From: Rosettibacter firmus
GTDB lineage: Bacteria; Bacteroidota; Ignavibacteria; Ignavibacteriales; Melioribacteraceae
Direction: 5' to 3'
Assembly: GCF_036860695.1 (NCBI RefSeq)
Contig: NZ_JAYKGJ010000001.1
Coordinates: forward strand, 806,001 to 870,000
DNA: 64,000 nucleotides
In this document: piece by piece, positions 1-64,000 of the stretch
How the letters are laid out: each line of letters opens with the position of its first letter
How positions within the stretch are numbered: position 1 is the first letter of the stretch
Translations under genes and position numbers: made by a program
Notes under the pieces: model-generated
Database searches by the model: none
What the model was told of the DNA's origin: nothing
What the model saw: the letters and a program-made list of their open reading frames with translations, nothing else

Positions 1-1329
1 ATTAATCAATCTATTATTTAAAATATTTGATTCTGTCAATAGAAAAGGGTTATCACATTCTATTTTTGAATAATAATTATCTATGATTTTTTTCTCTCCT
101 TTAAAATTTTGATTCGACAAAATGTACTTTAGATTAAGTTTGCTGCCCGGACTATCTACTCCCTGTGTAATATCTGTGTTTGCAATTATTGCTACAAAAG
201 TATCAGGAACAGCTTCTGAATTATTAATAAAGACAAGATAATTTGATGAAACAGGTTCAGAATTTATTTCAACTGTTGTGGTTGGTTGTATAAATTCCAT
301 AATTAGAGAAGGCTTAATTAAAGGATAATTTTCTGCTTCTTCAAAATATTTATTTGGAACTGTACGATAATTTGTAAAGAAAATCCATTGACCAAATAAT
401 GCAAATTCATTTTTAAAAGATGAACCGTACTCAGATATTGCATCAGCCATTGCATTTAGAGCTCTTTCATTTCTGAATAATTCCCAGCTCCTTTTTATGA
501 TATCGAAACCGAATCTTTCTTTCAAAAAGATATCCCAGATTGCAAGATTATATCCATCATTATAAGCAAAAGCACGTTGTGGATTATTAAAAAACGATGG
601 CATATAAGAGTAATAATCATTAATACTATCGAAAACAAATTCTTCCATTGCTGTTGAAGTCAATTCGTGGAAAAATTGATCTTCATTTCTTAAAATATAA
701 TTCCCAATTTGAATTGCGTGATGTAGTTCGTGAGCTACAGAAACTTTAGCTCCATCAATACCTTTTGTATATGTATCTGAAAAATCATTATCAATAACTA
801 TATAACTTGTATAAATTCTATTTCCAATTTCTGTCTCATTTTCTGTGTAGCCATATAAACCACCAGTAAGATTTTGAATATAAATATCATATTTATCATC
901 TCCCCCTTCACCAAAATCTTTTGGTGGAGGTGGATATTTTAAGATATTTACTTCATAATTATATGCTGAGTCGATTGCTCTTGCCAACTCATTTAAATCA
1001 TATTTAGGGGAATGAATTCCAGCCTTATTAAAATGAATTCTGAATAAACCTGAACGTGTAACAAAACTTGCGTCTGTAGTTGGACGAGTAAAAAATTGTG
1101 ATAGAATAATTTTTTGCTTTGGTGTAAATTTATCATAATTTAATCGGACAGAACTTACAATCCCGAAGCCACATTTAATATAATTGCTATCAGAAATTGT
1201 TGTTACATATCTCCTATCGGATTCGATTCCCTTTATTCTTAAAAATTCATAAAAAAGAGAATCAAGATTTTGAGCCAATAAGCCTACATTTAAGAGTAAT
1301 AAGTTTAGAAGTAAAATTATTTTTTTCAT
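1..1329 (-). CDS. Exported putative metalloprotease, MXAN_6640-like (partial, runs off left edge)
   Basis: The reading frame is open from an ATG at 1329 to the window edge, so the C-terminus is missing. The protein begins with a hydrophobic signal peptide ending LLAQ. Near residues 200-205 it carries HELHH inside VAHELHHAIQIG, a zinc-metalloprotease HExxH motif. A PPPPKDFGEGGDDKYDIYI segment precedes it. The layout resembles the exported putative metalloproteases called MXAN_6640 family. The start overlaps the stop of the upstream VCBS gene by one base (TAATG), which suggests translational coupling. The zinc-protease call rests on the motif; the family name is from memory. Substrate unknown. 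A T9SS or other anchoring domain could lie in the missing part. Confidence 0.65.
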   Translation of the reverse strand, partial: MKKIILLLNLLLLNVGLLAQNLDSLFYEFLRIKGIESDRRYVTTISDSNYIKCGFGIVSSVRLNYDKFTPKQKIILSQFFTRPTTDASFVTRSGLFRIHFNKAGIHSPKYDLNELARAIDSAYNYEVNILKYPPPPKDFGEGGDDKYDIYIQNLTGGLYGYTENETEIGNRIYTSYIVIDNDFSDTYTKGIDGAKVSVAHELHHAIQIGNYILRNEDQFFHELTSTAMEEFVFDSINDYYSYMPSFFNNPQRAFAYNDGYNLAIWDIFLKERFGFDIIKRSWELFRNERALNAMADAISEYGSSFKNEFALFGQWIFFTNYRTVPNKYFEEAENYPLIKPSLIMEFIQPTTTVEINSEPVSSNYLVFINNSEAVPDTFVAIIANTDITQGVDSPGSKLNLKYILSNQNFKGEKKIIDNYYSKIECDNPFLLTESNILNNRLIN

Positions 1330-3410
1330 TATCGCACATAATTAAATTTGATAAGATTATCAGAAGAATCTGTATAAACTATTAATTCTTGCTTGTTTTT
1401 AATTTGTTGAATAAAATAATCATTGATTGTTTTAGAATCAAAAATATCTCCCGTTCTGTAATTAAGATAATTTTTATCAAATACTACTTTTTTGATTTTC
1501 CCTCTCTGATTATCGTACAAAAATAAATTACCATAGTTATTTGATTCATAAAATCGAATATAATTTTTTGCTATAAAATAATTCTCGAAATTTATTGTTT
1601 TTAAATGACCTTTATGCAAAACAATTAATTCTGAATAACTAGTATGACCAAGTATTACAAAAATAGGTTTATCTTTTTCATTTTGGCTACTAATACTCTT
1701 TACTTCTGTTGAATAATTTTTTACGTCATCTAAACTTAAAGTAGTAAGATTAACTGGATTTTCTACAGTATTATTAATTTGAATTTTATTAAGATATAGA
1801 ACATTATTAAATCTTGACGAGTAATAAATTTCTTTACCTAAGTTAAAAGAAAGTGTAGCCGATTCAATATTCCCAGAAATCTCAACAAAATCCGTATTAA
1901 CATATCTAAAATCTCTAAATTCATATGACTCAAAAAATAATTTATTATTCTTCTTACTTATAATGTAAATTATTTGTGTATTTGTTAATCTATTATTAGA
2001 AACTTTTAATTCCAGTATTGAACCTTTAGCATACAAAATTCTTCTTGATAATTTATTATTTTCAAAATTAACACTAAGTATTTCTATTAAAGAATTTGAA
2101 TAACAATAAAATGTTATTTGTTCTTTTTTTGTTTCTTCAACAATTATTTTTTGAGGATTATATGAAAGTGGATATCTATAATATTTTTCGACATAATAAT
2201 CTCTTCTTCCAAGTAAAATATTTAAAGTAGTACTTTCTTCGTCTACAAAATAAAGTCCCTGCATTGTTTCATACATATAATTAAAAATTCCGAGCACAGT
2301 AGGTTTTGATTGAAGAGTTATGGATAATCCATCTCCCAATGAAAAAGCTTTGTCAATTAAATAAACTTTTCCTGATGTATCTAAAACAACAAGCTTTCTT
2401 CCGCCTCTATCAACATAGGCATCGAAATCAATAATTTCATTTCTTTTCAAATATAAAACTGGCTCATAAAAAGATTCGGTATTCTTGGCAAATGTAATGT
2501 AGAGACTTCCTTCGCTTTTATTAATAAAAGCGATATCGTTGTAACCATCTGCATTAAAATCAAATATATAATATTTATCTGGTTTTGAAGGACAGTTTAA
2601 AATTTCTTTTTTTATAAATGAAGAGACAGAATCACCTTTATAAATTACAAACTTATTATTATAAACATAAATTAAATCGTTAAATCCATCAGAGTTAACA
2701 TCTGCAACTTTTAATTGCTCAATATTTTCACTCACCTTTAGAACTCGATTTTGCTTGAAATCTCCAACTCCATTATTATAAAGAAATACAAATGAGTTTG
2801 TAAATAAGTCAACTGCTACAATATCAGTGTAACTATCATAATCCAGATCGATAAATGATGCATAGGAAAAGATGCGTCCAGTTAATATCTTTTTTTCTAA
2901 TAATGTTTTTTTATAATCATAAAAAATTGATAAGCCTTCAAATCCAGTTCCAGATACTAAAGTTTCACTACTGCCATCATTATCAATATCACTCAAATCG
3001 AAATTAGAAGCAAATCCGTTCAGCTTGGTTTTTGATATTATATTTATGTTACCAGAAGATGAGAATGATAGTAAACCAAAAAGTCTATCCTTTCTTGAAA
3101 GGAATACAAATCTTTTAGTTTCTTTTGACTGTGGGTTTTTTAATTTCAGATCATAAAGGAAGAAATTGATATTTTTTTCAACAGGGTTCGAGAATTTTTC
3201 TTTACTCCAAAATTGTATGTTATAATTTTTTCTATCTGCTGGTAAAGAAACAATGTCTCTCCAGCCATCATTATTAATATCTACACCAAAAATTTTTGAT
3301 GAATTGATTTTTGTAGAAAATTCACGAAATCTACAAAAACCATTCAATGGAATTTGAGCATAAATACTAACTGACAGGGAAAGAAGTACTAAGATAATAT
3401 TACTGAGCAT
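1329..3410 (-). CDS. Exported FG-GAP/VCBS repeat protein
   Basis: About 693 residues. I place the start at the ATG at 3410 (MLSNIIL...), which gives a clean signal peptide ending SIYAQ; the longer frame would put a charged stretch in front of it. At least five calcium-loop sequences of the DxNxDG type are visible in the first 330 residues (DINNDGWRD, DIDNDGSSE, DLDYDSYTD, DVNSDGFND, DFNADGYND). They are spaced as in integrin-like FG-GAP/VCBS beta-propellers. The rest is beta-rich with no catalytic motif. It probably acts outside the inner membrane in surface binding or as a scaffold. The start lies 11 bases inside the thioesterase gene, and the stop overlaps the metalloprotease start, so the three genes are likely cotranscribed. 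Confidence 0.75.
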   Translation of the reverse strand: MLSNIILVLLSLSVSIYAQIPLNGFCRFREFSTKINSSKIFGVDINNDGWRDIVSLPADRKNYNIQFWSKEKFSNPVEKNINFFLYDLKLKNPQSKETKRFVFLSRKDRLFGLLSFSSSGNINIISKTKLNGFASNFDLSDIDNDGSSETLVSGTGFEGLSIFYDYKKTLLEKKILTGRIFSYASFIDLDYDSYTDIVAVDLFTNSFVFLYNNGVGDFKQNRVLKVSENIEQLKVADVNSDGFNDLIYVYNNKFVIYKGDSVSSFIKKEILNCPSKPDKYYIFDFNADGYNDIAFINKSEGSLYITFAKNTESFYEPVLYLKRNEIIDFDAYVDRGGRKLVVLDTSGKVYLIDKAFSLGDGLSITLQSKPTVLGIFNYMYETMQGLYFVDEESTTLNILLGRRDYYVEKYYRYPLSYNPQKIIVEETKKEQITFYCYSNSLIEILSVNFENNKLSRRILYAKGSILELKVSNNRLTNTQIIYIISKKNNKLFFESYEFRDFRYVNTDFVEISGNIESATLSFNLGKEIYYSSRFNNVLYLNKIQINNTVENPVNLTTLSLDDVKNYSTEVKSISSQNEKDKPIFVILGHTSYSELIVLHKGHLKTINFENYFIAKNYIRFYESNNYGNLFLYDNQRGKIKKVVFDKNYLNYRTGDIFDSKTINDYFIQQIKNKQELIVYTDSSDNLIKFNYVR

Positions 3411-3876
3411 TAAGTCTTTTTTGTCTCCTCTGCAATGCCTCTTCAAATCTTCGTTTCTCATCCTCTGTTTCAGGAATTATTTCAAAAGTTTCTACTGGTT
3501 TGCCATTTTCATCTACGCTAACAAAAGTCAAAAATGCAGAATTTGTATGAATTCTTGTACCCTCTATATGAGATTCTGCATAAACATTAACTTCAACTTC
3601 CATTGATGTTCTAAATGCACGATTAACCCAAGCGGTAATAGTAACTACATCTCCCACTTTTATTGGATGATGAAAATCAATTCTATCTACAGATGCAGTA
3701 ACACAAACCCTTTGAGAATGTTTGGAAGCAGACAGAGCAGCACAAATATCAATCCATTGCATCAATTGACCACCCAATAATTTCCCGAGCTGGTTTGTAT
3801 GATTGGGCAATACAAGCTCTGTCATTGTAACTATTGAATCCTGTACTCTTTTACTTTTTCTCTGTTGTAAGCTCAT
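3400..3876 (-). CDS. Acyl-CoA thioesterase, hotdog fold (YciA/BACH type)
   Basis: 158 residues, the usual size for a single-hotdog acyl-CoA thioesterase. Residues 15-60 contain the family pattern VLPNHTNQLGKLLGGQLMQW followed by a segment of small residues, and DFHHPIKVGDVV follows near residue 70. These proteins hydrolyse acyl-CoA to fatty acid and CoA in the cytoplasm. The start codon lies 26 bases inside the end of bamD, and the end overlaps the VCBS gene, so translation is probably coupled along this operon. The chain-length preference cannot be read from the sequence. The link between a cytosolic thioesterase and envelope genes is positional only. Confidence 0.85.
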   Translation of the reverse strand: MSLQQRKSKRVQDSIVTMTELVLPNHTNQLGKLLGGQLMQWIDICAALSASKHSQRVCVTASVDRIDFHHPIKVGDVVTITAWVNRAFRTSMEVEVNVYAESHIEGTRIHTNSAFLTFVSVDENGKPVETFEIIPETEDEKRRFEEALQRRQKRLNAQ

Positions 3877-4624
3877 TATGTTTGTTAATTAATTCTATTT
3901 CAAGATTTCTAATTTCATTTGCATTGTCATCGTTGGGATATCTGCTCAAAAAAAGATTTATATCCGCCAAAGCTTCGTTAATCATTCCTTTTCTTACTTC
4001 AATTTTAATTTTATTATACAAAGCAAGTGGTGCATATTTAGTATCGTGATAAGTTTCAACAACATAATCATAGTATTTCATTGCTGCTTTATCATATTCC
4101 ATTTTTTCATAAATAAGTGCACTCTGATATTCTTTACGAGCTAATTTATCATTTAATTCTTTGATTTTTCTTTCGGCTTCTTCAACTTTTGGATTTGATG
4201 GAAAAATATCGATAAAAGCCTGAAATTCTTCAATTGCTTTTTTTGTATAAGATTGGTCGAGCTGATATGGTGGAGATAATTTATAATACGATTCAGCTAA
4301 CATAAATTGAGCATCCGGTACAAAAGGACTTGTTGCATAATTTTGAATTAATTTACTGAATTCATAAGCAGCCAACAAATATTGTTCTTCATTAAAATAA
4401 GTCATACCAAGATAATATTGAGCATCGTCATTAACTGTACTGCCGGGAAACTGCATTAAAATATTTTGAAACTCTATTGCAGCTTGCTGATAATCTTCTT
4501 TGTTATAAAGTTCCATTGCATATTTAAAATATTCTTCTGGTGTTAGTTTGGAAGTATCAATAGATCCTGAACAAGCAACTAAAAAAATTAGAAGAATAAA
4601 ATAAGTCAAAACATTTCTTATCAA
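3851..4624 (-). CDS. bamD: Outer membrane assembly lipoprotein BamD
   Basis: 257 residues. A lipoprotein signal peptide ends LVAC with the acylated Cys at residue 18. Five TPR-like helical pairs follow (AMELYNKEDYQQAAIEF, YYLGMTYFNEEQYLLAAYEF and others), arranged as in BamD/ComL/YfiO. The family attaches to the inner face of the outer membrane and helps the BamA beta-barrel insertase. It is the second gene of a minus-strand set: an unknown membrane protein lies 68 bases upstream and the thioesterase overlaps its 3' end. Length and the lipobox fit well. A generic TPR lipoprotein is the alternative. Confidence 0.85.
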   Translation of the reverse strand: MIRNVLTYFILLIFLVACSGSIDTSKLTPEEYFKYAMELYNKEDYQQAAIEFQNILMQFPGSTVNDDAQYYLGMTYFNEEQYLLAAYEFSKLIQNYATSPFVPDAQFMLAESYYKLSPPYQLDQSYTKKAIEEFQAFIDIFPSNPKVEEAERKIKELNDKLARKEYQSALIYEKMEYDKAAMKYYDYVVETYHDTKYAPLALYNKIKIEVRKGMINEALADINLFLSRYPNDDNANEIRNLEIELINKHNELTTEKK

Positions 4625-4692
4625 AATAACCCCAAAATTAGAATTAAATTAATACAAAAATAATTAAAACCCAGATGGTAAAAAAACATTAA

Positions 4693-5277
4693 TTATTTAC
4701 TTCTTACAGTAAAAAACAAAATCACAGTTGATATCAATACACCTACAATTATAACAGGTTGAATAAGATTTTTTAATAAAGGTTGCTCAGGAATTTTACC
4801 CTGTGTAAAAGGATATAATTTATTCTCAAAGTATTCTAAGTCGCTTAATTTTATTGTATCAACATAATTTTGTTTAATACTAAATGAGTTATTCAGAACA
4901 TTATTACTAATATATATTAACTGACCTCCAATTGATACTTTTCTAATCAGCTTATCATCACCAAAAAAATTTTTTGATTCTAAATTCTGATAATCTACAG
5001 ATAAATCATTTAAAGAATAAATTAGAAAATTACTATTTGAGTTATCAGTTATGATAAAACCATTATTTGAAAAAGAATTGATAATATATGGTTTTAATGA
5101 TAAATAAGATGAAGGTAAAATTATTTCTAAATTTACAACTTTCTCACTGACCAGAGAATCAATTTGTTTAATTGATTGAGAAATTAATTTCTGATAAATA
5201 TCAAGATTTGTTTGCGATAACAAATCAGAAAATAAAATAAACACAAAAATAATTAGATACCGAATGATATTTTTCAT
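4693..5277 (-). CDS. Exported protein with C-terminal membrane anchor, unknown function
   Basis: I do not recognise this 194-residue protein. It has an N-terminal hydrophobic signal segment (residues 6-21, ending LLSQ), a beta-rich middle of about 130 residues, and a single C-terminal membrane helix (about residues 170-190, PVIIVGVLISTVILFF) followed by a short basic tail (TVRSK). Most of it would lie in the periplasm, anchored by the tail helix. It sits between htpX and bamD on the same strand, 46 bases after htpX and 68 before bamD, so an envelope role is a reasonable guess. Confidence 0.6.
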   Translation of the reverse strand: MKNIIRYLIIFVFILFSDLLSQTNLDIYQKLISQSIKQIDSLVSEKVVNLEIILPSSYLSLKPYIINSFSNNGFIITDNSNSNFLIYSLNDLSVDYQNLESKNFFGDDKLIRKVSIGGQLIYISNNVLNNSFSIKQNYVDTIKLSDLEYFENKLYPFTQGKIPEQPLLKNLIQPVIIVGVLISTVILFFTVRSK

Positions 5278-5323
5278 TTCCTTATAAATATTCCGTATAT
5301 AAATATAAGAACAAGCTATTATT

Positions 5324-6178
5324 TTATCTTCGACCTTTTGCTATTTCCTGTAATCTTTCAATTCTTTCTTCAATTGGCGGGTGTGTCGAAAATAATTTTA
5401 ATAAAGATTTTCCACTCAAAGGATTTACAATGAACATATGAGCCGAAGCTTCGTTAGCATTATGCATTGGAAGAGTTTCGTTTGCCTTTGATAATTTATT
5501 TAAAGCAGAAGCCAATCCAAGTGGTTTACCAGAAATAAGTGCTCCACTTTCATCTGCCATAAATTCTCGAGATCGAGATATTGCAAGTTGAATTAACATT
5601 GCTGCTATTGGAGCTAAAATAATTAATGCTAATTCATAAAATATATTTCCATTATCTCTATCATCTCTGTGTCCACCACCAAACATTGCAGCCCAACCTG
5701 CCATTCGTGCAATGAATGTTATAGTTCCAGCCAGTGTAGCAGCAATTGTACTTACCAAAATATCTCTATTTTTGATGTGTGAAAGTTCGTGAGCAATTAC
5801 TCCTTCAAGTTCATCACTATTAAGAATTCTCATAATACCAGTTGTAACTGCAACGGCACTATTTTGTGGATTTCGACCGGTTGCAAACGCATTTGGTGTA
5901 GGATTGTCTATAATATAAACTCTTGGCATTGGTAAATTTGCTTTCATTGATAGTTTTTCTACAATATTAAAAAGTTCAGGAAATTCTTTTCTTGTAACTT
6001 CTTGAGCTCTATACATTGCAAGAACAATTTTATCAGAAAACCAGTAAGAACCAAAATTTATTGCGAGTGAAAATATAAAAGCTATCATCATTCCAGATTG
6101 ACCACCAATTAAATTTCCTATCAGAATGAATAAAACCATCATTGTGGTCATTAATATTACAGTTTTTACACTATTCAT
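5324..6178 (-). CDS. htpX: Membrane zinc metalloprotease HtpX
   Basis: 284 residues, the usual length for the M48B family. Two N-terminal membrane helices (about 8-50) precede the cytoplasmic protease domain. The zinc-binding HELSH is at residues 130-134 and the third ligand is the Glu of SREFMADESGA near residue 210. Two further membrane helices lie between about 140 and 200. HtpX degrades misfolded inner-membrane proteins and is normally induced by envelope stress. The C-terminal FSTHPPIEERIERL is also typical. It is the first gene of a minus-strand run that continues to bamD and is divergent from porQ. Confidence 0.93.
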   Translation of the reverse strand: MNSVKTVILMTTMMVLFILIGNLIGGQSGMMIAFIFSLAINFGSYWFSDKIVLAMYRAQEVTRKEFPELFNIVEKLSMKANLPMPRVYIIDNPTPNAFATGRNPQNSAVAVTTGIMRILNSDELEGVIAHELSHIKNRDILVSTIAATLAGTITFIARMAGWAAMFGGGHRDDRDNGNIFYELALIILAPIAAMLIQLAISRSREFMADESGALISGKPLGLASALNKLSKANETLPMHNANEASAHMFIVNPLSGKSLLKLFSTHPPIEERIERLQEIAKGRR

Positions 6179-6334
6179 ATTGTCTCCTCTATTTTTCTAC
6201 TTCTATTTGATACTTTAATTTCTTGCTTCTAACACAATGAGATTATTAAATGTTCCTGAAGATTCAAAAAGTAATTTATTACCTTGCCTTTATAGTCGAT
6301 TATCTTTAAAATCGTATAACAAAAATTAATTAAT

Positions 6335-7264
6335 ATGATTAAAACAAAAATAATATTAATATTTCTATTAGCAACAGGGATTTCTTTTTCTCAATCTATA
6401 TATAAATTTTTAGAATTGGATTTAAGTCCACGTGCTGCCTCACTTGCTGGTAGCTTTGTTGCAAACAATGACGATCCCAATGTAATTTTTTATAATCCAG
6501 CCGGAATAAATTTAATTGAAGATAAACAAATTTCATTTTCTTTTTTAAAACACTTAATTGATATCAATGCTGCTGCATTAGTTTTTTCAAAAGAGTATGA
6601 AAACATAGGAAAATTTACCGCATCAATAAAGTATATTAATTATGGAGATTTTACAAAAGCTGATCCATCAGGATTAAAAACAGGTCACTTTAGTGCTAGC
6701 GATTTAGCATTGGGCATTGGCTATGCAAATAAACTTGACTACAATTTTTATTATGGAATTAATTTTAAATTCATTTATTCAGGAATAGAAAATTATTCAT
6801 CAACAGGTGCTGCTTTTGATTTAGGTTTGCATTACGAAATTCCAGATAAACTATGGAACTTTGGATTTTCAATATTAAATCTGGGCTCTCAAATTAAATC
6901 TTATGCAAATATAAAGGAAGATTTACCACTTGATATTCGTTTAGGATTTTCAAAACAATTAGAAAGAGTACCAATTAGATTTTATTGGTCTTTCAATAAT
7001 CTTAATGAAAAACAGAATAGTTTTTTTTCGAGATTTAGTCAAATTACTTTTGGTAGCGAAATTAAACTCGGTCAAAGTTTTAAGTTAAGAATTGGTTACG
7101 ATAGCGAAAAAAGGAAGGAATTAAAAATTGGAACTACAGCTGGTTTAGCAGGATTCAATCTTGGTTTTGGTTTTAATGTTTCAAGTTACATTATAGATTA
7201 TGCATACTCATCGATGGGTTCAATTGGTTCTCTTCATCGATTTGGTATTTCCACTAAATTATAA
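6335..7264 (+). CDS. porQ: PorQ-like T9SS-associated outer-membrane protein
   Basis: 309 residues. A signal peptide (to about residue 19, SFSQS) is followed by FLELDLSPRAASLAGSFVA and DPNVIFYNPAGI, the N-terminal signature of PorQ/PorV proteins. The rest alternates aromatic and polar residues as in a FadL-like beta-barrel and ends in a barrel-type strand (HRFGISTKL). PorQ is an accessory component of type IX secretion. That fits the T9SS sorting domain on the pectinesterase at 30649-34224. Other T9SS genes are not in this window. The downstream TPR gene on the other strand ends one base away, so transcripts converge. Confidence 0.78.
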   Translation: MIKTKIILIFLLATGISFSQSIYKFLELDLSPRAASLAGSFVANNDDPNVIFYNPAGINLIEDKQISFSFLKHLIDINAAALVFSKEYENIGKFTASIKYINYGDFTKADPSGLKTGHFSASDLALGIGYANKLDYNFYYGINFKFIYSGIENYSSTGAAFDLGLHYEIPDKLWNFGFSILNLGSQIKSYANIKEDLPLDIRLGFSKQLERVPIRFYWSFNNLNEKQNSFFSRFSQITFGSEIKLGQSFKLRIGYDSEKRKELKIGTTAGLAGFNLGFGFNVSSYIIDYAYSSMGSIGSLHRFGISTKL

Positions 7265-7265
7265 A

Positions 7266-8408
7266 CTATTTTCGATAAGGTGTTTTAAGATATTTTCTTG
7301 CCAATTCATGTGAATTGCTTCTATCTCTCAAACGTAAAACTTCGTTATAATATTTTATTGCTTTTTCTCTTTGTCCCATCTGATCATAAAGCATAGCCAG
7401 GTATAATACTGTATTAATCAAATATCCAGATTCGGTTTTTTTATCAAGCTGGCGAGAGAGTTTTTCACATATTTCAAAGTAATATGCAGCTGAGTCAACT
7501 TTATCTCTAATTTTATAGTCCATACCCAGATAATAACTTGCTTCTCTTTTATATCTTAAATTATATCCGGGTAAGCCTTTTTCACATTTTTTATATATAT
7601 CCCTGAAAATTTTTGCTGCTGTTCGATAATCATTTTCTTTTACATAGGTTAATCCATAATACTTCTGAAAGTTAGGATTATTAGGGAAATCTTTAAGCAA
7701 TAATCTTCCCCATTTTCTTGCTTCCTGCATATTATTTTCAAACATAAAATTAAGTGTCATTAAAAAATATCTTGCTTCGATTCTAGCATATCTACCGTTC
7801 CAGGCAACATTTTCTAATTCTCTCAAACCTTTCTTTTTATCTCCCTGGGGGAAAAAGACCATAAAAGGTTTTACAGCAGGATATCTTTGGGGAATTACTT
7901 CTGCATAATAATGATAAATTCCAAAACCAAGTTGAACATCAATATTTTTAGGATCCGCCTTGTATGCTTTATATACCAGTTCCAGACCTTCTTTTCCATC
8001 GAGAGCAGATTTAATCCAGTTTTCACGAATTCCAAGTAATCTACCTCTAAAACCAATTGCACCACCTTTAAAGAAAATAGCATCTATATTTTTGTTATTC
8101 TTCTCAAGGATTTTATCGCACATATCAATTACTTCTTGAAGCTGGGCATAAAATTTTTTATCAAGACTTTCATCTTCCAGATCAAGAAGTATTCTCCACC
8201 AGGTAATCATAGCTTTGAAAAATTTTCCTGATGGGTGTGTAGGATATTCCTTAATTACTATATCAATGGTTTTTTCGGCTTTATCAAATTCAATTCCATA
8301 AATTTGATTTATACATGCTTTAATTAGAGAATCGTGGCGTGCCCAATCGTAGTTCTGTCCAAAAAGTATTGAAGAAATAAAAACGAAGAAAATGATTTTG
8401 AATTTCAT
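7266..8408 (-). CDS. Exported TPR-repeat protein
   Basis: 380 residues from the ATG at 8408, chosen because it starts a signal peptide (MKFKIIFFVFISSILFGQ). A longer start at 8432 adds eight residues in front of it. The mature part is helical with TPR-like pairs, for example KEYPTHPSGKFFKAM, FPNNPNFQKYYGLTYVKENDYRTAAKIF and YLAMLYDQMGQREKAIKYYNEVL. No catalytic motif is visible. It would be a periplasmic protein-protein interaction module. It lies just downstream of lpd (57 bases) and may share that transcript. Partner unknown. Confidence 0.7.
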   Translation of the reverse strand: MKFKIIFFVFISSILFGQNYDWARHDSLIKACINQIYGIEFDKAEKTIDIVIKEYPTHPSGKFFKAMITWWRILLDLEDESLDKKFYAQLQEVIDMCDKILEKNNKNIDAIFFKGGAIGFRGRLLGIRENWIKSALDGKEGLELVYKAYKADPKNIDVQLGFGIYHYYAEVIPQRYPAVKPFMVFFPQGDKKKGLRELENVAWNGRYARIEARYFLMTLNFMFENNMQEARKWGRLLLKDFPNNPNFQKYYGLTYVKENDYRTAAKIFRDIYKKCEKGLPGYNLRYKREASYYLGMDYKIRDKVDSAAYYFEICEKLSRQLDKKTESGYLINTVLYLAMLYDQMGQREKAIKYYNEVLRLRDRSNSHELARKYLKTPYRK

Positions 8409-8465
8409 ATGATTAATAATTTTTTTTGGCATTATTAAACAAATAAATAATAACTTTGTTCTCTC

Positions 8466-9881
8466 CTATTTTCTTTTAGGTCTATACAAATCGGTTGCAT
8501 GGCCATAAAAAACCTCTGCAGCAAACATCATTGTTTCCGATAAAGTTGGATGTGGATGAATTGTTAATTCGAGATCTTTAACTGTTGCCCCCATTTCGAT
8601 TGCAAGTGTGCCTTCGGATATCAAATCGCCAGCATTTACTCCAACAAGTCCAATGCCTATTATTCTTTCTGTTTCTGGTTCGATTATTAACTTAGTCAAA
8701 CCATCATTTCGATCTAATGTTGTTGCTCTACCACTTGCACCCCATGGAAATTTTGCGACTTCATATTTAATCCCTTTGCTTTGAGCTTCTGTTTCTGTAA
8801 TTCCAGCCCATGCAATTTCCGGATCTGTGAAAACAACAGCTGGAATTGCATTGGGTTCAAATACAGATTTTTTGCCGAGAATTGCCTCAACAGCAACTTT
8901 TCCTTCGGCAGAAGCTTTGTGTGCAAGCATCGGATTTCCAACTACATCACCAATTGCATAAATATTTGGATCGTCTGTCCTTAGTTGCTTATCCACTACA
9001 ATAAAGCCTTTTTCATTTACTTTAACTTTTGTATTCTCTAAACCAAAACCATCTGTAACTGGTTTTCTTCCAATAGAAATTAATACTTTATCGAATATCA
9101 TTTCAGGTTCCGTAACATTTTTACCTTCAAGTTTTACTTTTATTCCATCATTAACTTCGGTTATTTCTGTTACTTTAGTTTCTACATATATATTTAATTT
9201 TGTTTTCAGTTTTCTTTCCAGTACAGCCACAAGATCTCTATCTGCTCCTGGTAATAAACCTGGTAACATTTCCACGACTGTTACTTTACTCCCCAAAGCA
9301 GAATAAACAGTACTTAATTCTAATCCTATGTATCCACCACCTATTACAAGTAATCTTTCTGGAATATCACTCAATTCAAGAGCAGCTGTAGAATCCATAA
9401 CTCGGTTTGAGTTTATTGATAAATTTGGAATTCTTGCAGGTATAGAACCTGTTGCAATTATAGCTTTTTCAAATTCAACGGTTTCAGATGAACCATCGAG
9501 TTTTGCAACTGATAATGTATTTGAATTCAAAAATGTTGCTTTGCCATTTATGTAATTTACTTTTCTTTGTTTACCTAATTGTCCCAGACCTCCAGTTAAT
9601 TTATTGACAACATTATTTTTAAATTCGCGAAGTTTATTAATGTCAATTTCTGGTTTACCAAAATTAATTCCAAATTTATCAGCTTCTTCTGCTTCGTTAA
9701 TTAATTTAGCAACATGAAGTAAAGCTTTCGAAGGAATACAGCCACGATAAAGACAAACTCCACCTGGATTTTTTTCCATATCTATTAAAGTAACCTGCAT
9801 TCCTAAATCGGCGGCATAAAATGCTGCTGCATAACCACCGGGACCTGCTCCAATAATTGCCAATTGAGTTTTGATTGACAT
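8466..9881 (-). CDS. lpdA: Dihydrolipoyl dehydrogenase (E3)
   Basis: 471 residues, full length for E3. It has the FAD-binding GAGPGGYAAAFYAA at the N-terminus, the redox-active disulfide CLYRGC near residues 43-48, the NAD-binding GGGYIGLELSTVYSALGS near residue 180, the second FAD motif ending AIGDV, and the C-terminal HPHPTLSE that supplies the catalytic His-Glu pair. The enzyme reoxidises dihydrolipoyl groups of 2-oxoacid dehydrogenase complexes using NAD+. It follows aceE-aceF on the same strand, but a terminator hairpin at 9945-9973 separates it. That allows independent expression, useful because E3 also serves other complexes. Confidence 0.95.
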   Translation of the reverse strand: MSIKTQLAIIGAGPGGYAAAFYAADLGMQVTLIDMEKNPGGVCLYRGCIPSKALLHVAKLINEAEEADKFGINFGKPEIDINKLREFKNNVVNKLTGGLGQLGKQRKVNYINGKATFLNSNTLSVAKLDGSSETVEFEKAIIATGSIPARIPNLSINSNRVMDSTAALELSDIPERLLVIGGGYIGLELSTVYSALGSKVTVVEMLPGLLPGADRDLVAVLERKLKTKLNIYVETKVTEITEVNDGIKVKLEGKNVTEPEMIFDKVLISIGRKPVTDGFGLENTKVKVNEKGFIVVDKQLRTDDPNIYAIGDVVGNPMLAHKASAEGKVAVEAILGKKSVFEPNAIPAVVFTDPEIAWAGITETEAQSKGIKYEVAKFPWGASGRATTLDRNDGLTKLIIEPETERIIGIGLVGVNAGDLISEGTLAIEMGATVKDLELTIHPHPTLSETMMFAAEVFYGHATDLYRPKRK

Positions 9882-9944
9882 TTTTCCTCATTTAATTTGT
9901 TATTAATTACACAAATATAAAAATTTATAAACAGGTATTAACAT

Positions 9945-9973
9945 AAAAAATGGTAATCCCGATAGGACTACCA
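9945..9973 (-). terminator. Intrinsic terminator between aceF and lpdA
   Basis: Read on the minus strand, TGGTAGTCC pairs with GGATTACCA (nine pairs, one G-U) around a five-base loop, and six T follow. It lies 47 bases past the aceF stop and 64 bases before the lpdA start. Stem and T-run fit a Rho-independent terminator or partial attenuator. Confidence 0.75.
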
Positions 9974-10019
9974 GTAATATTTTGATAAATACTTTTTAAT
10001 GTATTTGTAACAACAAAAA

Positions 10020-11342
10020 TTATCCTTCTAATGAAAGTAGAAAAGGATTTTCAAGGGCATTAACAATCCATCTTAAAAATCTAATACCATCTGCACCATC
10101 AATAATTCTATGATCGTAAGAAAGTGATAGTGGCATCATTAATCTTGGTTTGAATTCACCATCAATATAAACAGGTTCTATTACTGATTTAGAAACTCCG
10201 AGAATTGCAACTTCTGGTGAATTTACAATTGGAGTAAAATAAGTTCCACCAATACCACCAAGATTTGAAATAGTAAAACATCCACCCTGCATTTCTTCGA
10301 GAGATAATTTTTTATCTCGTGCCTTCTTAGAGATTTCTGTTAATTCTATGCTCAATTGAGTAATATTTTTTTTATCGACATCTCTTATAACAGGAACAAG
10401 TAAACCACGATCAGTATCTACAGCCACTCCAATGTTAATATATTTTTTATAAATTATTTCATTTTTTTCCATATCAATACTTGAATTAAATTGAGGAAAA
10501 ACCTTAAGTGCAGATGCAACAACTTTAAGAAGAATAGATGTTATGGTTAATTTTCCTCCAGCAGCTTCAACTTTTTGAGAATATTGTTTGCGTAATTTTT
10601 CCAATTCAGTAATATCAGCTTTATCTGATTGAGTTACATGTGGAATTGTAGTCCATGCATATGAAAGATGCTCGGCAGTTTTACGACGAATATTACTCAT
10701 CGGTTGACGTTCAACTTCACCCCATTTTGAAAAATCCGGTAATGGTTCACCTGAAATTCTTGCTACAGTTCCTTTCTGAATCTGTTCATTTAATGTTTTG
10801 GCATATGCTTTTACATCTTCAATCAATATTCTTCCTTTTGGACCAGTTCCTCTTACTTTAGTAATATCAACACCAATTTCTCGAGCAAATCTTCTTACCG
10901 AAGGTGATGCTGGAACAATTGTACTTACTATATCTCTCGGAATTTCAATCACTTTAGGCATATGTGAATGGTTTTCTATAACAGGTGATTGCACACTTTC
11001 TGCAGTTATTTTTTCATAAGTCTGCGATTCTTCTTTTGTTACAGTTTCTATATTAGCCTGTTGAACTTCTTCAAGTTTCTCTTCGACTTTGGCGGGTTCT
11101 TCATTTTGAGTTTCAACAGATATAATCGGATCTCCAACATTGGCTTTCGTACCTTCTTTAACATGAACTTTTTTTACAATACCACTTACTTCCGAAGGTA
11201 CTTCTATAGTAGCTTTATCTGTTTCTATTTCAATTATAATTTGATCTAGTTCTACTCTGTCTCCTTCTTTGACCAGAACTTTAATTATATCTGCAGTGTG
11301 AATATTTTCACCGAGATGAGGTAATTTAAAATCGACTATCAT
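10020..11342 (-). CDS. aceF: Pyruvate dehydrogenase E2, dihydrolipoamide acetyltransferase
   Basis: 440 residues. One N-terminal lipoyl domain (about 1-76) carries the lipoylated lysine in [11 protein letters not shown] near residue 43. An acidic, flexible linker follows (about 78-125), then the peripheral subunit-binding domain [20 protein letters not shown] (about 148-185). The catalytic domain fills the rest, with [14 protein letters not shown] near the C-terminus holding the catalytic His-Asp. It transfers the acetyl group from E1 to CoA. It lies 30 bases after aceE. Enterobacterial homologues that pair with AceE often have three lipoyl domains; this one has one. Confidence 0.94.
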
Positions 11343-11372
11343 TTTTCATTTCCAATTTTGTTAGAAGTTTAC

Positions 11373-14045
11373 TTATGATTTTGCCGGGTTAGGCTTATCT
11401 GGATAAATTCCCAAATCCTTTTGAGCTTTCTTTAAAACATCCAGTTTAATTTTCTTCTCTTTAAATAAAGAATATAAAGTAGCATAAACAATATGTTTTG
11501 CATCTACTTCAAAAAAGTCACGCAAAGCAGCACGACTGTCACTTCTACCAAAACCATAAGTACCAAGTGAATGCAATGGCCCAGGAAGCCATTTAGCCAT
11601 CGCATCTTTAATAATCTGAACATAATCCGAAGCAGCTACAAATACACCTGTTTCTCCTTTAGTTATTTCAGATATATATGGTAGTTTTGGTTCTTTATCT
11701 GGATGCATCATATTCCATCTTTCAGTTTCCTGAGCATCGAGATGTAGATTTTTATAACTTGTAACACTCCAAACATCTGTAGATACTTTATAATTTGTTT
11801 CAAGAATGTCAGCTGCTTTAATTGCTTCGTTAAGAATTGTTCCACTTCCAAGTAAATGAGCTTTTAATTTCTGATCACTCAAATTACTTTTTCTAAATTT
11901 ATACATACCTTTTAAGATTCCATCCTTAACATTTTCTGGCATTGGAGGTTGAGGATAATTTTCATTCATTATAGTTATGTAATAAAAAATATCTTCTTGT
12001 TTTTCATACATCCTATAAATTCCATCTCTAATTATAACTGCAAGTTCATAAGCAAATGCAGGATCATAAGCAACAAGATTTGGAATAGGATAAGCCAGAA
12101 GATGACTGTGTCCATCCTGATGTTGTAAACCTTCGCCAGCAAGTGTTGTTCTACCTGCAGTAGCTCCAAGTAAAAATCCACGGCAACGCATGTCACCTGC
12201 TGCCCAGATTAAATCTCCTACTCTTTGAAAACCAAACATTGAATAAAAAGAAAAGAAAGGTATCGTATTAATTCCATGAATTGCATAAGCTGTTCCAGCA
12301 GCTATAAACGAAGACATTGCACCAGCTTCTGTAATCCCTTCTTCTAATATTTGACCATTTTTTGCTTCTTTATAATACAATAAACTATCTTTATCAACAG
12401 GTTCATATAATTGTCCCACATGTGAATAAATTCCAACCTGTCTGAACAAAGCTTCCATACCAAAAGTACGAGCTTCATCAGGAACAATAGGAACAATTAG
12501 ATGACCAATTTCTTTGTCCTTCAAAAGTTTGGCAAGAATTCTTACATAAACCATTGTAGTAGAAACTTCATGGTCTTCTGTACCTTTATAAAATTCTTCA
12601 AATAATTCTTCTGAAGGTGTTTTAAGTGGAGGTGCTTTTACTACTCTTTTAGGTATATAACCACCAAGTTGTTTTCTTCTTTCTTTGAGGTATTGTATTT
12701 CTGGAGAATTTTCTGGTGGTTTATAGAAAGGAGCATTAACCACATCTTCATCACTAATTGGGATAGCAAATTTCGTTCTAAATTCTCTTAACTCTTCTTC
12801 ATTTAATTTTTTCTGTTGATGAGTAATATTTTTGCCTTCGCCTGCTTCACCTAAACCATAACCTTTCACAGTTTTAGCAAGAATAACTGTAGGAGCTCCT
12901 TTATGTTCAACAGCAGCTTTATAAGCAGCATAAACTTTTTCTGGATCGTGTCCACCACGTTTCATTTTTGCTAATTGTTCATCAGAATAATGCTCAACAA
13001 GTTTTAATAATTCTGGATATTTTCCGAAGAAATGTTCGCGAACATATTTACCACCACGTGTTACAAAATTTTGTGATTCACCATCAATTGATTCATTCAT
13101 TCTTTTTATTAGCAAACCTGATTTATCTTCTTCAAGGAGTGGATCCCAATCACTTCCCCAAATCACTTTAATAACATTCCAGCCTGCCCCACGAAAAATT
13201 GCTTCGAGTTCCTGAATAATATTTCCATTACCTCTTACAGGACCATCCAGTCTTTGAAGATTACAATTAATTACAAAAATTAAGTTATCCAGTTTTTCTC
13301 TTGCAGCAAGAGTAATTGCACCAAGAGTTTCAGGTTCATCGGTTTCGCCATCACCAATAAAAGCCCATACTTTTTGATCAGAAGGTTTTTTTAGTCCTCT
13401 ATCTTCCAGATAACGAATAAACCGAGCACGATAAATTGCTTGAATTGGTCCCAAGCCCATTGAAACTGTTGGAAACTCCCAGAAATCTGGCATTAACCAA
13501 GGATGAGGATAAGAAGATAGACCACCGCCAGGTTTTAATTCTCTTCTAAAATTTTCAAGTTGTTCTTTTGTTAATCTTCCTTCAAGAAAAGCACGAGCAT
13601 AAACACCAGGAGATGCATGTCCCTGAAAATAAATTATATCGCCTTCGTGATTTCCATCTTTACCACGGAAAAAGTGATTAAATCCAATTTCATATAAAGT
13701 TGCAAGAGATGCATAAGTTGAAATATGACCACCAATACCTGGTTCTTCTTTATTTGCTCTTACAACCATTGCCATAGCATTCCATCGTATAAGGCTTTTA
13801 ATTCGTCTTTCTATTTCTCTGCTTCCAGGGAAAGGTGGTTGTTTTTCTTTTGGGATAGTGTTTATATAAGGTGTATTTGCTGTAAAAGGAATTTCGACAC
13901 CTTTTTCATGTGCATAAGTATCGAGATTATGCAATAATTCCTTTACCCTCTCTGGTCCCTCAGTTTCCAAAACATATTGTAGGGATTCTAACCATTCTTT
14001 TAATTCAATATCTTTATCATTATTAATAATATAATCTTTATTCAT
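11373..14045 (-). CDS. aceE: Pyruvate dehydrogenase E1, homodimeric type
   Basis: 890 residues, full length for the homodimeric E1. The thiamine-diphosphate motif runs from GDGETDEPETLGA to NCNLQRLDG around residues 230-265. Other family-typical segments are HISTYASLATLYEIGFNHFF near the N-terminus, and GATAGRTTLAGEGLQHQDGHS and SDYVQIIKDAMAKWLPG in the C-terminal half. It decarboxylates pyruvate and acetylates the E2 lipoyl group, feeding acetyl-CoA to the TCA cycle. It is first in the order aceE-aceF-(terminator)-lpdA. An 85-base gap separates it from the CDF gene upstream, in which I see no clear operator. Confidence 0.96.
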   Translation of the reverse strand: MNKDYIINNDKDIELKEWLESLQYVLETEGPERVKELLHNLDTYAHEKGVEIPFTANTPYINTIPKEKQPPFPGSREIERRIKSLIRWNAMAMVVRANKEEPGIGGHISTYASLATLYEIGFNHFFRGKDGNHEGDIIYFQGHASPGVYARAFLEGRLTKEQLENFRRELKPGGGLSSYPHPWLMPDFWEFPTVSMGLGPIQAIYRARFIRYLEDRGLKKPSDQKVWAFIGDGETDEPETLGAITLAAREKLDNLIFVINCNLQRLDGPVRGNGNIIQELEAIFRGAGWNVIKVIWGSDWDPLLEEDKSGLLIKRMNESIDGESQNFVTRGGKYVREHFFGKYPELLKLVEHYSDEQLAKMKRGGHDPEKVYAAYKAAVEHKGAPTVILAKTVKGYGLGEAGEGKNITHQQKKLNEEELREFRTKFAIPISDEDVVNAPFYKPPENSPEIQYLKERRKQLGGYIPKRVVKAPPLKTPSEELFEEFYKGTEDHEVSTTMVYVRILAKLLKDKEIGHLIVPIVPDEARTFGMEALFRQVGIYSHVGQLYEPVDKDSLLYYKEAKNGQILEEGITEAGAMSSFIAAGTAYAIHGINTIPFFSFYSMFGFQRVGDLIWAAGDMRCRGFLLGATAGRTTLAGEGLQHQDGHSHLLAYPIPNLVAYDPAFAYELAVIIRDGIYRMYEKQEDIFYYITIMNENYPQPPMPENVKDGILKGMYKFRKSNLSDQKLKAHLLGSGTILNEAIKAADILETNYKVSTDVWSVTSYKNLHLDAQETERWNMMHPDKEPKLPYISEITKGETGVFVAASDYVQIIKDAMAKWLPGPLHSLGTYGFGRSDSRAALRDFFEVDAKHIVYATLYSLFKEKKIKLDVLKKAQKDLGIYPDKPNPAKS

Positions 14046-14130
14046 CTTAAAACTCCATATTTGTAAGAAAGTTTAAAAATTTTAACAGGAAGTTTGAAAT
14101 CAAAGTTCATTATAATATAATTTTTACGCT

Positions 14131-15024
14131 TTAATTTAAAGGGGATCGTTCATCATCTGGTTCTGTATGAACCATGACTTCAATATTTTTTATTTTATTT
14201 TTAATTGCTTCTTCTACTTTATGAGAAATTTCGTGGGCTTGTTCAATTGTCAAAGATTTATTCACATGTATATTCAAATCAACAAATTTGTAAGGTCCAG
14301 ATTCCCTTACCTTGATATCATGAGAAATTATTACTTCTGGTATTGTACTTACAATTTCCCCGATTTCTTCTTTTAAACCAATTGGAGCTTTATCAATTAA
14401 TGCATCAAAAGATTTTTTCCCAATTTGATAACTTATTTTAATTACAATAAAAGAAATGATCAATCCTGCTATTGCATCTGCATAGTAAAAATCAAAAGAA
14501 GCTCCAACTAAACCAGCTAAAACAACCATTGAACTCAAAATATCTGTTGAAAAATGGAGTGCATCTGCTTCCAGAGCTTGACTATTAAATTCAATTGCAG
14601 CTTTCTTAAGAGCTGTTGAACGTGTATAATCAATAATTATAGAAACAATAATTACAATATAAGCCCAGATATTTATATCAATTTCAACATCTCTTGTAAT
14701 AATTCTTCTCAATGCTTCAAAAATTATCCATAAGCATGTAACAAATAATAATAAGGTTTCAATTAATGCAGAATAATTTTCTATTTTACCATGACCATAA
14801 TTATGACCATCGTCTGCTGGCTTATCTGAGTATTTCACTGCAAAGAAAGTTATTATTGCTGCAATCATATCCAGACCAGAATGGAGTGCTTCTGATAAAA
14901 CACCAAGACTTCCAGTAGATATTCCTATGATAATTTTAAAAGTTGTAATAAAAATTGCTGCAATAATTGAATTTAAAGCTACTCTTCTTTTTTTATTCAG
15001 ATTATTTAAATAATTACTTTGCAT
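14131..15024 (-). CDS. Cation diffusion facilitator (CDF) metal efflux transporter
   Basis: 297 residues from the ATG at 15024; an in-frame GTG at 15060 would add 12. The membrane domain holds the two HxxxD-type metal sites of CDF proteins, ALHSGLDM in the second helix and DALHFSTD in the fifth, and the HNYGHGKIEN loop. The C-terminal cytoplasmic domain (about residues 205-297) is the usual ferredoxin-like dimerisation domain. It exports divalent metals such as Zn, Co, Fe or Mn using the proton gradient; the HxxxD form is compatible with several metals. It is divergent from the SCO gene, and the shared spacer has a perfect 8-bp inverted repeat at 15127-15145. Confidence 0.9.
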   Translation of the reverse strand: MQSNYLNNLNKKRRVALNSIIAAIFITTFKIIIGISTGSLGVLSEALHSGLDMIAAIITFFAVKYSDKPADDGHNYGHGKIENYSALIETLLLFVTCLWIIFEALRRIITRDVEIDINIWAYIVIIVSIIIDYTRSTALKKAAIEFNSQALEADALHFSTDILSSMVVLAGLVGASFDFYYADAIAGLIISFIVIKISYQIGKKSFDALIDKAPIGLKEEIGEIVSTIPEVIISHDIKVRESGPYKFVDLNIHVNKSLTIEQAHEISHKVEEAIKNKIKNIEVMVHTEPDDERSPLN

Positions 15025-15126
15025 TGAATAATAATTGTTACAAAATTGTTTTAAGCCCACTGTAAATTATACAATTTATAAGAAAATTACCTGACTAATT
15101 CACATACTTTTAATACGTCTTTATGA

Positions 15127-15145
15127 TCGATAGAAAATCTATCGA
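15127..15145. promoter_or_regulatory. Perfect inverted repeat in the CDF/SCO divergent spacer
   Basis: TCGATAGA and TCTATCGA are separated by AAA. The stem is perfect and not followed by a T-run on either strand, so it is not an obvious terminator. Its position between two divergent metal-related genes suggests a possible repressor operator, but no regulator gene is adjacent. Confidence 0.3.
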
Positions 15146-15316
15146 ACTAAGCATTAATTACAGTAAACTAATTTTCATCATAAAATAAGCAGTAATATTT
15201 TTGAACTAATTAGAAATCATAATAGTTTTATAATATAACGAATAACAATAAACATTTGTAAACAAAGTTAGTTACTATGAGAAATTTAATAAACCAAATG
15301 ATAAAATCTTCTTATT

Positions 15317-15916
15317 ATGCAAAAACAAATTAAATATATCTTTTTTGTTATCTTAACTCTCATATACATTACAGGATGTAATGAAAATTTTCCTATCAAG
15401 CAGGATATATCGAGAACTCAAAACGAATTTTTGAATGAAGATAGCATTAAAGTAATTTTTCCTGAGATGATTAAAGGAAAAGTCACTTTAGTGACAATGA
15501 TTTATACGCACTGTCCTGATATTTGTCCAATGACAACTCATAATATGCAGTTAGTTGAATCTAAATTGAGCAAAGATGAATTAGATAAAGTCCATTTTGT
15601 TGTAATTACATTTGATCCCAATCGTGATACTCCATATGTCTTAAAAAAGTATGCTGAGATAAGAGACATTAATTTCAATCGCTGGAGTTTATTAAGCGGC
15701 AACGAACAAAGCACAAAAGAAGTTCTTTTAAAATTTGATATCAATGCTATACCGATAGATTCTTCATACGATGAGAAAGGAAATCTATCTTATTATTTTA
15801 TACACACAGATCGTATCTCTTTAATTGATCAAAAAGGACAGCTAAGAAAAAACTATACTGGAAGTATAGCAGATATTAATGAAATAGTTAATGATATAAA
15901 ATACCTTTTGAACTAA
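15317..15916 (+). CDS. SCO1/SenC family copper chaperone lipoprotein
   Basis: 199 residues. A lipoprotein signal ends YITGC (Cys at residue 21). The thioredoxin-like domain has the copper-binding CPDIC near residues 66-70 and the conserved distal His in YFIHTDR near residue 160, the full Cys-Cys-His set of SCO proteins. These proteins deliver copper to the CuA site of cytochrome c oxidase or act as thiol reductants for it. The next gene is a PCu(A)C chaperone, the usual partner in CuA loading. The oxidase genes themselves are not in the window; only the copper-free cytochrome bd is (56924-59274). Confidence 0.9.
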   Translation: MQKQIKYIFFVILTLIYITGCNENFPIKQDISRTQNEFLNEDSIKVIFPEMIKGKVTLVTMIYTHCPDICPMTTHNMQLVESKLSKDELDKVHFVVITFDPNRDTPYVLKKYAEIRDINFNRWSLLSGNEQSTKEVLLKFDINAIPIDSSYDEKGNLSYYFIHTDRISLIDQKGQLRKNYTGSIADINEIVNDIKYLLN

Positions 15917-16006
15917 TTCTTTTAGGAAATCTGTTTTTATAATAAAACCGAATTGTTATATAATTTATAAGATATTATTAATTCAAAAAAATAAATAGAA
16001 ATAAAT

Positions 16007-16438
16007 ATGAATCTACTTTTAATTTTCTTGATGTTTTTTTCATCTCAGGGGAATAAAATTAAGATTAAAGAACCCTGGATGAGAATTAGTGCCGAAGGTC
16101 AATCAACTGCACTATTTATGAAAATTGAAAATACTGGTAATATTGCAGACACACTCTACAAAGTTGAATGTGGCTTTGCAGATCGCGTAGAAATTCATGA
16201 AACATATCATCAGGGCGAAATGATGGGAATGCGAGAAGTACCATTCATTATTATACCAGAAAAATCAACATTTGAGCTAAAACCAAGAGCTCATCATATA
16301 ATGGTTATTAAGTTGAAAAAGGATATTAAGAAAGGAACTCAGGAAGAGTTTACATTATATTTCAAACAAGCTGGCAAATTGAAAGTAAAAGCTACTGCCC
16401 AGGAAATGCAAATCCAGGGAATGGGACATAAACATTAG
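16007..16438 (+). CDS. PCu(A)C-type periplasmic copper chaperone
   Basis: 143 residues with a short N-terminal export signal. The metal motif of the family is visible: a His in VEIHETYHQGEMMGM, and PRAHHIMVI further on, giving the His/Met ligands in the expected order. The protein binds Cu(I) in the periplasm and hands it to the CuA centre of cytochrome oxidase subunit II, with SCO acting as reductant or partner. It lies 90 bases after the SCO gene and is probably in the same unit. The C-terminal GMGHKH adds possible metal ligands. Confidence 0.88.
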   Translation: MNLLLIFLMFFSSQGNKIKIKEPWMRISAEGQSTALFMKIENTGNIADTLYKVECGFADRVEIHETYHQGEMMGMREVPFIIIPEKSTFELKPRAHHIMVIKLKKDIKKGTQEEFTLYFKQAGKLKVKATAQEMQIQGMGHKH

Positions 16439-16674
16439 AAGTAATAATAATTAAAAGAAATCTCAGTTATAATTAAAAATTTACGATCCAAGCATCAATC
16501 AAATTTATTTTCTAATGTTTATATATCAATACCAAAGCGAAATGAAAAAATTTCCACGTAAGAATATTGAAGCCCTGAGTTTGTAAATAAAATTTTTATA
16601 AAAATATTTTCAATACAACTTAGATTTTATAATTAACAGATAAGAGAAATTATATTGGTTATTGAAAAAATAAC
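16439..16674. other. Non-coding AT-rich spacer before the sulfur operon promoter
   Basis: I see no ORF with a plausible start, no strong hairpin with a T-run and no repeat in this stretch. It separates the copper-chaperone pair from the sulfate-assimilation promoter. Confidence 0.5.
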
Positions 16675-16705
16675 TTGACTTATAATCTTATTAAATTTAT
16701 ATTTG
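16675..16705 (+). promoter_or_regulatory. Promoter of the sulfate-assimilation operon
   Basis: TTGACT (16675-16680) and TATATTTG (16698-16705) are separated by 17 bases. This fits a sigma-70 -35/-10 pair and also the TAnnTTTG -7 element of Bacteroidota-type promoters. Transcription would start near 16711, about 17 bases before the first leader ORF. Confidence 0.65.
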
Positions 16706-16727
16706 CAACAAAGTAAAAAGAACAGGC

Positions 16728-16790
16728 ATGATAAAACTTAATATAAATATTAATTGTTGTATGTGTATTAATCTCAAGAGAGGTCTGTGA
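16728..16790 (+). CDS. Cysteine leader peptide 1 (20 aa, contains Cys-Cys-Met-Cys)
   Basis: A 20-codon ORF starting with ATG shortly after the predicted transcription start. Codons 10-13 read TGT TGT ATG TGT (Cys-Cys-Met-Cys). Its TGA stop at 16788-16790 lies inside the 11-base segment 16783-16793, which can pair with the downstream terminator's 5' arm and loop. A ribosome waiting at the Cys codons would leave that segment free. A ribosome reaching the stop would cover it. This is the layout of amino-acid leader peptides such as trpL, with Cys as the sensed residue, and it stands in front of cysteine-pathway genes. The ribosome-binding site is weak (AAAAAGAACAGGC before the ATG). Function is inferred from layout; the peptide itself probably has none. 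Confidence 0.8.
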   Translation: MIKLNININCCMCINLKRGL

Positions 16791-16850
16791 AGGCACAATA
16801 AGTTTTTTATACTAACACGTAAAAGCCCTTCACAGACGAAGGGCTTTTTT
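16783..16850 (+). promoter_or_regulatory. Transcription attenuator: antiterminator versus terminator
   Basis: The segment GTCTGTGAAGG (16783-16793) is the exact reverse complement of CCTTCACAGAC (16827-16837). The latter overlaps the 5' arm and the loop of the terminator at 16822-16850, so the two structures exclude each other. The first segment contains the leader-1 stop codon. Low charged tRNA-Cys should favour the antiterminator and expression; plentiful cysteine should favour termination. Confidence 0.82.
16822..16850 (+). terminator. Intrinsic terminator of the cysteine attenuator
   Basis: AAAGCCCTTC (16822-16831) pairs with GAAGGGCTTT (16838-16847) around the loop ACAGAC, and the T-run reaches 16850. 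The stem is a perfect 10 bp. It lies 32 bases past the leader-1 stop and before all structural genes of the operon. Confidence 0.88.
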
Positions 16851-16874
16851 ATTAAATAAAGAAAGGGTTGAAAA

Positions 16875-17015
16875 ATGAAAACATTAAGAAAAAAGAGATC
16901 GAAGATTAAGTTAACTAATAACTTAAATTCAATAAAATCCATTCATTCATATTTATCATCCTTCAATTCATCTATCTACTGTATCTGTACCCCCTCTATG
17001 TGTTGCTGCTGTTAA
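16875..17015 (+). CDS. Cysteine-rich leader peptide 2 (46 aa, ends in four Cys)
   Basis: An ORF of 46 codons from ATG at 16875 with AAAGGG about eight bases upstream. It has a basic N-terminus (MKTLRKKRSKIK), a Ser/Asn-rich middle, and the C-terminus YCICTPSMCCCC directly before TAA. Six of the last eleven residues are Cys, using both TGT and TGC codons. It lies just after the attenuator terminator and 99 bases before the DUF2061 gene. I read it as a second cysteine-sensing leader, perhaps acting on translation, mRNA stability or Rho access, since I see no second intrinsic terminator behind it. A small functional Cys-rich peptide (for example metal-binding) is the alternative. Confidence 0.68.
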   Translation: MKTLRKKRSKIKLTNNLNSIKSIHSYLSSFNSSIYCICTPSMCCCC

Positions 17016-17114
17016 TTTCTTCCTCTAGCTATAAATAAAATTTCACTAAATATTCTTAACACTTTATAAGTATAATTTAAAACTTTAGTATTATTCATTA
17101 GCAGGATAATAAGA

Positions 17115-17345
17115 ATGCATGACAAGCATTATAGAAGTATAATAAAATCTATAACCTGGCGATTAACTGGAAGTATTGATACAACCATAATTTCGTATTT
17201 ATTAACCGGTGATTATAAAATTGCTTTATCAATTGGTGGAATAGAAATCTTCACAAAAATTATACTTTATTATTTACATGAAAGAATCTGGAATAAAATA
17301 AAATTCGGGAAAGAACAAAAGTCAGAACCAGAATATCATATTTGA
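17115..17345 (+). CDS. DUF2061 small membrane protein
   Basis: 76 residues with the DUF2061 pattern: a conserved N-terminal KSITWRLTGSIDTT, two short hydrophobic segments and a YYLHERIWNKIKFG C-terminus. The family is often found next to sulfate-assimilation genes, sometimes fused to an APS kinase. Its biochemical role is not established. It is the first structural gene after the two Cys leaders and ends seven bases before cysH. AGGA at 17103-17106 is the likely ribosome-binding site. Confidence 0.85.
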   Translation: MHDKHYRSIIKSITWRLTGSIDTTIISYLLTGDYKIALSIGGIEIFTKIILYYLHERIWNKIKFGKEQKSEPEYHI

Positions 17346-17352
17346 GGTAGTC

Positions 17353-18054
17353 ATGAAAATACTTGAAAAAATAAAAAATCAATTATATGACAAAGATGCT
17401 TTGGAAGTATTAAAACTTATTTCAAAGAAATTTGGAAATAAAGCAGTTTTTTCTACAAGTCTGAGTATTGAAGATCAGGTTATCACACATATGCTTGCAT
17501 CACTAAATTCAAAAATCAAAATATTTACACTCGATACAGGCAGGTTGCCTAATGAAACTTATAATTTAATCGAAAGAACAATAGAAAGATATAATATACC
17601 GATAAAAATTTATTTCCCAAATCCTCGTTTAGTTGAAAGGATGGTTAATAGAGATGGAATAAATCTTTTTTATCGCAGTATCGAAAACAGAAAAAAATGT
17701 TGTCATGTAAGAAAAATTCAACCACTAAAACGTGCATTAAGAAATAAAAAAGTATGGATAACAGGATTAAGAAAAGAACAATCTATAACACGACAAAATA
17801 TGGAATTAGTTGAATACGATCCGGAATTCAGGATTATAAAAGTTAATCCATTAATTAATTGGACAGAAAAAGAAGTATGGGATTATATTAAAAAATATAA
17901 CATACCATACAACAGTCTTTATGATAAAAATTATACAAGCATTGGATGTGAACCATGTACAAGAGCAACACTGCCGGGCGAAGATATTCGAGCCGGTAGA
18001 TGGTGGTGGGAACATCCCGAAACTAAAGAATGCGGTTTACACATTAAACATTAA
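17353..18054 (+). CDS. cysH: Adenylyl-sulfate (APS) reductase, [4Fe-4S] CysH type
   Basis: 233 residues. The two cysteine pairs that bind the [4Fe-4S] cluster in APS reductases are present: KKCCHVRK near residue 116 and GCEPC near residue 200. The C-terminal ECGLH holds the catalytic Cys that forms the thiosulfonate. [12 protein letters not shown] is also family-typical. The enzyme reduces APS to sulfite and AMP with thioredoxin. The cluster cysteines argue for APS rather than PAPS as substrate, and no APS kinase (cysC) is seen nearby, which agrees. It lies 11 bases before cysD. Confidence 0.93.
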
Positions 18055-18065
18055 AGGAGTTTGAT

Positions 18066-18947
18066 ATGGATTACCTGGATAAATTAGAAGCTCACAGCAT
18101 TTATATTTTCAGAGAAGCATATAGAGAATTTAAACATTTAGCCATGTTATGGTCTATTGGAAAAGATAGCACCGTACTTCTACATCTTGCAAGAAAAGCT
18201 TTTTTTGGTCATGTACCTTTTCCACTAATACATATAGATACTTCTTTTAAAATTCCTGAAATGATTGAATACAGAAATAAACTTGCAAGAGAATTAAAAC
18301 TAAAATTGATAGTTGGACAAAACAAAGAAGCACTTAAAACAAAACAGACTTTCCCGGATGGCAATGTTGATAGAATTACTTGCTGCAAACTTCTAAAAAC
18401 TGAAGCTTTGAAAAATACATTATCTGGACAATTTCCCAGATATAGACTTGATCACGAACTGGGTGTATTCGTTGAAGACCAAGATAAAGAAGCTTATACT
18501 GGAGTAATTGTTGGTGTAAGAGCCGACGAAGAAGGAAGTCGTTCTAAAGAACGATATTTTTCTCCAAGAGACAAAAATAGTGATTGGGATATTGGTGATC
18601 AGCCACCTGAATTGTGGAATCAATTTAAAACTGAATTTGCACCTAAAACTCATGTAAGAATTCATCCATTACTAGATTGGACAGAATTAAATATCTGGGA
18701 ATATATAGATAGAGAAAATATTCCTGTAGTATCACTTTATTTTGATAATGGCAACGGAAAAAGATATCGATCGCTTGGATGCTATCCGTGCACTTTTCCT
18801 ATAGATTCTACTGCAAAAAATGTAAAAGAAATTATTGAAGAATTAAAAAGTGGTAAACTAAAAAATATAGCAGAAAGATCTGGAAGAGCACAGGATAAAG
18901 ACGGAGGTGGAACATTAGAAGAATTGAGAAGAGAAGGCTATATGTAA
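18066..18947 (+). CDS. cysD: Sulfate adenylyltransferase subunit 2
   Basis: 293 residues, standard length. The PP-loop [15 protein letters not shown] lies near residues 30-45. The family segments [31 protein letters not shown] and RSLGCYPCT are present, with [22 protein letters not shown] at the C-terminus. Together with CysN it makes APS from ATP and sulfate in the cytoplasm. AGGAGTTTGAT upstream gives a strong ribosome-binding site. It is followed by a 115-base gap before cysN, the largest gap inside the operon, with only weak AT hairpins in it. Confidence 0.96.
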
Positions 18948-19062
18948 AATATTGTTTATCTATTAAGATTTTTTATTTATTGATTTTATCAACATATAAA
19001 AAAATTTTTAATTGAATCATTTTTATCAAATAATAAGAATTTGAAATTAATGGGGATCTAAT

Positions 19063-20415
19063 ATGAAAGAAAGAATGAATATTGTTGTGGTTGGTCATGT
19101 AGATCATGGGAAAAGCACTTTAATTGGTCGATTACTTGCAGATACAAACTCATTACCTGTTGGTAAATTAGAACAGATTAAAAAAACTTGCGAATTAAAT
19201 GCAAAACCATTTGAGTATGCTTTTCTTCTTGATGCTTTGGTAGATGAACAAACACAGGGAATTACAATTGATACAGCAAGAATATTCTTTAAAACGAAAA
19301 AAAGAGAATATATAATTATTGATGCACCAGGTCATATCGAATTTTTGAAAAATATGATCAGTGGTGCAGCACGAGCCGAAGCAGCAATTTTATTAATTGA
19401 TGCACACGAAGGTATTGCAGAAAATACGAAGCGTCATGCATATATGCTTTCATTACTTGGTATTAATCAGATTATTGTAGCAGTAAATAAAATGGACTTA
19501 GTTGATTTCAGCGAATCCAGATTTAATCAAATTAAAAATGATTATTCAAAATATCTTAATGAAATAAATATTAATCCTGTCGAATATGTTCCTATATCAG
19601 CATTCCACGGTTTAAATTTGATCGAGCATTCAAATAAAATGTCCTGGTATAAAGGTAAAACTATTCTTGAATTAATCGATTCATTTGAAAAAGAAAAAGA
19701 AGATGAAGAAAATGATTTCAGAATGTTTGTACAGGGTGTTTATAAATTTACAGAAAATGGAGATAACCGCAGAATAATCGCTGGTACAATCAATTCAGGT
19801 ACTATTAATGTTGGAGACGAAATTATTTTTCTGCCATCTCAAAAGAAATCTATAGTAAAATCAATTGAAATATTTGGTAAAGAAGCTCCATTATTTGCAA
19901 TAGCAGAACAAGCAATTGGATTAACATTAACAACTCAAATTTATGTTAAACCGGGCGATTTAATTTGCAGAATAGATCAGCAATTGCCATATACCACTAA
20001 TCGTTTTATCGCCAATATTTTCTGGATGGGGAAAAACAATCTTAGTATTCATAAAAAATACAAACTAAAAATTGGAACTAATAAGGCTGGTGTAAGCATT
20101 GAAGCTATTAAATCTGTCATGAATGCTTCTACATTAGAAAAAGAAAATTATAGAGAAGAAGTTCATAGAAATGAAGTAGCTCAAATTATATTTAGAACAG
20201 ATAAACCAATCAGCTTTGACCTGTTCAGCAAAATTAAATCAACTGGAAGATTTGTAATTGTTGACGAATATGATATAGCTGGTGGTGGAATTATCATAGA
20301 AGCTCTTGAAGAAAAAGAAGAATTGGTTACTCCAGATTATTCTGGCTTCGAAAGAGAATTATATGAATTAATTAAAAAATATTTCCCCCACTGGGAAATA
20401 AAACCAATTTACTAA
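19063..20415 (+). CDS. cysN: Sulfate adenylyltransferase subunit 1 (GTPase)
   Basis: 450 residues, the stand-alone length without a fused APS kinase. It is an EF-Tu-like GTPase with G1 GHVDHGKST at residues 11-19, the [10 protein letters not shown] switch region, G3 DAPGH and G4 NKMD. Beta-barrel domains 2 and 3 follow. GTP hydrolysis by CysN drives APS formation by CysD. The absence of a kinase domain agrees with the APS-type CysH upstream. GGGGATCTA in front of the ATG is the likely ribosome-binding site. Confidence 0.95.
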
Positions 20416-20435
20416 ACCTATTAAAGGTAGTTCTC

Positions 20436-21788
20436 ATGGAAAAGATAAATAAATATAAAATAAATTCATTGCCAATTTTATTAAGAAATCCAAAAATTTT
20501 ACTGATTGGCGGTGGTAATGTAGCTTTTCAAAAAGCTAAAGTATTAATAGAAAACGAAATTGAATTCTTTATTATAGCAGAGAAAGTTTGTGAAGAATTA
20601 AAATATTTCAATATTCCATACAAGCAAAAGAAATTTGAAAAGAGTGATGCAGATAATTTCAATATAATTATAAATGCAACTGGAAATGATGAAGTAAAAA
20701 ATATAATCAATGAAATTAAGAAAGAAAGATTTATTCTTGTCAATACAGTTGATGTACCTGAAGAATGTGATTTTTACTTTTCATCTTTACTTTTGTATAA
20801 AAATTTAAAAATAGCCGTATCAAGTGATGGTGCCAGTCCAACTTTAACTCAAATAGTTAGAGATAAAATAAAACAATTATTACCTGATAGACTCGGAGAA
20901 TTTGCAGAGAAAAAATTATATGAAAGGATTAATTCAAAAATTGAAATTGAAGAAACCAAAAAAGAAACATTACGTTTATTTGGAAAAGTTTATATCATTG
21001 GTTGCGGTATTGGAGGAGTTGACTTTTTAACAATAAAAGCATTTAAAACTTTACAATATCTCGATATAGTTTTTTATGATCATCTTATTGATGATGAAAT
21101 ATTAGACATACTTCCTAAGAAAACAAAAAAAATTTATGTAGGGAAATGCAAAGGAAAACACTCTTTATCACAAGATGAAATTAATAATTTATTACTGGAA
21201 TTTGCATTAAAAGGAATGAAAGTGGGCAGATTAAAAAATGGAGATCCTTTTATATTCGGTAGAGGTGCAGAAGAAGCAGAATTTTTAATAAATAACAATA
21301 TCGATGTTGAAATTATTCCCGGTATCTCTTCGGCTTTTGCTGCACCATTAGCAGCTGGAATACCACCTACTTCAAGAGGATTCGCAAATTCAGTTTCAGT
21401 TGTTACTGGACACGTTAGTGGTGGAGCTTTTGACAGTTCTTGGATAGAACTATTAAAAAGAAAAAATCATACTACAATTGTTTTGATGGGTTTAACACAG
21501 GTTGAAAATATTTATCATTATGCAATTAATTCAGGCATCGATAAAAATTTACCTGTTGCTATTGTCTCAAATGCTGCAAGCAGCAATCAAAAAGTTTTTA
21601 CTGGCAATCTTGAAAATCTAATTGCACTTTCTAAAGAAGCAACTTCTCCTGCTGTTTTAATATTCGGTGAAGTAATTAAATACTCAAATATACTCCCACA
21701 TTACGAAGCTGGATTTAATGAATTAAATTACCTTTCAACCGAAACTTCAAGTAATGATTTATTAAAAAAAGAAAGGGTGTTATTATGA
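20436..21788 (+). CDS. cysG: Siroheme synthase: precorrin-2 dehydrogenase / SUMT fusion (CysG-like)
   Basis: 450 residues. The N-terminal part (about 1-165) has the NAD-binding IGGGNVAFQKA and SSDGASPTLTQ of precorrin-2 dehydrogenase/ferrochelatase. The C-terminal part (about 182-425) is a uroporphyrinogen-III methyltransferase with VYIIGCGIGG, YDHLID, RLKNGDPFIFGRGAEEAEFL and PGISSAFAAP. The fusion makes siroheme from uroporphyrinogen III, the cofactor of the sulfite reductase encoded next. The gene overlaps that reductase by four bases (ATGA). The SUMT nucleotide loop reads GCGIGGVDFLT rather than the common GAGPGDPxLLT, a modest deviation. Confidence 0.92.
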   Translation: MEKINKYKINSLPILLRNPKILLIGGGNVAFQKAKVLIENEIEFFIIAEKVCEELKYFNIPYKQKKFEKSDADNFNIIINATGNDEVKNIINEIKKERFILVNTVDVPEECDFYFSSLLLYKNLKIAVSSDGASPTLTQIVRDKIKQLLPDRLGEFAEKKLYERINSKIEIEETKKETLRLFGKVYIIGCGIGGVDFLTIKAFKTLQYLDIVFYDHLIDDEILDILPKKTKKIYVGKCKGKHSLSQDEINNLLLEFALKGMKVGRLKNGDPFIFGRGAEEAEFLINNNIDVEIIPGISSAFAAPLAAGIPPTSRGFANSVSVVTGHVSGGAFDSSWIELLKRKNHTTIVLMGLTQVENIYHYAINSGIDKNLPVAIVSNAASSNQKVFTGNLENLIALSKEATSPAVLIFGEVIKYSNILPHYEAGFNELNYLSTETSSNDLLKKERVLL

Positions 21789-24001
21789 CACAAATAAAAA
21801 TTTGGGAACAAATAGACATTAATAGTGGATTTGATGTTTATAGTGAAATTAATGAATATGAAGAGATAATCCACAAATTAAAAAACCAGGAAATCCACCC
21901 TGAAAGATTTAAAGGATATCGTCTTACTTTTGGAACTTATGGTGTAAGGCATCATGGCGAGGGAATCCACATGCAAAGAATTAAAATTCCGAGTGGTTTT
22001 ATTCTCTCAGAACAACTAAGACAAATTGCTTCAATTGTTGAAAAATATGTTGGTTCACAACATGCACATTTAACAACACGACAGGATATTCAATTACATT
22101 TTATAAAAATTGACGACATCCCTACAATATTACGTCTACTTGCAGATGTTGGTATTACAGCAAAAGAAGCATGCGGTAATAGTGTACGAAATATAACTTC
22201 TTCATATTTATCGGGAATTAATCCAGAAGAATATTTTGATGTTCTTCCTTATGCTATATTTTGCACAAGATATTTTTTACGACATCCACTTTCTTCTACA
22301 CTACCAAGAAAATTTAAAATTACTTTCTCGGAAAGTGAACAGGATTTAGCTTATTCAAGAATTCATGATATTGGTTGCATTGCACAAATACAAAAAAATG
22401 GTAATGACTTACAGTATGGATTTAAAGTTTATGTTGGTGGTGGACTCGGTTCGGTACCTATGACAGCTTATCCTCTCTTTGATTTTGTATCGGTATCAGA
22501 TTTTTATCCACTAGCTGAAGCTATTTTAAGAGTGTTCCATAAATATGGAACTGAAGAAAGAAAAAATAGAAACCGTGCAAGAATGAAATTTTTAATTGCC
22601 AGAATTGGTTTTGAAAATTTCAAAGATCTGGTTATAAAAGAATTTATTTCACTTAAAAATTTTAGAAGAATAAATAATGAACTCGAAAAATATGTTCAGG
22701 ATTTTCCATTACCTGCTCCAACAAAAAATGGTCGCAGTGATGGTCCCATAAATACCTCAAGAATTAAATTGCCATTATATTCAAATTATGATTTTGAAAA
22801 AGATGCTCTCTGGAATACTTTTATTAAAAAATATACAATTAAACAAAAGCAAGATGGTTACTTTGCACTTTTTGTAAAACCACCACTTGGAAATTTAAAT
22901 GCAGAGAAATTAAACATAATAGCCAATTTCTCAGATTCATACGGTGCAGGTTATGTAAGAATTACTCCAACACAAAAATTATTAATACCCTGGATCGAAG
23001 AAAAATTCTTAAAAGATGCATTTCACTTCTTAAAAGAAAATAAATTTATTGGAGAAGAAACTGAGGCAATGCAAGAAATTGTCTCATGCCCGGGTGCATT
23101 TTCCTGTCGCCTTGCTGTTACTCATCCATACAATTTTGCAGAACATATTGGTAAAAACATTGATGAACTTCATGGATTGCGTATTCATATTTCAGGATGT
23201 CCAAATTCATGTGGTCAACATCATATTGGTGATATTGGATTTTTTGGTGCATCGCTTAAAGTCGATGGAAAACTTTCGCCACATTATGTTGTATTGCTTG
23301 GAGGAAATGTTTTTTATCAGAGTAATAGAATTGGACAGGTAATTGGTAAAATACCTGCATTAAATGCGCACTTATTTGTTAAAGATATTGTTCAATTATG
23401 GAATGAACAAAAATTAGATGGTGAAAAATTTTATGAATTTGTCGATAGAATTGGAATTGACACTTTCAGAAAATTATTAATAAAAAATTCAACTGTTGAA
23501 AAAGATAATTACGATTATTTCCATGAACCAGGTATTGAATCAGAATTCAAAATGGAAGCTGAATCACGTGGTGAGTGTGCTGGAAGTCTTCTCGACATCA
23601 TGGCAATAAATCTTTATGATTCAATTAGAAATATTTATGAAGCCGAAGATGATATTAAAGCTAAAAACTGGTCTGCTGTAAAAGAAAAATGCCTGGATTC
23701 AATACTCAAATGTGCTAAGATGTATGTATATCTTGAAGGAATTGAACCAACTTCTGAAGATGAAATACTCAATGAGTTTGTAGAAAGAATTAACATAAAA
23801 CACTGGTTATGCAACGATTGGTCTGATATTAAAGAAAAATATTTCATCTGGAAATATTCATCAGATAACGAAATTAATGCAATTGAAATACTCAACTATA
23901 CAAAAGAATTTGTAAAAGATTCTGATAAATCTTATATGCGATTATTGCCAAACTTAAAAATTATGGAATGTGCAAAAATTACGGAGGATAACAATGACTG
24001 A
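21785..24001 (+). CDS. Ferredoxin-type sulfite (nitrite) reductase with C-terminal helical extension
   Basis: 738 residues. Two ferrite-type half domains and two siroheme/[4Fe-4S] domains occupy about residues 1-560. The cluster cysteines are in SCPGAFSC (about 435) and SGCPNSCGQH (about 472). TTRQDIQLHFI and EACGNSVRNIT near the N-terminus fit the family. It reduces sulfite to sulfide, given its position between siroheme synthase and cysteine synthase; nitrite is the alternative substrate. Residues after about 590 form an extra, mostly helical region of about 140 residues (LYDSIRNIYEAEDDIKAKNW, ILKCAKMYVYLEGIEPTSED) that resembles a HEPN-type bundle. Its role is unknown. Confidence 0.9.
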   Translation: MTQIKIWEQIDINSGFDVYSEINEYEEIIHKLKNQEIHPERFKGYRLTFGTYGVRHHGEGIHMQRIKIPSGFILSEQLRQIASIVEKYVGSQHAHLTTRQDIQLHFIKIDDIPTILRLLADVGITAKEACGNSVRNITSSYLSGINPEEYFDVLPYAIFCTRYFLRHPLSSTLPRKFKITFSESEQDLAYSRIHDIGCIAQIQKNGNDLQYGFKVYVGGGLGSVPMTAYPLFDFVSVSDFYPLAEAILRVFHKYGTEERKNRNRARMKFLIARIGFENFKDLVIKEFISLKNFRRINNELEKYVQDFPLPAPTKNGRSDGPINTSRIKLPLYSNYDFEKDALWNTFIKKYTIKQKQDGYFALFVKPPLGNLNAEKLNIIANFSDSYGAGYVRITPTQKLLIPWIEEKFLKDAFHFLKENKFIGEETEAMQEIVSCPGAFSCRLAVTHPYNFAEHIGKNIDELHGLRIHISGCPNSCGQHHIGDIGFFGASLKVDGKLSPHYVVLLGGNVFYQSNRIGQVIGKIPALNAHLFVKDIVQLWNEQKLDGEKFYEFVDRIGIDTFRKLLIKNSTVEKDNYDYFHEPGIESEFKMEAESRGECAGSLLDIMAINLYDSIRNIYEAEDDIKAKNWSAVKEKCLDSILKCAKMYVYLEGIEPTSEDEILNEFVERINIKHWLCNDWSDIKEKYFIWKYSSDNEINAIEILNYTKEFVKDSDKSYMRLLPNLKIMECAKITEDNND

Positions 24002-24230
24002 TATTAAACCTGATGAAACTTTAGATCTTAAAGGTGTTCAATGCCCTTTTAATTATGTTAAAACAAAACTTAAGCTCGAAACTATGCAAAGTGGCCAAAT
24101 TCTCGAAGTTATTTTAGATAATGGGGAACCAATAAAAAATGTCCCGCAATCATTAAAACAGGATGGACACCAAATTTTATTACAGGAAAAACTAAATGAA
24201 CATTTCTGGAAAATTTTTGTTAAGAAATAA
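23994..24230 (+). CDS. TusA-family sulfur carrier protein 1
   Basis: 78 residues from the ATG at 23994, chosen because GGAGG lies seven bases upstream; it overlaps the reductase stop by eight bases. [20 protein letters not shown] is the TusA fold signature with the active Cys in VQCPFN, and [16 protein letters not shown] is the usual middle segment. TusA proteins carry persulfide sulfur. In this operon it could move sulfur between the reductase and the carrier or synthase proteins, but that is inferred from position. A second copy is at 27930-28157. Confidence 0.85.
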
Positions 24231-24241
24231 AAGAGAAAAAC

Positions 24242-25165
24242 ATGAGAATTGCAGAAGACATAACAAAATTAATCGGCAATACACCTCTGGTTAAAATTAA
24301 TAAAATAACTAAAGACTCAGAAGCAACTGTCGTAGCAAAATTAGAATCGTTTAATCCATGTGCTTCTGTTAAAGATAGAATTGGTGTTTCGATGATCGAA
24401 GATGCCGAACAAAAAGGTTTAATCAATAAAGATACTATAATTGTTGAACCAACTTCAGGTAATACTGGATTAGCACTCGCTTTCGTAGCAGCTGCAAAAG
24501 GATATAAAGTAATCATAACTATGCCTGAATCTATGAGCATTGAAAGAAAAAAATTACTTGAATTATTTGGAGCAGAAGTTATTCTTACACCAGCAGAAAA
24601 AGGAATGCAGGGTTCAATTGATAAAGCAGAAGAAATATTAAAGAACACAAAAAATTCCTTTATGCCTTATCAATTCAAGAATCCTGCTAATCCAGAAATA
24701 CACAGAAAAACTACTGCAGAAGAAATCTGGAATGATACAGATGGAAAGATTGATATTTTTATTGCTGGTGTTGGAACCGGAGGCACTATAACCGGTGTTT
24801 CTGAAGTATTAAAACAAAGAAAGCCAGAATTAAAAACTATTGCAGTCGAACCATATAGTTCAGCTGTTCTTTCAGGTGATAAACCCGGTCCACATATGAT
24901 TCAGGGAATTGGAGCTGGATTTATACCAGAAGTATTGAATGTCAATATTATTGATGAAATCATAAAAGTAAAAAACGAAGATGCATTAAATATGGCTAAA
25001 AGAATTATAAAAGAAGAAGGGATACTTGTAGGAATTTCAAGTGGTGCTGCTATGTATGCAGCTCTTCAAGTTGCAAATAGAAAAGAAAATAAAGACAAAT
25101 TAATTGTTGTAATTTTTCCAGATACTGGAGAAAGATATTTATCAATCTCATTTTTTACATCTTAA
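24242..25165 (+). CDS. cysK: Cysteine synthase (O-acetylserine sulfhydrylase)
   Basis: 307 residues. The PLP lysine is K44 in [11 protein letters not shown]. The PLP phosphate/substrate loop TSGNTG is near residue 75, [11 protein letters not shown] near residue 175, and [12 protein letters not shown] and SSGAAM in the C-terminal half. It makes cysteine from O-acetylserine and sulfide, the end product the leader peptides are predicted to sense. It lies 11 bases after tusA and 15 bases before the ThiS-like gene. No cysE is in the window. CysK and CysM types cannot be separated with certainty by eye. Confidence 0.94.
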
Positions 25166-25180
25166 TTTAAGGAGGAGATT

Positions 25181-25399
25181 ATGGAATTAACTATCAATGG
25201 AAAAAAAGAAATTATCAATAAAGAAAAACTAACAGTTAGTGAATTACTCAAATTAAAAGATGTTCAGATGCCCGAAATGGTATCTGTTGAATTAAATGGT
25301 GAAATAATTGATCGCAAAGATTACGATAAAATAGAATTACAAAATTCTGATACAATTGAATTTTTATATTTCATGGGTGGTGGAAACAATGGAATTTGA
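25181..25399 (+). CDS. ThiS-like sulfur carrier with residues beyond the C-terminal glycines (HcyS-like)
   Basis: 72 residues of ubiquitin-like ThiS/MoaD type (MELTINGKKEIINKEK..., SVELNGEIIDRKDYDKIEL). AAGGAGGAG lies just upstream. The C-terminus reads YFMGGG followed by NNGI, so the reactive glycine is not terminal. Carriers of this kind need trimming before adenylation; Wolinella HcyS is trimmed by the JAMM protease HcyD, and a JAMM gene closes this operon. The extra residues are encoded in the overlap with metY, whose start lies inside this gene. The thiamine role (ThiS) is less likely because no thi genes are near. Confidence 0.85.
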   Translation: MELTINGKKEIINKEKLTVSELLKLKDVQMPEMVSVELNGEIIDRKDYDKIELQNSDTIEFLYFMGGGNNGI

Positions 25400-26624
25400 A
25401 ACAAAAGCAATCCATTCGGGATTTGCTCAAGAAGAAAAATTTGGTGCAACTTTTTTCCCAATTTATGGAAGTGCTTCATTTGCTTATAAGACAGCTGAAG
25501 ACTTAAGCGAAGTATTCGAAGGAAAAAAATTTGGCTATGTATACTCGAGAATTTCAAATCCTACAGTTACAGCATTCGAACTCAGAATGAATGCACTCGA
25601 AGAAGGAATTGGTTCAATTGCAACTGCTTCGGGTATGTCTGCTATTGCTACTGTATTCTTTACTCTTACCGAACAGGAAGATGAAATAATTTCTTCAGAT
25701 TGTTTATTCGGGGGAACATATTTATTCTTTAATGAGATAATGAAAAAATATGGAGTAAAAGTTCATTACGTAAATATTAACGATATTGATTCGTGGAAAA
25801 AACTTATTAATAAAAAAACCAAACTAATTTTCTTTGAATCAATCAGTAATCCTAAACTTGAAATACCCGATTTAAAAACAATTTCTAAAATTGCACATGA
25901 ACATAATATTCCGGTTATTGTTGATAATACTGTACCTACACCTTACTTATGGCGTGCAAAATATTTCGGAGCAGATATTATTGTTCACTCAACAACCAAA
26001 TATATTTCTGGTAATGGTACAACAATTGGCGGCATATTAATAGACACAGGAAATTATGATTGGAAAAAATCTACCAATGAAAAAATAAAAGAAATGAGTT
26101 CAAAAGCAGGTAACTTTGCTTTTTTAGCTACTGCAAGGTCAAAGATCTATCAAAATATAGGATTTGCACCTTCTCCATTTAGTGCATTTCTTAATTTAAT
26201 TGGTATTGAAACTTTACCTCTTAGAATGGATAAACATTGTGAAAATGCATTAAAGCTTGCTGAGTTTTTGAAATCAAATCAAAAAGTAGTTGATGTAAAT
26301 TATCCAGGACTCCAAGTTCATAAATTTCATGAAACTGGTAGACAGCAATTCAATAATAAATTTAGTGGACTATTAACATTCTTTCTTAACTCAAAAGAAG
26401 AATGTTTTAATTTCATTAATAATCTAAAGCTTGCTAAAAACTTAGCTAATATTGGTGATACACGTACATTGGTAATTCATCCAGATTCTACAATTTATCT
26501 TAATTGTACACAAGAAGAAAAAAACTTAGCTGGTGTAAACGAAAAAATGATTAGAGTTTCTGTTGGATTAGAAAATATTAATGACATAATTGAAGATTTT
26601 AATCAAGCATTAGAAAAAATTTAA
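25389..26624 (+). CDS. metY: O-acetylhomoserine sulfhydrylase (MetY type)
   Basis: 411 residues from the ATG at 25389, which fits the family start MEFETKAIHSGF. A longer frame upstream has no support. This gene overlaps the ThiS-like gene by 11 bases, and the GGTGGTGG that encodes the carrier glycines sits at ribosome-binding distance. The PLP lysine is K204 in HSTTKYISGNGTTIGG, the MetY/MetZ form. It makes homocysteine from an O-acylhomoserine and a sulfur donor. In the Wolinella pathway the donor is a protein thiocarboxylate, and the neighbours here suggest the same. Free sulfide is the alternative donor. Confidence 0.9.
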   Translation: MEFETKAIHSGFAQEEKFGATFFPIYGSASFAYKTAEDLSEVFEGKKFGYVYSRISNPTVTAFELRMNALEEGIGSIATASGMSAIATVFFTLTEQEDEIISSDCLFGGTYLFFNEIMKKYGVKVHYVNINDIDSWKKLINKKTKLIFFESISNPKLEIPDLKTISKIAHEHNIPVIVDNTVPTPYLWRAKYFGADIIVHSTTKYISGNGTTIGGILIDTGNYDWKKSTNEKIKEMSSKAGNFAFLATARSKIYQNIGFAPSPFSAFLNLIGIETLPLRMDKHCENALKLAEFLKSNQKVVDVNYPGLQVHKFHETGRQQFNNKFSGLLTFFLNSKEECFNFINNLKLAKNLANIGDTRTLVIHPDSTIYLNCTQEEKNLAGVNEKMIRVSVGLENINDIIEDFNQALEKI

Positions 26625-26638
26625 TAGGAGATTCACAA

Positions 26639-27442
26639 ATGAATTTTAGTGAAGAACAAATTATCAGATATAGCAGAAATATAATTCTAAAAGAAGTTGG
26701 CGGCGAAGGACAAAAAAAATTACTCGAATCAAAAGTACTTGTTATTGGAGCCGGAGGTTTAGGTTCTCCTGTTTTGCTCTATCTTGCCGCAGCCGGAATA
26801 GGTACATTAGGTATAATCGATAGCGATGTTGTAGATTTAAGCAATCTTCAACGACAAATCATTCATTTTACTCCAGACATAAATATTCCAAAAGTTGATT
26901 CGGCTAAATCTAAAATTCAACAGCTTAATCCCGACGTAAACGTTATTACATACAATGAAAGACTTACTTCAAAAAATATTGTTGAGATTATTAAAGATTA
27001 TGATTTTATAATTGATGGAACAGATAACTTTCCTACAAAATTCTTAGTTAATGATGCATGTGTAATGAATAATAAACCTTTTTCTCATGCAGGTATCTTG
27101 AGATTCGAAGGTCAAACATTTACTTATACTCCCGGCAATATGTGCTATAGATGCATTTTCAAAGAACCACCTCCAAAAGGAGTTGTACCAACCTGCAGCG
27201 AAGCTGGTATTCTTGGAGCAGTTGCTGGTGTAATAGGTACAATCCAGGCTGTTGAAGCATTAAAATATATTCTTCAAAAAGGAGATTTATTAACTAATAA
27301 ACTACTTACATTTAATGCTCTTACTACTCAATTCCGGGAAATTAAATTAAAGAGAAACGAAAATTGCCCTGTATGTGGAAAAAACCCAACTATTAAAGAG
27401 CTGCAGGATTATGAACAGCCCGTTTGTGAACTAAAATTATAA
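26639..27442 (+). CDS. MoeB/ThiF-family adenylyltransferase (HcyF-like)
   Basis: 267 residues. It has the ATP-binding GAGGLGSPVLLYLAAAGIG near residue 35, the Arg/Gln-rich DLSNLQRQIIHF, DGTDNFPTKFLVND, and two CxxC zinc pairs (CYRC, CPVC). There is no C-terminal rhodanese domain. The family adenylates the terminal glycine of ThiS/MoaD-like carriers so that sulfur can replace AMP. The adjacent ThiS-like gene is the obvious partner. MoeB (molybdopterin) function is possible, but no moa/moe genes are near. Confidence 0.88.
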   Translation: MNFSEEQIIRYSRNIILKEVGGEGQKKLLESKVLVIGAGGLGSPVLLYLAAAGIGTLGIIDSDVVDLSNLQRQIIHFTPDINIPKVDSAKSKIQQLNPDVNVITYNERLTSKNIVEIIKDYDFIIDGTDNFPTKFLVNDACVMNNKPFSHAGILRFEGQTFTYTPGNMCYRCIFKEPPPKGVVPTCSEAGILGAVAGVIGTIQAVEALKYILQKGDLLTNKLLTFNALTTQFREIKLKRNENCPVCGKNPTIKELQDYEQPVCELKL

Positions 27443-27453
27443 GGAGAATTGTT

Positions 27454-27933
27454 ATGGCAGATAAAAAGAAAATTTCTATAGTACTTTTTAGCGGAGATTT
27501 TGATAAGGCAATTGCAGCCTTTACAATAGCTTCTGGCGCTGCAGCTGTAAATTACGATGTAAATATGTTTTTTACTTTCTGGGGTCTGAATGTGATTAAA
27601 AAAATAAAACATCGCAATGCAATTGGTAAAGGCTTACTTGCAAGAACATTTAATTTTTTGATGGGTGGATTTAAAAATTTACCTTTGAGTAGATTGAACT
27701 TTGCAGGATTAAGTCCAAAACTAATGACAAATTTAATGAGAAAAAGAAATGTTGCAACGTTAGAAGAATTAATAAATGCTGCAATTCAACTAAATGTAAA
27801 TTTATATGCATGCGAAATGTCAATAAATATTCTTGGATTAAAAAAAGATGACTTTATACCAGAAGTTAAAGAAATCCTTGGAGTTGCAAAATTCTTAAAT
27901 CTTTCTGAAGGAGGTGAAATTTTATTCATATGA
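27454..27933 (+). CDS. DsrE2-type sulfur-relay protein
   Basis: 159 residues. KISIVLFSGDFDKAIAAFTIASGAAA and VNMFFTFWGLNVIKK match the DsrE/DsrF-like family of the peroxiredoxin-like DsrE2 type. LYACEMSINILGL in the second half contains the conserved Cys expected to carry persulfide. DsrE2 genes usually travel with tusA in sulfur-oxidising organisms; here the next gene, overlapping by four bases, is a tusA. A role as sulfur relay to or from TusA is likely. The direction of transfer is unknown. Confidence 0.85.
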   Translation: MADKKKISIVLFSGDFDKAIAAFTIASGAAAVNYDVNMFFTFWGLNVIKKIKHRNAIGKGLLARTFNFLMGGFKNLPLSRLNFAGLSPKLMTNLMRKRNVATLEELINAAIQLNVNLYACEMSINILGLKKDDFIPEVKEILGVAKFLNLSEGGEILFI

Positions 27934-28157
27934 AAACTTTTAAATTAGATATAACAAAAGAACATTGCCCCATGACATTTGTAAAAACTAAACTTGAACT
28001 CGAAAAACTTAGTAAAGGTGATATACTTGAAGTTGTTCTAAAAGAAGGAGAACCACTTGAAAATGTTCCAAAAACTGTTATTGAACAGGGAAATAAAGTT
28101 TTAGAAATAAAAAATATTCAGGATGATATTTACCTGGTAAAAATTGAAAAGGGTTAA
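27930..28157 (+). CDS. TusA-family sulfur carrier protein 2
   Basis: 75 residues. FKLDITKEHCPMTFVKTKLELE carries the TusA Cys (HCPM), and the protein resembles the first copy at 23994 over its whole length (ILEVVLKEGEPLENVPKTV against [19 protein letters not shown]). It starts inside dsrE2 (ATGA overlap) and ends two bases before the JAMM gene. The pairing with DsrE2 suggests a persulfide relay. The two copies may serve different partners. Confidence 0.86.
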   Translation: MKTFKLDITKEHCPMTFVKTKLELEKLSKGDILEVVLKEGEPLENVPKTVIEQGNKVLEIKNIQDDIYLVKIEKG

Positions 28158-28159
28158 TT

Positions 28160-28552
28160 ATGATTAAAATACCTCAAGCCATATACAATAAAATAATTGA
28201 ACATAGTAAAAACGATTATCCACTTGAAGCATGCGGTTATCTGGTTGGAAACGATGAAAATGTAATTGATATAATTAAAATGACAAACATCGATAAATCA
28301 AATGAACATTTTACTTTCGATCCAAAGGAACAATTTCAGGCTGTAAAATATGCACGGCAAAAAGGAGCTAATTTAATTGCTGTTTATCATTCGCATCCGG
28401 CTTCACCTGCAAGAATGTCAAAGGAAGATATTCGACTTGCTAACGATACATCTATTAAATACTTAATATATTCGGTATCGGAAGATAAACTAAAATGTTT
28501 CTCTATTGATAAAGAAAAAAATGTGACAGAAGAATTAATTGAAATTGTGTAA
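28160..28552 (+). CDS. JAMM/M67 metalloprotease (HcyD/Mec-like)
   Basis: 130 residues. The JAMM zinc site is complete: Glu23 in YPLEACGYL, H77-S-H in YHSHPASPARMS and the Asp of MSKEDI. Bacterial members next to ThiS-like carriers cleave after the carrier's Gly-Gly. They either expose the reactive end or release cysteine or homocysteine made on the carrier (Mec+ in Mycobacterium, HcyD in Wolinella). The carrier in this operon ends GGGNNGI and so provides a cleavable tail. It is the last gene of the operon. Confidence 0.9.
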   Translation: MIKIPQAIYNKIIEHSKNDYPLEACGYLVGNDENVIDIIKMTNIDKSNEHFTFDPKEQFQAVKYARQKGANLIAVYHSHPASPARMSKEDIRLANDTSIKYLIYSVSEDKLKCFSIDKEKNVTEELIEIV

Positions 28553-28651
28553 CCAATTTTAATTATTAATCCATTGGTATAAATTTCTTTAAAAAAATTC
28601 TTGATAATATTTCTCAATTAACTTATTATGCAACCAAAATTAAAGATTTAG

Positions 28652-29152
28652 ATGACAATCAATAATCAATATATCATACAGCCTGTTGGTGAATATCTCG
28701 AAGCAAAGATTAATTCTGCAAGTATTAAACACATACACGAAGTCAAAAAAGAATCTGAATACAATTCACTTCTTAAGAACTTTTCTGATGATAAAAAATT
28801 TACCGTAGTTACTGAAAATCTTGATAAAGAAAAACATCTTAATGAATTAAGATTCCAGGAAAATACTCCCGTAGCACAGTTACTGGAGACTAAAAATATT
28901 TTTAATGAAACTAAAAAAGTATCCAGTAAAAAAGAAAAGAAGCAGTTTTCTTCATTTAATTTTAGCAAAGAAGAATTTAAAAAAGCTGAAGAATCAAAAA
29001 ACGAAAAGGGATTTTATATTATTATTGATGGGATGTTAATACAACCAGATAATTATCAAAAAAATCTATCTTACATGGAAAGAAGAATTAATAAAGCTTA
29101 TCGAATTAACATACCAAGAGATCCCGGTACTCTGATTAATGTAATTGCTTAG
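28652..29152 (+). CDS. Unknown charged protein
   Basis: 166 residues, no signal peptide or membrane segment, rich in Lys, Glu and Asn. Residues 75-125 look low-complexity and helical (KKVSSKKEKKQFSS, EEFKKAEESKNEKG). The C-terminal 40 residues are more ordered (YIIIDGMLIQPDNYQ, ERRINKAYRINIPRDPG). I do not recognise it. It follows the sulfur operon by 99 bases and its end overlaps the opposite-strand gene at 29149 by four bases. Confidence 0.5.
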   Translation: MTINNQYIIQPVGEYLEAKINSASIKHIHEVKKESEYNSLLKNFSDDKKFTVVTENLDKEKHLNELRFQENTPVAQLLETKNIFNETKKVSSKKEKKQFSSFNFSKEEFKKAEESKNEKGFYIIIDGMLIQPDNYQKNLSYMERRINKAYRINIPRDPGTLINVIA

Positions 29153-29523
29153 TCATTATAATATCCTTTTCTCTTATAAAGTTTTGCACCATAAATTCTT
29201 TCGTTACCAATTTGATTTACGATGTAATGTTTCTCAGGTCTTCCATTTACTTCAAGAATTTCATATCCAACAATGCCCCTTTTTAATAACTCTGCAAGCA
29301 TCTTCATAAATTCTTCTTTTTCTTTATCATTCAAATCATCAATATCAAGTCTATTCGATTTGCCAAGATTTAAAAACTTATCTAACTTATCAAAAACTTT
29401 TGCAGTATTAGAAATTTCAGCTGTATCTTTTGGATAAGTACTTTTAATTAAATAATCTTTATCGTTATGTATTTGCTGAAATAATGCTCTCAGAAAGAAA
29501 TTTTCGTTTTTAATTGGCTCCAT
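29149..29523 (-). CDS. Unknown small soluble protein
   Basis: 124 residues, no export signal. The N-terminal two thirds look helical (VFDKLDKFLNLGKS, LNDKEKEEFMKMLAELLKRG). The C-terminus looks like a short beta-sheet (YEILEVNGRPEKHYIVNQIG, ERIYGAKLYKRKG). No family is recognised. It converges with the unknown gene at 28652 and is followed on its own strand by nothing close. Confidence 0.55.
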   Translation of the reverse strand: MEPIKNENFFLRALFQQIHNDKDYLIKSTYPKDTAEISNTAKVFDKLDKFLNLGKSNRLDIDDLNDKEKEEFMKMLAELLKRGIVGYEILEVNGRPEKHYIVNQIGNERIYGAKLYKRKGYYND

Positions 29524-29606
29524 ACTTCTATCTTTTTTCTTAATTATCGAATGTCAAAAATTTTTCTTTAATCATCACTTATGATCTGAATCAAAAAAAT
29601 GTTTAA

Positions 29607-30563
29607 CTATTTTGCTTCCTGCGAAATTTTATTAACAAAACTCACAATTATATTTATAACTTTTTCCTGCCATGGATTAAAAAGCCAGAAAGTATGGGGA
29701 GTATTTTCTAATGTGTGCACTTCGGAATAAATATTATATTGTTTTAATATTTCTATAGCTTCATCTCTACCAGCATGAAATCTTGGAATTGAACTGTTTA
29801 TAAATAGCATTGGTGGAGTATTTTTACTTATATAAGTTAATGGAGAAGCTTCTTTCCAGATTTCTGGTTTTTCTTTGTAAGTAAAGCCAAGCCACATTTT
29901 AGCAGCAGATGGTTTAGATGGAATTGTATCTTTTCCACTTTCAGAAGGAGTGGTCATATCAAGCACACCATCTATATCAATAATAGCCATGATTTTTGTA
30001 GAATGTTTTTTCGATACTGGTTCAAATTTTTTTATTCCACAGGTTACACCGGCAAGAGCTGCTAATTGTCCACCAGCTGATTGTCCCATTAAAATAATTT
30101 TATTTGTATCAATATTAAATTTTTCTGAATTCTCTTTAATCCATAAAATTGCATTTTTGATGTCCAACACTGCAGCTGGATACAAAGCTTCTGTTGAAAG
30201 TCTATATTCAATTGTAGCAGTAACAAAATTTTTAGATGCAATATTAGAAGCTATTGCCCATTCCATTTCTTTGTGACCCGAACGCCATCCACCACCATGA
30301 ATAATTATAATACATGGCATTTTTTTATTTAATGATTCTGGAAAAAATAAATCAAGGTGCAAATTTCTCTTACCTTCTTGATAATAGATAATATTACTTT
30401 TTATTGTGATTTCTTTATTTACTGTTGCAGGTTTTGCAAAAGGAAATTCTTCTTTAATTTTTTCATAAGCCGAATTAATTGTAAATGAAGTATCTCGTAT
30501 AATATTATCTTGAGAATAAATTAAAGCTGGTAATAAAAACATGAATAATACTTTTATTTTCAT
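29607..30563 (-). CDS. Exported alpha/beta-hydrolase esterase (BD-FAE/acetylesterase-like)
   Basis: 318 residues with a signal peptide ending LIYSQ. The oxyanion motif HGGGWRSG starts at residue 89 and the nucleophile is Ser162 in GQSAGGQ. A catalytic Asp is expected around residue 270 and the His in ENTPHTFWLF near residue 296. This is the carbohydrate-esterase-like group of the esterase/lipase superfamily. It lies just downstream of a pectinesterase, so removal of acetyl groups from pectin or similar plant polysaccharide is a reasonable guess. The bond actually cleaved is not shown by the sequence. Confidence 0.8.
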   Translation of the reverse strand: MKIKVLFMFLLPALIYSQDNIIRDTSFTINSAYEKIKEEFPFAKPATVNKEITIKSNIIYYQEGKRNLHLDLFFPESLNKKMPCIIIIHGGGWRSGHKEMEWAIASNIASKNFVTATIEYRLSTEALYPAAVLDIKNAILWIKENSEKFNIDTNKIILMGQSAGGQLAALAGVTCGIKKFEPVSKKHSTKIMAIIDIDGVLDMTTPSESGKDTIPSKPSAAKMWLGFTYKEKPEIWKEASPLTYISKNTPPMLFINSSIPRFHAGRDEAIEILKQYNIYSEVHTLENTPHTFWLFNPWQEKVINIIVSFVNKISQEAK

Positions 30564-30585
30564 TTCAACCTCATAATAATTTTAT

Positions 30586-30619
30586 AGGGCTATTCAAAAT
30601 TATTGTATTGAATAGCCCT
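30586..30619 (-). terminator. Perfect 12-bp hairpin between pectinesterase and esterase genes
   Basis: AGGGCTATTCAA and TTGAATAGCCCT frame a 10-base loop. It lies after the pectinesterase stop and before the esterase start on the minus strand. The sequence after the stem (ATAAAATT) has no good T-run, so it may be a weak terminator or an mRNA-stabilising or processing hairpin. Confidence 0.45.
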
Positions 30620-30648
30620 GAATTAAATATTACTTAAAACGCACTTCC

Positions 30649-33600
30649 TTATTTCAATAGAATCATTTTCTTTGTCATTACAAAATCATCGGTGATAATT
30701 TGATAAAAATATACTCCACTTGAAAGTCTGGATGCATCAAATTGAATTTTATAATAACCAGGATTTTGAATTTCATTAACCAGTGTAGTAACTCGTTCTC
30801 CTAAAACATTAAAAATAAACAACTGTACTTTTGTGACTTTTGGAAGAGTATAATTTATTGTTGTGGTTGGATTAAATGGATTGGGATAATTTTGTGATAA
30901 GGAATAATTCTCTGGAATTACTTTAGTATTTGCTTCAGATTCTTCTACTGCAGTTATAACATCTGGCATCCAATCATACCCAAAATTTGGATTTGTATTT
31001 TTAGAGAAAATATTTTGAAGTGTATATTCTTTCGCTTCCTCATCTGTTAATTGTCTTGAAATAGAAGTTAATCTTTTTGAAATGTCTGAACCTGGTCCAT
31101 AACATTTATATTCTGCATAAAGAGCTGGGGTAACATTCCAGGTTGACCATCCAGCAGGATTTAGAGAAGCAGGTTCATAACAATTTATAAATACTGTTCT
31201 TGGTTTAGCTTGCCATGGTCTTCCCAGTACAAATGATGTAATTCTTCTACCATCAAAACCTATTGAGTCAGCAGTAATCTTACAATCTCTAAAAACATAA
31301 CCAAATTTAGATTCTGCATCTGTACTTGCTGCAGTTAGAGTTCCACCTTCTCTGTTAATGTGAATTTCACAAGAATCAAATACAACAATATCTCTTCCAA
31401 AGATAAAATCAACAGATCCTTCGATGTAACAATTCTTCATATAAATTCTTCCTGCACCTCTACCACCCCAGGTATAATAAGTATCCTGATAACCAAGCAA
31501 TCTACAATTAAAATATTGTTGACGATCGCCATTTACTCTCAATGCAACAGCCTGTTCATTACCACCATGCGATCCATCATTTTTAATTGTATTCTGGAAT
31601 GTTATGTTCATTGCAGTAAAATCGTCTGCATCAATGGCAACGCTGTAAGAACCTGAAGTACCTAAATTATTTTTCCCGGCATAATCATCATAATTTAAAA
31701 TTGTACTATCTCGGTCTTCCCCTTTTAATATTACATTAGTTTTAGAAGCAGACAGTAAAAGTTTTTCATAATAAATTCCTTTCTTCACAAAAATTGTATA
31801 GGGACCCGTATAATAATCTGGCACATCATTAAATGCTGCCTGAACAGAAGTATAATCACCACTACCATCTTTTGCTACAATTTTAGTCACTGCCGGTGCT
31901 AACTGTTGTGTTGTAAATGAAAGTTCTTCACCATAACCGGCTCCTTTACTATTGATTGCGTAAGCACGAACATAATAAGTAGTATTTGGTTCTAAAGGAT
32001 ATAAAATGCTGGTAAATTTCCCGAGTCCTTTACCATTTTCAGTTCTGAAATCATTAATCGTTGGATTACCTGTTTTATTCCAGCATATGCCTCTAACAAT
32101 TACTGTATCACCACCCCAGCTTAGAACTTCGCCACCACTTGTTGCTGTTTTAGCCAGGATATTCGTAATTGGATTTGTTTTAACAACAGGAACAGATAAT
32201 GAATCCAGTGTTACGAATTCTACCTGTTCTCCATAAGAAATGCCTGCTTCATTTATAGCATAAGCACGAACAAAATATTTTGTTCCGGGATTTAATCCTG
32301 TTATTTTGCTTACAAATGAACCGGAACCACCACCATCTTCCGTTTTATTATCCTGAATTGTTGGATTGCCGGTTGTATTCCAGCATACTCCTCTCAATGT
32401 AACAATAGCACCACCATCATTGGGAATATTTCCACCGCAAGTTGCAAATGTAGTTGAAATATCTGTAACCTGATTCGTTATTACTACAGGTGGATCTGCT
32501 GTAACACCCAGGACAGTTCCCATAATTTGAACACTATCAACTGCAATTAATTTTGCCCATCCTTCAGCTTTTGTATTATGTGGATAAATTCTAAGATAAA
32601 ATTTTTCTCCAGTATTAATTGTTTCTTCTAATTTAGCTCCATATTTACTTACTTTATTTCCAACAAGTGATGTATCATTAATCAATAAATTTTTTGTAGA
32701 GAATGTTGAATCTTTTGAATAATAAACAGCTGCTCTAAGATTACTTGAGAACCAGCCCCCCATGTAAAGTGAAATAGAATCAACATAAAAAGTGCCACCA
32801 AATTTTGGTTTAGCTGTATATTGAAAATATAATGTATCAGTTGGATTTGGTTCAGCATACCAGGTTTTAGATACTGTTTGTATAGCACCGCATTTCAAAT
32901 TATTTCCATTTAAATCTGGTAATTGTGTTGTTCCATAAAATTTCATAGTTGAACTATATTTAACAGGTTCTCCCAGAACTGGACCAGTTGTTATAAATTC
33001 TTCTCCATCTTCATATGGCCAGATAACTTTTGATAATACTGGACTTCCTTCTACTTCGCCTGCAATTACAATATTCTGTAAACACAAATATTTTCCTGTT
33101 GAAACAGTAGAACTCTCGTGCCATGGATAGATTCTCAAGTAAAATTTTTCACCTGATTTAACAATTATATTCTCATCAAATTCAAAATGCTCTAATGCAG
33201 TTGCATTAAGATAATTATGACCTGATTGGTCACTTGTTTGATAATTTAATTTAATTGCATTGCTAAAATCTTCTTTTGTTGAAATCCACAAATTGGCTTT
33301 AAAAGTACTCGAACTTTTTGCACCCATATCAAGCGATATTTTATTGACATATAAAGTATAGCCAGATTTAGGAGCAACAGAAAACTGAACATAAACAGAA
33401 TCTATTTGATCAGTTAAACCAGCAGGCCAGGTATTGTTTGTACCTGCCATTCTAATTCTTTGACTGTTATTTGGACCTGTATATTGATTAATTTCAGTAT
33501 TCTTGAAAAATTCATCTTGTGCTGTAATCTGTCCAGTTGTAATAACTGAAAATCCAGTTCCTCCATCAGCTGGATTAGTTAAAGGCCAGGTGGCAGAAGC

Positions 33601-34224
33601 TTGATAAGTTTTTCCTTTTGTTGTACCCCATATTTTTACATCCTGAATATAAAGGTATTTTGATGTTGAAGGTGAACTTTCATACCAGGGATAAATTCTT
33701 ACAAAAAGTGTATCTCCATCATTAACCTGTGCATTGATTTTAAAAACATATAATGAATCATTATTATTCCCAAGTACAAGCGGATTAGTATTTAACTTTT
33801 GTGCATTAATAAATGAAGAACCAATTGAATACCAAATATTTACACGCATATAACTCGTTCCACCGCCACCAAGCCATAATGAAATTGAATCTGCATGAAA
33901 GCTATTTCCAGTCTTTGGCATTAATGAAAACTGAACATAACGTGAATCGACCTGACCTGTTTCATTTCCCCATGAAATTGGATTGGTGCCATCAAATGGC
34001 CACCATCTTTGATTTGTACCAAGTGGACCAGCATTTGTACCTGAATAACTTCTTACAACAAAATTTTTCGAACCAATTTGTGGAAATCCAATCAAATTCC
34101 CCTGCACAACAGAAACATTCTGGCTATCTGGTGGAACACATTTCCACTCAACAAAGGCTCTATTTTGTGAGTAAGCCTGAAAAGCTAATAATAAAATAAT
34201 TAACACTGTTAATATTTTTTTCAT
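30649..34224 (-). CDS. Secreted multi-domain pectinesterase with T9SS sorting domain
   Basis: 1191 residues. Signal peptide (ends QAYSQ). Three similar beta-sandwich-like modules of about 185 residues follow (each with a VDSxYVQFS-like and an LFVRIYPWYES-like segment), probably carbohydrate-binding. Two fibronectin-III-like repeats (about 585-775, each with RGVCWN and TxYFVRAYAIN) come next. The pectinesterase catalytic domain (about 780-1090) has GDYTSVQAAF, GYQDTYY, DFIFGR and LGRPW. The C-terminal T9SS type A domain has NYPNPFNPTTTI and ends KKMILLK. It demethylates pectin outside the cell. GGAGGCATC before the ATG fixes the start. Confidence 0.92.
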   Translation of the reverse strand: MKKILTVLIILLLAFQAYSQNRAFVEWKCVPPDSQNVSVVQGNLIGFPQIGSKNFVVRSYSGTNAGPLGTNQRWWPFDGTNPISWGNETGQVDSRYVQFSLMPKTGNSFHADSISLWLGGGGTSYMRVNIWYSIGSSFINAQKLNTNPLVLGNNNDSLYVFKINAQVNDGDTLFVRIYPWYESSPSTSKYLYIQDVKIWGTTKGKTYQASATWPLTNPADGGTGFSVITTGQITAQDEFFKNTEINQYTGPNNSQRIRMAGTNNTWPAGLTDQIDSVYVQFSVAPKSGYTLYVNKISLDMGAKSSSTFKANLWISTKEDFSNAIKLNYQTSDQSGHNYLNATALEHFEFDENIIVKSGEKFYLRIYPWHESSTVSTGKYLCLQNIVIAGEVEGSPVLSKVIWPYEDGEEFITTGPVLGEPVKYSSTMKFYGTTQLPDLNGNNLKCGAIQTVSKTWYAEPNPTDTLYFQYTAKPKFGGTFYVDSISLYMGGWFSSNLRAAVYYSKDSTFSTKNLLINDTSLVGNKVSKYGAKLEETINTGEKFYLRIYPHNTKAEGWAKLIAVDSVQIMGTVLGVTADPPVVITNQVTDISTTFATCGGNIPNDGGAIVTLRGVCWNTTGNPTIQDNKTEDGGGSGSFVSKITGLNPGTKYFVRAYAINEAGISYGEQVEFVTLDSLSVPVVKTNPITNILAKTATSGGEVLSWGGDTVIVRGICWNKTGNPTINDFRTENGKGLGKFTSILYPLEPNTTYYVRAYAINSKGAGYGEELSFTTQQLAPAVTKIVAKDGSGDYTSVQAAFNDVPDYYTGPYTIFVKKGIYYEKLLLSASKTNVILKGEDRDSTILNYDDYAGKNNLGTSGSYSVAIDADDFTAMNITFQNTIKNDGSHGGNEQAVALRVNGDRQQYFNCRLLGYQDTYYTWGGRGAGRIYMKNCYIEGSVDFIFGRDIVVFDSCEIHINREGGTLTAASTDAESKFGYVFRDCKITADSIGFDGRRITSFVLGRPWQAKPRTVFINCYEPASLNPAGWSTWNVTPALYAEYKCYGPGSDISKRLTSISRQLTDEEAKEYTLQNIFSKNTNPNFGYDWMPDVITAVEESEANTKVIPENYSLSQNYPNPFNPTTTINYTLPKVTKVQLFIFNVLGERVTTLVNEIQNPGYYKIQFDASRLSSGVYFYQIITDDFVMTKKMILLK

Positions 34225-34375
34225 GATGCCTCCAGTTCTGAGATTATTGTTTCTATTTTTATCTGCACGAATAGTACTAAGGTAAAGTTACATTAGTCTG
34301 CTGGTAGATAAAATAAAATTTCTATCAGATGAAATTATTTTCTATGAGTTGCAAAAAAGAAGGGCTAAGTTGTTG

Positions 34376-35173
34376 CTATATTTTGTTTCCAAAAATTTTC
34401 TGGAAATTTTCTTTATAAGTTCTGCTTAATTTCAACTTTGTTCCATTTTTCAGAAATACTTCAAAATCTCCGTGTTCATTCGGTTTTAATTTTTCAACCT
34501 GTTCAATATTAACTATAGATGAACGATGAATTCTTATAAACATATCGGGATTTAATTTTTTCTCGAGTGCAGATAAAGAATCAAGTAAAATATATTTTTC
34601 AGAATTACAATGAATGTATACATAGTCACCATGAGCTTCGAACCAATAAATATCTGGAACTGAAATTACTTTTATTACATTTTTATTTTTAACCAGAATT
34701 TTATTTAGAAACTTTTCTTCAGCTTTAAATTTTTCCCGAGCAGAAATTAGACTTAAATATTCATCTGCAATAGCTTTTAATTTTTCTGAATAATATTTCG
34801 CATTACGATTATGAATATGATTAATGGCATAATCCAGTGCATTTTTTAAACGAACATTATCAATAGGCTTCAGAAGATAATCAACTGCATGGAATTCAAA
34901 TGCTTTAAGTGCATATTTATCGTAAGCAGTAATAAAAATTACAACTGGAGTTTTTTCACTCTTAATATTTTTTAAAACTTCAAAACCATTCATTTCAGGC
35001 ATTTGAATATCAAGAAAAATAAGGTCTGGAGACAAAGCATTTATTTTTTCAATTGCTTCAACTCCAGAAGAACATTCTTCAATTATTTCAATACTATCAT
35101 ATTCCTGTAAACGAATTCTTAAACCTTCTCTTGCATGTGGTTCATCATCAATTATAATTGTTCTTATTTTCAA
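34376..35173 (-). CDS. LytTR-type response regulator
   Basis: 265 residues. The receiver domain (about 1-120) has the acidic pair IDDE, phospho-acceptor Asp55 in FLDIQMPEMNG and Lys in LLKPID. A short linker precedes the LytTR DNA-binding domain (about 165-262, with IYWFEAHGDYVYIHC, FIRIHRSSIVNIEQV and LKLSRTYKENF). It is encoded right after two LytS-like genes (one base from the upstream stop) and is the expected output of that system. Target genes are unknown; the pectinesterase next in line, 151 bases on, is one candidate. Confidence 0.92.
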   Translation of the reverse strand: MKIRTIIIDDEPHAREGLRIRLQEYDSIEIIEECSSGVEAIEKINALSPDLIFLDIQMPEMNGFEVLKNIKSEKTPVVIFITAYDKYALKAFEFHAVDYLLKPIDNVRLKNALDYAINHIHNRNAKYYSEKLKAIADEYLSLISAREKFKAEEKFLNKILVKNKNVIKVISVPDIYWFEAHGDYVYIHCNSEKYILLDSLSALEKKLNPDMFIRIHRSSIVNIEQVEKLKPNEHGDFEVFLKNGTKLKLSRTYKENFQKIFGNKI

Positions 35174-36232
35174 TTAATCACCTTCTAAAATTTCATCAAG
35201 TTGATTTTCTTTAATTAATGGAATTCTTAATATTAATGAATAACTATCGTCATTATCAACTAAATAGATGTTGTTATTGTTTTTTATAAAATCATATAAT
35301 TTTTGCTCAAAATCTTCTTCGGGATTTTCAGTTTTGAAATTTATAAGAACCATCAAATCATTTCTATCAATTTTTGAAATTATTTCTATGATAATTTCTT
35401 CATCAATATTCACAAGATTTTCTATAGCATAGAGCAAAGAAAAAGATGGTATTAAAAGATCATTATAAACTTCACTCACATTTTTCTTTAAAAACAATTT
35501 TCTACCTGTAATTATTCTTTTTACTATTAAGAACTTTTCAATAAAATTAATTTCTTGATTTAAGGAAGAATAACTTCTTTCATGATATAAAGTTGTTCTT
35601 AGAAAATCACTTGTGGCATTCAATAAATTATCGGCATCTTTTGTTTTGTGGTGTTTAATAAACTCGGCAATTTTATCCAGTGCATTATGCAAAAAATCTG
35701 GATTAATTTTACTTTTTAACTCATGTAATTTTGTTAATGAAAGTTTCTCTTTTAACTGATAACTCTTTAATTCATTTTCCTTTACTTGATTTTTATATTT
35801 TATAAGATAAAATCCCAGATAAAAAAATATCACCATTACAATATCGAGCCACACCAGTGGATTATAAAAAATTACCTGATAAAAGTTACTATAGCTTTTC
35901 TTTATCAAAAAGTATGATTCCACACCATATAACAATGCTTGATGAATACAAATTATCAAAGTAGTAATAACTACATTACTTATTATTTTAAGTCTATTAC
36001 TCTTTAAATGTAATCTTACAAGAATTAAAACAACAAAAGCAATGATTATGAAATACCAGTTATAAATTAACTTGGTTAATAAAAGGAGAATAAAAGGATT
36101 AATCGTTTTGTGATAAATAAAATATGTTTGTAATGAATTTATTAAAGCAATAAAATTCAACAAAATGAAAAATGGGAGAAATATCTTTAAATCAATTATT
36201 TTCTTTAAATCATTTATTTGTTGCATTAGCAT
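35174..36232 (-). CDS. Degenerate LytS-like sensor (predicted pseudokinase)
   Basis: 352 residues with several N-terminal membrane helices (about 15-145) and a cytoplasmic part similar in layout to the neighbouring kinase. The phospho-acceptor motif that normally reads NPHFLFN is NPDFLHN here (Asp179 at the His position). No N-box or glycine-rich ATP-lid sequences are visible in the C-terminal 100 residues (LLYAIENLVNIDEEI replaces the LVENSIRHG segment). It is therefore probably inactive as a kinase and may act by pairing with the real kinase. It overlaps that gene by 23 bases and ends directly before the regulator start. Confidence 0.75.
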   Translation of the reverse strand: MLMQQINDLKKIIDLKIFLPFFILLNFIALINSLQTYFIYHKTINPFILLLLTKLIYNWYFIIIAFVVLILVRLHLKSNRLKIISNVVITTLIICIHQALLYGVESYFLIKKSYSNFYQVIFYNPLVWLDIVMVIFFYLGFYLIKYKNQVKENELKSYQLKEKLSLTKLHELKSKINPDFLHNALDKIAEFIKHHKTKDADNLLNATSDFLRTTLYHERSYSSLNQEINFIEKFLIVKRIITGRKLFLKKNVSEVYNDLLIPSFSLLYAIENLVNIDEEIIIEIISKIDRNDLMVLINFKTENPEEDFEQKLYDFIKNNNNIYLVDNDDSYSLILRIPLIKENQLDEILEGD

Positions 36233-37346
36233 CTTTTAATTGTGATATTATAACAGGAAATTTAATTAAGACCTTCAAACCTCCGAGTTCAGACCTGCTA
36301 AAATTGAATTGAAAATCTTTATCAAAAAAATACTCAAGCTGTCTTCTAATTATTTTCAATCCAAGACCTTTTTCTGAAAATATATTATCCATATCTACAT
36401 CAAGTCCATTATCTTCTACAACAATATTTAAATGTTCATTGTTTTGTGATATGTTAATTACTATTAATCCATTTATATTTTGTTTAGCAATTCCGTGTCG
36501 TATCGAATTTTCAACCAAAGGCTGAAGTATAAAATTTGGTACAAACACATTATTAATTTTCTCATAATTAATTTTATAATTAAGTCTTTCTCCAAATCTT
36601 AATTTTTCTATTTCGAGATAATTGATAACAAGATCTAACTCTTCATAAAGCGGGATTAATGAATTATTATTTTCACGAAGAGATTTTGCCAGCAATTCTT
36701 TTATGCTCTTAATTAACTTCAATGCTTTACTTTCATCACCCTTTAATATCAAAGTAGATAAAGTATTAAACGTATTAAATAAAAAATGTGGATGAATATG
36801 ATTTCTCAATATATTTATTTGTGATTCAGTTATACTATGTTTTAGCTTCGACAACGTAATTTCTTCTTTTTTATTTTTCTCCAGACTTTCTACAATATAA
36901 ATTCCTATTTCTATGATAAAATAAATTACAATATCAACCCATAACCATTGATTTCGCAGGATTCTTCTATAAATCAAAGTTTGTAAATCAAGATAATTTA
37001 AAGCAAGATTGATTATAACCGCAGAAATAATTTGATGAATGCTTACAAAAAAGAGTGGAACAACGATGTAAAGAATTAAAAAATCTTTGAAATTATTCTT
37101 ATCATACTTTTGAACCAGTAAATAAATTAATGGAGCTACAAAAAACCAGAATAACCAGTAAAAGAGATTGAAAGGGATATGCCAGAATAAACTGAAATGT
37201 TGTTTTGAATTAGGTTCAATAATAAAATAATGTTGAAATGCAACAGCAAGAGCAATTAATGAGAGAATAAAAAAAAGTGTGAGCTGTAGATGATAATACC
37301 CACTTTTTTTATTAAAATAAATTTCGTTGAAAAAATATAAATTCAT
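36210..37346 (-). CDS. LytS-type sensor histidine kinase
   Basis: 378 residues. Four or five membrane helices (about 18-150) precede a His_kinase domain with HIHPHFLFNTFNTL (His187 as phospho-acceptor). The HATPase domain has LQPLVENSIRHG (N-box), VEDNGLDVD and GLGLKIIRRQLE (G-boxes). It should autophosphorylate and pass phosphate to the LytTR regulator two genes on. Its start overlaps the stop of the serine-hydrolase gene by one base (TAATG). The signal sensed is unknown. Confidence 0.9.
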   Translation of the reverse strand: MNLYFFNEIYFNKKSGYYHLQLTLFFILSLIALAVAFQHYFIIEPNSKQHFSLFWHIPFNLFYWLFWFFVAPLIYLLVQKYDKNNFKDFLILYIVVPLFFVSIHQIISAVIINLALNYLDLQTLIYRRILRNQWLWVDIVIYFIIEIGIYIVESLEKNKKEEITLSKLKHSITESQINILRNHIHPHFLFNTFNTLSTLILKGDESKALKLIKSIKELLAKSLRENNNSLIPLYEELDLVINYLEIEKLRFGERLNYKINYEKINNVFVPNFILQPLVENSIRHGIAKQNINGLIVINISQNNEHLNIVVEDNGLDVDMDNIFSEKGLGLKIIRRQLEYFFDKDFQFNFSRSELGGLKVLIKFPVIISQLKDANATNK

Positions 37347-38374
37347 TACAGATTGATTAAATATTTTTCGATGACATCAAAAATAATATATGTTGATTTT
37401 GGAACATTCCACTTCGATGTATTTACTACAACTAAATTCTTGGCTGGAATAACAATTAAAAATTGCCCTCCCCATCCTGCAGCGAGATATGAGTTGTATT
37501 TCCCAAATTTTCTTGTGTGCCAATGATATCCATAACCACCAATTTGTGGAAAACCATCAAAATATTTTTTAGTTGATTTATCAATCCAGCTTTTACTTAT
37601 AATTTTTTTATTATTCCATTTCCCTTCATTTAAAATCATTAAACCAATTTTTGCAAGGTCTTTTGGTCTTAACCATAATTCAGAATTTCCTTTTTCGTTT
37701 CCATCAGATGACTTTTCCCATTTAATATTTTTAATGTCTAAAGGATCAAATAAATTTTTTCTTGCAAATTCTAATGTATTAACACCAGAAACTTTTTTAA
37801 TTATTCCAGATAAAAGATGAGAAAGACCACTATTATAATTCCAGACTTCTCCAGGATTATTTTTAAAAGGTACTTTTTCAATTAAATATTTATTTTGATT
37901 TTTAGAATTGTCCCACCCCGTTCTCCATTTACCTCCAAAGTTATTCCATTCAAATCCAGCACTCATTGTCAACAAATGACGAATTGTAATCTCTTTTTTT
38001 CTTTCATCAATATTTCCATTATATAGTTCAGGCATAATATCTATTAATTTTTGATTCTCATTTTTTATTAATCTTTTATCGATGGCAATTCCAATTAATA
38101 AAGAAGTTATACTTTTGGTAACAGATTTCAGGTTGCTTAATTTATTCTCATTAAATCCATTATAATATTTTTCAAATATCAGTTTATTGTCTTTATAAAT
38201 AATTAAACTATGAGTTACGGGATTGGATTTATTATAATTAATTAAAAATGAATCCATTTCAATTAATTTATTAAAGTTTTTATCTGCCATATTGTTATAG
38301 TTTTGTAATTTAATAATGAGTGGATTAACAAAGACTAATAGAAAAAATATTTTGTATAAAATTTTCAACATCAC
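37346..38374 (-). CDS. Exported serine hydrolase, class C beta-lactamase-like
   Basis: 342 residues with an N-terminal hydrophobic segment (about 5-22), so likely periplasmic or membrane-bound. The active-site SxxK is SVTK at residues 84-87 (LKSVTKSITSLL), the second motif is WNYNSG near residue 165, and a GWGGQF segment stands at the third-motif position. The family contains beta-lactamases, D-amino-acid esterases and peptidases. It is the first gene of an overlapping set with two LytS-like proteins and a LytTR regulator, so a cell-wall or peptide signal link is possible. Substrate not predictable. Confidence 0.85.
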   Translation of the reverse strand: MMLKILYKIFFLLVFVNPLIIKLQNYNNMADKNFNKLIEMDSFLINYNKSNPVTHSLIIYKDNKLIFEKYYNGFNENKLSNLKSVTKSITSLLIGIAIDKRLIKNENQKLIDIMPELYNGNIDERKKEITIRHLLTMSAGFEWNNFGGKWRTGWDNSKNQNKYLIEKVPFKNNPGEVWNYNSGLSHLLSGIIKKVSGVNTLEFARKNLFDPLDIKNIKWEKSSDGNEKGNSELWLRPKDLAKIGLMILNEGKWNNKKIISKSWIDKSTKKYFDGFPQIGGYGYHWHTRKFGKYNSYLAAGWGGQFLIVIPAKNLVVVNTSKWNVPKSTYIIFDVIEKYLINL

Positions 38375-38463
38375 TTTGTGCTTTAAACGATTATAAGATT
38401 TTTTATTTCATCAATATCATTCAACTACAAACTTACACTTAATTCTATAACTTAATTTACTCT

Positions 38464-41400
38464 TCAATCAAAAATAATTTGATGTAGTTTTCTGCAAAAA
38501 TCAATTAGATATTCTAAAATTTTTTCTGGTTCACTATGTTCATTTGTAATTTCGAGTTTTAATGTATCGTTCTGTTGTACAAATTTTACATTCTTAGAAT
38601 AATTTTCATAAATATAATTCAATAACTTAATAAACTTTGTTTGATAAAACTCTTCACGATTTCCCTTTGGTAAAATTAATGTGGATTTATTTTTTTGAAT
38701 AACTATTCTTTCAAGCAAAATAAAAGAAGCATAATATCGAAGTATTGCAACCAGAATTAATCTTTCAACCATCTGGGGAAGTTTTCCAAATCTATCTATC
38801 ATCTCTTCTTTGAGTTCATAAGCCTCTTCAATTTTCAGCATTGAAAAAAGAGCAGTGTAAAAACTCAGTCGATCTGATTGATCTGGCATATAATTTTGTG
38901 GTATACCAATTTCGAAGTAAGTATCAATAGTTGGTTCAGATCTTTCGATTTGTTTTGGAAGGTCTTTAAATATTTCTTTAAATTCACTTTGACGAAGTTC
39001 TTCGACAGCTTCGTCAACCATTTTTAAGTATAAATCAAATCCAACAGAATCAATAAATCCACTCTGTTCTGTTCCAAGTAAATTACCAGCTCCTCGAATT
39101 TCAAGATCTCTCATTGAAATATTAAAACCTTCACCTAAATCGGTGTACTCTTCAATTGCTTGCAATCTTTTGACAGCTTTTTTTGTCACCATATCAATTG
39201 AAGGGACAAGAAGATAAGCATAAGCCTGTTTATCACTTCTCCCCACTCTTCCTCTTAATTGATGAAGTTCAGCTAATCCAAATCTATCTGCACGATTAAT
39301 AATTATTGTATTAACACTTGGAATATCAATTCCCGATTCAATTATTTTTGTTGAAATCAAAACATCATATTGTTTATTCAAGAAATCATGAATTACTTTT
39401 TCTAATTGTGATGCTTTCATTTGTCCATGTGCAACAGAAATTCTAACCTCTGGTATATGCTTTTGAAGATAAGCAGCAATTTTATCAATTGATTGAATTC
39501 TATCGTGTATAAAATAAACCTGACCACCTCTATTTACTTCAAATAAAATCCATTGACGAATTTTATGTATATCAAAAATATCTACCTTTGTGTAAATTGG
39601 TTGACGATTTGGTGGTGGTGTTGCTATAATTGATAAATCACGAGCACCTAAGAGTGAAAGATTTAATGTTCTTGGAATTGGTGTTGCAGTTAAAGTTAAT
39701 GTATCGACATTTGCTTTTAATGAACGAAGTTTTTCTTTTGCCATTACACCAAATCGATGCTCTTCATCAATTATAAGAAGTCCAAGATCTTTAAATTTAA
39801 CATCATTCGAAAGTAATCTATGAGTACCAATTATAATATCTATTTCTCCTTTACCAAGTTTTTCAACTATTTCTTTTTGTTCCTTTTGTGAACGAAATCT
39901 CGAAAGCATTTCAATTCTTACTGGAAATTGTGCAAGTCTATCTTTAAAAGTATTGTAATGTTGTTCGGCAAGGATTGTTGTTGGAACAAGAAGAGCAACC
40001 TGTTTACTGTCATTCACTGCTTTGAATGCAGCCCGAACTGCTATTTCAGTTTTACCAAAACCAACATCACCACAAACAAGTCTATCCATTGGATTTTCAC
40101 TTTCCATATCTTTTTTTACTTCTTCAGTTACACGCACCTGGTCTGGTGTGTCTTCATAAAAGAATGATGCTTCAAGTTCTTTTTGCCATATTGTATCTGG
40201 ACTAAATGCAAAGCCACTTGTTAATTTTCTTTTTGCATATAATGTAATTAATTCACGTGCAGCATCTTTTATTTTTGATTTTACTTTTTTCTTGGTACGT
40301 GTCCATTCACCACTGCCAAGCTTTGTAAGTTTTGGTTGAAGATTATCTTTCGATGAAAATTTTTTGACTAAAGAGAGATAATTAAGATTAACATAAACTA
40401 CATCACCATCAGCATACAAAATTTTTATTGATTCCTGTTCAACATTCCCAATTTTAATAGTTTCAAGTCCTGCATATTGACCTATTCCATAAATTTCATG
40501 AACAACAAAATCCCCTTTTTTTATCGAAGCAAAATCTTTTGTTCTGGACTTTTTAAAATTCTTAATAGATGAAATCTTTGATCTATAAGGTTTATTAAAA
40601 ATTTGATAATCTGTTAAAACAACTATTTGATCTTTCTTTGAAATAAATCCAGCCTTTATTGGAAGAGAGATTATTTTGACTTTACCTTCTTCAATATATT
40701 TTGCCAGCTCGTCGTTTAAATCAGATAGTAATTCAATTAATCTTTTATTTTGTAAATCATTTTCAACTGTTATGATTATTCTATAATCTTTATTAACATA
40801 ATTTTGTATGATGGTAAATAATAATTCAAAGTTAGAATTTATGGCTGGTGGTTCGGAAAGTTCTAAATCAATTCTTTCTGAATGAGTATTTAATGTATCT
40901 TCAATTATCCATCGTGCATTTTTATTATAGAGAGTTTCAATAGAAAAAATATTTTCTGCATAAACTTTTTTTATATAAGATTTTTCTTTATTACTAATTA
41001 ATTCAAAATCAAAAAGCTCTTCCTTTAATTCTTCATCAAGATCATTATCTTCAATAACTTCCTGAAATTTATTATTGTTCAGCAAGGAATTCTGTAATTC
41101 TATCAATTTAATTTCGGAAGCAAAGATAATTGGATTATTGAGATACGAAAAAATATCATCTGAAAAAGATGAGCCATCGTTTAAAACTGGAGCTAATGTA
41201 ACTGAATCAACTTTATCTGTCGATCTCTGGCTTTCGGGATCAAAGTGTCTTATTGATTCAATAAAATCTCCATCAAATTCGATTCGGCAGGGATGCTTTT
41301 CGCTGTATGACCAGAAATCAATTATTGAACCACGAATTGAATAATCCCCCTGTTCGTCAACAAATCTATCTTGATTATAATTAAGCAAGTTTAAATACTC

Positions 41401-41829
41401 AATCATCTCATTGTAAGAGATACTGCTGCCTGTAGTTATATAAGTAGTATTATTTTTTAATGAACTATTCGAAGGAAACTTTTGTGTAAGGAGTTCATAA
41501 GTAGATATTAAAATAAAATTTTCTTTTCTGGTTATATCAGTTAATTTTTCCTGTACCGATTCAAGGTTTAAATCGTCAATTGCAATAATTTTATTTTCTA
41601 ATCCAAGTAATTCCAGTTCAACTTTTGTTTCGTTCAATAATTGTAATGAATCACATAAAATTAGGATTTGTTTTTCTCTTTGATAGATATTACTTATAAA
41701 AAAATTTTTTGAAGAACCAACAAAGTTAGATATGAATAACCGTGAAGATTGGTTCAATTCATTAAATTTTTGCTCGAGTAATTCAAAAAAGTATGGCTTT
41801 TTATTAAATATTTCGTAATACTTTTTCAT
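38464..41829 (-). CDS. mfd: Transcription-repair coupling factor Mfd
   Basis: 1121 residues, close to the usual length. The N-terminal UvrB-like region (about 1-330) is followed by the RNA-polymerase-interacting CarD-like domain (FASIKKGDFVVHEIYGIGQY). The RecG-like motor has Walker A GDVGFGKTEIA, DEEH and TLTATPIPRTL, then LHQLRGRVGRSD. The C-terminal TRCF domain starts near residue 960. Mfd removes RNA polymerase stalled at DNA damage and recruits UvrA. Single-gene neighbourhood; the serine-hydrolase gene starts 89 bases downstream. Confidence 0.97.
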   Translation of the reverse strand: MKKYYEIFNKKPYFFELLEQKFNELNQSSRLFISNFVGSSKNFFISNIYQREKQILILCDSLQLLNETKVELELLGLENKIIAIDDLNLESVQEKLTDITRKENFILISTYELLTQKFPSNSSLKNNTTYITTGSSISYNEMIEYLNLLNYNQDRFVDEQGDYSIRGSIIDFWSYSEKHPCRIEFDGDFIESIRHFDPESQRSTDKVDSVTLAPVLNDGSSFSDDIFSYLNNPIIFASEIKLIELQNSLLNNNKFQEVIEDNDLDEELKEELFDFELISNKEKSYIKKVYAENIFSIETLYNKNARWIIEDTLNTHSERIDLELSEPPAINSNFELLFTIIQNYVNKDYRIIITVENDLQNKRLIELLSDLNDELAKYIEEGKVKIISLPIKAGFISKKDQIVVLTDYQIFNKPYRSKISSIKNFKKSRTKDFASIKKGDFVVHEIYGIGQYAGLETIKIGNVEQESIKILYADGDVVYVNLNYLSLVKKFSSKDNLQPKLTKLGSGEWTRTKKKVKSKIKDAARELITLYAKRKLTSGFAFSPDTIWQKELEASFFYEDTPDQVRVTEEVKKDMESENPMDRLVCGDVGFGKTEIAVRAAFKAVNDSKQVALLVPTTILAEQHYNTFKDRLAQFPVRIEMLSRFRSQKEQKEIVEKLGKGEIDIIIGTHRLLSNDVKFKDLGLLIIDEEHRFGVMAKEKLRSLKANVDTLTLTATPIPRTLNLSLLGARDLSIIATPPPNRQPIYTKVDIFDIHKIRQWILFEVNRGGQVYFIHDRIQSIDKIAAYLQKHIPEVRISVAHGQMKASQLEKVIHDFLNKQYDVLISTKIIESGIDIPSVNTIIINRADRFGLAELHQLRGRVGRSDKQAYAYLLVPSIDMVTKKAVKRLQAIEEYTDLGEGFNISMRDLEIRGAGNLLGTEQSGFIDSVGFDLYLKMVDEAVEELRQSEFKEIFKDLPKQIERSEPTIDTYFEIGIPQNYMPDQSDRLSFYTALFSMLKIEEAYELKEEMIDRFGKLPQMVERLILVAILRYYASFILLERIVIQKNKSTLILPKGNREEFYQTKFIKLLNYIYENYSKNVKFVQQNDTLKLEITNEHSEPEKILEYLIDFCRKLHQIIFD

Positions 41830-41886
41830 GGTTGTTTTTTAAAAAGTAAACTATTTCTCATCCTTCTAAATGAAGGGAGAAAAGAA

Positions 41887-41950
41887 AGGGAACACAGAAA
41901 GCTAAATGGATAATTAATCTTACACAAAATAGAATTTATTCTGTGTCCCT
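41887..41950 (-). terminator. Possible terminator between lipoprotein gene and mfd
   Basis: AGGGAACACAGA and TCTGTGTCCCT can pair (one bulged A) around a loop of about 40 bases. The loop holds a smaller AGAATAAATTCT hairpin. On the minus strand the stem is followed by a T-rich stretch (TTTCTTTTC). Confidence 0.4.
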
Positions 41951-41986
41951 AATTTTTTAAGTGCAAAAATAATAAGAAATTGAATT

Positions 41987-42424
41987 TTATTGTTTTGTAA
42001 ATACCATTATTACTCTTGTTTGACCCATACCAGACAATCCAAATTCTGAAACATCGAATTGCATTGTAATTTTTAACTGATTACCTGTCAACTCATAATC
42101 AAATACTAATGTTTCACCGGTATTACTTTTAATAGTTATTTTCCCATTTGAAATACTCCAGGTTCCTTTATCTGTTTCTGTACCATCGGGATCTACTACT
42201 GTCATTTCAAAAGTTTTATCACTATTTACTTTCAAAGTCATTTGTAATCCCAATGGCTGAGGATTTACTTCCATATTTCCGTAATCCGGTAATATTACTT
42301 TTGTCAATACCCAGGTACCTACAATATCATTCTCAGGTCCTGTAGGATTTTCTTCCTTATCACATCCCGCTACAATTAATATTAATATTGAAAATAAAAT
42401 TGTAAATAATTTTTTCGTTTTCAT
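41987..42424 (-). CDS. Lipocalin-like lipoprotein
   Basis: 145 residues from the ATG at 42424, which is preceded by AGGAGGTAAA; a start five codons earlier is less likely. A lipobox ends IVAGC (Cys21). The mature domain begins NDIVGTWVLTKV and has SDKTFEMTVVDPDG, GTWSISNGKITIKS and YELTGNQLKI, a common eight-stranded lipocalin-like pattern in Bacteroidota-type lipoproteins. It would sit on a membrane facing the periplasm. Ligand unknown. Confidence 0.78.
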   Translation of the reverse strand: MKTKKLFTILFSILILIVAGCDKEENPTGPENDIVGTWVLTKVILPDYGNMEVNPQPLGLQMTLKVNSDKTFEMTVVDPDGTETDKGTWSISNGKITIKSNTGETLVFDYELTGNQLKITMQFDVSEFGLSGMGQTRVIMVFTKQ

Positions 42425-42451
42425 TTTACCTCCTTTCACTTGTTAATTAAA

Positions 42452-42925
42452 TTATAATTTAGACAAAAAAGCAAATTTAATTTTCTTTGGTTGAACAAGT
42501 CTTTCAAAATCTTCGTACGACATTTGAATTAACTCTACATGAGTACCTGCATTAAAAGCTATTTCTTTATCTTCTGATAATGCTTCGTCAACATAAACTT
42601 CCATGTTATAAAGATTACCAAAAGGAGGCATTGCACCAACTTCGCATTCAGGAAACCTATCAAGGAATTCCTGTTCATTAGCAAGTCTAATATTCTCATA
42701 ACCTACTGCTTTTTTAAGTAAGTCAAAATCAACTTTATGAGTTGCAGGTAGAACCGCCATAGCCATTTTACCATTGATCTTAACTAAAACTGTCTTTGCC
42801 AAATTTTTTCCTTTTATATGAGCAGATGCAGCAATTTCCTGCGATGTGTAGGCAAGTGAATGTCTGATGGTTACATATTTAATGTTATTCTGATCGAGGA
42901 AATCTTTTAATTTTTTTGAAGGCAT
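42452..42925 (-). CDS. YbaK/ProX-family aminoacyl-tRNA deacylase
   Basis: 157 residues of the YbaK/EbsC/ProX type: NIKYVTIRHSLAYTSQEIAA, GKNLAKTVLVKINGKMAMAVLPA with the conserved Lys, and VGAMPPFG near residue 107. These proteins hydrolyse mischarged tRNAs (for example Cys-tRNA-Pro or Ala-tRNA-Pro). GAGGAGGGTGAA before the ATG is a clear ribosome-binding site. The exact specificity is uncertain. Confidence 0.85.
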   Translation of the reverse strand: MPSKKLKDFLDQNNIKYVTIRHSLAYTSQEIAASAHIKGKNLAKTVLVKINGKMAMAVLPATHKVDFDLLKKAVGYENIRLANEQEFLDRFPECEVGAMPPFGNLYNMEVYVDEALSEDKEIAFNAGTHVELIQMSYEDFERLVQPKKIKFAFLSKL

Positions 42926-43157
42926 TTCACCCTCCTCTTTTATTTATCAATCATGTAACAAAGAACACCAGGCAATTCAATATATCAAACTTTATTTAGT
43001 AGAACCGTATTAAGTATCACAATAATAAGTGTGCAACAAAAATTAGCAACAATTATCAAAGAATTCAATTAAAATCAAATTTTATGAATTAATTAATAAT
43101 AAACTTTTTATTCTTTTTAATTTTTATATATCTTAGAAATAAAATTTTATTGTATTA

Positions 43158-44078
43158 ATGAAATTATTCCTGGGTGTAGATGGTGGTGGTACAAAAACAA
43201 AATGTATTTGTGTTGATGATAATTTAAATATTATTTCAAGCAGCGAGGGAGAAGCTTCCAATCCCTTAATTGTTGGGTATGAAAAATCTGCTCAAACAAT
43301 ATTAAATCTGATTGAAAATACATGCAATCTTAAAGAATTATCTTATTGCGTTATTGGAGTTGCAGGTTGTGGAAGAAAAGAAAATTCAGAAAAATTAAAT
43401 AATGCAATTATCAAAGAATCTAACAGAAGAAAAATAAAATTACCTGAATTTAAAATTACAAGTGATATTGAAATTGCTCACGAAGCAGTATTTAATGGAA
43501 AAGAAGGGGCTATTTTAATAATCGGTACTGGTTCAATTCTTTATCTTAAAAACAAAAATTCAGATTCATTAATTGTTGGTGGCAACGGAAGATTAATAGG
43601 TGATGAAGGTAGCGGTTATTCAATTGGACAAAAAGGACTTCGAGCAGCAATCAAATCCTTTGATGGAAGAAATGGTAAAACAATATTAACTGATATTCTT
43701 AAAAAAGAATTTTCTATTAATAACCGTGATGAACTTATTAGTAATTTATATAACAATAAAATCGAAATACAAAATTTTGCACCTTTTGTTATCAAAGCAG
43801 CAGAATTAAATGATAAAATTTCATTATCAATTCTTGAAGAAGAAAGCAATGAAATAATTCTACATATTAATGCAGCAAAAAATATTTTTCCAAATGGCTT
43901 TAATGTAAGTCTTGTTGGAAGTTTAGTATCAACAAATAATTTCTATTCTAAATTGATTAAAGATAAGATTAAAAAACATTTTAGTGATATTAAAATAATA
44001 AATGCAAAATATCCTCCTGAATTTGGAGCTGCTTTAATTGCTAAAAATTTGTTCAACCAAAACAAAATGAAAAAATGA
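43158..44078 (+). CDS. BadF/BcrA-type sugar kinase, probable N-acetylglucosamine kinase
   Basis: 306 residues. GVDGGGTKTKCICVDD at the N-terminus is the phosphate-1 motif of the ASKHA fold; GTGSILYL and GRLIGDEGSGYSIGQKGLRAA are the family's central motifs. Prokaryotic members of this length phosphorylate N-acetylglucosamine or related amino sugars. The next gene, overlapping by four bases, is an AmpG-like muropeptide permease. A role in recycling cell-wall sugars is therefore likely. An activator of a 2-hydroxyacyl-CoA dehydratase is the less likely alternative. Confidence 0.82.
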   Translation: MKLFLGVDGGGTKTKCICVDDNLNIISSSEGEASNPLIVGYEKSAQTILNLIENTCNLKELSYCVIGVAGCGRKENSEKLNNAIIKESNRRKIKLPEFKITSDIEIAHEAVFNGKEGAILIIGTGSILYLKNKNSDSLIVGGNGRLIGDEGSGYSIGQKGLRAAIKSFDGRNGKTILTDILKKEFSINNRDELISNLYNNKIEIQNFAPFVIKAAELNDKISLSILEEESNEIILHINAAKNIFPNGFNVSLVGSLVSTNNFYSKLIKDKIKKHFSDIKIINAKYPPEFGAALIAKNLFNQNKMKK

Positions 44079-45871
44079 TTATCAAAAAAACTATTAAGGA
44101 TAAAAAAGAAAAAACAAAATCTCCTTGGGCATGGATTCCAACTTTATATTTTGCAGAAGGATTGCCTTATGTAATCGTTATTACTGTTTCTGTAATTATG
44201 TATAAACGACTGGGAGTTTCTAATTCCGATATAGCACTTTATACAAGCTGGCTTTACCTTCCCTGGGTAATAAAACCATTATGGAGTCCATTTGTAGATA
44301 TTTTTAAGACAAAGCGATTCTGGATAATTATCATGCAATTATTAATTGGAGCTGGTTTAGCTGGAGTCGCTTTAACAATTCCTGTCCCGGATTTTTTTCA
44401 ATTCACCTTAGCTTTCTTCTGGCTTATTGCATTTAGTTCTGCTACTCACGATATAGCTGCCGATGGTTTTTATATGCTTTCACTATCTGAATCGAAACAA
44501 TCTTTTTTTGTTGGCATAAGAAGTACATTTTATCGAATTGCTATGATTGCTGGTCAGGGACTTCTTGTTATACTTGCCGGATATATAGAATCAACTCTCT
44601 CGTTATCGCCAGCAGAAGTTAAGATAATTGCTAAACCAGAAAAATTTTTTGAGAATACAATAAAAGTTGATTCATCAAAAATAATCCCTTTAGAAGGAAG
44701 TTTAAGAATAATTGCAAAGCCTTCTGTAATTGAAATAAGTACACATCCACAAACCAGAGAGACTGTTAATTTCTTCTTAAGTTTTGCTCAAAAGTTTAAT
44801 ATAATTAATGGCTTCTCAAAAGAAAATTTAATTATACCCGATACATCAAACATTAAAGAATTAGTTGGTAATGTTGGATTAATTTCTTTTCATCTTTCAA
44901 AGAAACCTGATGAAGATAAAAATTATATTGTAACATTAAACTTTGAAAATAACTCTTCAGGGTTTTCGATCTTAACTGGAAAAACAATTACATTTAATTC
45001 TAAAAATTGGAATAAACCTGCTTATGCTGTAATTCAAATCGACCCTTTAATACAGAATAAGTATGAAACTATCTTAAAAATTCAATCTGAAAAAATTCCA
45101 GTTGCATGGATTATTCCATTTATACTGATTGCAATTCTTTACTTCATATTTTTTATCTATCATAATTTTATTTTACCAAAACCAACTGACGATAAATCAA
45201 TACTTCAAGAAAAACGATCAACAGTTATTAAAGAGTTTTTTAGAGCTTTCTTTAGATTCTTCGAAAAAGAAAAAATTCTTTTAATAATAGGATTTTTATT
45301 ATTGTATCGACTCGGTGAAGCACAATTAGTGAAATTAGTTTCTCCATTTATGCTCGATTCTCGAGAATCAGGTGGTTTAGGTTTATCCACATCCGATGTT
45401 GGACTTATATATGGCACAATTGGAATGATTGCTTTAATTACAGGTGGCATTTTAGGTGGATTTTTAATTTCAAAAAAAGGATTAAAGTCGATGCTAATGC
45501 CAATGTTAATTGCTCTGAACTTGCCTGATTTACTTTATGTTTATTTATCGTATGTTCAACCAACAAACTTATGGATAATTTATACTTGCGTTTCAATTGA
45601 ACAATTTGGTTATGGACTTGGATTTACAGCATATATGATGTTTATGATTTATATTTCAGAAGGTGAATACAAAACTTCTCATTATGCTATATCAACTGGA
45701 TTTATGGCATTAGGAATGATGATTCCCGGTATGTTCAGTGGAATGATTCAAGAAGCTTTTGGTTATAGACATTTCTTTATATGGGTTTGTATTGCTACAA
45801 TTCCTTCTTTTATTCTTGCAAAGTATATTAAAATTAATCCGTCTTTCGGAAAACGAGATAATACTTTATAA
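44075..45871 (+). CDS. AmpG-like MFS permease with a large extramembrane insert
   Basis: 598 residues, longer than the 400-500 residues usual for AmpG. Residues 17-175 hold the first half of an MFS fold with AmpG-type segments (LYFAEGLPYVIV, SWLYLPWVIKPLWSP, SATHDIAADGFY). Residues about 176-343 are an insert without membrane helices, whose end (FHLSKKPDEDKNYIVTLNF, ITFNSKNWNKPAYAVIQI) looks like a Calx-beta or Ig-like beta sandwich. The remaining helices follow from about residue 345 (EAQLVKLVSPFM, GLSTSDVGLIYG). It likely imports muropeptides, matching the kinase gene it overlaps. Confidence 0.82.
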   Translation: MIIKKTIKDKKEKTKSPWAWIPTLYFAEGLPYVIVITVSVIMYKRLGVSNSDIALYTSWLYLPWVIKPLWSPFVDIFKTKRFWIIIMQLLIGAGLAGVALTIPVPDFFQFTLAFFWLIAFSSATHDIAADGFYMLSLSESKQSFFVGIRSTFYRIAMIAGQGLLVILAGYIESTLSLSPAEVKIIAKPEKFFENTIKVDSSKIIPLEGSLRIIAKPSVIEISTHPQTRETVNFFLSFAQKFNIINGFSKENLIIPDTSNIKELVGNVGLISFHLSKKPDEDKNYIVTLNFENNSSGFSILTGKTITFNSKNWNKPAYAVIQIDPLIQNKYETILKIQSEKIPVAWIIPFILIAILYFIFFIYHNFILPKPTDDKSILQEKRSTVIKEFFRAFFRFFEKEKILLIIGFLLLYRLGEAQLVKLVSPFMLDSRESGGLGLSTSDVGLIYGTIGMIALITGGILGGFLISKKGLKSMLMPMLIALNLPDLLYVYLSYVQPTNLWIIYTCVSIEQFGYGLGFTAYMMFMIYISEGEYKTSHYAISTGFMALGMMIPGMFSGMIQEAFGYRHFFIWVCIATIPSFILAKYIKINPSFGKRDNTL

Positions 45872-45887
45872 TTAGGATGAAATTAAC

Positions 45888-46811
45888 TTGAACGAAGAAA
45901 AAATAATTGAAGTACGTGGTCTAACAAAAAAATTTGGAAAGATTGTTGCAGTAAATAATCTTGATCTAAATGTTTATAAAGGCGATGTATTTGGATTCTT
46001 AGGACCAAATGGAGCTGGAAAAAGCACAACTATTAGAATGCTATTATCTCTTATTAAACCAAACTCTGGCACAATCAAAATTTTTGGTTTAAATCTTCAC
46101 ACTCACAAAAAAGAAATTTTAAAAAAAGTAGGAGCTATAGTTGAAAAACCTGACTTCTATCTTTATTTAACTGCATATAAGAATTTAGAAATACTTGGGA
46201 AATTAAGTGGCGTTGAAATTACTAAAAATAAAATTATGGAAATGCTCGATTTAGTTGGACTATCAGAAAGATTTAATAGCAAGGTCAAAACTTTTTCGCA
46301 TGGGATGAAACAACGACTTGGTATTGCACAAGCTTTATTACATGACCCGGAGTTAATAATTCTTGATGAACCAACAACCGGTCTTGACCCTCAGGGTATG
46401 AAAGAAATACGAGATTTAATTGTTAATCTCAGTAAACTAAAAGGTAAAACAATCTTTCTTTCATCACACATTTTAAGAGAAGTAGAATTAATCGCAAATC
46501 GAATGATAATTATTAATAAAGGTTCTGCTCAGGTCGAAGGTAAAGTAGATGAATTATTAAAATCTGGAAAAGTTTTAGTAACATTTGAAGTTAATAATAT
46601 TGATAAAGCTCTTAATGTAATTAACTCATCTAACTGGGTTAATCATCTAAAATCAATTGATAAAAATTCTCTTACATTTGAAATGTTGCATAATGAAATT
46701 TCATCTCTCAACAAATATTTAGTTGATAATTCACTGGAAGTAAGTGCTGTAGTACCAATCCGTTCCCTTGAAGATTATTTTCTTAAAATCACCGAAGGAA
46801 ATACTAAGTGA
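45888..46811 (+). CDS. ABC transporter ATP-binding protein
   Basis: 307 residues from a TTG start at 45888. AGGATG lies about ten bases upstream, and the ATG within it leads to an early stop, so TTG is the best start. Walker A GPNGAGKST is near residue 37, signature FSHGMKQRLGIAQALL, Walker B LIILDEPTTGLDP and the switch His in LSSHIL. The C-terminal 80 residues are the extension usual in gliding/bacitracin/NatA-type exporters. It partners with the permease that starts at its stop codon. Confidence 0.92.
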   Translation: MNEEKIIEVRGLTKKFGKIVAVNNLDLNVYKGDVFGFLGPNGAGKSTTIRMLLSLIKPNSGTIKIFGLNLHTHKKEILKKVGAIVEKPDFYLYLTAYKNLEILGKLSGVEITKNKIMEMLDLVGLSERFNSKVKTFSHGMKQRLGIAQALLHDPELIILDEPTTGLDPQGMKEIRDLIVNLSKLKGKTIFLSSHILREVELIANRMIIINKGSAQVEGKVDELLKSGKVLVTFEVNNIDKALNVINSSNWVNHLKSIDKNSLTFEMLHNEISSLNKYLVDNSLEVSAVVPIRSLEDYFLKITEGNTK

Positions 46812-47644
46812 AAGATTTGATTTATATCGAGCTTATAAAAATTTATAAAAAGTGGAGAACTTATATAGGATTTATTGCAATTGGTATCATAATTCCTATA
46901 ATCCAGATTTCTCTCTATGCTAATAAGGATAATTATATAAAAATTTTAACACGTGGTTTTCAAGATTCTTTCATTTTCATTGGGAATCTATTTAATGGAT
47001 ATTTAATTGCTTATCTGGTTTTATCTTCACTCTTTATCCATATCCCCTTTCTCATTGTACTTGTCGGAGGTGATATTTTAGCTGGCGAAGCAACTGCAGG
47101 AACTTATCGAATGCTTCTAACACGACCCATATCAAGATTTCAAATAATTTTATCCAAGTACATAGCTGGAATTATTTATGTGATTTCACTTATCCTATGG
47201 TTAGCTTTGTTAAGCTTAGGAATAAGTATTTTATTTTTTGGTACAGGGGAACTAATTGCATTCAGAGGTAAATTAATAATTTTTGCATCAAATGATATTT
47301 TATGGAGATTCTTTTATTCTTACTCTTATGCAATACTCAGTATGGTAACTGTCTTTTCATTATCATTTTTATTTTCTTCGTTAGTAGAAAATGCTATTGG
47401 ACCGATAGTTGCATCAATGGCTGTTATAATTATTTTACTTGTTCTATCAGCTTTACCAATTGAATTTTTTAATAGAATACAACCATATTTTTTTACAACC
47501 CATATGACACAATGGGATAAATTTTTTAACGAAACAATTGATTTCAAGGAAATTTTAAATTCGGCTTTTATACTAATAATTTATTCGCTGGGATTTTTTC
47601 TACTAACAACAATAATTTTCTTAAAAAAAGATATTTTAAGTTAA
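46808..47644 (+). CDS. ABC-2 type transporter permease
   Basis: 278 residues with a GTG start overlapping the ATPase stop (GTGA). It has six hydrophobic segments (about 18-36, 70-95, 112-145, 178-205, 208-225, 250-272). The cytoplasmic GDILAGEATAGTYRMLLTRPISR is the classic ABC-2 permease segment. It forms an exporter with the preceding ATPase. Substrate unknown; no substrate-specific gene is adjacent apart from a LolA-like protein. Confidence 0.88.
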   Translation: MKDLIYIELIKIYKKWRTYIGFIAIGIIIPIIQISLYANKDNYIKILTRGFQDSFIFIGNLFNGYLIAYLVLSSLFIHIPFLIVLVGGDILAGEATAGTYRMLLTRPISRFQIILSKYIAGIIYVISLILWLALLSLGISILFFGTGELIAFRGKLIIFASNDILWRFFYSYSYAILSMVTVFSLSFLFSSLVENAIGPIVASMAVIIILLVLSALPIEFFNRIQPYFFTTHMTQWDKFFNETIDFKEILNSAFILIIYSLGFFLLTTIIFLKKDILS

Positions 47645-47653
47645 GGAAAGACC

Positions 47654-48313
47654 ATGAAAATAATTCTTTTTATATTCCTTTTTACTTCTCTTTACGCTCA
47701 ATCAAAAGATGCAACCAGAATATTAAATGAGCTTAAACAAAAATTTGAACAAATTAATGATTATGAGGTTGATGCTGAAATAAAATTTAATTTAAACACA
47801 ATTAAAATCCATGACTCAAAAGTTAAGATCTTCTATAAAAAGCCAGATAAATTCAAAATTAAATCCGATAGCTTTGTTATGCTACCCAAACAAGGGATTA
47901 ATTTTCATACAATATTTTTAAATCAGAAAAATTTTACAAGCATTTATATGCACACAGATAAAAATAAAATAGATGTAATTAAAGTAATCCCAATAAGTGA
48001 TACATCAGATATTATACTTGCTACATTATGGATAGATAATAGTAAAAAAGTTATTAATAAAATAGAAACTGTAAGCAAGAGAGGCGGAACATTTTTAATT
48101 GAATTATTCTATGATTATAATCTTTTCTTACCTTCATCTGTAAAATTTATTTTTGGTCAAAGTACTTCTTCAGAGAATAATCAAAACAAAAATTTTGAAA
48201 GAAGAAATTTACGAGAACCCCCAAGTGGCAACATTATTATTAATTACAAGAACTACAAAATCAATAAAAACTTACCAGATGAAATTTTTGACAATCAAAA
48301 ATCTTCTGATTAA
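47654..48313 (+). CDS. LolA-like exported lipoprotein-sorting protein
   Basis: 219 residues with signal peptide MKIILFIFLFTSLYAQ. ATRILNELKQKFEQINDYEVDAEIKF and KVKIFYKKPDKFKIKS match the LolA/LolB-like half barrel (outer-membrane lipoprotein-sorting superfamily). The C-terminal 50 residues are polar and low in hydrophobic content (SSENNQNKNFERRN). It lies nine bases after the ABC permease, so it could be a periplasmic part of that system. A general LolA role is not shown. Confidence 0.72.
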   Translation: MKIILFIFLFTSLYAQSKDATRILNELKQKFEQINDYEVDAEIKFNLNTIKIHDSKVKIFYKKPDKFKIKSDSFVMLPKQGINFHTIFLNQKNFTSIYMHTDKNKIDVIKVIPISDTSDIILATLWIDNSKKVINKIETVSKRGGTFLIELFYDYNLFLPSSVKFIFGQSTSSENNQNKNFERRNLREPPSGNIIINYKNYKINKNLPDEIFDNQKSSD

Positions 48314-48511
48314 TGCTTCGTTCAATCTTATTATTATTTACTTCAACTTTTGAAAATAATCCAATGATTACTCTTACCCATTGAATCTTTCACACTCATC
48401 ATTATTCTTAGATTATAATTATTACCATTTAAATTATTAACTATTGTTTCGATAATACATAGAGAATACTACCATTACTCTTTAAAATATTCAAACACAG
48501 AGGTATAGAAC

Positions 48512-49678
48512 ATGAAATTTAAGTTATTATTCGTTGATAAACTCAATAATGAACAAAATAGATATCAGAGCTTATCGGATATACTTGGTGAACAATATGA
48601 AATATATTTTGCAAGTGATTCTCAGGAAGCATTAAATACATTAAAAAATAATGATATAGATGTATGCTTAATTCAATTCGACTCAACTTCTTTTAATAGT
48701 TTAGATTTATTAACCAAAATAAAAAGAAGCTTTCCAAAGACTATAAGAATTTTATTATCGGAAGATTTTAGTGAAAAGTTATCCATTCGAACATTTAATT
48801 TATTACATCAAGTAATTAAATGTCCAATAGAAGATAAACTTTTAAAAGAAAAGCTTGAACCTTTATTGATTCTAAAAAATTTAATAAAAAATGATAAATT
48901 GATTTCTAAACTTAATAGTGAAGATGGGATTCCTACTTTACCCGAAATTTATTTCAAATTAGAAAAAGAATTATTTTCACCCGAAGTTTCTATTCATAAA
49001 GTTGTAAATTTAATTTCAAAAGACATTTCTCTTACTACCAAAATTTTTCAATTAGTAAACTCTGCTTATTATGGAATACCAGCAAAAATTACAGACTTTT
49101 ATCAAGCAGTTAATATTCTTGGATTAAATGTTATTAAATCAATTGTGATTTATACAAAAGTCTTTGCCCATTTAGAAAAGAAAGGAGAATTAAAAGAAAT
49201 AATTGAAGCAATCTGGAATCATAGCATTCTTGTTAGCAGTATTTCACAAAAAATTATTTTCTACTTTACTGGCAACCGAGATTTAGCTGAACAAGCATAT
49301 ATTGCGGGAATTCTTCATGACATTGGAAAAATAATTCTTATAAATATTGAACCGAATTATATTAAAGAACTAAAAATTTCCAGAAACAATGCTTTTAGTG
49401 ATGATGATTTAGAAAAAAGTTTTTATGGAGTAAGTCACACTGAAATTGGAGCTTATGCTTTAGCTTTATGGGGCTTTCCACGTTCTATTGTAGATGCTGC
49501 TTTATTACATCATTCTTCAACTATTGTTAATGATTTTTCTGTTTCAAACATAATACAAATCAGCCACAAATTAGCTAATATCGAAGGAATTGATTCTGTT
49601 TTATATGATACTTTTATTTCAAAAGAAGCATTAATTGAATATTTGAGTCTTACTAAAACACTGGAAAGCTTACAATAG
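48512..49678 (+). CDS. HDOD signalling protein with a degenerate receiver domain
   Basis: 388 residues. The N-terminal 120 residues have the shape of a receiver domain (EIYFASDSQEALNTLKNNDIDVCLI, TIRILLSEDFSEKL), but the phospho-acceptor is Gln55 and the acidic pocket is reduced to a single Asp. Residues about 140-345 are an HDOD domain (EDGIPTLPEIYFKLEKE, IFQLVNSAYYGIPAKI, AYIAGILHDIGK). It closely resembles the protein at 51494-52675, which keeps Asp55, so the two look like a duplicated pair around a histidine-kinase gene. A phosphorylation-independent role is expected. Confidence 0.85.
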   Translation: MKFKLLFVDKLNNEQNRYQSLSDILGEQYEIYFASDSQEALNTLKNNDIDVCLIQFDSTSFNSLDLLTKIKRSFPKTIRILLSEDFSEKLSIRTFNLLHQVIKCPIEDKLLKEKLEPLLILKNLIKNDKLISKLNSEDGIPTLPEIYFKLEKELFSPEVSIHKVVNLISKDISLTTKIFQLVNSAYYGIPAKITDFYQAVNILGLNVIKSIVIYTKVFAHLEKKGELKEIIEAIWNHSILVSSISQKIIFYFTGNRDLAEQAYIAGILHDIGKIILINIEPNYIKELKISRNNAFSDDDLEKSFYGVSHTEIGAYALALWGFPRSIVDAALLHHSSTIVNDFSVSNIIQISHKLANIEGIDSVLYDTFISKEALIEYLSLTKTLESLQ

Positions 49679-49902
49679 AATTTATTTAAAAATAATATGC
49701 GGTTTGAAGTTCTTTTTTAAAAATATATCATTAGAATAAACACAAATAAAAGAAATATAATATTTCCCTGTTATTTTAGCCGCATTTCTGTCTCCACATC
49801 TCAGTGGCTCAAAATCAGAATATATAAAATTTGACTGTTTATCTACGATAATAAAATTAGAATTATAATTTTCAAAATACTTTTATCAAAAAGGTGAATC
49901 AA

Positions 49903-51504
49903 TTGAAAAGCAGTTATATGATTTCTTTCTTGCTTTTACTTTTTAATATCCACTACACTATAGCTCCCAATCATGGGATGTATATAATTAATACATTTTA
50001 TTCTAATATAACAGAATTTATATATGCCAATTTAATCAGTTATCATAACCTTAATTATTTAATAAAGAATGATTCAATAATAGAAGCAGGAACTTCTTTA
50101 AAAGCAACAATAAGTTTAACATGTTTTATTATTCTTTCTATAATTACCATCCTGTTAATAATATTCATGCACCTTAAAAAGAAATTTTCAAAAAAGATTG
50201 AACAGCGGTTTAAGAAAATCATAGTCGAAAAAACTTATCAGCTTAAAAAAACAAACGAAGAAATCGTAAGAATTAATGTAGCGTTAACTGCCGAGAAAGA
50301 ATTACTAAAGACAATATTAGAATCGATTGAAGATGGTGTAATATCTGTAGATTCAGAAGGGAAAATTGTTTTCACAAACAAATCAATGCAAAATATTCTG
50401 GAAATAGAAGAAAAAAAACTTATCGGGGAAAAATTATATGAAATAATGAAAACCATAATTGATGACGATAGCAGCGAGTTTCTGAAATGTTTTAATACAT
50501 ATTGTGACAATATTTGCAAATTAAACAACAAACAAATTATAATTAATACCAGCAATGGAAATAGAAAAATATTAAATGTCAGATCAAACAAATTAGAGAC
50601 TAACTCAAATGAAATAGGCGGTGTGGTATTTACTTTTAAAGATAAAACAGAGTTAATAAATATTGAAACACAATTAACTCTATCACAAAAATTAGAATCA
50701 ATAGGACAATTAGCTGCAGGTGTAGCACATGAAATAAATACACCACTTCAATACGTAGGAGATAATGTAAAATTTCTTGATACAGCTTTTTATTCTCTAA
50801 ATGAATATATAACAAAGATTAACAATCTTCTAAATAACATCAACGATAAAAAAATAAAAGACGAAATAGATGAAACACAAAAAGTACTGGATTTGAAATA
50901 TTTACTTGAAGAAATACCCGAAGCAATTGAACAAACTCACATTGGAATTCAACGTGTAAGTCAAATAATTACTTCAATGAGAGATTTTGCTCATCCACCA
51001 GTAAAATCAAAATCTCTACACAATATTAATCATAGTATTGAAGTAACAACAAATATCTGTAGAAACAGATGGAAATACATTGCCGATTTAAAAATGGATT
51101 TAGATCCATATCTACCAAACATATTTTGTTGCATTGATGAAATTAATCAGGTAATTCTCAATATGCTCTTAAATAGTATTGATGCAATTGAAGAAAAGAT
51201 TGAAAAATTACATGTTGACAAAGGTGTAATTACTATAACAACAAAAAAAATAGGTTATGAAATTGAAATCTCCATTTCAGATACAGGAATTGGAATAAAA
51301 AAGGAAAATCTCAGAAAAATATTTGATCCATTTTTTACTACAAAACAAGTTGGTAAAGGAACTGGACAGGGATTATCTATTTGTTATAATATAATAGTCA
51401 ATAAACATCATGGTAAAATATTTGTAGACTCAGAATATGGTGTGGGTACTACTTTTACAATCAGGTTGCCAATCAACACAGAGGGAAATATTAATGCAAA
51501 TTAA
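49903..51504 (+). CDS. PAS-domain sensor histidine kinase
   Basis: 533 residues if translated from TTG at 49903, which AAGGTGA precedes by five bases; GTG at 49894 and ATG at 49918 are alternatives. Two membrane helices (about 5-22 and 70-92) flank a small external loop. A coiled coil, a PAS domain (about 130-240, ILESIEDGVISVDSEGKIVFTNKS), then the phospho-acceptor GVAHEINTPLQYVGDN and the HATPase domain (NMLLNSIDAIEEK, DTGIGI, GTGQGLSI) follow. It is the likely kinase for the two intact receiver proteins downstream. Confidence 0.9.
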   Translation: MKSSYMISFLLLLFNIHYTIAPNHGMYIINTFYSNITEFIYANLISYHNLNYLIKNDSIIEAGTSLKATISLTCFIILSIITILLIIFMHLKKKFSKKIEQRFKKIIVEKTYQLKKTNEEIVRINVALTAEKELLKTILESIEDGVISVDSEGKIVFTNKSMQNILEIEEKKLIGEKLYEIMKTIIDDDSSEFLKCFNTYCDNICKLNNKQIIINTSNGNRKILNVRSNKLETNSNEIGGVVFTFKDKTELINIETQLTLSQKLESIGQLAAGVAHEINTPLQYVGDNVKFLDTAFYSLNEYITKINNLLNNINDKKIKDEIDETQKVLDLKYLLEEIPEAIEQTHIGIQRVSQIITSMRDFAHPPVKSKSLHNINHSIEVTTNICRNRWKYIADLKMDLDPYLPNIFCCIDEINQVILNMLLNSIDAIEEKIEKLHVDKGVITITTKKIGYEIEISISDTGIGIKKENLRKIFDPFFTTKQVGKGTGQGLSICYNIIVNKHHGKIFVDSEYGVGTTFTIRLPINTEGNINAN

Positions 51505-52675
51505 CATACTATTTGTAGATGATGATATAGACATATTAAATGGTTTTAAAAGGTCTATGTATAATTTAAGAGATAAATGGAATGGATTTTATGCAAGTAA
51601 TTCTGCTGATGCATTAAAAATTATTCAACATGAAAATGTTGATGTCTGTATCACAGATTTATTTATCCCTGGTATATCAGGCAGTGAATTATTAAGAAAA
51701 GTAAAAAAAGAATATCCTAAAACTATTAGAGTACTACTTTCAGGTAATCCAAGTGCTAAATATTCAGTTTATGATTATAGTGTTGCTCATCAATATTTAA
51801 CTAAACCATGTAATATTGAAATCATAAAAGAAAAAATAGAAATTCCTATTCTCATAAGGTCATTAATAAATAATGAAAAAACAATAATTAAGTTAACTGG
51901 TGAAGATGGCATTCCTTCATTTCCAGAAATATATTATAAACTCGAATGCGAAATTTATTCACCAAATGTGTCTATCAACAGAATAGTTAATTTAATATCA
52001 AAAGATATTGGCTTAACAGCTAAAATATTTCAGCTCGTAAATTCTGCTTTTTTTGGTTTCCCCACAAAGATCAAAGATTTGAATCAAGCTATTAATATCC
52101 TTGGCTTAAATATAATCAAGTCAATTATACTCTTTACAAAAGTATTTCCGTATTTGGAGATGAGCAACGCTTTAAAAGAATTTATAGAATCATTATGGAA
52201 TCATAGTTTAGTAGTAAGTACTATTTCACAAAGATTAACTTTTTACTTGACACGTAATCGAGAATTATCTGAACATGCATATATTGCTGGCATGCTTCAC
52301 GATATAGGCAAATTAATTATATTAAATATGAGTAATCAGGATAAAACATTATTAAATGTTTTAGATATTATAAATAACGAAAATGAAATTAAGAAGTTTC
52401 TTGGAGCTACACACTCTGAAATTGGAGCATATGCATTATCTCTCTGGGGATATCCTAATTCAATTATTAATGCTGTTCTCCTTCATCACTCCACTCTTGA
52501 ACTAAATAATTTTAATATCACTACTGCTGTACAAATTAGTAATAGACTGGCAAATATTGAAGGAATAGATTTTTCTATACTCGAAAAATTTGATTCAATA
52601 GAATCAATTGTTGAATTAATAAATACAAAAGAGGGGAACAAAGATGAGATTCCAGGAAAAAATCCTATTGGTTGA
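51494..52675 (+). CDS. Response regulator with HDOD output domain
   Basis: 393 residues from the ATG at 51494 (GAGGG eight bases upstream), overlapping the kinase stop. The receiver domain has VDDDIDIL, phospho-acceptor Asp55 (CITDLFIPG) and Lys in LTKPCN. The HDOD domain (about 140-350) has EDGIPSFPEIYYKLE, LVNSAFFGFPTKI and AGMLHDIGK. HDOD proteins usually act in signalling through protein contacts rather than as enzymes. It is the intact counterpart of the protein at 48512. Confidence 0.9.
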   Translation: MQINILFVDDDIDILNGFKRSMYNLRDKWNGFYASNSADALKIIQHENVDVCITDLFIPGISGSELLRKVKKEYPKTIRVLLSGNPSAKYSVYDYSVAHQYLTKPCNIEIIKEKIEIPILIRSLINNEKTIIKLTGEDGIPSFPEIYYKLECEIYSPNVSINRIVNLISKDIGLTAKIFQLVNSAFFGFPTKIKDLNQAINILGLNIIKSIILFTKVFPYLEMSNALKEFIESLWNHSLVVSTISQRLTFYLTRNRELSEHAYIAGMLHDIGKLIILNMSNQDKTLLNVLDIINNENEIKKFLGATHSEIGAYALSLWGYPNSIINAVLLHHSTLELNNFNITTAVQISNRLANIEGIDFSILEKFDSIESIVELINTKEGNKDEIPGKNPIG

Positions 52676-53807
52676 TGATGACGAGAATGCACTTGCAGGA
52701 TTTAGAAGAAGTCTTGGTATGCATTTCAATATTTTTACTGCTCAAAGTGCTGATGAAGGTATTTCATTAATTGAAAAGCAGAATAATTTTGCCGTTGTAA
52801 TTTCTGATTATAAAATGCCAAATATGGACGGCAATGAATTTCTTAAAATTGTAAAAAATCTCACACCTGATACTGTAAGAATTATGCTTACAGGATATGC
52901 GGAAATTAATATTGCTATAGAAGCTGTTAATGAAGGTAATGTTTTTAGATTTTTAACAAAACCTTGCAATACTGATATTCTAATAAAAAGTGTTAAAACT
53001 GCTATTGAACAATATAGACTCATCACTGCAGAAAAGGAATTATTAGAAAAAACTCTTAAAGGAAGTATTAATTTACTTGTTGATATTCTTTCACTAACTA
53101 ATCCCCAGATTTTCAATAAGGTTATAAAATTAAAACAAATGGCTAAAAACATTGCTTTAAAATTAAGTGTTAAAAAAATCTGGGAAGTTGAGATAGCAGT
53201 TTTACTATCTCAAATAGGTTGTATTGCAATTCCTCCAGGTATACTCGAAAAAAAATATAAAGGAATGAATCTCACTGAAGAAGAACAAAAATTATTCGAA
53301 TCTCATCCAAAAATTGGGAAAAAATTATTAGAAAATATTCCAAGATTAGAAACAGTGGCTGAAATTATTGCACATCAATTTTTAAACGAACATACATTTA
53401 CTTCCCCATTTAAAGATGAATATATGGTTGCTGCAAAAATCTTAAATGCACTAATTGACTTCGACTTTCTTACAAGCACTGGTAAAACTGAGCAAGAAGC
53501 TTTAGAATTGATGAAAAAAAACACAAAGTATGACCCCGATATCTTAACAGCTTTAGACACAGAATTAGCTGGTATTTACGATGGACTAACATTGTTATCA
53601 GTTGAATTGGAAGATCTAAAACCCGGTGTAATACTCGCAGATGATATTAAAGATGAATTTGGTAAAGTATTAATTACAAAAGGGGCAGAAATTTCTCAGG
53701 CATCTTTATTACGATTACTTAATTTTTCAAAATATGGGAAAATTATTACACCAATTAAAATACTGGTTTATTTGGAAGATAATGAGAATAATAGTAATAA
53801 TAACTAA
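52644..53807 (+). CDS. Response regulator with degenerate HD-GYP-like domain
   Basis: 387 residues. The receiver is complete (LVDDDENAL, Asp55 in VISDYKMPNMDG, LTKPCN). The C-terminal region follows the HD-GYP layout (IGCIAIPPGILEKKYKGM, LTEEEQKLFESHPKIGKKLLE), but the catalytic His-Asp is replaced by Ser-Gln (LLSQIGC), HHE by HQF, and no GYP is present. Cyclic-di-GMP hydrolysis is therefore doubtful. It starts 32 bases inside the HDOD gene, with AGAGGGGAACAAAG as ribosome-binding site. Confidence 0.8.
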   Translation: MRFQEKILLVDDDENALAGFRRSLGMHFNIFTAQSADEGISLIEKQNNFAVVISDYKMPNMDGNEFLKIVKNLTPDTVRIMLTGYAEINIAIEAVNEGNVFRFLTKPCNTDILIKSVKTAIEQYRLITAEKELLEKTLKGSINLLVDILSLTNPQIFNKVIKLKQMAKNIALKLSVKKIWEVEIAVLLSQIGCIAIPPGILEKKYKGMNLTEEEQKLFESHPKIGKKLLENIPRLETVAEIIAHQFLNEHTFTSPFKDEYMVAAKILNALIDFDFLTSTGKTEQEALELMKKNTKYDPDILTALDTELAGIYDGLTLLSVELEDLKPGVILADDIKDEFGKVLITKGAEISQASLLRLLNFSKYGKIITPIKILVYLEDNENNSNNN

Positions 53808-54015
53808 CTCATAAACTACATTTAATAGTAACAATAATACTTTATATCCCCTTGCTATTTTTTAGAAGAAATTCAATCGTAACTAAATAATTCAAGAGTA
53901 AATATAAGAGAGAATATGATTTATCATTTATTCATGTAAAATTCATTCTATATAAATTTGCTAATTTATAAGTATCAATTATACTCATTATGTAGTGGAT
54001 AGTGATTAAATAATT

Positions 54016-54645
54016 TTATTTAGTCCTTACTCCAATCATATTAATTTCTATGTTTATCTTTTCAGCAACTTTACTACCAATTATTTGATTATCAATATTA
54101 AAATCAGAAAGCATGATAAAAAATTTACCTCTAATACCAAGCAAATCGCCCTCTGCCCTCTTTTTAGTTTCCTCATTTTCTTCAAGATAAATTGCTTCGG
54201 CATTTGCTATAATTTCTTTTGTTACTCCATGTAATGTAAAATTCCCGATTACATCAAATGTTAATTTGTTACCAGATATTTGTTTTACATTGTTAACAGA
54301 TTTGACTACAAATTTTATATAAGGATATTTTTTTGAGTTAAGCCAGTTTTTACTTCTAAGATGCTGATTTCTGAGTTCAATCCCTGTATTTATTGATTCA
54401 ACTTCAACTGTAATTTCTCCTTTTAATGTATTTGCAAAATCAGATGTATTAAAGGTAACTATACCGCTAATTCCATTTGCTGTTCCTGTGATATCTTCGA
54501 GGGGAGTTGTACTATAAAAAGTAGCATAATTTCTACCTGCTTTATCATAAAAATCAAAAGTTACTTGACCACTTTTCTTTACATTAAAACTTTGTGCTAA
54601 AACTAAATGGGCTGTCAAAAAACAAACTAATATATATTTAGTCAT
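54016..54645 (-). CDS. YceI-family periplasmic protein
   Basis: 209 residues with signal peptide ending LVLAQ. The YceI lipid-binding lipocalin-like fold is indicated by GIVTFNTSDFANTLKGEITVEVES, NQHLRSKNWLNSKKYPYIKF and VIGNFTLHGVTKEI. These proteins bind isoprenoid-like lipids in the periplasm; the exact role is usually unclear. It converges on the regulator at 52644, with about 200 bases of AT-rich sequence between them in which I see no strong terminator. Confidence 0.85.
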   Translation of the reverse strand: MTKYILVCFLTAHLVLAQSFNVKKSGQVTFDFYDKAGRNYATFYSTTPLEDITGTANGISGIVTFNTSDFANTLKGEITVEVESINTGIELRNQHLRSKNWLNSKKYPYIKFVVKSVNNVKQISGNKLTFDVIGNFTLHGVTKEIIANAEAIYLEENEETKKRAEGDLLGIRGKFFIMLSDFNIDNQIIGSKVAEKINIEINMIGVRTK

Positions 54646-54845
54646 TTCCCTAATCTCGATTTTATATCACAAACATTACGATTATAACTAAAGTTCATTG
54701 AAAATTATACTGATGATATATAAATAATTCACCATCAAAATAATTTAGTAGAGAATAACATTTCAAAGGGAATATCCATAAAAATGGAATTAATTTAATT
54801 GATATATAAAAAATTGCAGGTAAATATATAATTCTAAAAGCAACC

Positions 54846-55103
54846 CTAATTTTTATTTCTAAATAAGTATATAAACACAATGCTTACTATAGTTATTATC
54901 CCGCTTATTAAAAGAGTTAAATCAAGTCCCAGAACAAATTTGTTAACCCATTTTTTTTCTGTCCATCCAAATAATTCATCTTTTGTTTCTATTAATACTT
55001 GAGTCTTCGTAAAAATATCACCCCCGCTAATTAACCATACTAAAAATGTTACAAATATTAATTCAATTGCAATCATTACTACTATTTTTTGTTTTTTATT
55101 CAT
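54846..55103 (-). CDS. Small two-helix membrane protein
   Basis: 85 residues from the ATG at 55103, preceded by GGAGGGGAA; an upstream ATG at 55151 is in frame but lacks such a site. Two membrane helices (about 5-25 and 58-80) flank a loop of about 32 residues (GDIFTKTQVLIETKDELFGWTEKKWVNK). The family is not recognised. It is divergent from sucC. Confidence 0.65.
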   Translation of the reverse strand: MNKKQKIVVMIAIELIFVTFLVWLISGGDIFTKTQVLIETKDELFGWTEKKWVNKFVLGLDLTLLISGIITIVSIVFIYLFRNKN

Positions 55104-55229
55104 TTCCCCTCCAGTTTGCAATAAAACAATATTTTCTCCTTTATAATTCATAAATTGAATCTATAAATAAAATAAATTAATTTTTGTTTAGTAATTAGCT
55201 TATTCAGTAGACTATTTAAAGGTATCAAT

Positions 55230-56447
55230 ATGAAAATTCACGAATATCAAGCAAAAGAAATCTTAAAAAAATTCAATGTCCCAGTACAGGATGGAATTGC
55301 AATTAATGATATTTCCAACTTTGACAATGCAATATCAGAGTTGCAATCACGAGGAATAAATCAATTTGTTGTTAAATCACAAATACATGCAGGTGGGCGA
55401 GGTAAAGGAAAAATTTATAATGTTAATAATAAAGATGAATTAATATTAGAAGGTGGTGTTAAATTCACTACTTCTGTAGAAAAAGCAAAAGAATATGCTT
55501 CAAAAATGCTCGGTAATTTAATTGTAACTCATCAAACAGGACCAGAAGGAAAAGTAGTAAAAACAATTTTTATAGCCGAAGGACTCGATTACAAAAAGGA
55601 ATTATATCTTGGAATTTTACTCGATAGGAGTGTTTCAAAAAATGTTATTATGGCTTCAACTGAAGGTGGGGTTGAAATTGAAACTGTAGCAGCAGAAACT
55701 CCAGAAAAAATTCTAAAAATATGGATTGATCCATTCATTGGTTTACAACCTTATCAAGCAAGGGAACTTGCATTTGGATTGGGACTTAATGGAACTGCAT
55801 ATAAAAATTTTATTCCATTTATAATGAACTTATATAAAGCATATGAAGAAACCGATGCATCACTTCTTGAAATTAATCCACTGATTATTACTAATGATGA
55901 TAGAGTTATTGCATTAGATGCAAAAATGAATTTTGACGACAATGCATTATTCCGTCATCCTGAAATAGTTGCACTTCGAGATCTTAATGAGGAAGAACCT
56001 TTAGAAATTGAAGCTTCGAAATACAATTTAAATTATATTAAACTTGATGGTAATGTGGGATGCATGGTTAATGGTGCTGGACTTGCAATGGCAACTATGG
56101 ACATCATCAAATTAGCAGGAGGCGAACCTGCAAATTTTCTTGATGTTGGCGGAACAGCAAACAAAGAAACAGTTGCAAATGGATTTAAAATAATTCTTTC
56201 AGATCCAAATGTTAAAGCAATATTGATTAACATATTTGGTGGTATTGTTCGATGCGATAGAGTAGCTCAAGGCATCATTGAAGCAGTAAAAGAAATTAAT
56301 GTAAAAATTCCAGTTGTAATTCGACTTGACGGAACAAATGCAGAGCTGGCAAAAGAACTTCTTGAAAACTCAGGTTTAAATTTTGAAGTAGCATCATCTT
56401 TAAAAGATGCTGCATATAAAGTAACTGCTGTGCTTGGAAAAAATTAA
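55230..56447 (+). CDS. sucC: Succinyl-CoA ligase, ADP-forming, beta subunit
   Basis: 405 residues. The N-terminal ATP-grasp domain has MKIHEYQAKEILKKFNVP, KSQIHAGGRGKGKI and LEINPLIIT. The C-terminal CoA-ligase domain has LDGNVGCMVNGAGLAMATMD, DVGGTA and NIFGGIVRCD. With SucD it converts succinyl-CoA to succinate with ATP formation in the TCA cycle. No sucD is adjacent, so the alpha subunit is encoded elsewhere. Confidence 0.95.
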   Translation: MKIHEYQAKEILKKFNVPVQDGIAINDISNFDNAISELQSRGINQFVVKSQIHAGGRGKGKIYNVNNKDELILEGGVKFTTSVEKAKEYASKMLGNLIVTHQTGPEGKVVKTIFIAEGLDYKKELYLGILLDRSVSKNVIMASTEGGVEIETVAAETPEKILKIWIDPFIGLQPYQARELAFGLGLNGTAYKNFIPFIMNLYKAYEETDASLLEINPLIITNDDRVIALDAKMNFDDNALFRHPEIVALRDLNEEEPLEIEASKYNLNYIKLDGNVGCMVNGAGLAMATMDIIKLAGGEPANFLDVGGTANKETVANGFKIILSDPNVKAILINIFGGIVRCDRVAQGIIEAVKEINVKIPVVIRLDGTNAELAKELLENSGLNFEVASSLKDAAYKVTAVLGKN

Positions 56448-56509
56448 CTGAATAAAGTAAAGTTTATGCAGTAATAAAAACTTAGTAATTAAAATCTGGA
56501 AACAATTTC

Positions 56510-56881
56510 ATGATTGAAATTAGAATTACAATCGAAGCTTTTATGTCGATACTGGTTGAAAAAATGAAAATCGAATTGAAGCACAGGCAACGAAGTGGAT
56601 TAATACCAGTAGGATTAAAACTTGAAGAACTAAATTATTCACAATTCATAAAAATAGTAGAAGCTTCTATTTTTGATACTCTGTTTATGCTTCCCATCGA
56701 TTTAGTAATTCATGATAATAACATAACTTACATAATAACAGAAGCAGTAAAATCACTTGGAAAAATCTTTAAGAAAGATGAATTATTTTTATACAATAAA
56801 AAGAATGCAAAGAAAATTGTTGATACAGTAATCAAATTTCTATCAGAAAAAATTAAAACAACTGACTTTCATAATAATTAA
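56510..56881 (+). CDS. Unknown small protein
   Basis: 123 residues, no export signal. Mixed helix and strand (ELKHRQRSGLIPVGLKLEELN, IDLVIHDNNITYIITEAVKSLGK), with a Lys-rich C-terminus. I recognise no family. A later start at the twelfth codon (MSILVEKM) is possible. It lies between sucC (62 bases upstream) and cydA (42 bases downstream), with no clear functional link to either. Confidence 0.5.
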   Translation: MIEIRITIEAFMSILVEKMKIELKHRQRSGLIPVGLKLEELNYSQFIKIVEASIFDTLFMLPIDLVIHDNNITYIITEAVKSLGKIFKKDELFLYNKKNAKKIVDTVIKFLSEKIKTTDFHNN

Positions 56882-56923
56882 TCGTAATATAAACCATAAT
56901 TTAATTGATGCAGGAGAATTAAT

Positions 56924-58258
56924 ATGGATCCAGTTCTACTTGCACGCATACAATTTGCTTTAACTGTAGGATTCCATTTTATATTTCCCCCATTGAGTAT
57001 TGGACTTGCCTGGCTACTTGTGATTATTGAAGCAATTGGATGGAAAAGAAATGATGAAACTTATGTAATGCTTGGAAACTTTTTTGGAAAAATACTTGGA
57101 CTAATATTCGCTATGGGAGTTGCAACTGGTATTGTAATGGAATTTCAATTCGGCACCAATTGGGCTGAATATTCAAAATTTGTTGGCGATGTATTTGGAG
57201 CTCCACTTGCTGCCGAAGGTATTTTTGCTTTTTTTCTTGAATCAACTTTTTTAGGACTCTACATATTTGGAAGGAATAAAGTTTCTAAAGGTGTTCATTG
57301 GTTTTCAATTCTAATGGTTGCAATAGGTGCAACAATTTCTGCATTCTGGATACTGGTAGCAAATTCATGGCAACAAACTCCAGCAGGTTATGTAATTAAA
57401 AATGGTAGAGCAGAACTTATAGATTTCTGGGCAGCAGTTTTTAATCCTTCAACATTACCAAGATTTTTTCATACATTTTTAGCTTCATTAATCTCTGGCG
57501 CTTTCTTAATGATTGGAATTTCTGCATACCTCATATTAAATAATAAAGAAACTGATGCTGCAAAAAAATCATTAAAATTAGCTTTGATCTTTGGATTTAT
57601 TGTTTCTGTACTTCAATTATTCCCTTCTGGACATGAACATGGACAGCAGGTTGCACGTACACAACCAGAAAAATTTGCTGCTATTCAAGGTTTATACACA
57701 TCAAAATCTAAAGCACCAATAGCTATTTTTGCTATACCATTCGATAACCCTCCTGAATTAAAAGTACCAATTGAAATTCCGGGCTTACTAAGCTGGTTAG
57801 CATTTGGAGATATCAACGCTAAAATAAAAGGTATTAATGAATTTCCTGATGATGAAATACCACCACTCTTTTTAACTTTTGTTTCTTATCATAATATGGT
57901 TTTACTGGGAATTTATTTTATTTTAATTACTGCGCTTGGCACTTACTATTTATGGAAGAAAAAATTGTGGAATAAAACCAGACTTCTTAAAATTTATGTC
58001 TGGTCAATACCTTTACCTGTAATTGCATGCGAGTTAGGCTGGATAGCAGCTGAAGTTGGAAGACAACCCTGGATTGTATATAAATTATTAAAAACCAGCG
58101 ATGCTGCTTCAATTACTGTATCATCTGGTGAAATTTTATTTTCCATAATTTTATTTGGTATAATTTATTTATTTCTCTTTTCACTCTTTCTTTATGTATT
58201 AATTAAAAAGATGAAACATGGACCTGAACCATTAAATTCACAGGAGGCTCTGATATGA
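56924..58258 (+). CDS. cydA: Cytochrome bd oxidase subunit I
   Basis: 444 residues with nine or so membrane helices. The N-terminal LARIQFALTVGFHFIFPPLSIGLAWLL contains the His ligand of heme b595, GHEHGQQVARTQPEKFAAIQGLY is the quinol-site loop, and GWIAAEVGRQPW near residue 379 is the family signature. The quinol loop is short, as in the CydA forms with a short Q-loop. The oxidase reduces oxygen with high affinity and without proton pumping, suiting low oxygen. ATGA overlap with cydB. Confidence 0.95.
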   Translation: MDPVLLARIQFALTVGFHFIFPPLSIGLAWLLVIIEAIGWKRNDETYVMLGNFFGKILGLIFAMGVATGIVMEFQFGTNWAEYSKFVGDVFGAPLAAEGIFAFFLESTFLGLYIFGRNKVSKGVHWFSILMVAIGATISAFWILVANSWQQTPAGYVIKNGRAELIDFWAAVFNPSTLPRFFHTFLASLISGAFLMIGISAYLILNNKETDAAKKSLKLALIFGFIVSVLQLFPSGHEHGQQVARTQPEKFAAIQGLYTSKSKAPIAIFAIPFDNPPELKVPIEIPGLLSWLAFGDINAKIKGINEFPDDEIPPLFLTFVSYHNMVLLGIYFILITALGTYYLWKKKLWNKTRLLKIYVWSIPLPVIACELGWIAAEVGRQPWIVYKLLKTSDAASITVSSGEILFSIILFGIIYLFLFSLFLYVLIKKMKHGPEPLNSQEALI

Positions 58259-59274
58259 TAGACCTCAATACAATCTGGTTTATATTAATTGCAATTTTAA
58301 TTGCTGGATATGCAATCTTAGATGGCTTTGATCTTGGAGTTGGTATTCTTCATCTTTTTACAAAAGACGAAAGTGAGAAAAAAATTAATTTAAATGCAAT
58401 TGGTCCAGTGTGGGATGGAAATGAAGTATGGCTTATAACAGCAGGTGGTGCATTATTTGCTGCATTCCCAATTGTATATGCAACAGTTTTTAGCTCTTTT
58501 TATATTGCTTTAATGCTATTATTAACTGCTCTTATTTTTCGTGCTGTTTCTTTTGAATTTAGAGGGAAAGTAGATTCTATTACATTTAAAAAAGTATGGG
58601 ACTATGCTTTTGGTCTAGGAAGTCTATTTGCAGCTTTATTACTGAGTGTTGCTTATGGAAATATATTAAAAGGGATTCCAATTGATGAAAATAAAATTTT
58701 CCATGGATCTTTTTTTAGTTTGCTAAATCCATATGCAATTGTTATAGGATTAACAGGAGTAGTTCTTTTTATAATGCACGGTGCAATCTATATGACATTG
58801 AAAACCGAAGAGACACAACTTCAAAGAATGACTAAATGGGCAACTTCTTGCTGGATGGCATTTATTATTCTTTATTTAGTAGCAACATTTCTTACATTTT
58901 TCTATTCAGGATTCTTATTCGAGAATATAACAGAAAATCCTTTATTCTGGATTTTATTTTTATTATTACTTCTGTCCATAGTATATATTCCTTTGGGCTT
59001 GAAGAGTCAACAATACTTTAAAAGTTTTATTGCTTCTTCACTAATAATATTTTCTGCATTTTCATTAAGTGCATTAAGTTTATATCCAAGATTGGTTCCA
59101 TCAAGCATTAATCTAAATTATAGTTTAAATGCTTATAATGCTTCTTCTTCACAATACACATTAAAAACTATGCTAATTATTGCAATCATTGGAATGCCTG
59201 TAGTTATAGCTTATACAATATTTATCTACAGAATATTTAAGGGAAAAGTTGTTATAACTAAAGATAGCTATTAG
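58255..59274 (+). CDS. cydB: Cytochrome bd oxidase subunit II
   Basis: 339 residues with eight or nine membrane helices. DGFDLGVGILHLF and GPVWDGNEVWLITAGGALFAAFP near the N-terminus are the subunit II signatures. It pairs with CydA to form the quinol oxidase. A Shine-Dalgarno sequence (CACAGGAGG) lies within the end of cydA. No cydX-like small ORF or cydDC genes are visible downstream; rfbA begins 46 bases later. Confidence 0.94.
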   Translation: MIDLNTIWFILIAILIAGYAILDGFDLGVGILHLFTKDESEKKINLNAIGPVWDGNEVWLITAGGALFAAFPIVYATVFSSFYIALMLLLTALIFRAVSFEFRGKVDSITFKKVWDYAFGLGSLFAALLLSVAYGNILKGIPIDENKIFHGSFFSLLNPYAIVIGLTGVVLFIMHGAIYMTLKTEETQLQRMTKWATSCWMAFIILYLVATFLTFFYSGFLFENITENPLFWILFLLLLLSIVYIPLGLKSQQYFKSFIASSLIIFSAFSLSALSLYPRLVPSSINLNYSLNAYNASSSQYTLKTMLIIAIIGMPVVIAYTIFIYRIFKGKVVITKDSY

Positions 59275-59319
59275 CATGTAAATCATTTTTTTAAAAACAT
59301 TCAATATAACGAGGATCAA

Positions 59320-60183
59320 ATGAAAGGAATTGTACTTGCAGGTGGTTCGGGAACAAGAATGTATCCAATTTCAAAAGTTTATAGTAAACAATTAACATTA
59401 ATTTATGATAAACCATTAATCTATTATCCTATTTCGGTTTTAATGCTTGGTGGTATAAGAGAAATATTAATCATATCAAATCCAGAAACTATACCTTTAT
59501 ATCAAAAACTTTTCGAAGATGGATCACATTTAGGATTAAAAATTAGTTATGAAATTCAAGTTGCTCCAAATGGAATAGCAGAATCATTTATTATTGGAGA
59601 AAAATTTATAGCTCAGGATTCTGTTACATTAATTTTAGGCGATAATATTTTTTATGGAAAACTTGATTTCTTTTATAAAGCATTAAATCACAATAAAAAA
59701 GGAGCAACAATATTTGCATATCAGGTAAACGATCCCCATCGTTATGGAATAGTTGAATTTGATCAAAATGGTAAAGCTATCAGCATCGAAGAAAAACCTA
59801 AAAATCCAAAATCAAATTATGCAGTACCAGGTCTGTATGTTTATGATAACAAAGTTGTTAATATTGCAAAAAATTTAAAACCATCAAGCAGAGGTGAATT
59901 AGAAATTACTGATGTTAATAAAGCCTATTTAGATTTAGGTGAATTGCATGTTGAAAAAATTGGAAGAGGAGTTGCTTGGCTTGATACTGGAACACCAGAA
60001 GCATTATTAAAAGCTTCTCAATTTTTTGGTGTTATTGAAGATCGACAGGGACTAAAGGTAGCATGTCTCGAAGAAATTGCTTATCAAAAAGGATTTATTT
60101 CAAAATCAGAGTTTAAAAAAGTAGTGGAAAATATTCCTAAATCACTTTATAGAGATTATCTCGAAAAAATTCTGGATGAATAA
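59320..60183 (+). CDS. rfbA: Glucose-1-phosphate thymidylyltransferase
   Basis: 287 residues, standard length. MKGIVLAGGSGTRMYPIS is the nucleotide-binding N-terminus; LILGDNIFYG, EEKPKNPKSNYAVPGLYVYD and GRGVAWLDTGTPEALL are the other family motifs. It makes dTDP-glucose for rhamnose and related sugars. The usual KQLLPVYDKP segment reads KQLTLIYDKP, a small change near the dTTP site. The other rhamnose-pathway genes are not adjacent. Confidence 0.93.
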   Translation: MKGIVLAGGSGTRMYPISKVYSKQLTLIYDKPLIYYPISVLMLGGIREILIISNPETIPLYQKLFEDGSHLGLKISYEIQVAPNGIAESFIIGEKFIAQDSVTLILGDNIFYGKLDFFYKALNHNKKGATIFAYQVNDPHRYGIVEFDQNGKAISIEEKPKNPKSNYAVPGLYVYDNKVVNIAKNLKPSSRGELEITDVNKAYLDLGELHVEKIGRGVAWLDTGTPEALLKASQFFGVIEDRQGLKVACLEEIAYQKGFISKSEFKKVVENIPKSLYRDYLEKILDE

Positions 60184-60193
60184 TTTTTAAAAA

Positions 60194-60727
60194 TTATCTC
60201 TTTCTCTGATACTTACCAACAAGTTGTGCAGTTGCTTTTATATGTCCTTTCATTGCATCGAGTAATTGTTTTTTGGTTGCACCTTCTTTTAATGATAAAA
60301 CTATATCCAGAGCATAAAGTTTGAAAAAGTATCTATGAACTCCAGAAGGTGGGCATGGACCACCATAACCTTTTCGATGCCAATCATTTAATCCTTCAAT
60401 AGCTCCTTTTGGCAATAAATTTTTGTTCGATGCTGCTTCTTTAAATTCATTAACCTCAGGTGGAATATTAAAAACAATCCAGTGTACCCAATCACCAATT
60501 GGAGCATCTGGATCATCATTTATTAATGCAAGTGATTTAATGCCTTCAGGAATACCACTCCAGCTCAATGGAGGAGAAATATTTTCACCATCACATGTAT
60601 ATTTTGATGGTATCATCTCGCCATCTTTAAAAGCAGAAGATGTAATCTTAAAACTCATTTTATTCTCTCCATTTATAAAAATTAATATGAAAATCAAAAA
60701 TGCAAAACTGTTCTTTCTGAGTTTCAT
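60194..60727 (-). CDS. YbhB/YbcL-family PEBP protein
   Basis: 177 residues from the first ATG, which gives an N-terminal hydrophobic segment (FAFLIFILIFI) and hence a likely exported form. An internal ATG at 60658 has a better ribosome-binding site (GGAGAG) and would give a cytosolic protein of 154 residues, close to the usual length. The PEBP motifs DPDAPIGDWVHWIVFNIP and YGGPCPPSGVHRYFFKLYALD are present. The family binds phospholipid-like ligands; cellular role unknown. Confidence 0.85.
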   Translation of the reverse strand: MKLRKNSFAFLIFILIFINGENKMSFKITSSAFKDGEMIPSKYTCDGENISPPLSWSGIPEGIKSLALINDDPDAPIGDWVHWIVFNIPPEVNEFKEAASNKNLLPKGAIEGLNDWHRKGYGGPCPPSGVHRYFFKLYALDIVLSLKEGATKKQLLDAMKGHIKATAQLVGKYQRKR

Positions 60728-60732
60728 AATTA

Positions 60733-61482
60733 TTATTCATTTATTACTTCAACAACATTTTTAGCAAAAAATTTGGGGAACTTTCTTATTACACAATGAG
60801 CAATCATTTCTGCAACTTCTTCCGTTTTCAAATAATTAGTATTAATAACAACATGATAAAGAAGTGGATCTTCAATATCTTTATGAAAATATTTCCATAT
60901 ATAATTCTTACGAGCTTCATCTTCTCCTTTAATAAAATCTGCAGCAGTTTTATAATCAATATTATATAATCTACAAGCATTTTCGATTCTATAATTTAAA
61001 GGTGCAACAAGTCGCACATGAAATGTATTTGGTTTTTTTGCTGTAATAATGTTTGCACCTCTACCTACAATAATAACGTTTCCATAATCTGCCAGTTTTA
61101 AAATGGTTTGAGAAATTTTATGTAGTAGTAAAATCTTATTAGGATTAATCCCGAGAATTTCTCCAAACCAGGTTTCGATCTTAGGTGGTTTCTCTTCATC
61201 AATAAATTTTCTGAAATGATCTGGTAAGTTGTGATCTGCCATAATTTTTTCTATCAACTCTCTATCAAAATATGTCCAGTCATTATAACCTTCAATTGCT
61301 CGCGCATTTAAATACTCAATCAATTTTTCACAAATAGCAACAGCTCCTATTCCTGTTTGTCGTGAAAGTGTAATTGTTGGACCGGGATTAAGTTTTCTTT
61401 TTTGTTCTTTTGCTTCTTCAGAAGCTTCATAATGTTTCTCGATATAGAGACGAGCTTTTTCGTATGCGCCCAGGACTTTCAT
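60733..61482 (-). CDS. Cytidylate-kinase-like family protein
   Basis: 249 residues from the ATG at 61482, preceded by GGAGG at five bases; an in-frame ATG 14 codons earlier lacks that support. TITLSRQTGIGAVAICEKLIEYL occupies the P-loop position, but the usual GxxGxGKS/T lysine is absent, as in the cytidylate-kinase-like family (PF13189). VIIVGRGANIITAK and HVRLVAP are also typical. Nucleotide binding is likely; CMP kinase activity is uncertain. Confidence 0.82.
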   Translation of the reverse strand: MKVLGAYEKARLYIEKHYEASEEAKEQKRKLNPGPTITLSRQTGIGAVAICEKLIEYLNARAIEGYNDWTYFDRELIEKIMADHNLPDHFRKFIDEEKPPKIETWFGEILGINPNKILLLHKISQTILKLADYGNVIIVGRGANIITAKKPNTFHVRLVAPLNYRIENACRLYNIDYKTAADFIKGEDEARKNYIWKYFHKDIEDPLLYHVVINTNYLKTEEVAEMIAHCVIRKFPKFFAKNVVEVINE

Positions 61483-61566
61483 AAAACCTCCAAAGTATTT
61501 TGAATATGGAGGAGAGGAAAACAACTGAAATAAATGTAATAAAAAGATTGAATAATGTGAATGGTT

Positions 61567-61612
61567 TAAAAACTCTCCCTCAAAAAAATTTTTAGAAAAT
61601 AAGAGGGAGAGT
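61567..61612 (-). terminator. Intrinsic terminator after the amidase gene
   Basis: ACTCTCCCTC (61572-61581) and GAGGGAGAGT (61603-61612) form a perfect 10-bp stem with a 21-base loop. On the minus strand a run of five T follows. It lies ten bases past the amidase stop. Confidence 0.75.
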
Positions 61613-61621
61613 CTTATAAAA

Positions 61622-63271
61622 TTATTTAAATAATGGTGGATGTTTTTTATGGAAGTTTGTTACATCTTGAAAAAATTTTGCGAAAGCTATTAATCTTTCT
61701 TCATCAAATAGATTAGCAATAAATGTAAAACTTGTTGGTGTTCCTTTATCAATGAATCCATTAGGTACAACAACGCAAGGATGTCCAGTTAAGTTTGTAG
61801 TAAGTAAATTATTTCCTTTCCATGATGGTGCAATGTATATATCAACTTTATCAAAAATTTTTTTCATCTCTTGAATTAACATAAATCTAATTCGATTAGC
61901 ATTAATATATTCTACAGCAGGTATAAATCGAGACGCACGAAATACATTAGGCCATGCATTTTTAATTTGTCTTTTTAATAAATCATCTTTATTTGAACGA
62001 GTAAGCTCATCAAATGCAGCAGCAGCCTCTGCAACAAGTATTATTGCTAAATCTTCTGTAGAAATTTCCGGTAATTCAACAGGAATTAATTCTACGCCAA
62101 GTTCCTTTAATTTCAAAAGAGCAATTGAATCATTTTTATGAAATGGATAATTACTATCAAAATCATTTTTCAAATAACCAACTCGAATTTTTTTAATATC
62201 AATTTCTGGTTTATAATTAAAAGCTGCATCATAAATTGTTGGATCAATATTATCAGTTCCTCTTATTGCATCAAACACAATAGCAAGGTCTTCTGCATAT
62301 CTGCAAATAATTCCTAATTTATCCATCGACCAGCTTAAAGCCATAGCACCTGTTCGGCTAACTCTACCATACGTAGGTCTTAAACCTGTTACACCACATA
62401 CAGTTGAAGGAGAAACAATTGATCCCCAGGTTTCTGATCCAATTGCAAATGGAATTAAACCTGCAGAAACCGAAGCTGCTGAACCAGCTGAAGAACCACT
62501 GGAACCTTTTGTTGTATCCCATGGATTTCTTGTCATTCCACCAAACCAAACATCTCCCCACGCTAATGCACCTAATGAAAGTTTTGCTACCAAAACAGCA
62601 CCAGCATCGTGTAATTTTTTTATCACAGTTGCATCTTCGTCAATTATTTGATCCTGATATGGTTCAGCTCCCCATGTGGTTTTGTATTTTTTTGTTGATA
62701 ACAAATCTTTCACTCCATAAGGTATACCATGTAACATCCCTCTATATTTCCCCTGAGCAATTTCTTCATCAGCTTTTTTTGCTTCTTCAAGTGCTCGTTC
62801 TTCTGTTAAGGTTACTACGCTATATAACTTCGGCCCAAATTTTTTTAATCGTTCTAAAAAGAATTTTGTAAGTTGAGTTGAAGTGATTTTTCTTGTTTTT
62901 ATTAAATATGCCAGCTCACCAATTGAATAGTAAGCTAAATCATCAGGATTTTCTGGAAGCTTAGTATAACTATAATCATTAAAGGAAATTTGTTGTTGTA
63001 CATTGTTAATTTTGAAACCAGCAGGAACAGGATTAAATTGAATTGCTGGAGGGATACTATTATCAATTTTGATTTTACGAATATTTAAATAATTTGCTAA
63101 TTGTTCATTCAAAGCATCAAGCATCGAATCTCGTTCTGCATCTGTAAATTCAAGCCCAATTATTTTTTCTGCATTAACTACATTTTCTTTTGTGATCTTT
63201 TCTTGAGCATTTATGCTTTGAAGTATGCCATAAAATAATAACAGAATAAAAACCTTTAAGACTAACTTCAT
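61622..63271 (-). CDS. Exported amidase (amidase-signature family)
   Basis: 549 residues with a signal peptide (about 1-22). The amidase-signature core has the catalytic Lys in GIPYGVKDLLST (near residue 190), GGMTRNPWDTTKGSSGSSAG with the cis-Ser, and GSETWGSIVSPSTVCG with the nucleophile Ser in the WGSI position, where most relatives have GGSI. The protein would hydrolyse amides in the periplasm; substrate unknown. A terminator follows it. Confidence 0.88.
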   Translation of the reverse strand: MKLVLKVFILLLFYGILQSINAQEKITKENVVNAEKIIGLEFTDAERDSMLDALNEQLANYLNIRKIKIDNSIPPAIQFNPVPAGFKINNVQQQISFNDYSYTKLPENPDDLAYYSIGELAYLIKTRKITSTQLTKFFLERLKKFGPKLYSVVTLTEERALEEAKKADEEIAQGKYRGMLHGIPYGVKDLLSTKKYKTTWGAEPYQDQIIDEDATVIKKLHDAGAVLVAKLSLGALAWGDVWFGGMTRNPWDTTKGSSGSSAGSAASVSAGLIPFAIGSETWGSIVSPSTVCGVTGLRPTYGRVSRTGAMALSWSMDKLGIICRYAEDLAIVFDAIRGTDNIDPTIYDAAFNYKPEIDIKKIRVGYLKNDFDSNYPFHKNDSIALLKLKELGVELIPVELPEISTEDLAIILVAEAAAAFDELTRSNKDDLLKRQIKNAWPNVFRASRFIPAVEYINANRIRFMLIQEMKKIFDKVDIYIAPSWKGNNLLTTNLTGHPCVVVPNGFIDKGTPTSFTFIANLFDEERLIAFAKFFQDVTNFHKKHPPLFK

Positions 63272-63296
63272 GGTTTTAGACCTTATGATTTTAATG

Positions 63297-64000
63297 TTAT
63301 AAAATAACTTTCAAAATTTTTATAGAATTCTTTTTCAAAGAAAATCTGATAGTATTTTTTGTAAACTGAATTTCTTTCAAATTTTCCTCGAGTATATTTG
63401 ATTCATAAACTCGAGATGGATTAAAAGGTAAGCTTAATTCTACTTCACTATCTTTTCCAGTAGATTCGTAGATTGTAATTAAAAATGCATTTGCATCTTC
63501 TTCTGATTGTTTCATTGAAGTTAAAATTGCATTCTCAGGATTTATTTGAATAAATGAATGTGTTTCTGGTAAATCGCCCGAATGCAAATCTTCTGCAATA
63601 CAAAGAAGTGGATAATTAAATTCATATCCTTTGAAAACTGTTTCGCTCTGTTCAACTCTTTTTTCATGAGGATAAAGTGAATATTCAAATGAATGATTTC
63701 CTCTATCTGCTGTTGGGTCCGGCCATTGAGGAGAACGAAGCAAAGATAATCGCATAATATTTCCTTTTGTATCATATCCATATTTTGAGCGATTCAATAA
63801 ACTAATACCAAAATTATCATCTGATAAATCAGCCCATTTCTGAGCATTAACTTCCCATTTCCCTTTATCCCATTGAGCTTTCAAAGTTGTTGATCGTTTA
63901 ATAAATCCAAAAGGAATTTCATAAGTAGCTAAAGTATCGTAAACATTAAATGGGAATGAAACTTTTAGCATTGTTTTATTTTCCCACCATTCAATACTGG
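63297..64000 (-). CDS. Alpha-mannosidase, GH38 type, C-terminal fragment
   Basis: The frame is open to the right edge, so only the C-terminal 234 residues are visible. IEWWENKTMLKVSFPFNV, QKWADLSDDNFGISLLNRSKYGYD and LLRSPQWPDPTADRGNHSFEYSLYPH are characteristic of the C-terminal beta-sandwich region of GH38 alpha-mannosidases. The catalytic domain lies beyond the window. It ends 25 bases before the amidase start on the same strand. Confidence 0.85.
   Translation of the reverse strand, partial: SIEWWENKTMLKVSFPFNVYDTLATYEIPFGFIKRSTTLKAQWDKGKWEVNAQKWADLSDDNFGISLLNRSKYGYDTKGNIMRLSLLRSPQWPDPTADRGNHSFEYSLYPHEKRVEQSETVFKGYEFNYPLLCIAEDLHSGDLPETHSFIQINPENAILTSMKQSEEDANAFLITIYESTGKDSEVELSLPFNPSRVYESNILEENLKEIQFTKNTIRFSLKKNSIKILKVIL

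Follow-up and report, generated by a model that had tools for sequence, protein, structure and literature searches.

The textbook ribosome-mediated transcription attenuators are those of the trpL and hisL type in Enterobacteria. The locus described here resembles them in having a leader ORF with regulatory codons, a stop codon that overlaps region 2, an antiterminator hairpin that competes with a terminator hairpin and a biosynthetic operon downstream; it differs in that the codons are for cysteine, no conserved 1:2 hairpin was found, leaving only two alternative hairpins, and a second leader lies behind the first.

In Actinobacteria, cysteine leader peptides have been predicted for cys operons and for cbs, as the original prediction for this locus had noted in general terms; these leaders lack terminators, and Rho was suspected to act on them (PMC1262725). 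Mycobacterial Cys leaders have also been reported, according to a title cited in PMC13236596. In Rhodobacterales, uORFC-8-2 is a predicted Cys-codon ribosome-mediated attenuator with an intrinsic terminator, located before cysS (PMC8632094). Our element is likewise a predicted Cys-codon attenuator with an intrinsic terminator, but it belongs to another phylum, precedes DUF2061-cysHDN rather than cysS, has its Cys codons 5' of the antiterminator arm instead of inside the first stem, and is not a single leader. For Flavobacterium psychrophilum, a member of the same wider phylum in the GTDB sense, PMC9723704 mentions leader-peptide attenuators of amino-acid operons in a passage that leaves the amino acids unnamed. 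Our literature search returned no leader attenuator for Ignavibacteria and none for methionine, which does not in itself prove their absence. We know of no such sulfur regulator for the group analyzed here, the family Melioribacteraceae, which is placed in Ignavibacteriota by NCBI and in Bacteroidota by GTDB; the predicted sulfur regulon described below would be assigned to this group.

Results

A candidate cysteine attenuator upstream of the sulfate operon

The window, that is, the whole 64,000-nucleotide stretch of Rosettibacter firmus DNA analyzed in this study, contains a full set of predicted attenuator parts (element 1) and the sulfate operon behind it (Table 1). The 20-codon ORF with Cys-Cys-Met-Cys that had been predicted (ORF 1) is present; its TGA stop codon falls within the 11-nt segment GTCTGTGAAGG (16783-16793), and, as had been claimed, this segment matches the reverse complement of CCTTCACAGAC (16827-16837) at every base. 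The terminator is also there, with a loop of 6 and 11 pairs when the flanking A-U pairs are counted (10 bp had been given), followed by the T-run. Its folding energy of -16.3 kcal/mol compares with a mean of -5.0 kcal/mol for shuffled sequences (z -5.9), and the fold of the entire leader, proposed at the outset as a check, reached z -3.9. At the protector (1:2) position the leader fold of the window has only a weak local hairpin, and a non-exhaustive search of alignment A1 of the relatives found no conserved 1:2 hairpin. An Rfam covariance-model search of the whole window gave 0 matches, riboswitches and T-boxes included.

Table 1. Coordinates of the leader elements and operon genes in the window
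Feature	Position	Strand	Remarks
Promoter, Bacteroidota-type TTGAC / TATATTTG	16675..16706	+	start-to-start 23; shared with nearly all of 11 relatives
Leader peptide ORF 1, MIKLNININCCMCINLKRGL (stop)	16728..16790	+	20 codons; Cys10, Cys11, (Met12) and Cys13 predicted regulatory
Antiterminator 5' arm (counterpart of region 2 in trp)	16783..16793	+	holds ORF 1 stop codon; complement of 16827-16837
Shared segment: antiterminator 3' arm = terminator 5' arm and loop (region 3 equivalent)	16827..16837	+	
Intrinsic terminator with T-run	16821..16853 (stem-loop 16821-16848)	+	fold -16.3 kcal/mol, z -5.9
Leader peptide ORF 2, MKTLRKKRSKIKLTNNLNSIKSIHSYLSSFNSSIYCICTPSMCCCC (stop)	16875..17015	+	AAAGGG purine-rich site upstream; ends CCCC (stop)
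C-over-G stretch, in and just 3' of ORF 2	16910..17069	+	possible Rho loading region
DUF2061 membrane protein, first operon gene	17115..17345	+	PF09834, E 4.7e-23
cysH, (P)APS reductase	17353..18054	+	profile search
cysD, sulfate adenylyltransferase subunit 2	18066..18947	+	
cysN, sulfate adenylyltransferase subunit 1	19063..20415	+	
cysG-like siroheme synthase	20436..21788	+	
NirA/CysI-like sulfite or nitrite reductase	21785..24001	+	
cysK, cysteine synthase	24242..25165	+	
O-acetylhomoserine/serine sulfhydrylase-like PLP enzyme	25356..26624	+	TIGR01326, below its cut-off

The promoter with 17-base spacing that had been proposed in front of ORF 1 can be read as TTGACT (16675), a 17-base spacer and TATATT (to 16703). 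As a sigma-70 match it is not above chance on its own, with 7 rule matches found in the window against 7.5 expected, but the Bacteroidota-type form, TTGAC followed by TAnnTTTG at a start-to-start distance of 23, precedes nearly all leaders of the relatives; the same boxes are visible in G016 at a spacing one base longer. (Genomes and loci are given here by our own G and L numbers.) The original prediction had the operon right as cysHDN and following genes, but not its first gene, which encodes the DUF2061 protein and puts cysH second. The genes under the putative control of the leader (cysH, cysD, cysN, cysG-like, sulfite reductase-like and cysK) make cysteine. The genes for an SCO1/SenC-like protein and a small secreted protein (15317-16438) lie directly 5' of the leader and run in the same direction.

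Element 1 is the only combination of ORF and terminator on either strand of the window with a duplex of -10 kcal/mol or lower. In 22 dinucleotide-shuffled 64-kb windows there were 0.045 such combinations per window, i.e., one overall, and none in which a clustered-Cys ORF stood with a pairing terminator. The window has one copy of the terminator core, where 0 would be expected.

Conservation and pairing in Melioribacteraceae

CysD was found in 16 of the 79 family genomes, 12 of them with a cysH-type operon. Element 1 precedes the sulfate operon in all 12, and the Cys codons, overlapping arm and terminator are kept in every one, so the conservation of Cys codons and paired segments that the original prediction had proposed as a check is borne out; the leader and arm sequences themselves vary, and outside the Cys codons and terminator the leader is hardly conserved. 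CysD also occurs in a different kind of operon that contains cysC-like fused genes (G020, G041, G043 and a second G081 copy), and these operons have no leader. In G049, element 1 stands before genes for a solute-binding protein and an ABC transporter of the same gene run.

The Cys clusters among the relatives read CCMC, CIC, CCNNC, CMC, CCMCC, CMCMDC, CMCLCC and MCMCM. Across the 12 sulfate-operon leaders, Cys is enriched 18.5-fold and Met 7.8-fold. Many relatives intersperse Met among the leader Cys codons; the two are equal in number in some, and Met exceeds Cys in G056 and G049.

Ribosome positions were modeled in 11 genomes using the generally known footprint limits of -15 to +12 about the A-site codon. 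With a ribosome placed at the stop codon, the whole arm is masked in 10 of the 11 genomes and 77% of it in G002; with one at the regulatory Cys codons, the arm is fully free in all 11; one further Cys codon in each of G002, G040 and G081 is too near the arm and was not counted as regulatory. The antiterminator that is able to form ahead of synthesis of the terminator 3' arm has an energy of -10.5 to -22.8 kcal/mol. In equilibrium folding with the arm free, the terminator is still favored in several relatives; the choice between the two structures must therefore be made kinetically, which is also how known attenuators work.

Leader and terminator co-vary, as the original prediction had expected of related genomes, in that pairing is stronger within than between them. 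The mean arm/terminator duplex was -15.6 for native pairs and -12.6 for swapped pairs, with 4 of 20000 permutations as good (n = 10, kinship ignored); the same comparison gave 0 of 20000 for 51 elements and 4 of 20000 for the other-family set (n = 12), again with kinship ignored. In G076, CCTCC (CCTCC/GGAGG) has replaced CCCTTC in the stem, and the arm matches the new sequence. Within the terminator, there are three compensatory pairs across the relatives, all from one genome. The arm pairs over a short length of 6-7 bp in G016, G040, G056 and G081. In the near relative G082 (L011 2635-2760), the arm has GAAAG in place of GAAGG, and this G-to-A substitution weakens the duplex to -14.2 kcal/mol, compared with -18.8 kcal/mol.

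The second position: poly-Cys ORF or SAM-I riboswitch

The original prediction overlooked a second Cys-rich leader ORF (ORF 2, 16875-17015). Of the 12 genomes, 9 have ORF 2 at this place, each copy ending in CCC, CCCC or CCCCC before the stop codon, and a profile search of 76 family genomes gave no match outside these 9 places. ORF 1 differs between G082 and the window, whereas the two share the same ORF 2 at every base. In the remaining three genomes (G016, G040 and G081), a SAM-I riboswitch (RF00162) replaces ORF 2 between the Cys attenuator and the first sulfate-operon gene (L006 1313-1427; L016 1981-2080, minus strand; L019 2962-3060). Such a riboswitch is absent from the leader in the window, and it senses SAM rather than charged tRNA. 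One or the other occupies the second position in 12 of 12 genomes; element 1 is only half of the leader.

ORF 2 begins approximately 160 nt from the predicted transcript start at about 16711, and its stop codon is approximately 100 nt from DUF2061. No conserved RNA structure of the ORF 2 region was found across the relatives. When all 100-nt windows of both strands are ranked by C minus G, the C-over-G stretch falls at the 97.8-99.4 percentile, and the excess is raised in 8 of the 8 relatives measured. The genome from which the window comes encodes Rho.

Leaders before other genes

A covariance model of element 1 was searched over 391 genomes of the class and then over 395 genomes of the wider phylum. 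Leaders with CCC, arm and terminator precede cysK in G083, G111 and G112. In many genomes from three families of the order, metY is preceded by Met-rich or mixed leaders with arm and terminator, and part of this set was recovered model-free from metY upstream regions using only ORF, terminator and pairing as criteria. The metY leaders are often paired in a row (G003, G017, G049, G050, G051, G052, G054 and G084); direct tandems stand before metY, with metX or an amino-acid kinase gene next (L147, L148, L149 and L154-L158), and in one example MKPFTNNISAKNICRGMMCMIYFFAKG (stop) is followed by MNHRMLNSAIMMMCMCMSPNIRGGPD (stop). Many other relatives, and also the window's own genome (L166 148-259, minus strand), have a SAM-I riboswitch before metY, where those genomes have the leaders. 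Four class-wide model matches (L138, L139, L143 and L163) were judged false or unrelated.

In the wider phylum, Cys/Met leaders were found in two more families before metY-type genes and a MetN-like ATPase (named from protein sequence); at L223, leader MKNSNQNMKNYYSGSMCCDAVMNRMDLAYI (stop) and a terminator precede this MetN-like ABC transporter ATPase gene. At L226, leader MKNQILNIIPVIIIVIISQRLGMVY (stop), which has Ile/Val codons, and a terminator precede an ilvD-like gene, also named from its protein sequence, and this is a predicted Ile/Val attenuator. None of 76 further loci, mostly from Bacteroidales, had the full leader set in the 3 kb upstream of cysH; a weak match inspected among them, L066, was rejected as it is without a Cys ORF.

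The covariance model contains Cys/Met codon letters, so its matches are biased to them. This bias matters less when gene classes are compared with each other: Cys/(Cys+Met) is 0.59 for the Cys-rich sulfate leaders against 0.24 (p 5.8e-6), and the metY leaders are Met-rich. Codon content tracks the pathway, which is hard to explain without amino-acid sensing.

Discussion

Element 1 very probably acts on the sulfate operon as a ribosome-mediated transcription attenuator, with charged tRNA-Cys, and to some extent tRNA-Met, as its signal. Read as a trp-type system, the case for a real, conserved, cysteine-reading attenuator is well supported by sequence comparison, and the predicted element would place nearly all trp-type parts before sulfate assimilation. 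The trpL/hisL-type order that had been claimed holds for the geometry of ORF, arm and terminator; no conserved 1:2 hairpin was found in the alignment, and a second leader follows.

We propose that RNA polymerase starts approximately 20 nt 5' of ORF 1 with a ribosome trailing it. When Cys-tRNA is ample, the ribosome would reach the stop codon and cover the arm at 16783-16793, the terminator at 16821-16848 would form, and transcription would end. When Cys-tRNA is scarce, the ribosome would be held up 19-28 nt upstream, at the CCMC codons; the arm, left free, could then pair with 16827-16837 ahead of the terminator 3' arm and let transcription continue. As no conserved 1:2 hairpin was found, untranslated leader RNA should read through, and loss of the ORF 1 start codon would be predicted to cause readthrough rather than superattenuation, unlike in trpL. 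Polymerases that pass element 1 would meet a second checkpoint, where the CCCC end of ORF 2 would hold a ribosome at low Cys, and the ribosome held there would most likely limit access of Rho to the C-rich stretch.

For ORF 2, our first choice is Rho-dependent attenuation, in which Rho would bind the C-over-G stretch and stop transcription once translation has ended normally at the ORF 2 stop codon, and would be kept away by ribosomes stalled and queued at CCCC; we infer this at about an even chance, and it is compatible with the mechanism proposed above. The suggestion draws on the C minus G excess (up to the 99.4 percentile, and raised in all the relatives measured), the lack of a conserved RNA structure, the presence of a Rho gene and the suspected role of Rho at the terminator-less actinobacterial Cys leaders (PMC1262725). 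The stretch is, however, partly within ORF 2, such that its C-richness may stem from codon choice, and the region directly 5' of DUF2061 is not C-rich. The actinobacterial and mycobacterial Cys leaders resemble ORF 2 in having a Cys run beside the stop codon, no terminator and a sulfate or cysteine operon downstream; ORF 2 differs in that its mRNA is not leaderless, an intrinsic-terminator attenuator precedes it and no conserved sequestering structure was found.

Element 1 could instead sense sulfur amino acids in general, such that either low Met-tRNA or low Cys-tRNA opens the operon. The Met enrichment of the sulfate-operon leaders beside that of Cys, the excess of Met in G056 and G049 and the mixing of both codons in metY leaders are consistent with this possibility, which we nevertheless hold to be somewhat improbable: three of the four cluster codons in the window's leader are Cys, and Cys stands practically alone in ORF 2 and in the cysK leaders. 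Given the equal numbers of Met and Cys codons in some relatives, Cys may not be the only signal.

Alternatively, ORF 2 might act at translation. Mycobacterial poly-Cys short ORFs were reportedly described by Canestrari in 2020, with a stalled ribosome said to open a structure that hides the next start. By analogy, a ribosome stalled at CCCC could expose the DUF2061 start, and the poly-Cys run does abut the stop codon in 9 of 9 genomes. We consider this unlikely given the approximately 100 nt from the stop codon to DUF2061 and the lack of conserved pairs by which the ORF 2 region could sequester that start; the TCCT/AGGA candidate is lost in G082 and was rejected.

A metabolite-binding riboswitch or T-box in place of a ribosome-read leader is very improbable for element 1: SAM-I riboswitches do occur at neighboring or equivalent places in relatives, but the window has no Rfam match and the leader is hardly conserved beyond its Cys codons and terminator. 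An ordinary terminator of the upstream gene beside a chance ORF is in effect refuted, for although intergenic terminators are common and many genomes of the order use a GCCCTTC-like stem, the shuffled windows, the conserved promoter that separates the ORF from the gene before it, the Cys clusters and pairing kept in 12 genomes and the advantage of native over swapped pairing all stand against it.

Taken more widely, Bacteroidota/Ignavibacteriota probably run a distributed, ribosome-read control of sulfur amino acids, with Cys leaders for sulfate assimilation and cysK, Cys/Met leaders, often tandem, for methionine synthesis, and SAM-I riboswitches interchangeable with them; the sulfate operon would have two unlike checkpoints, the first an intrinsic terminator and the second a poly-Cys leader that probably works through Rho. 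At the same genes, leader peptides and SAM-I riboswitches substitute for each other. Cys leaders themselves are already known elsewhere, and the more novel part is the tandem design together with the Met leaders. With an intrinsic-terminator leader in tandem with a poly-Cys leader or SAM riboswitch, the control of one operon by two signals can be tested directly. Met-codon transcription attenuators, if true, would be a new specificity within the literature searched, and one not usually listed for attenuation. Outside cysteine synthesis, G155 has Cys-rich leaders and terminators before genes for secreted Omp28/Por-secretion proteins and a DUF4395 gene (L150, L151 and L152).
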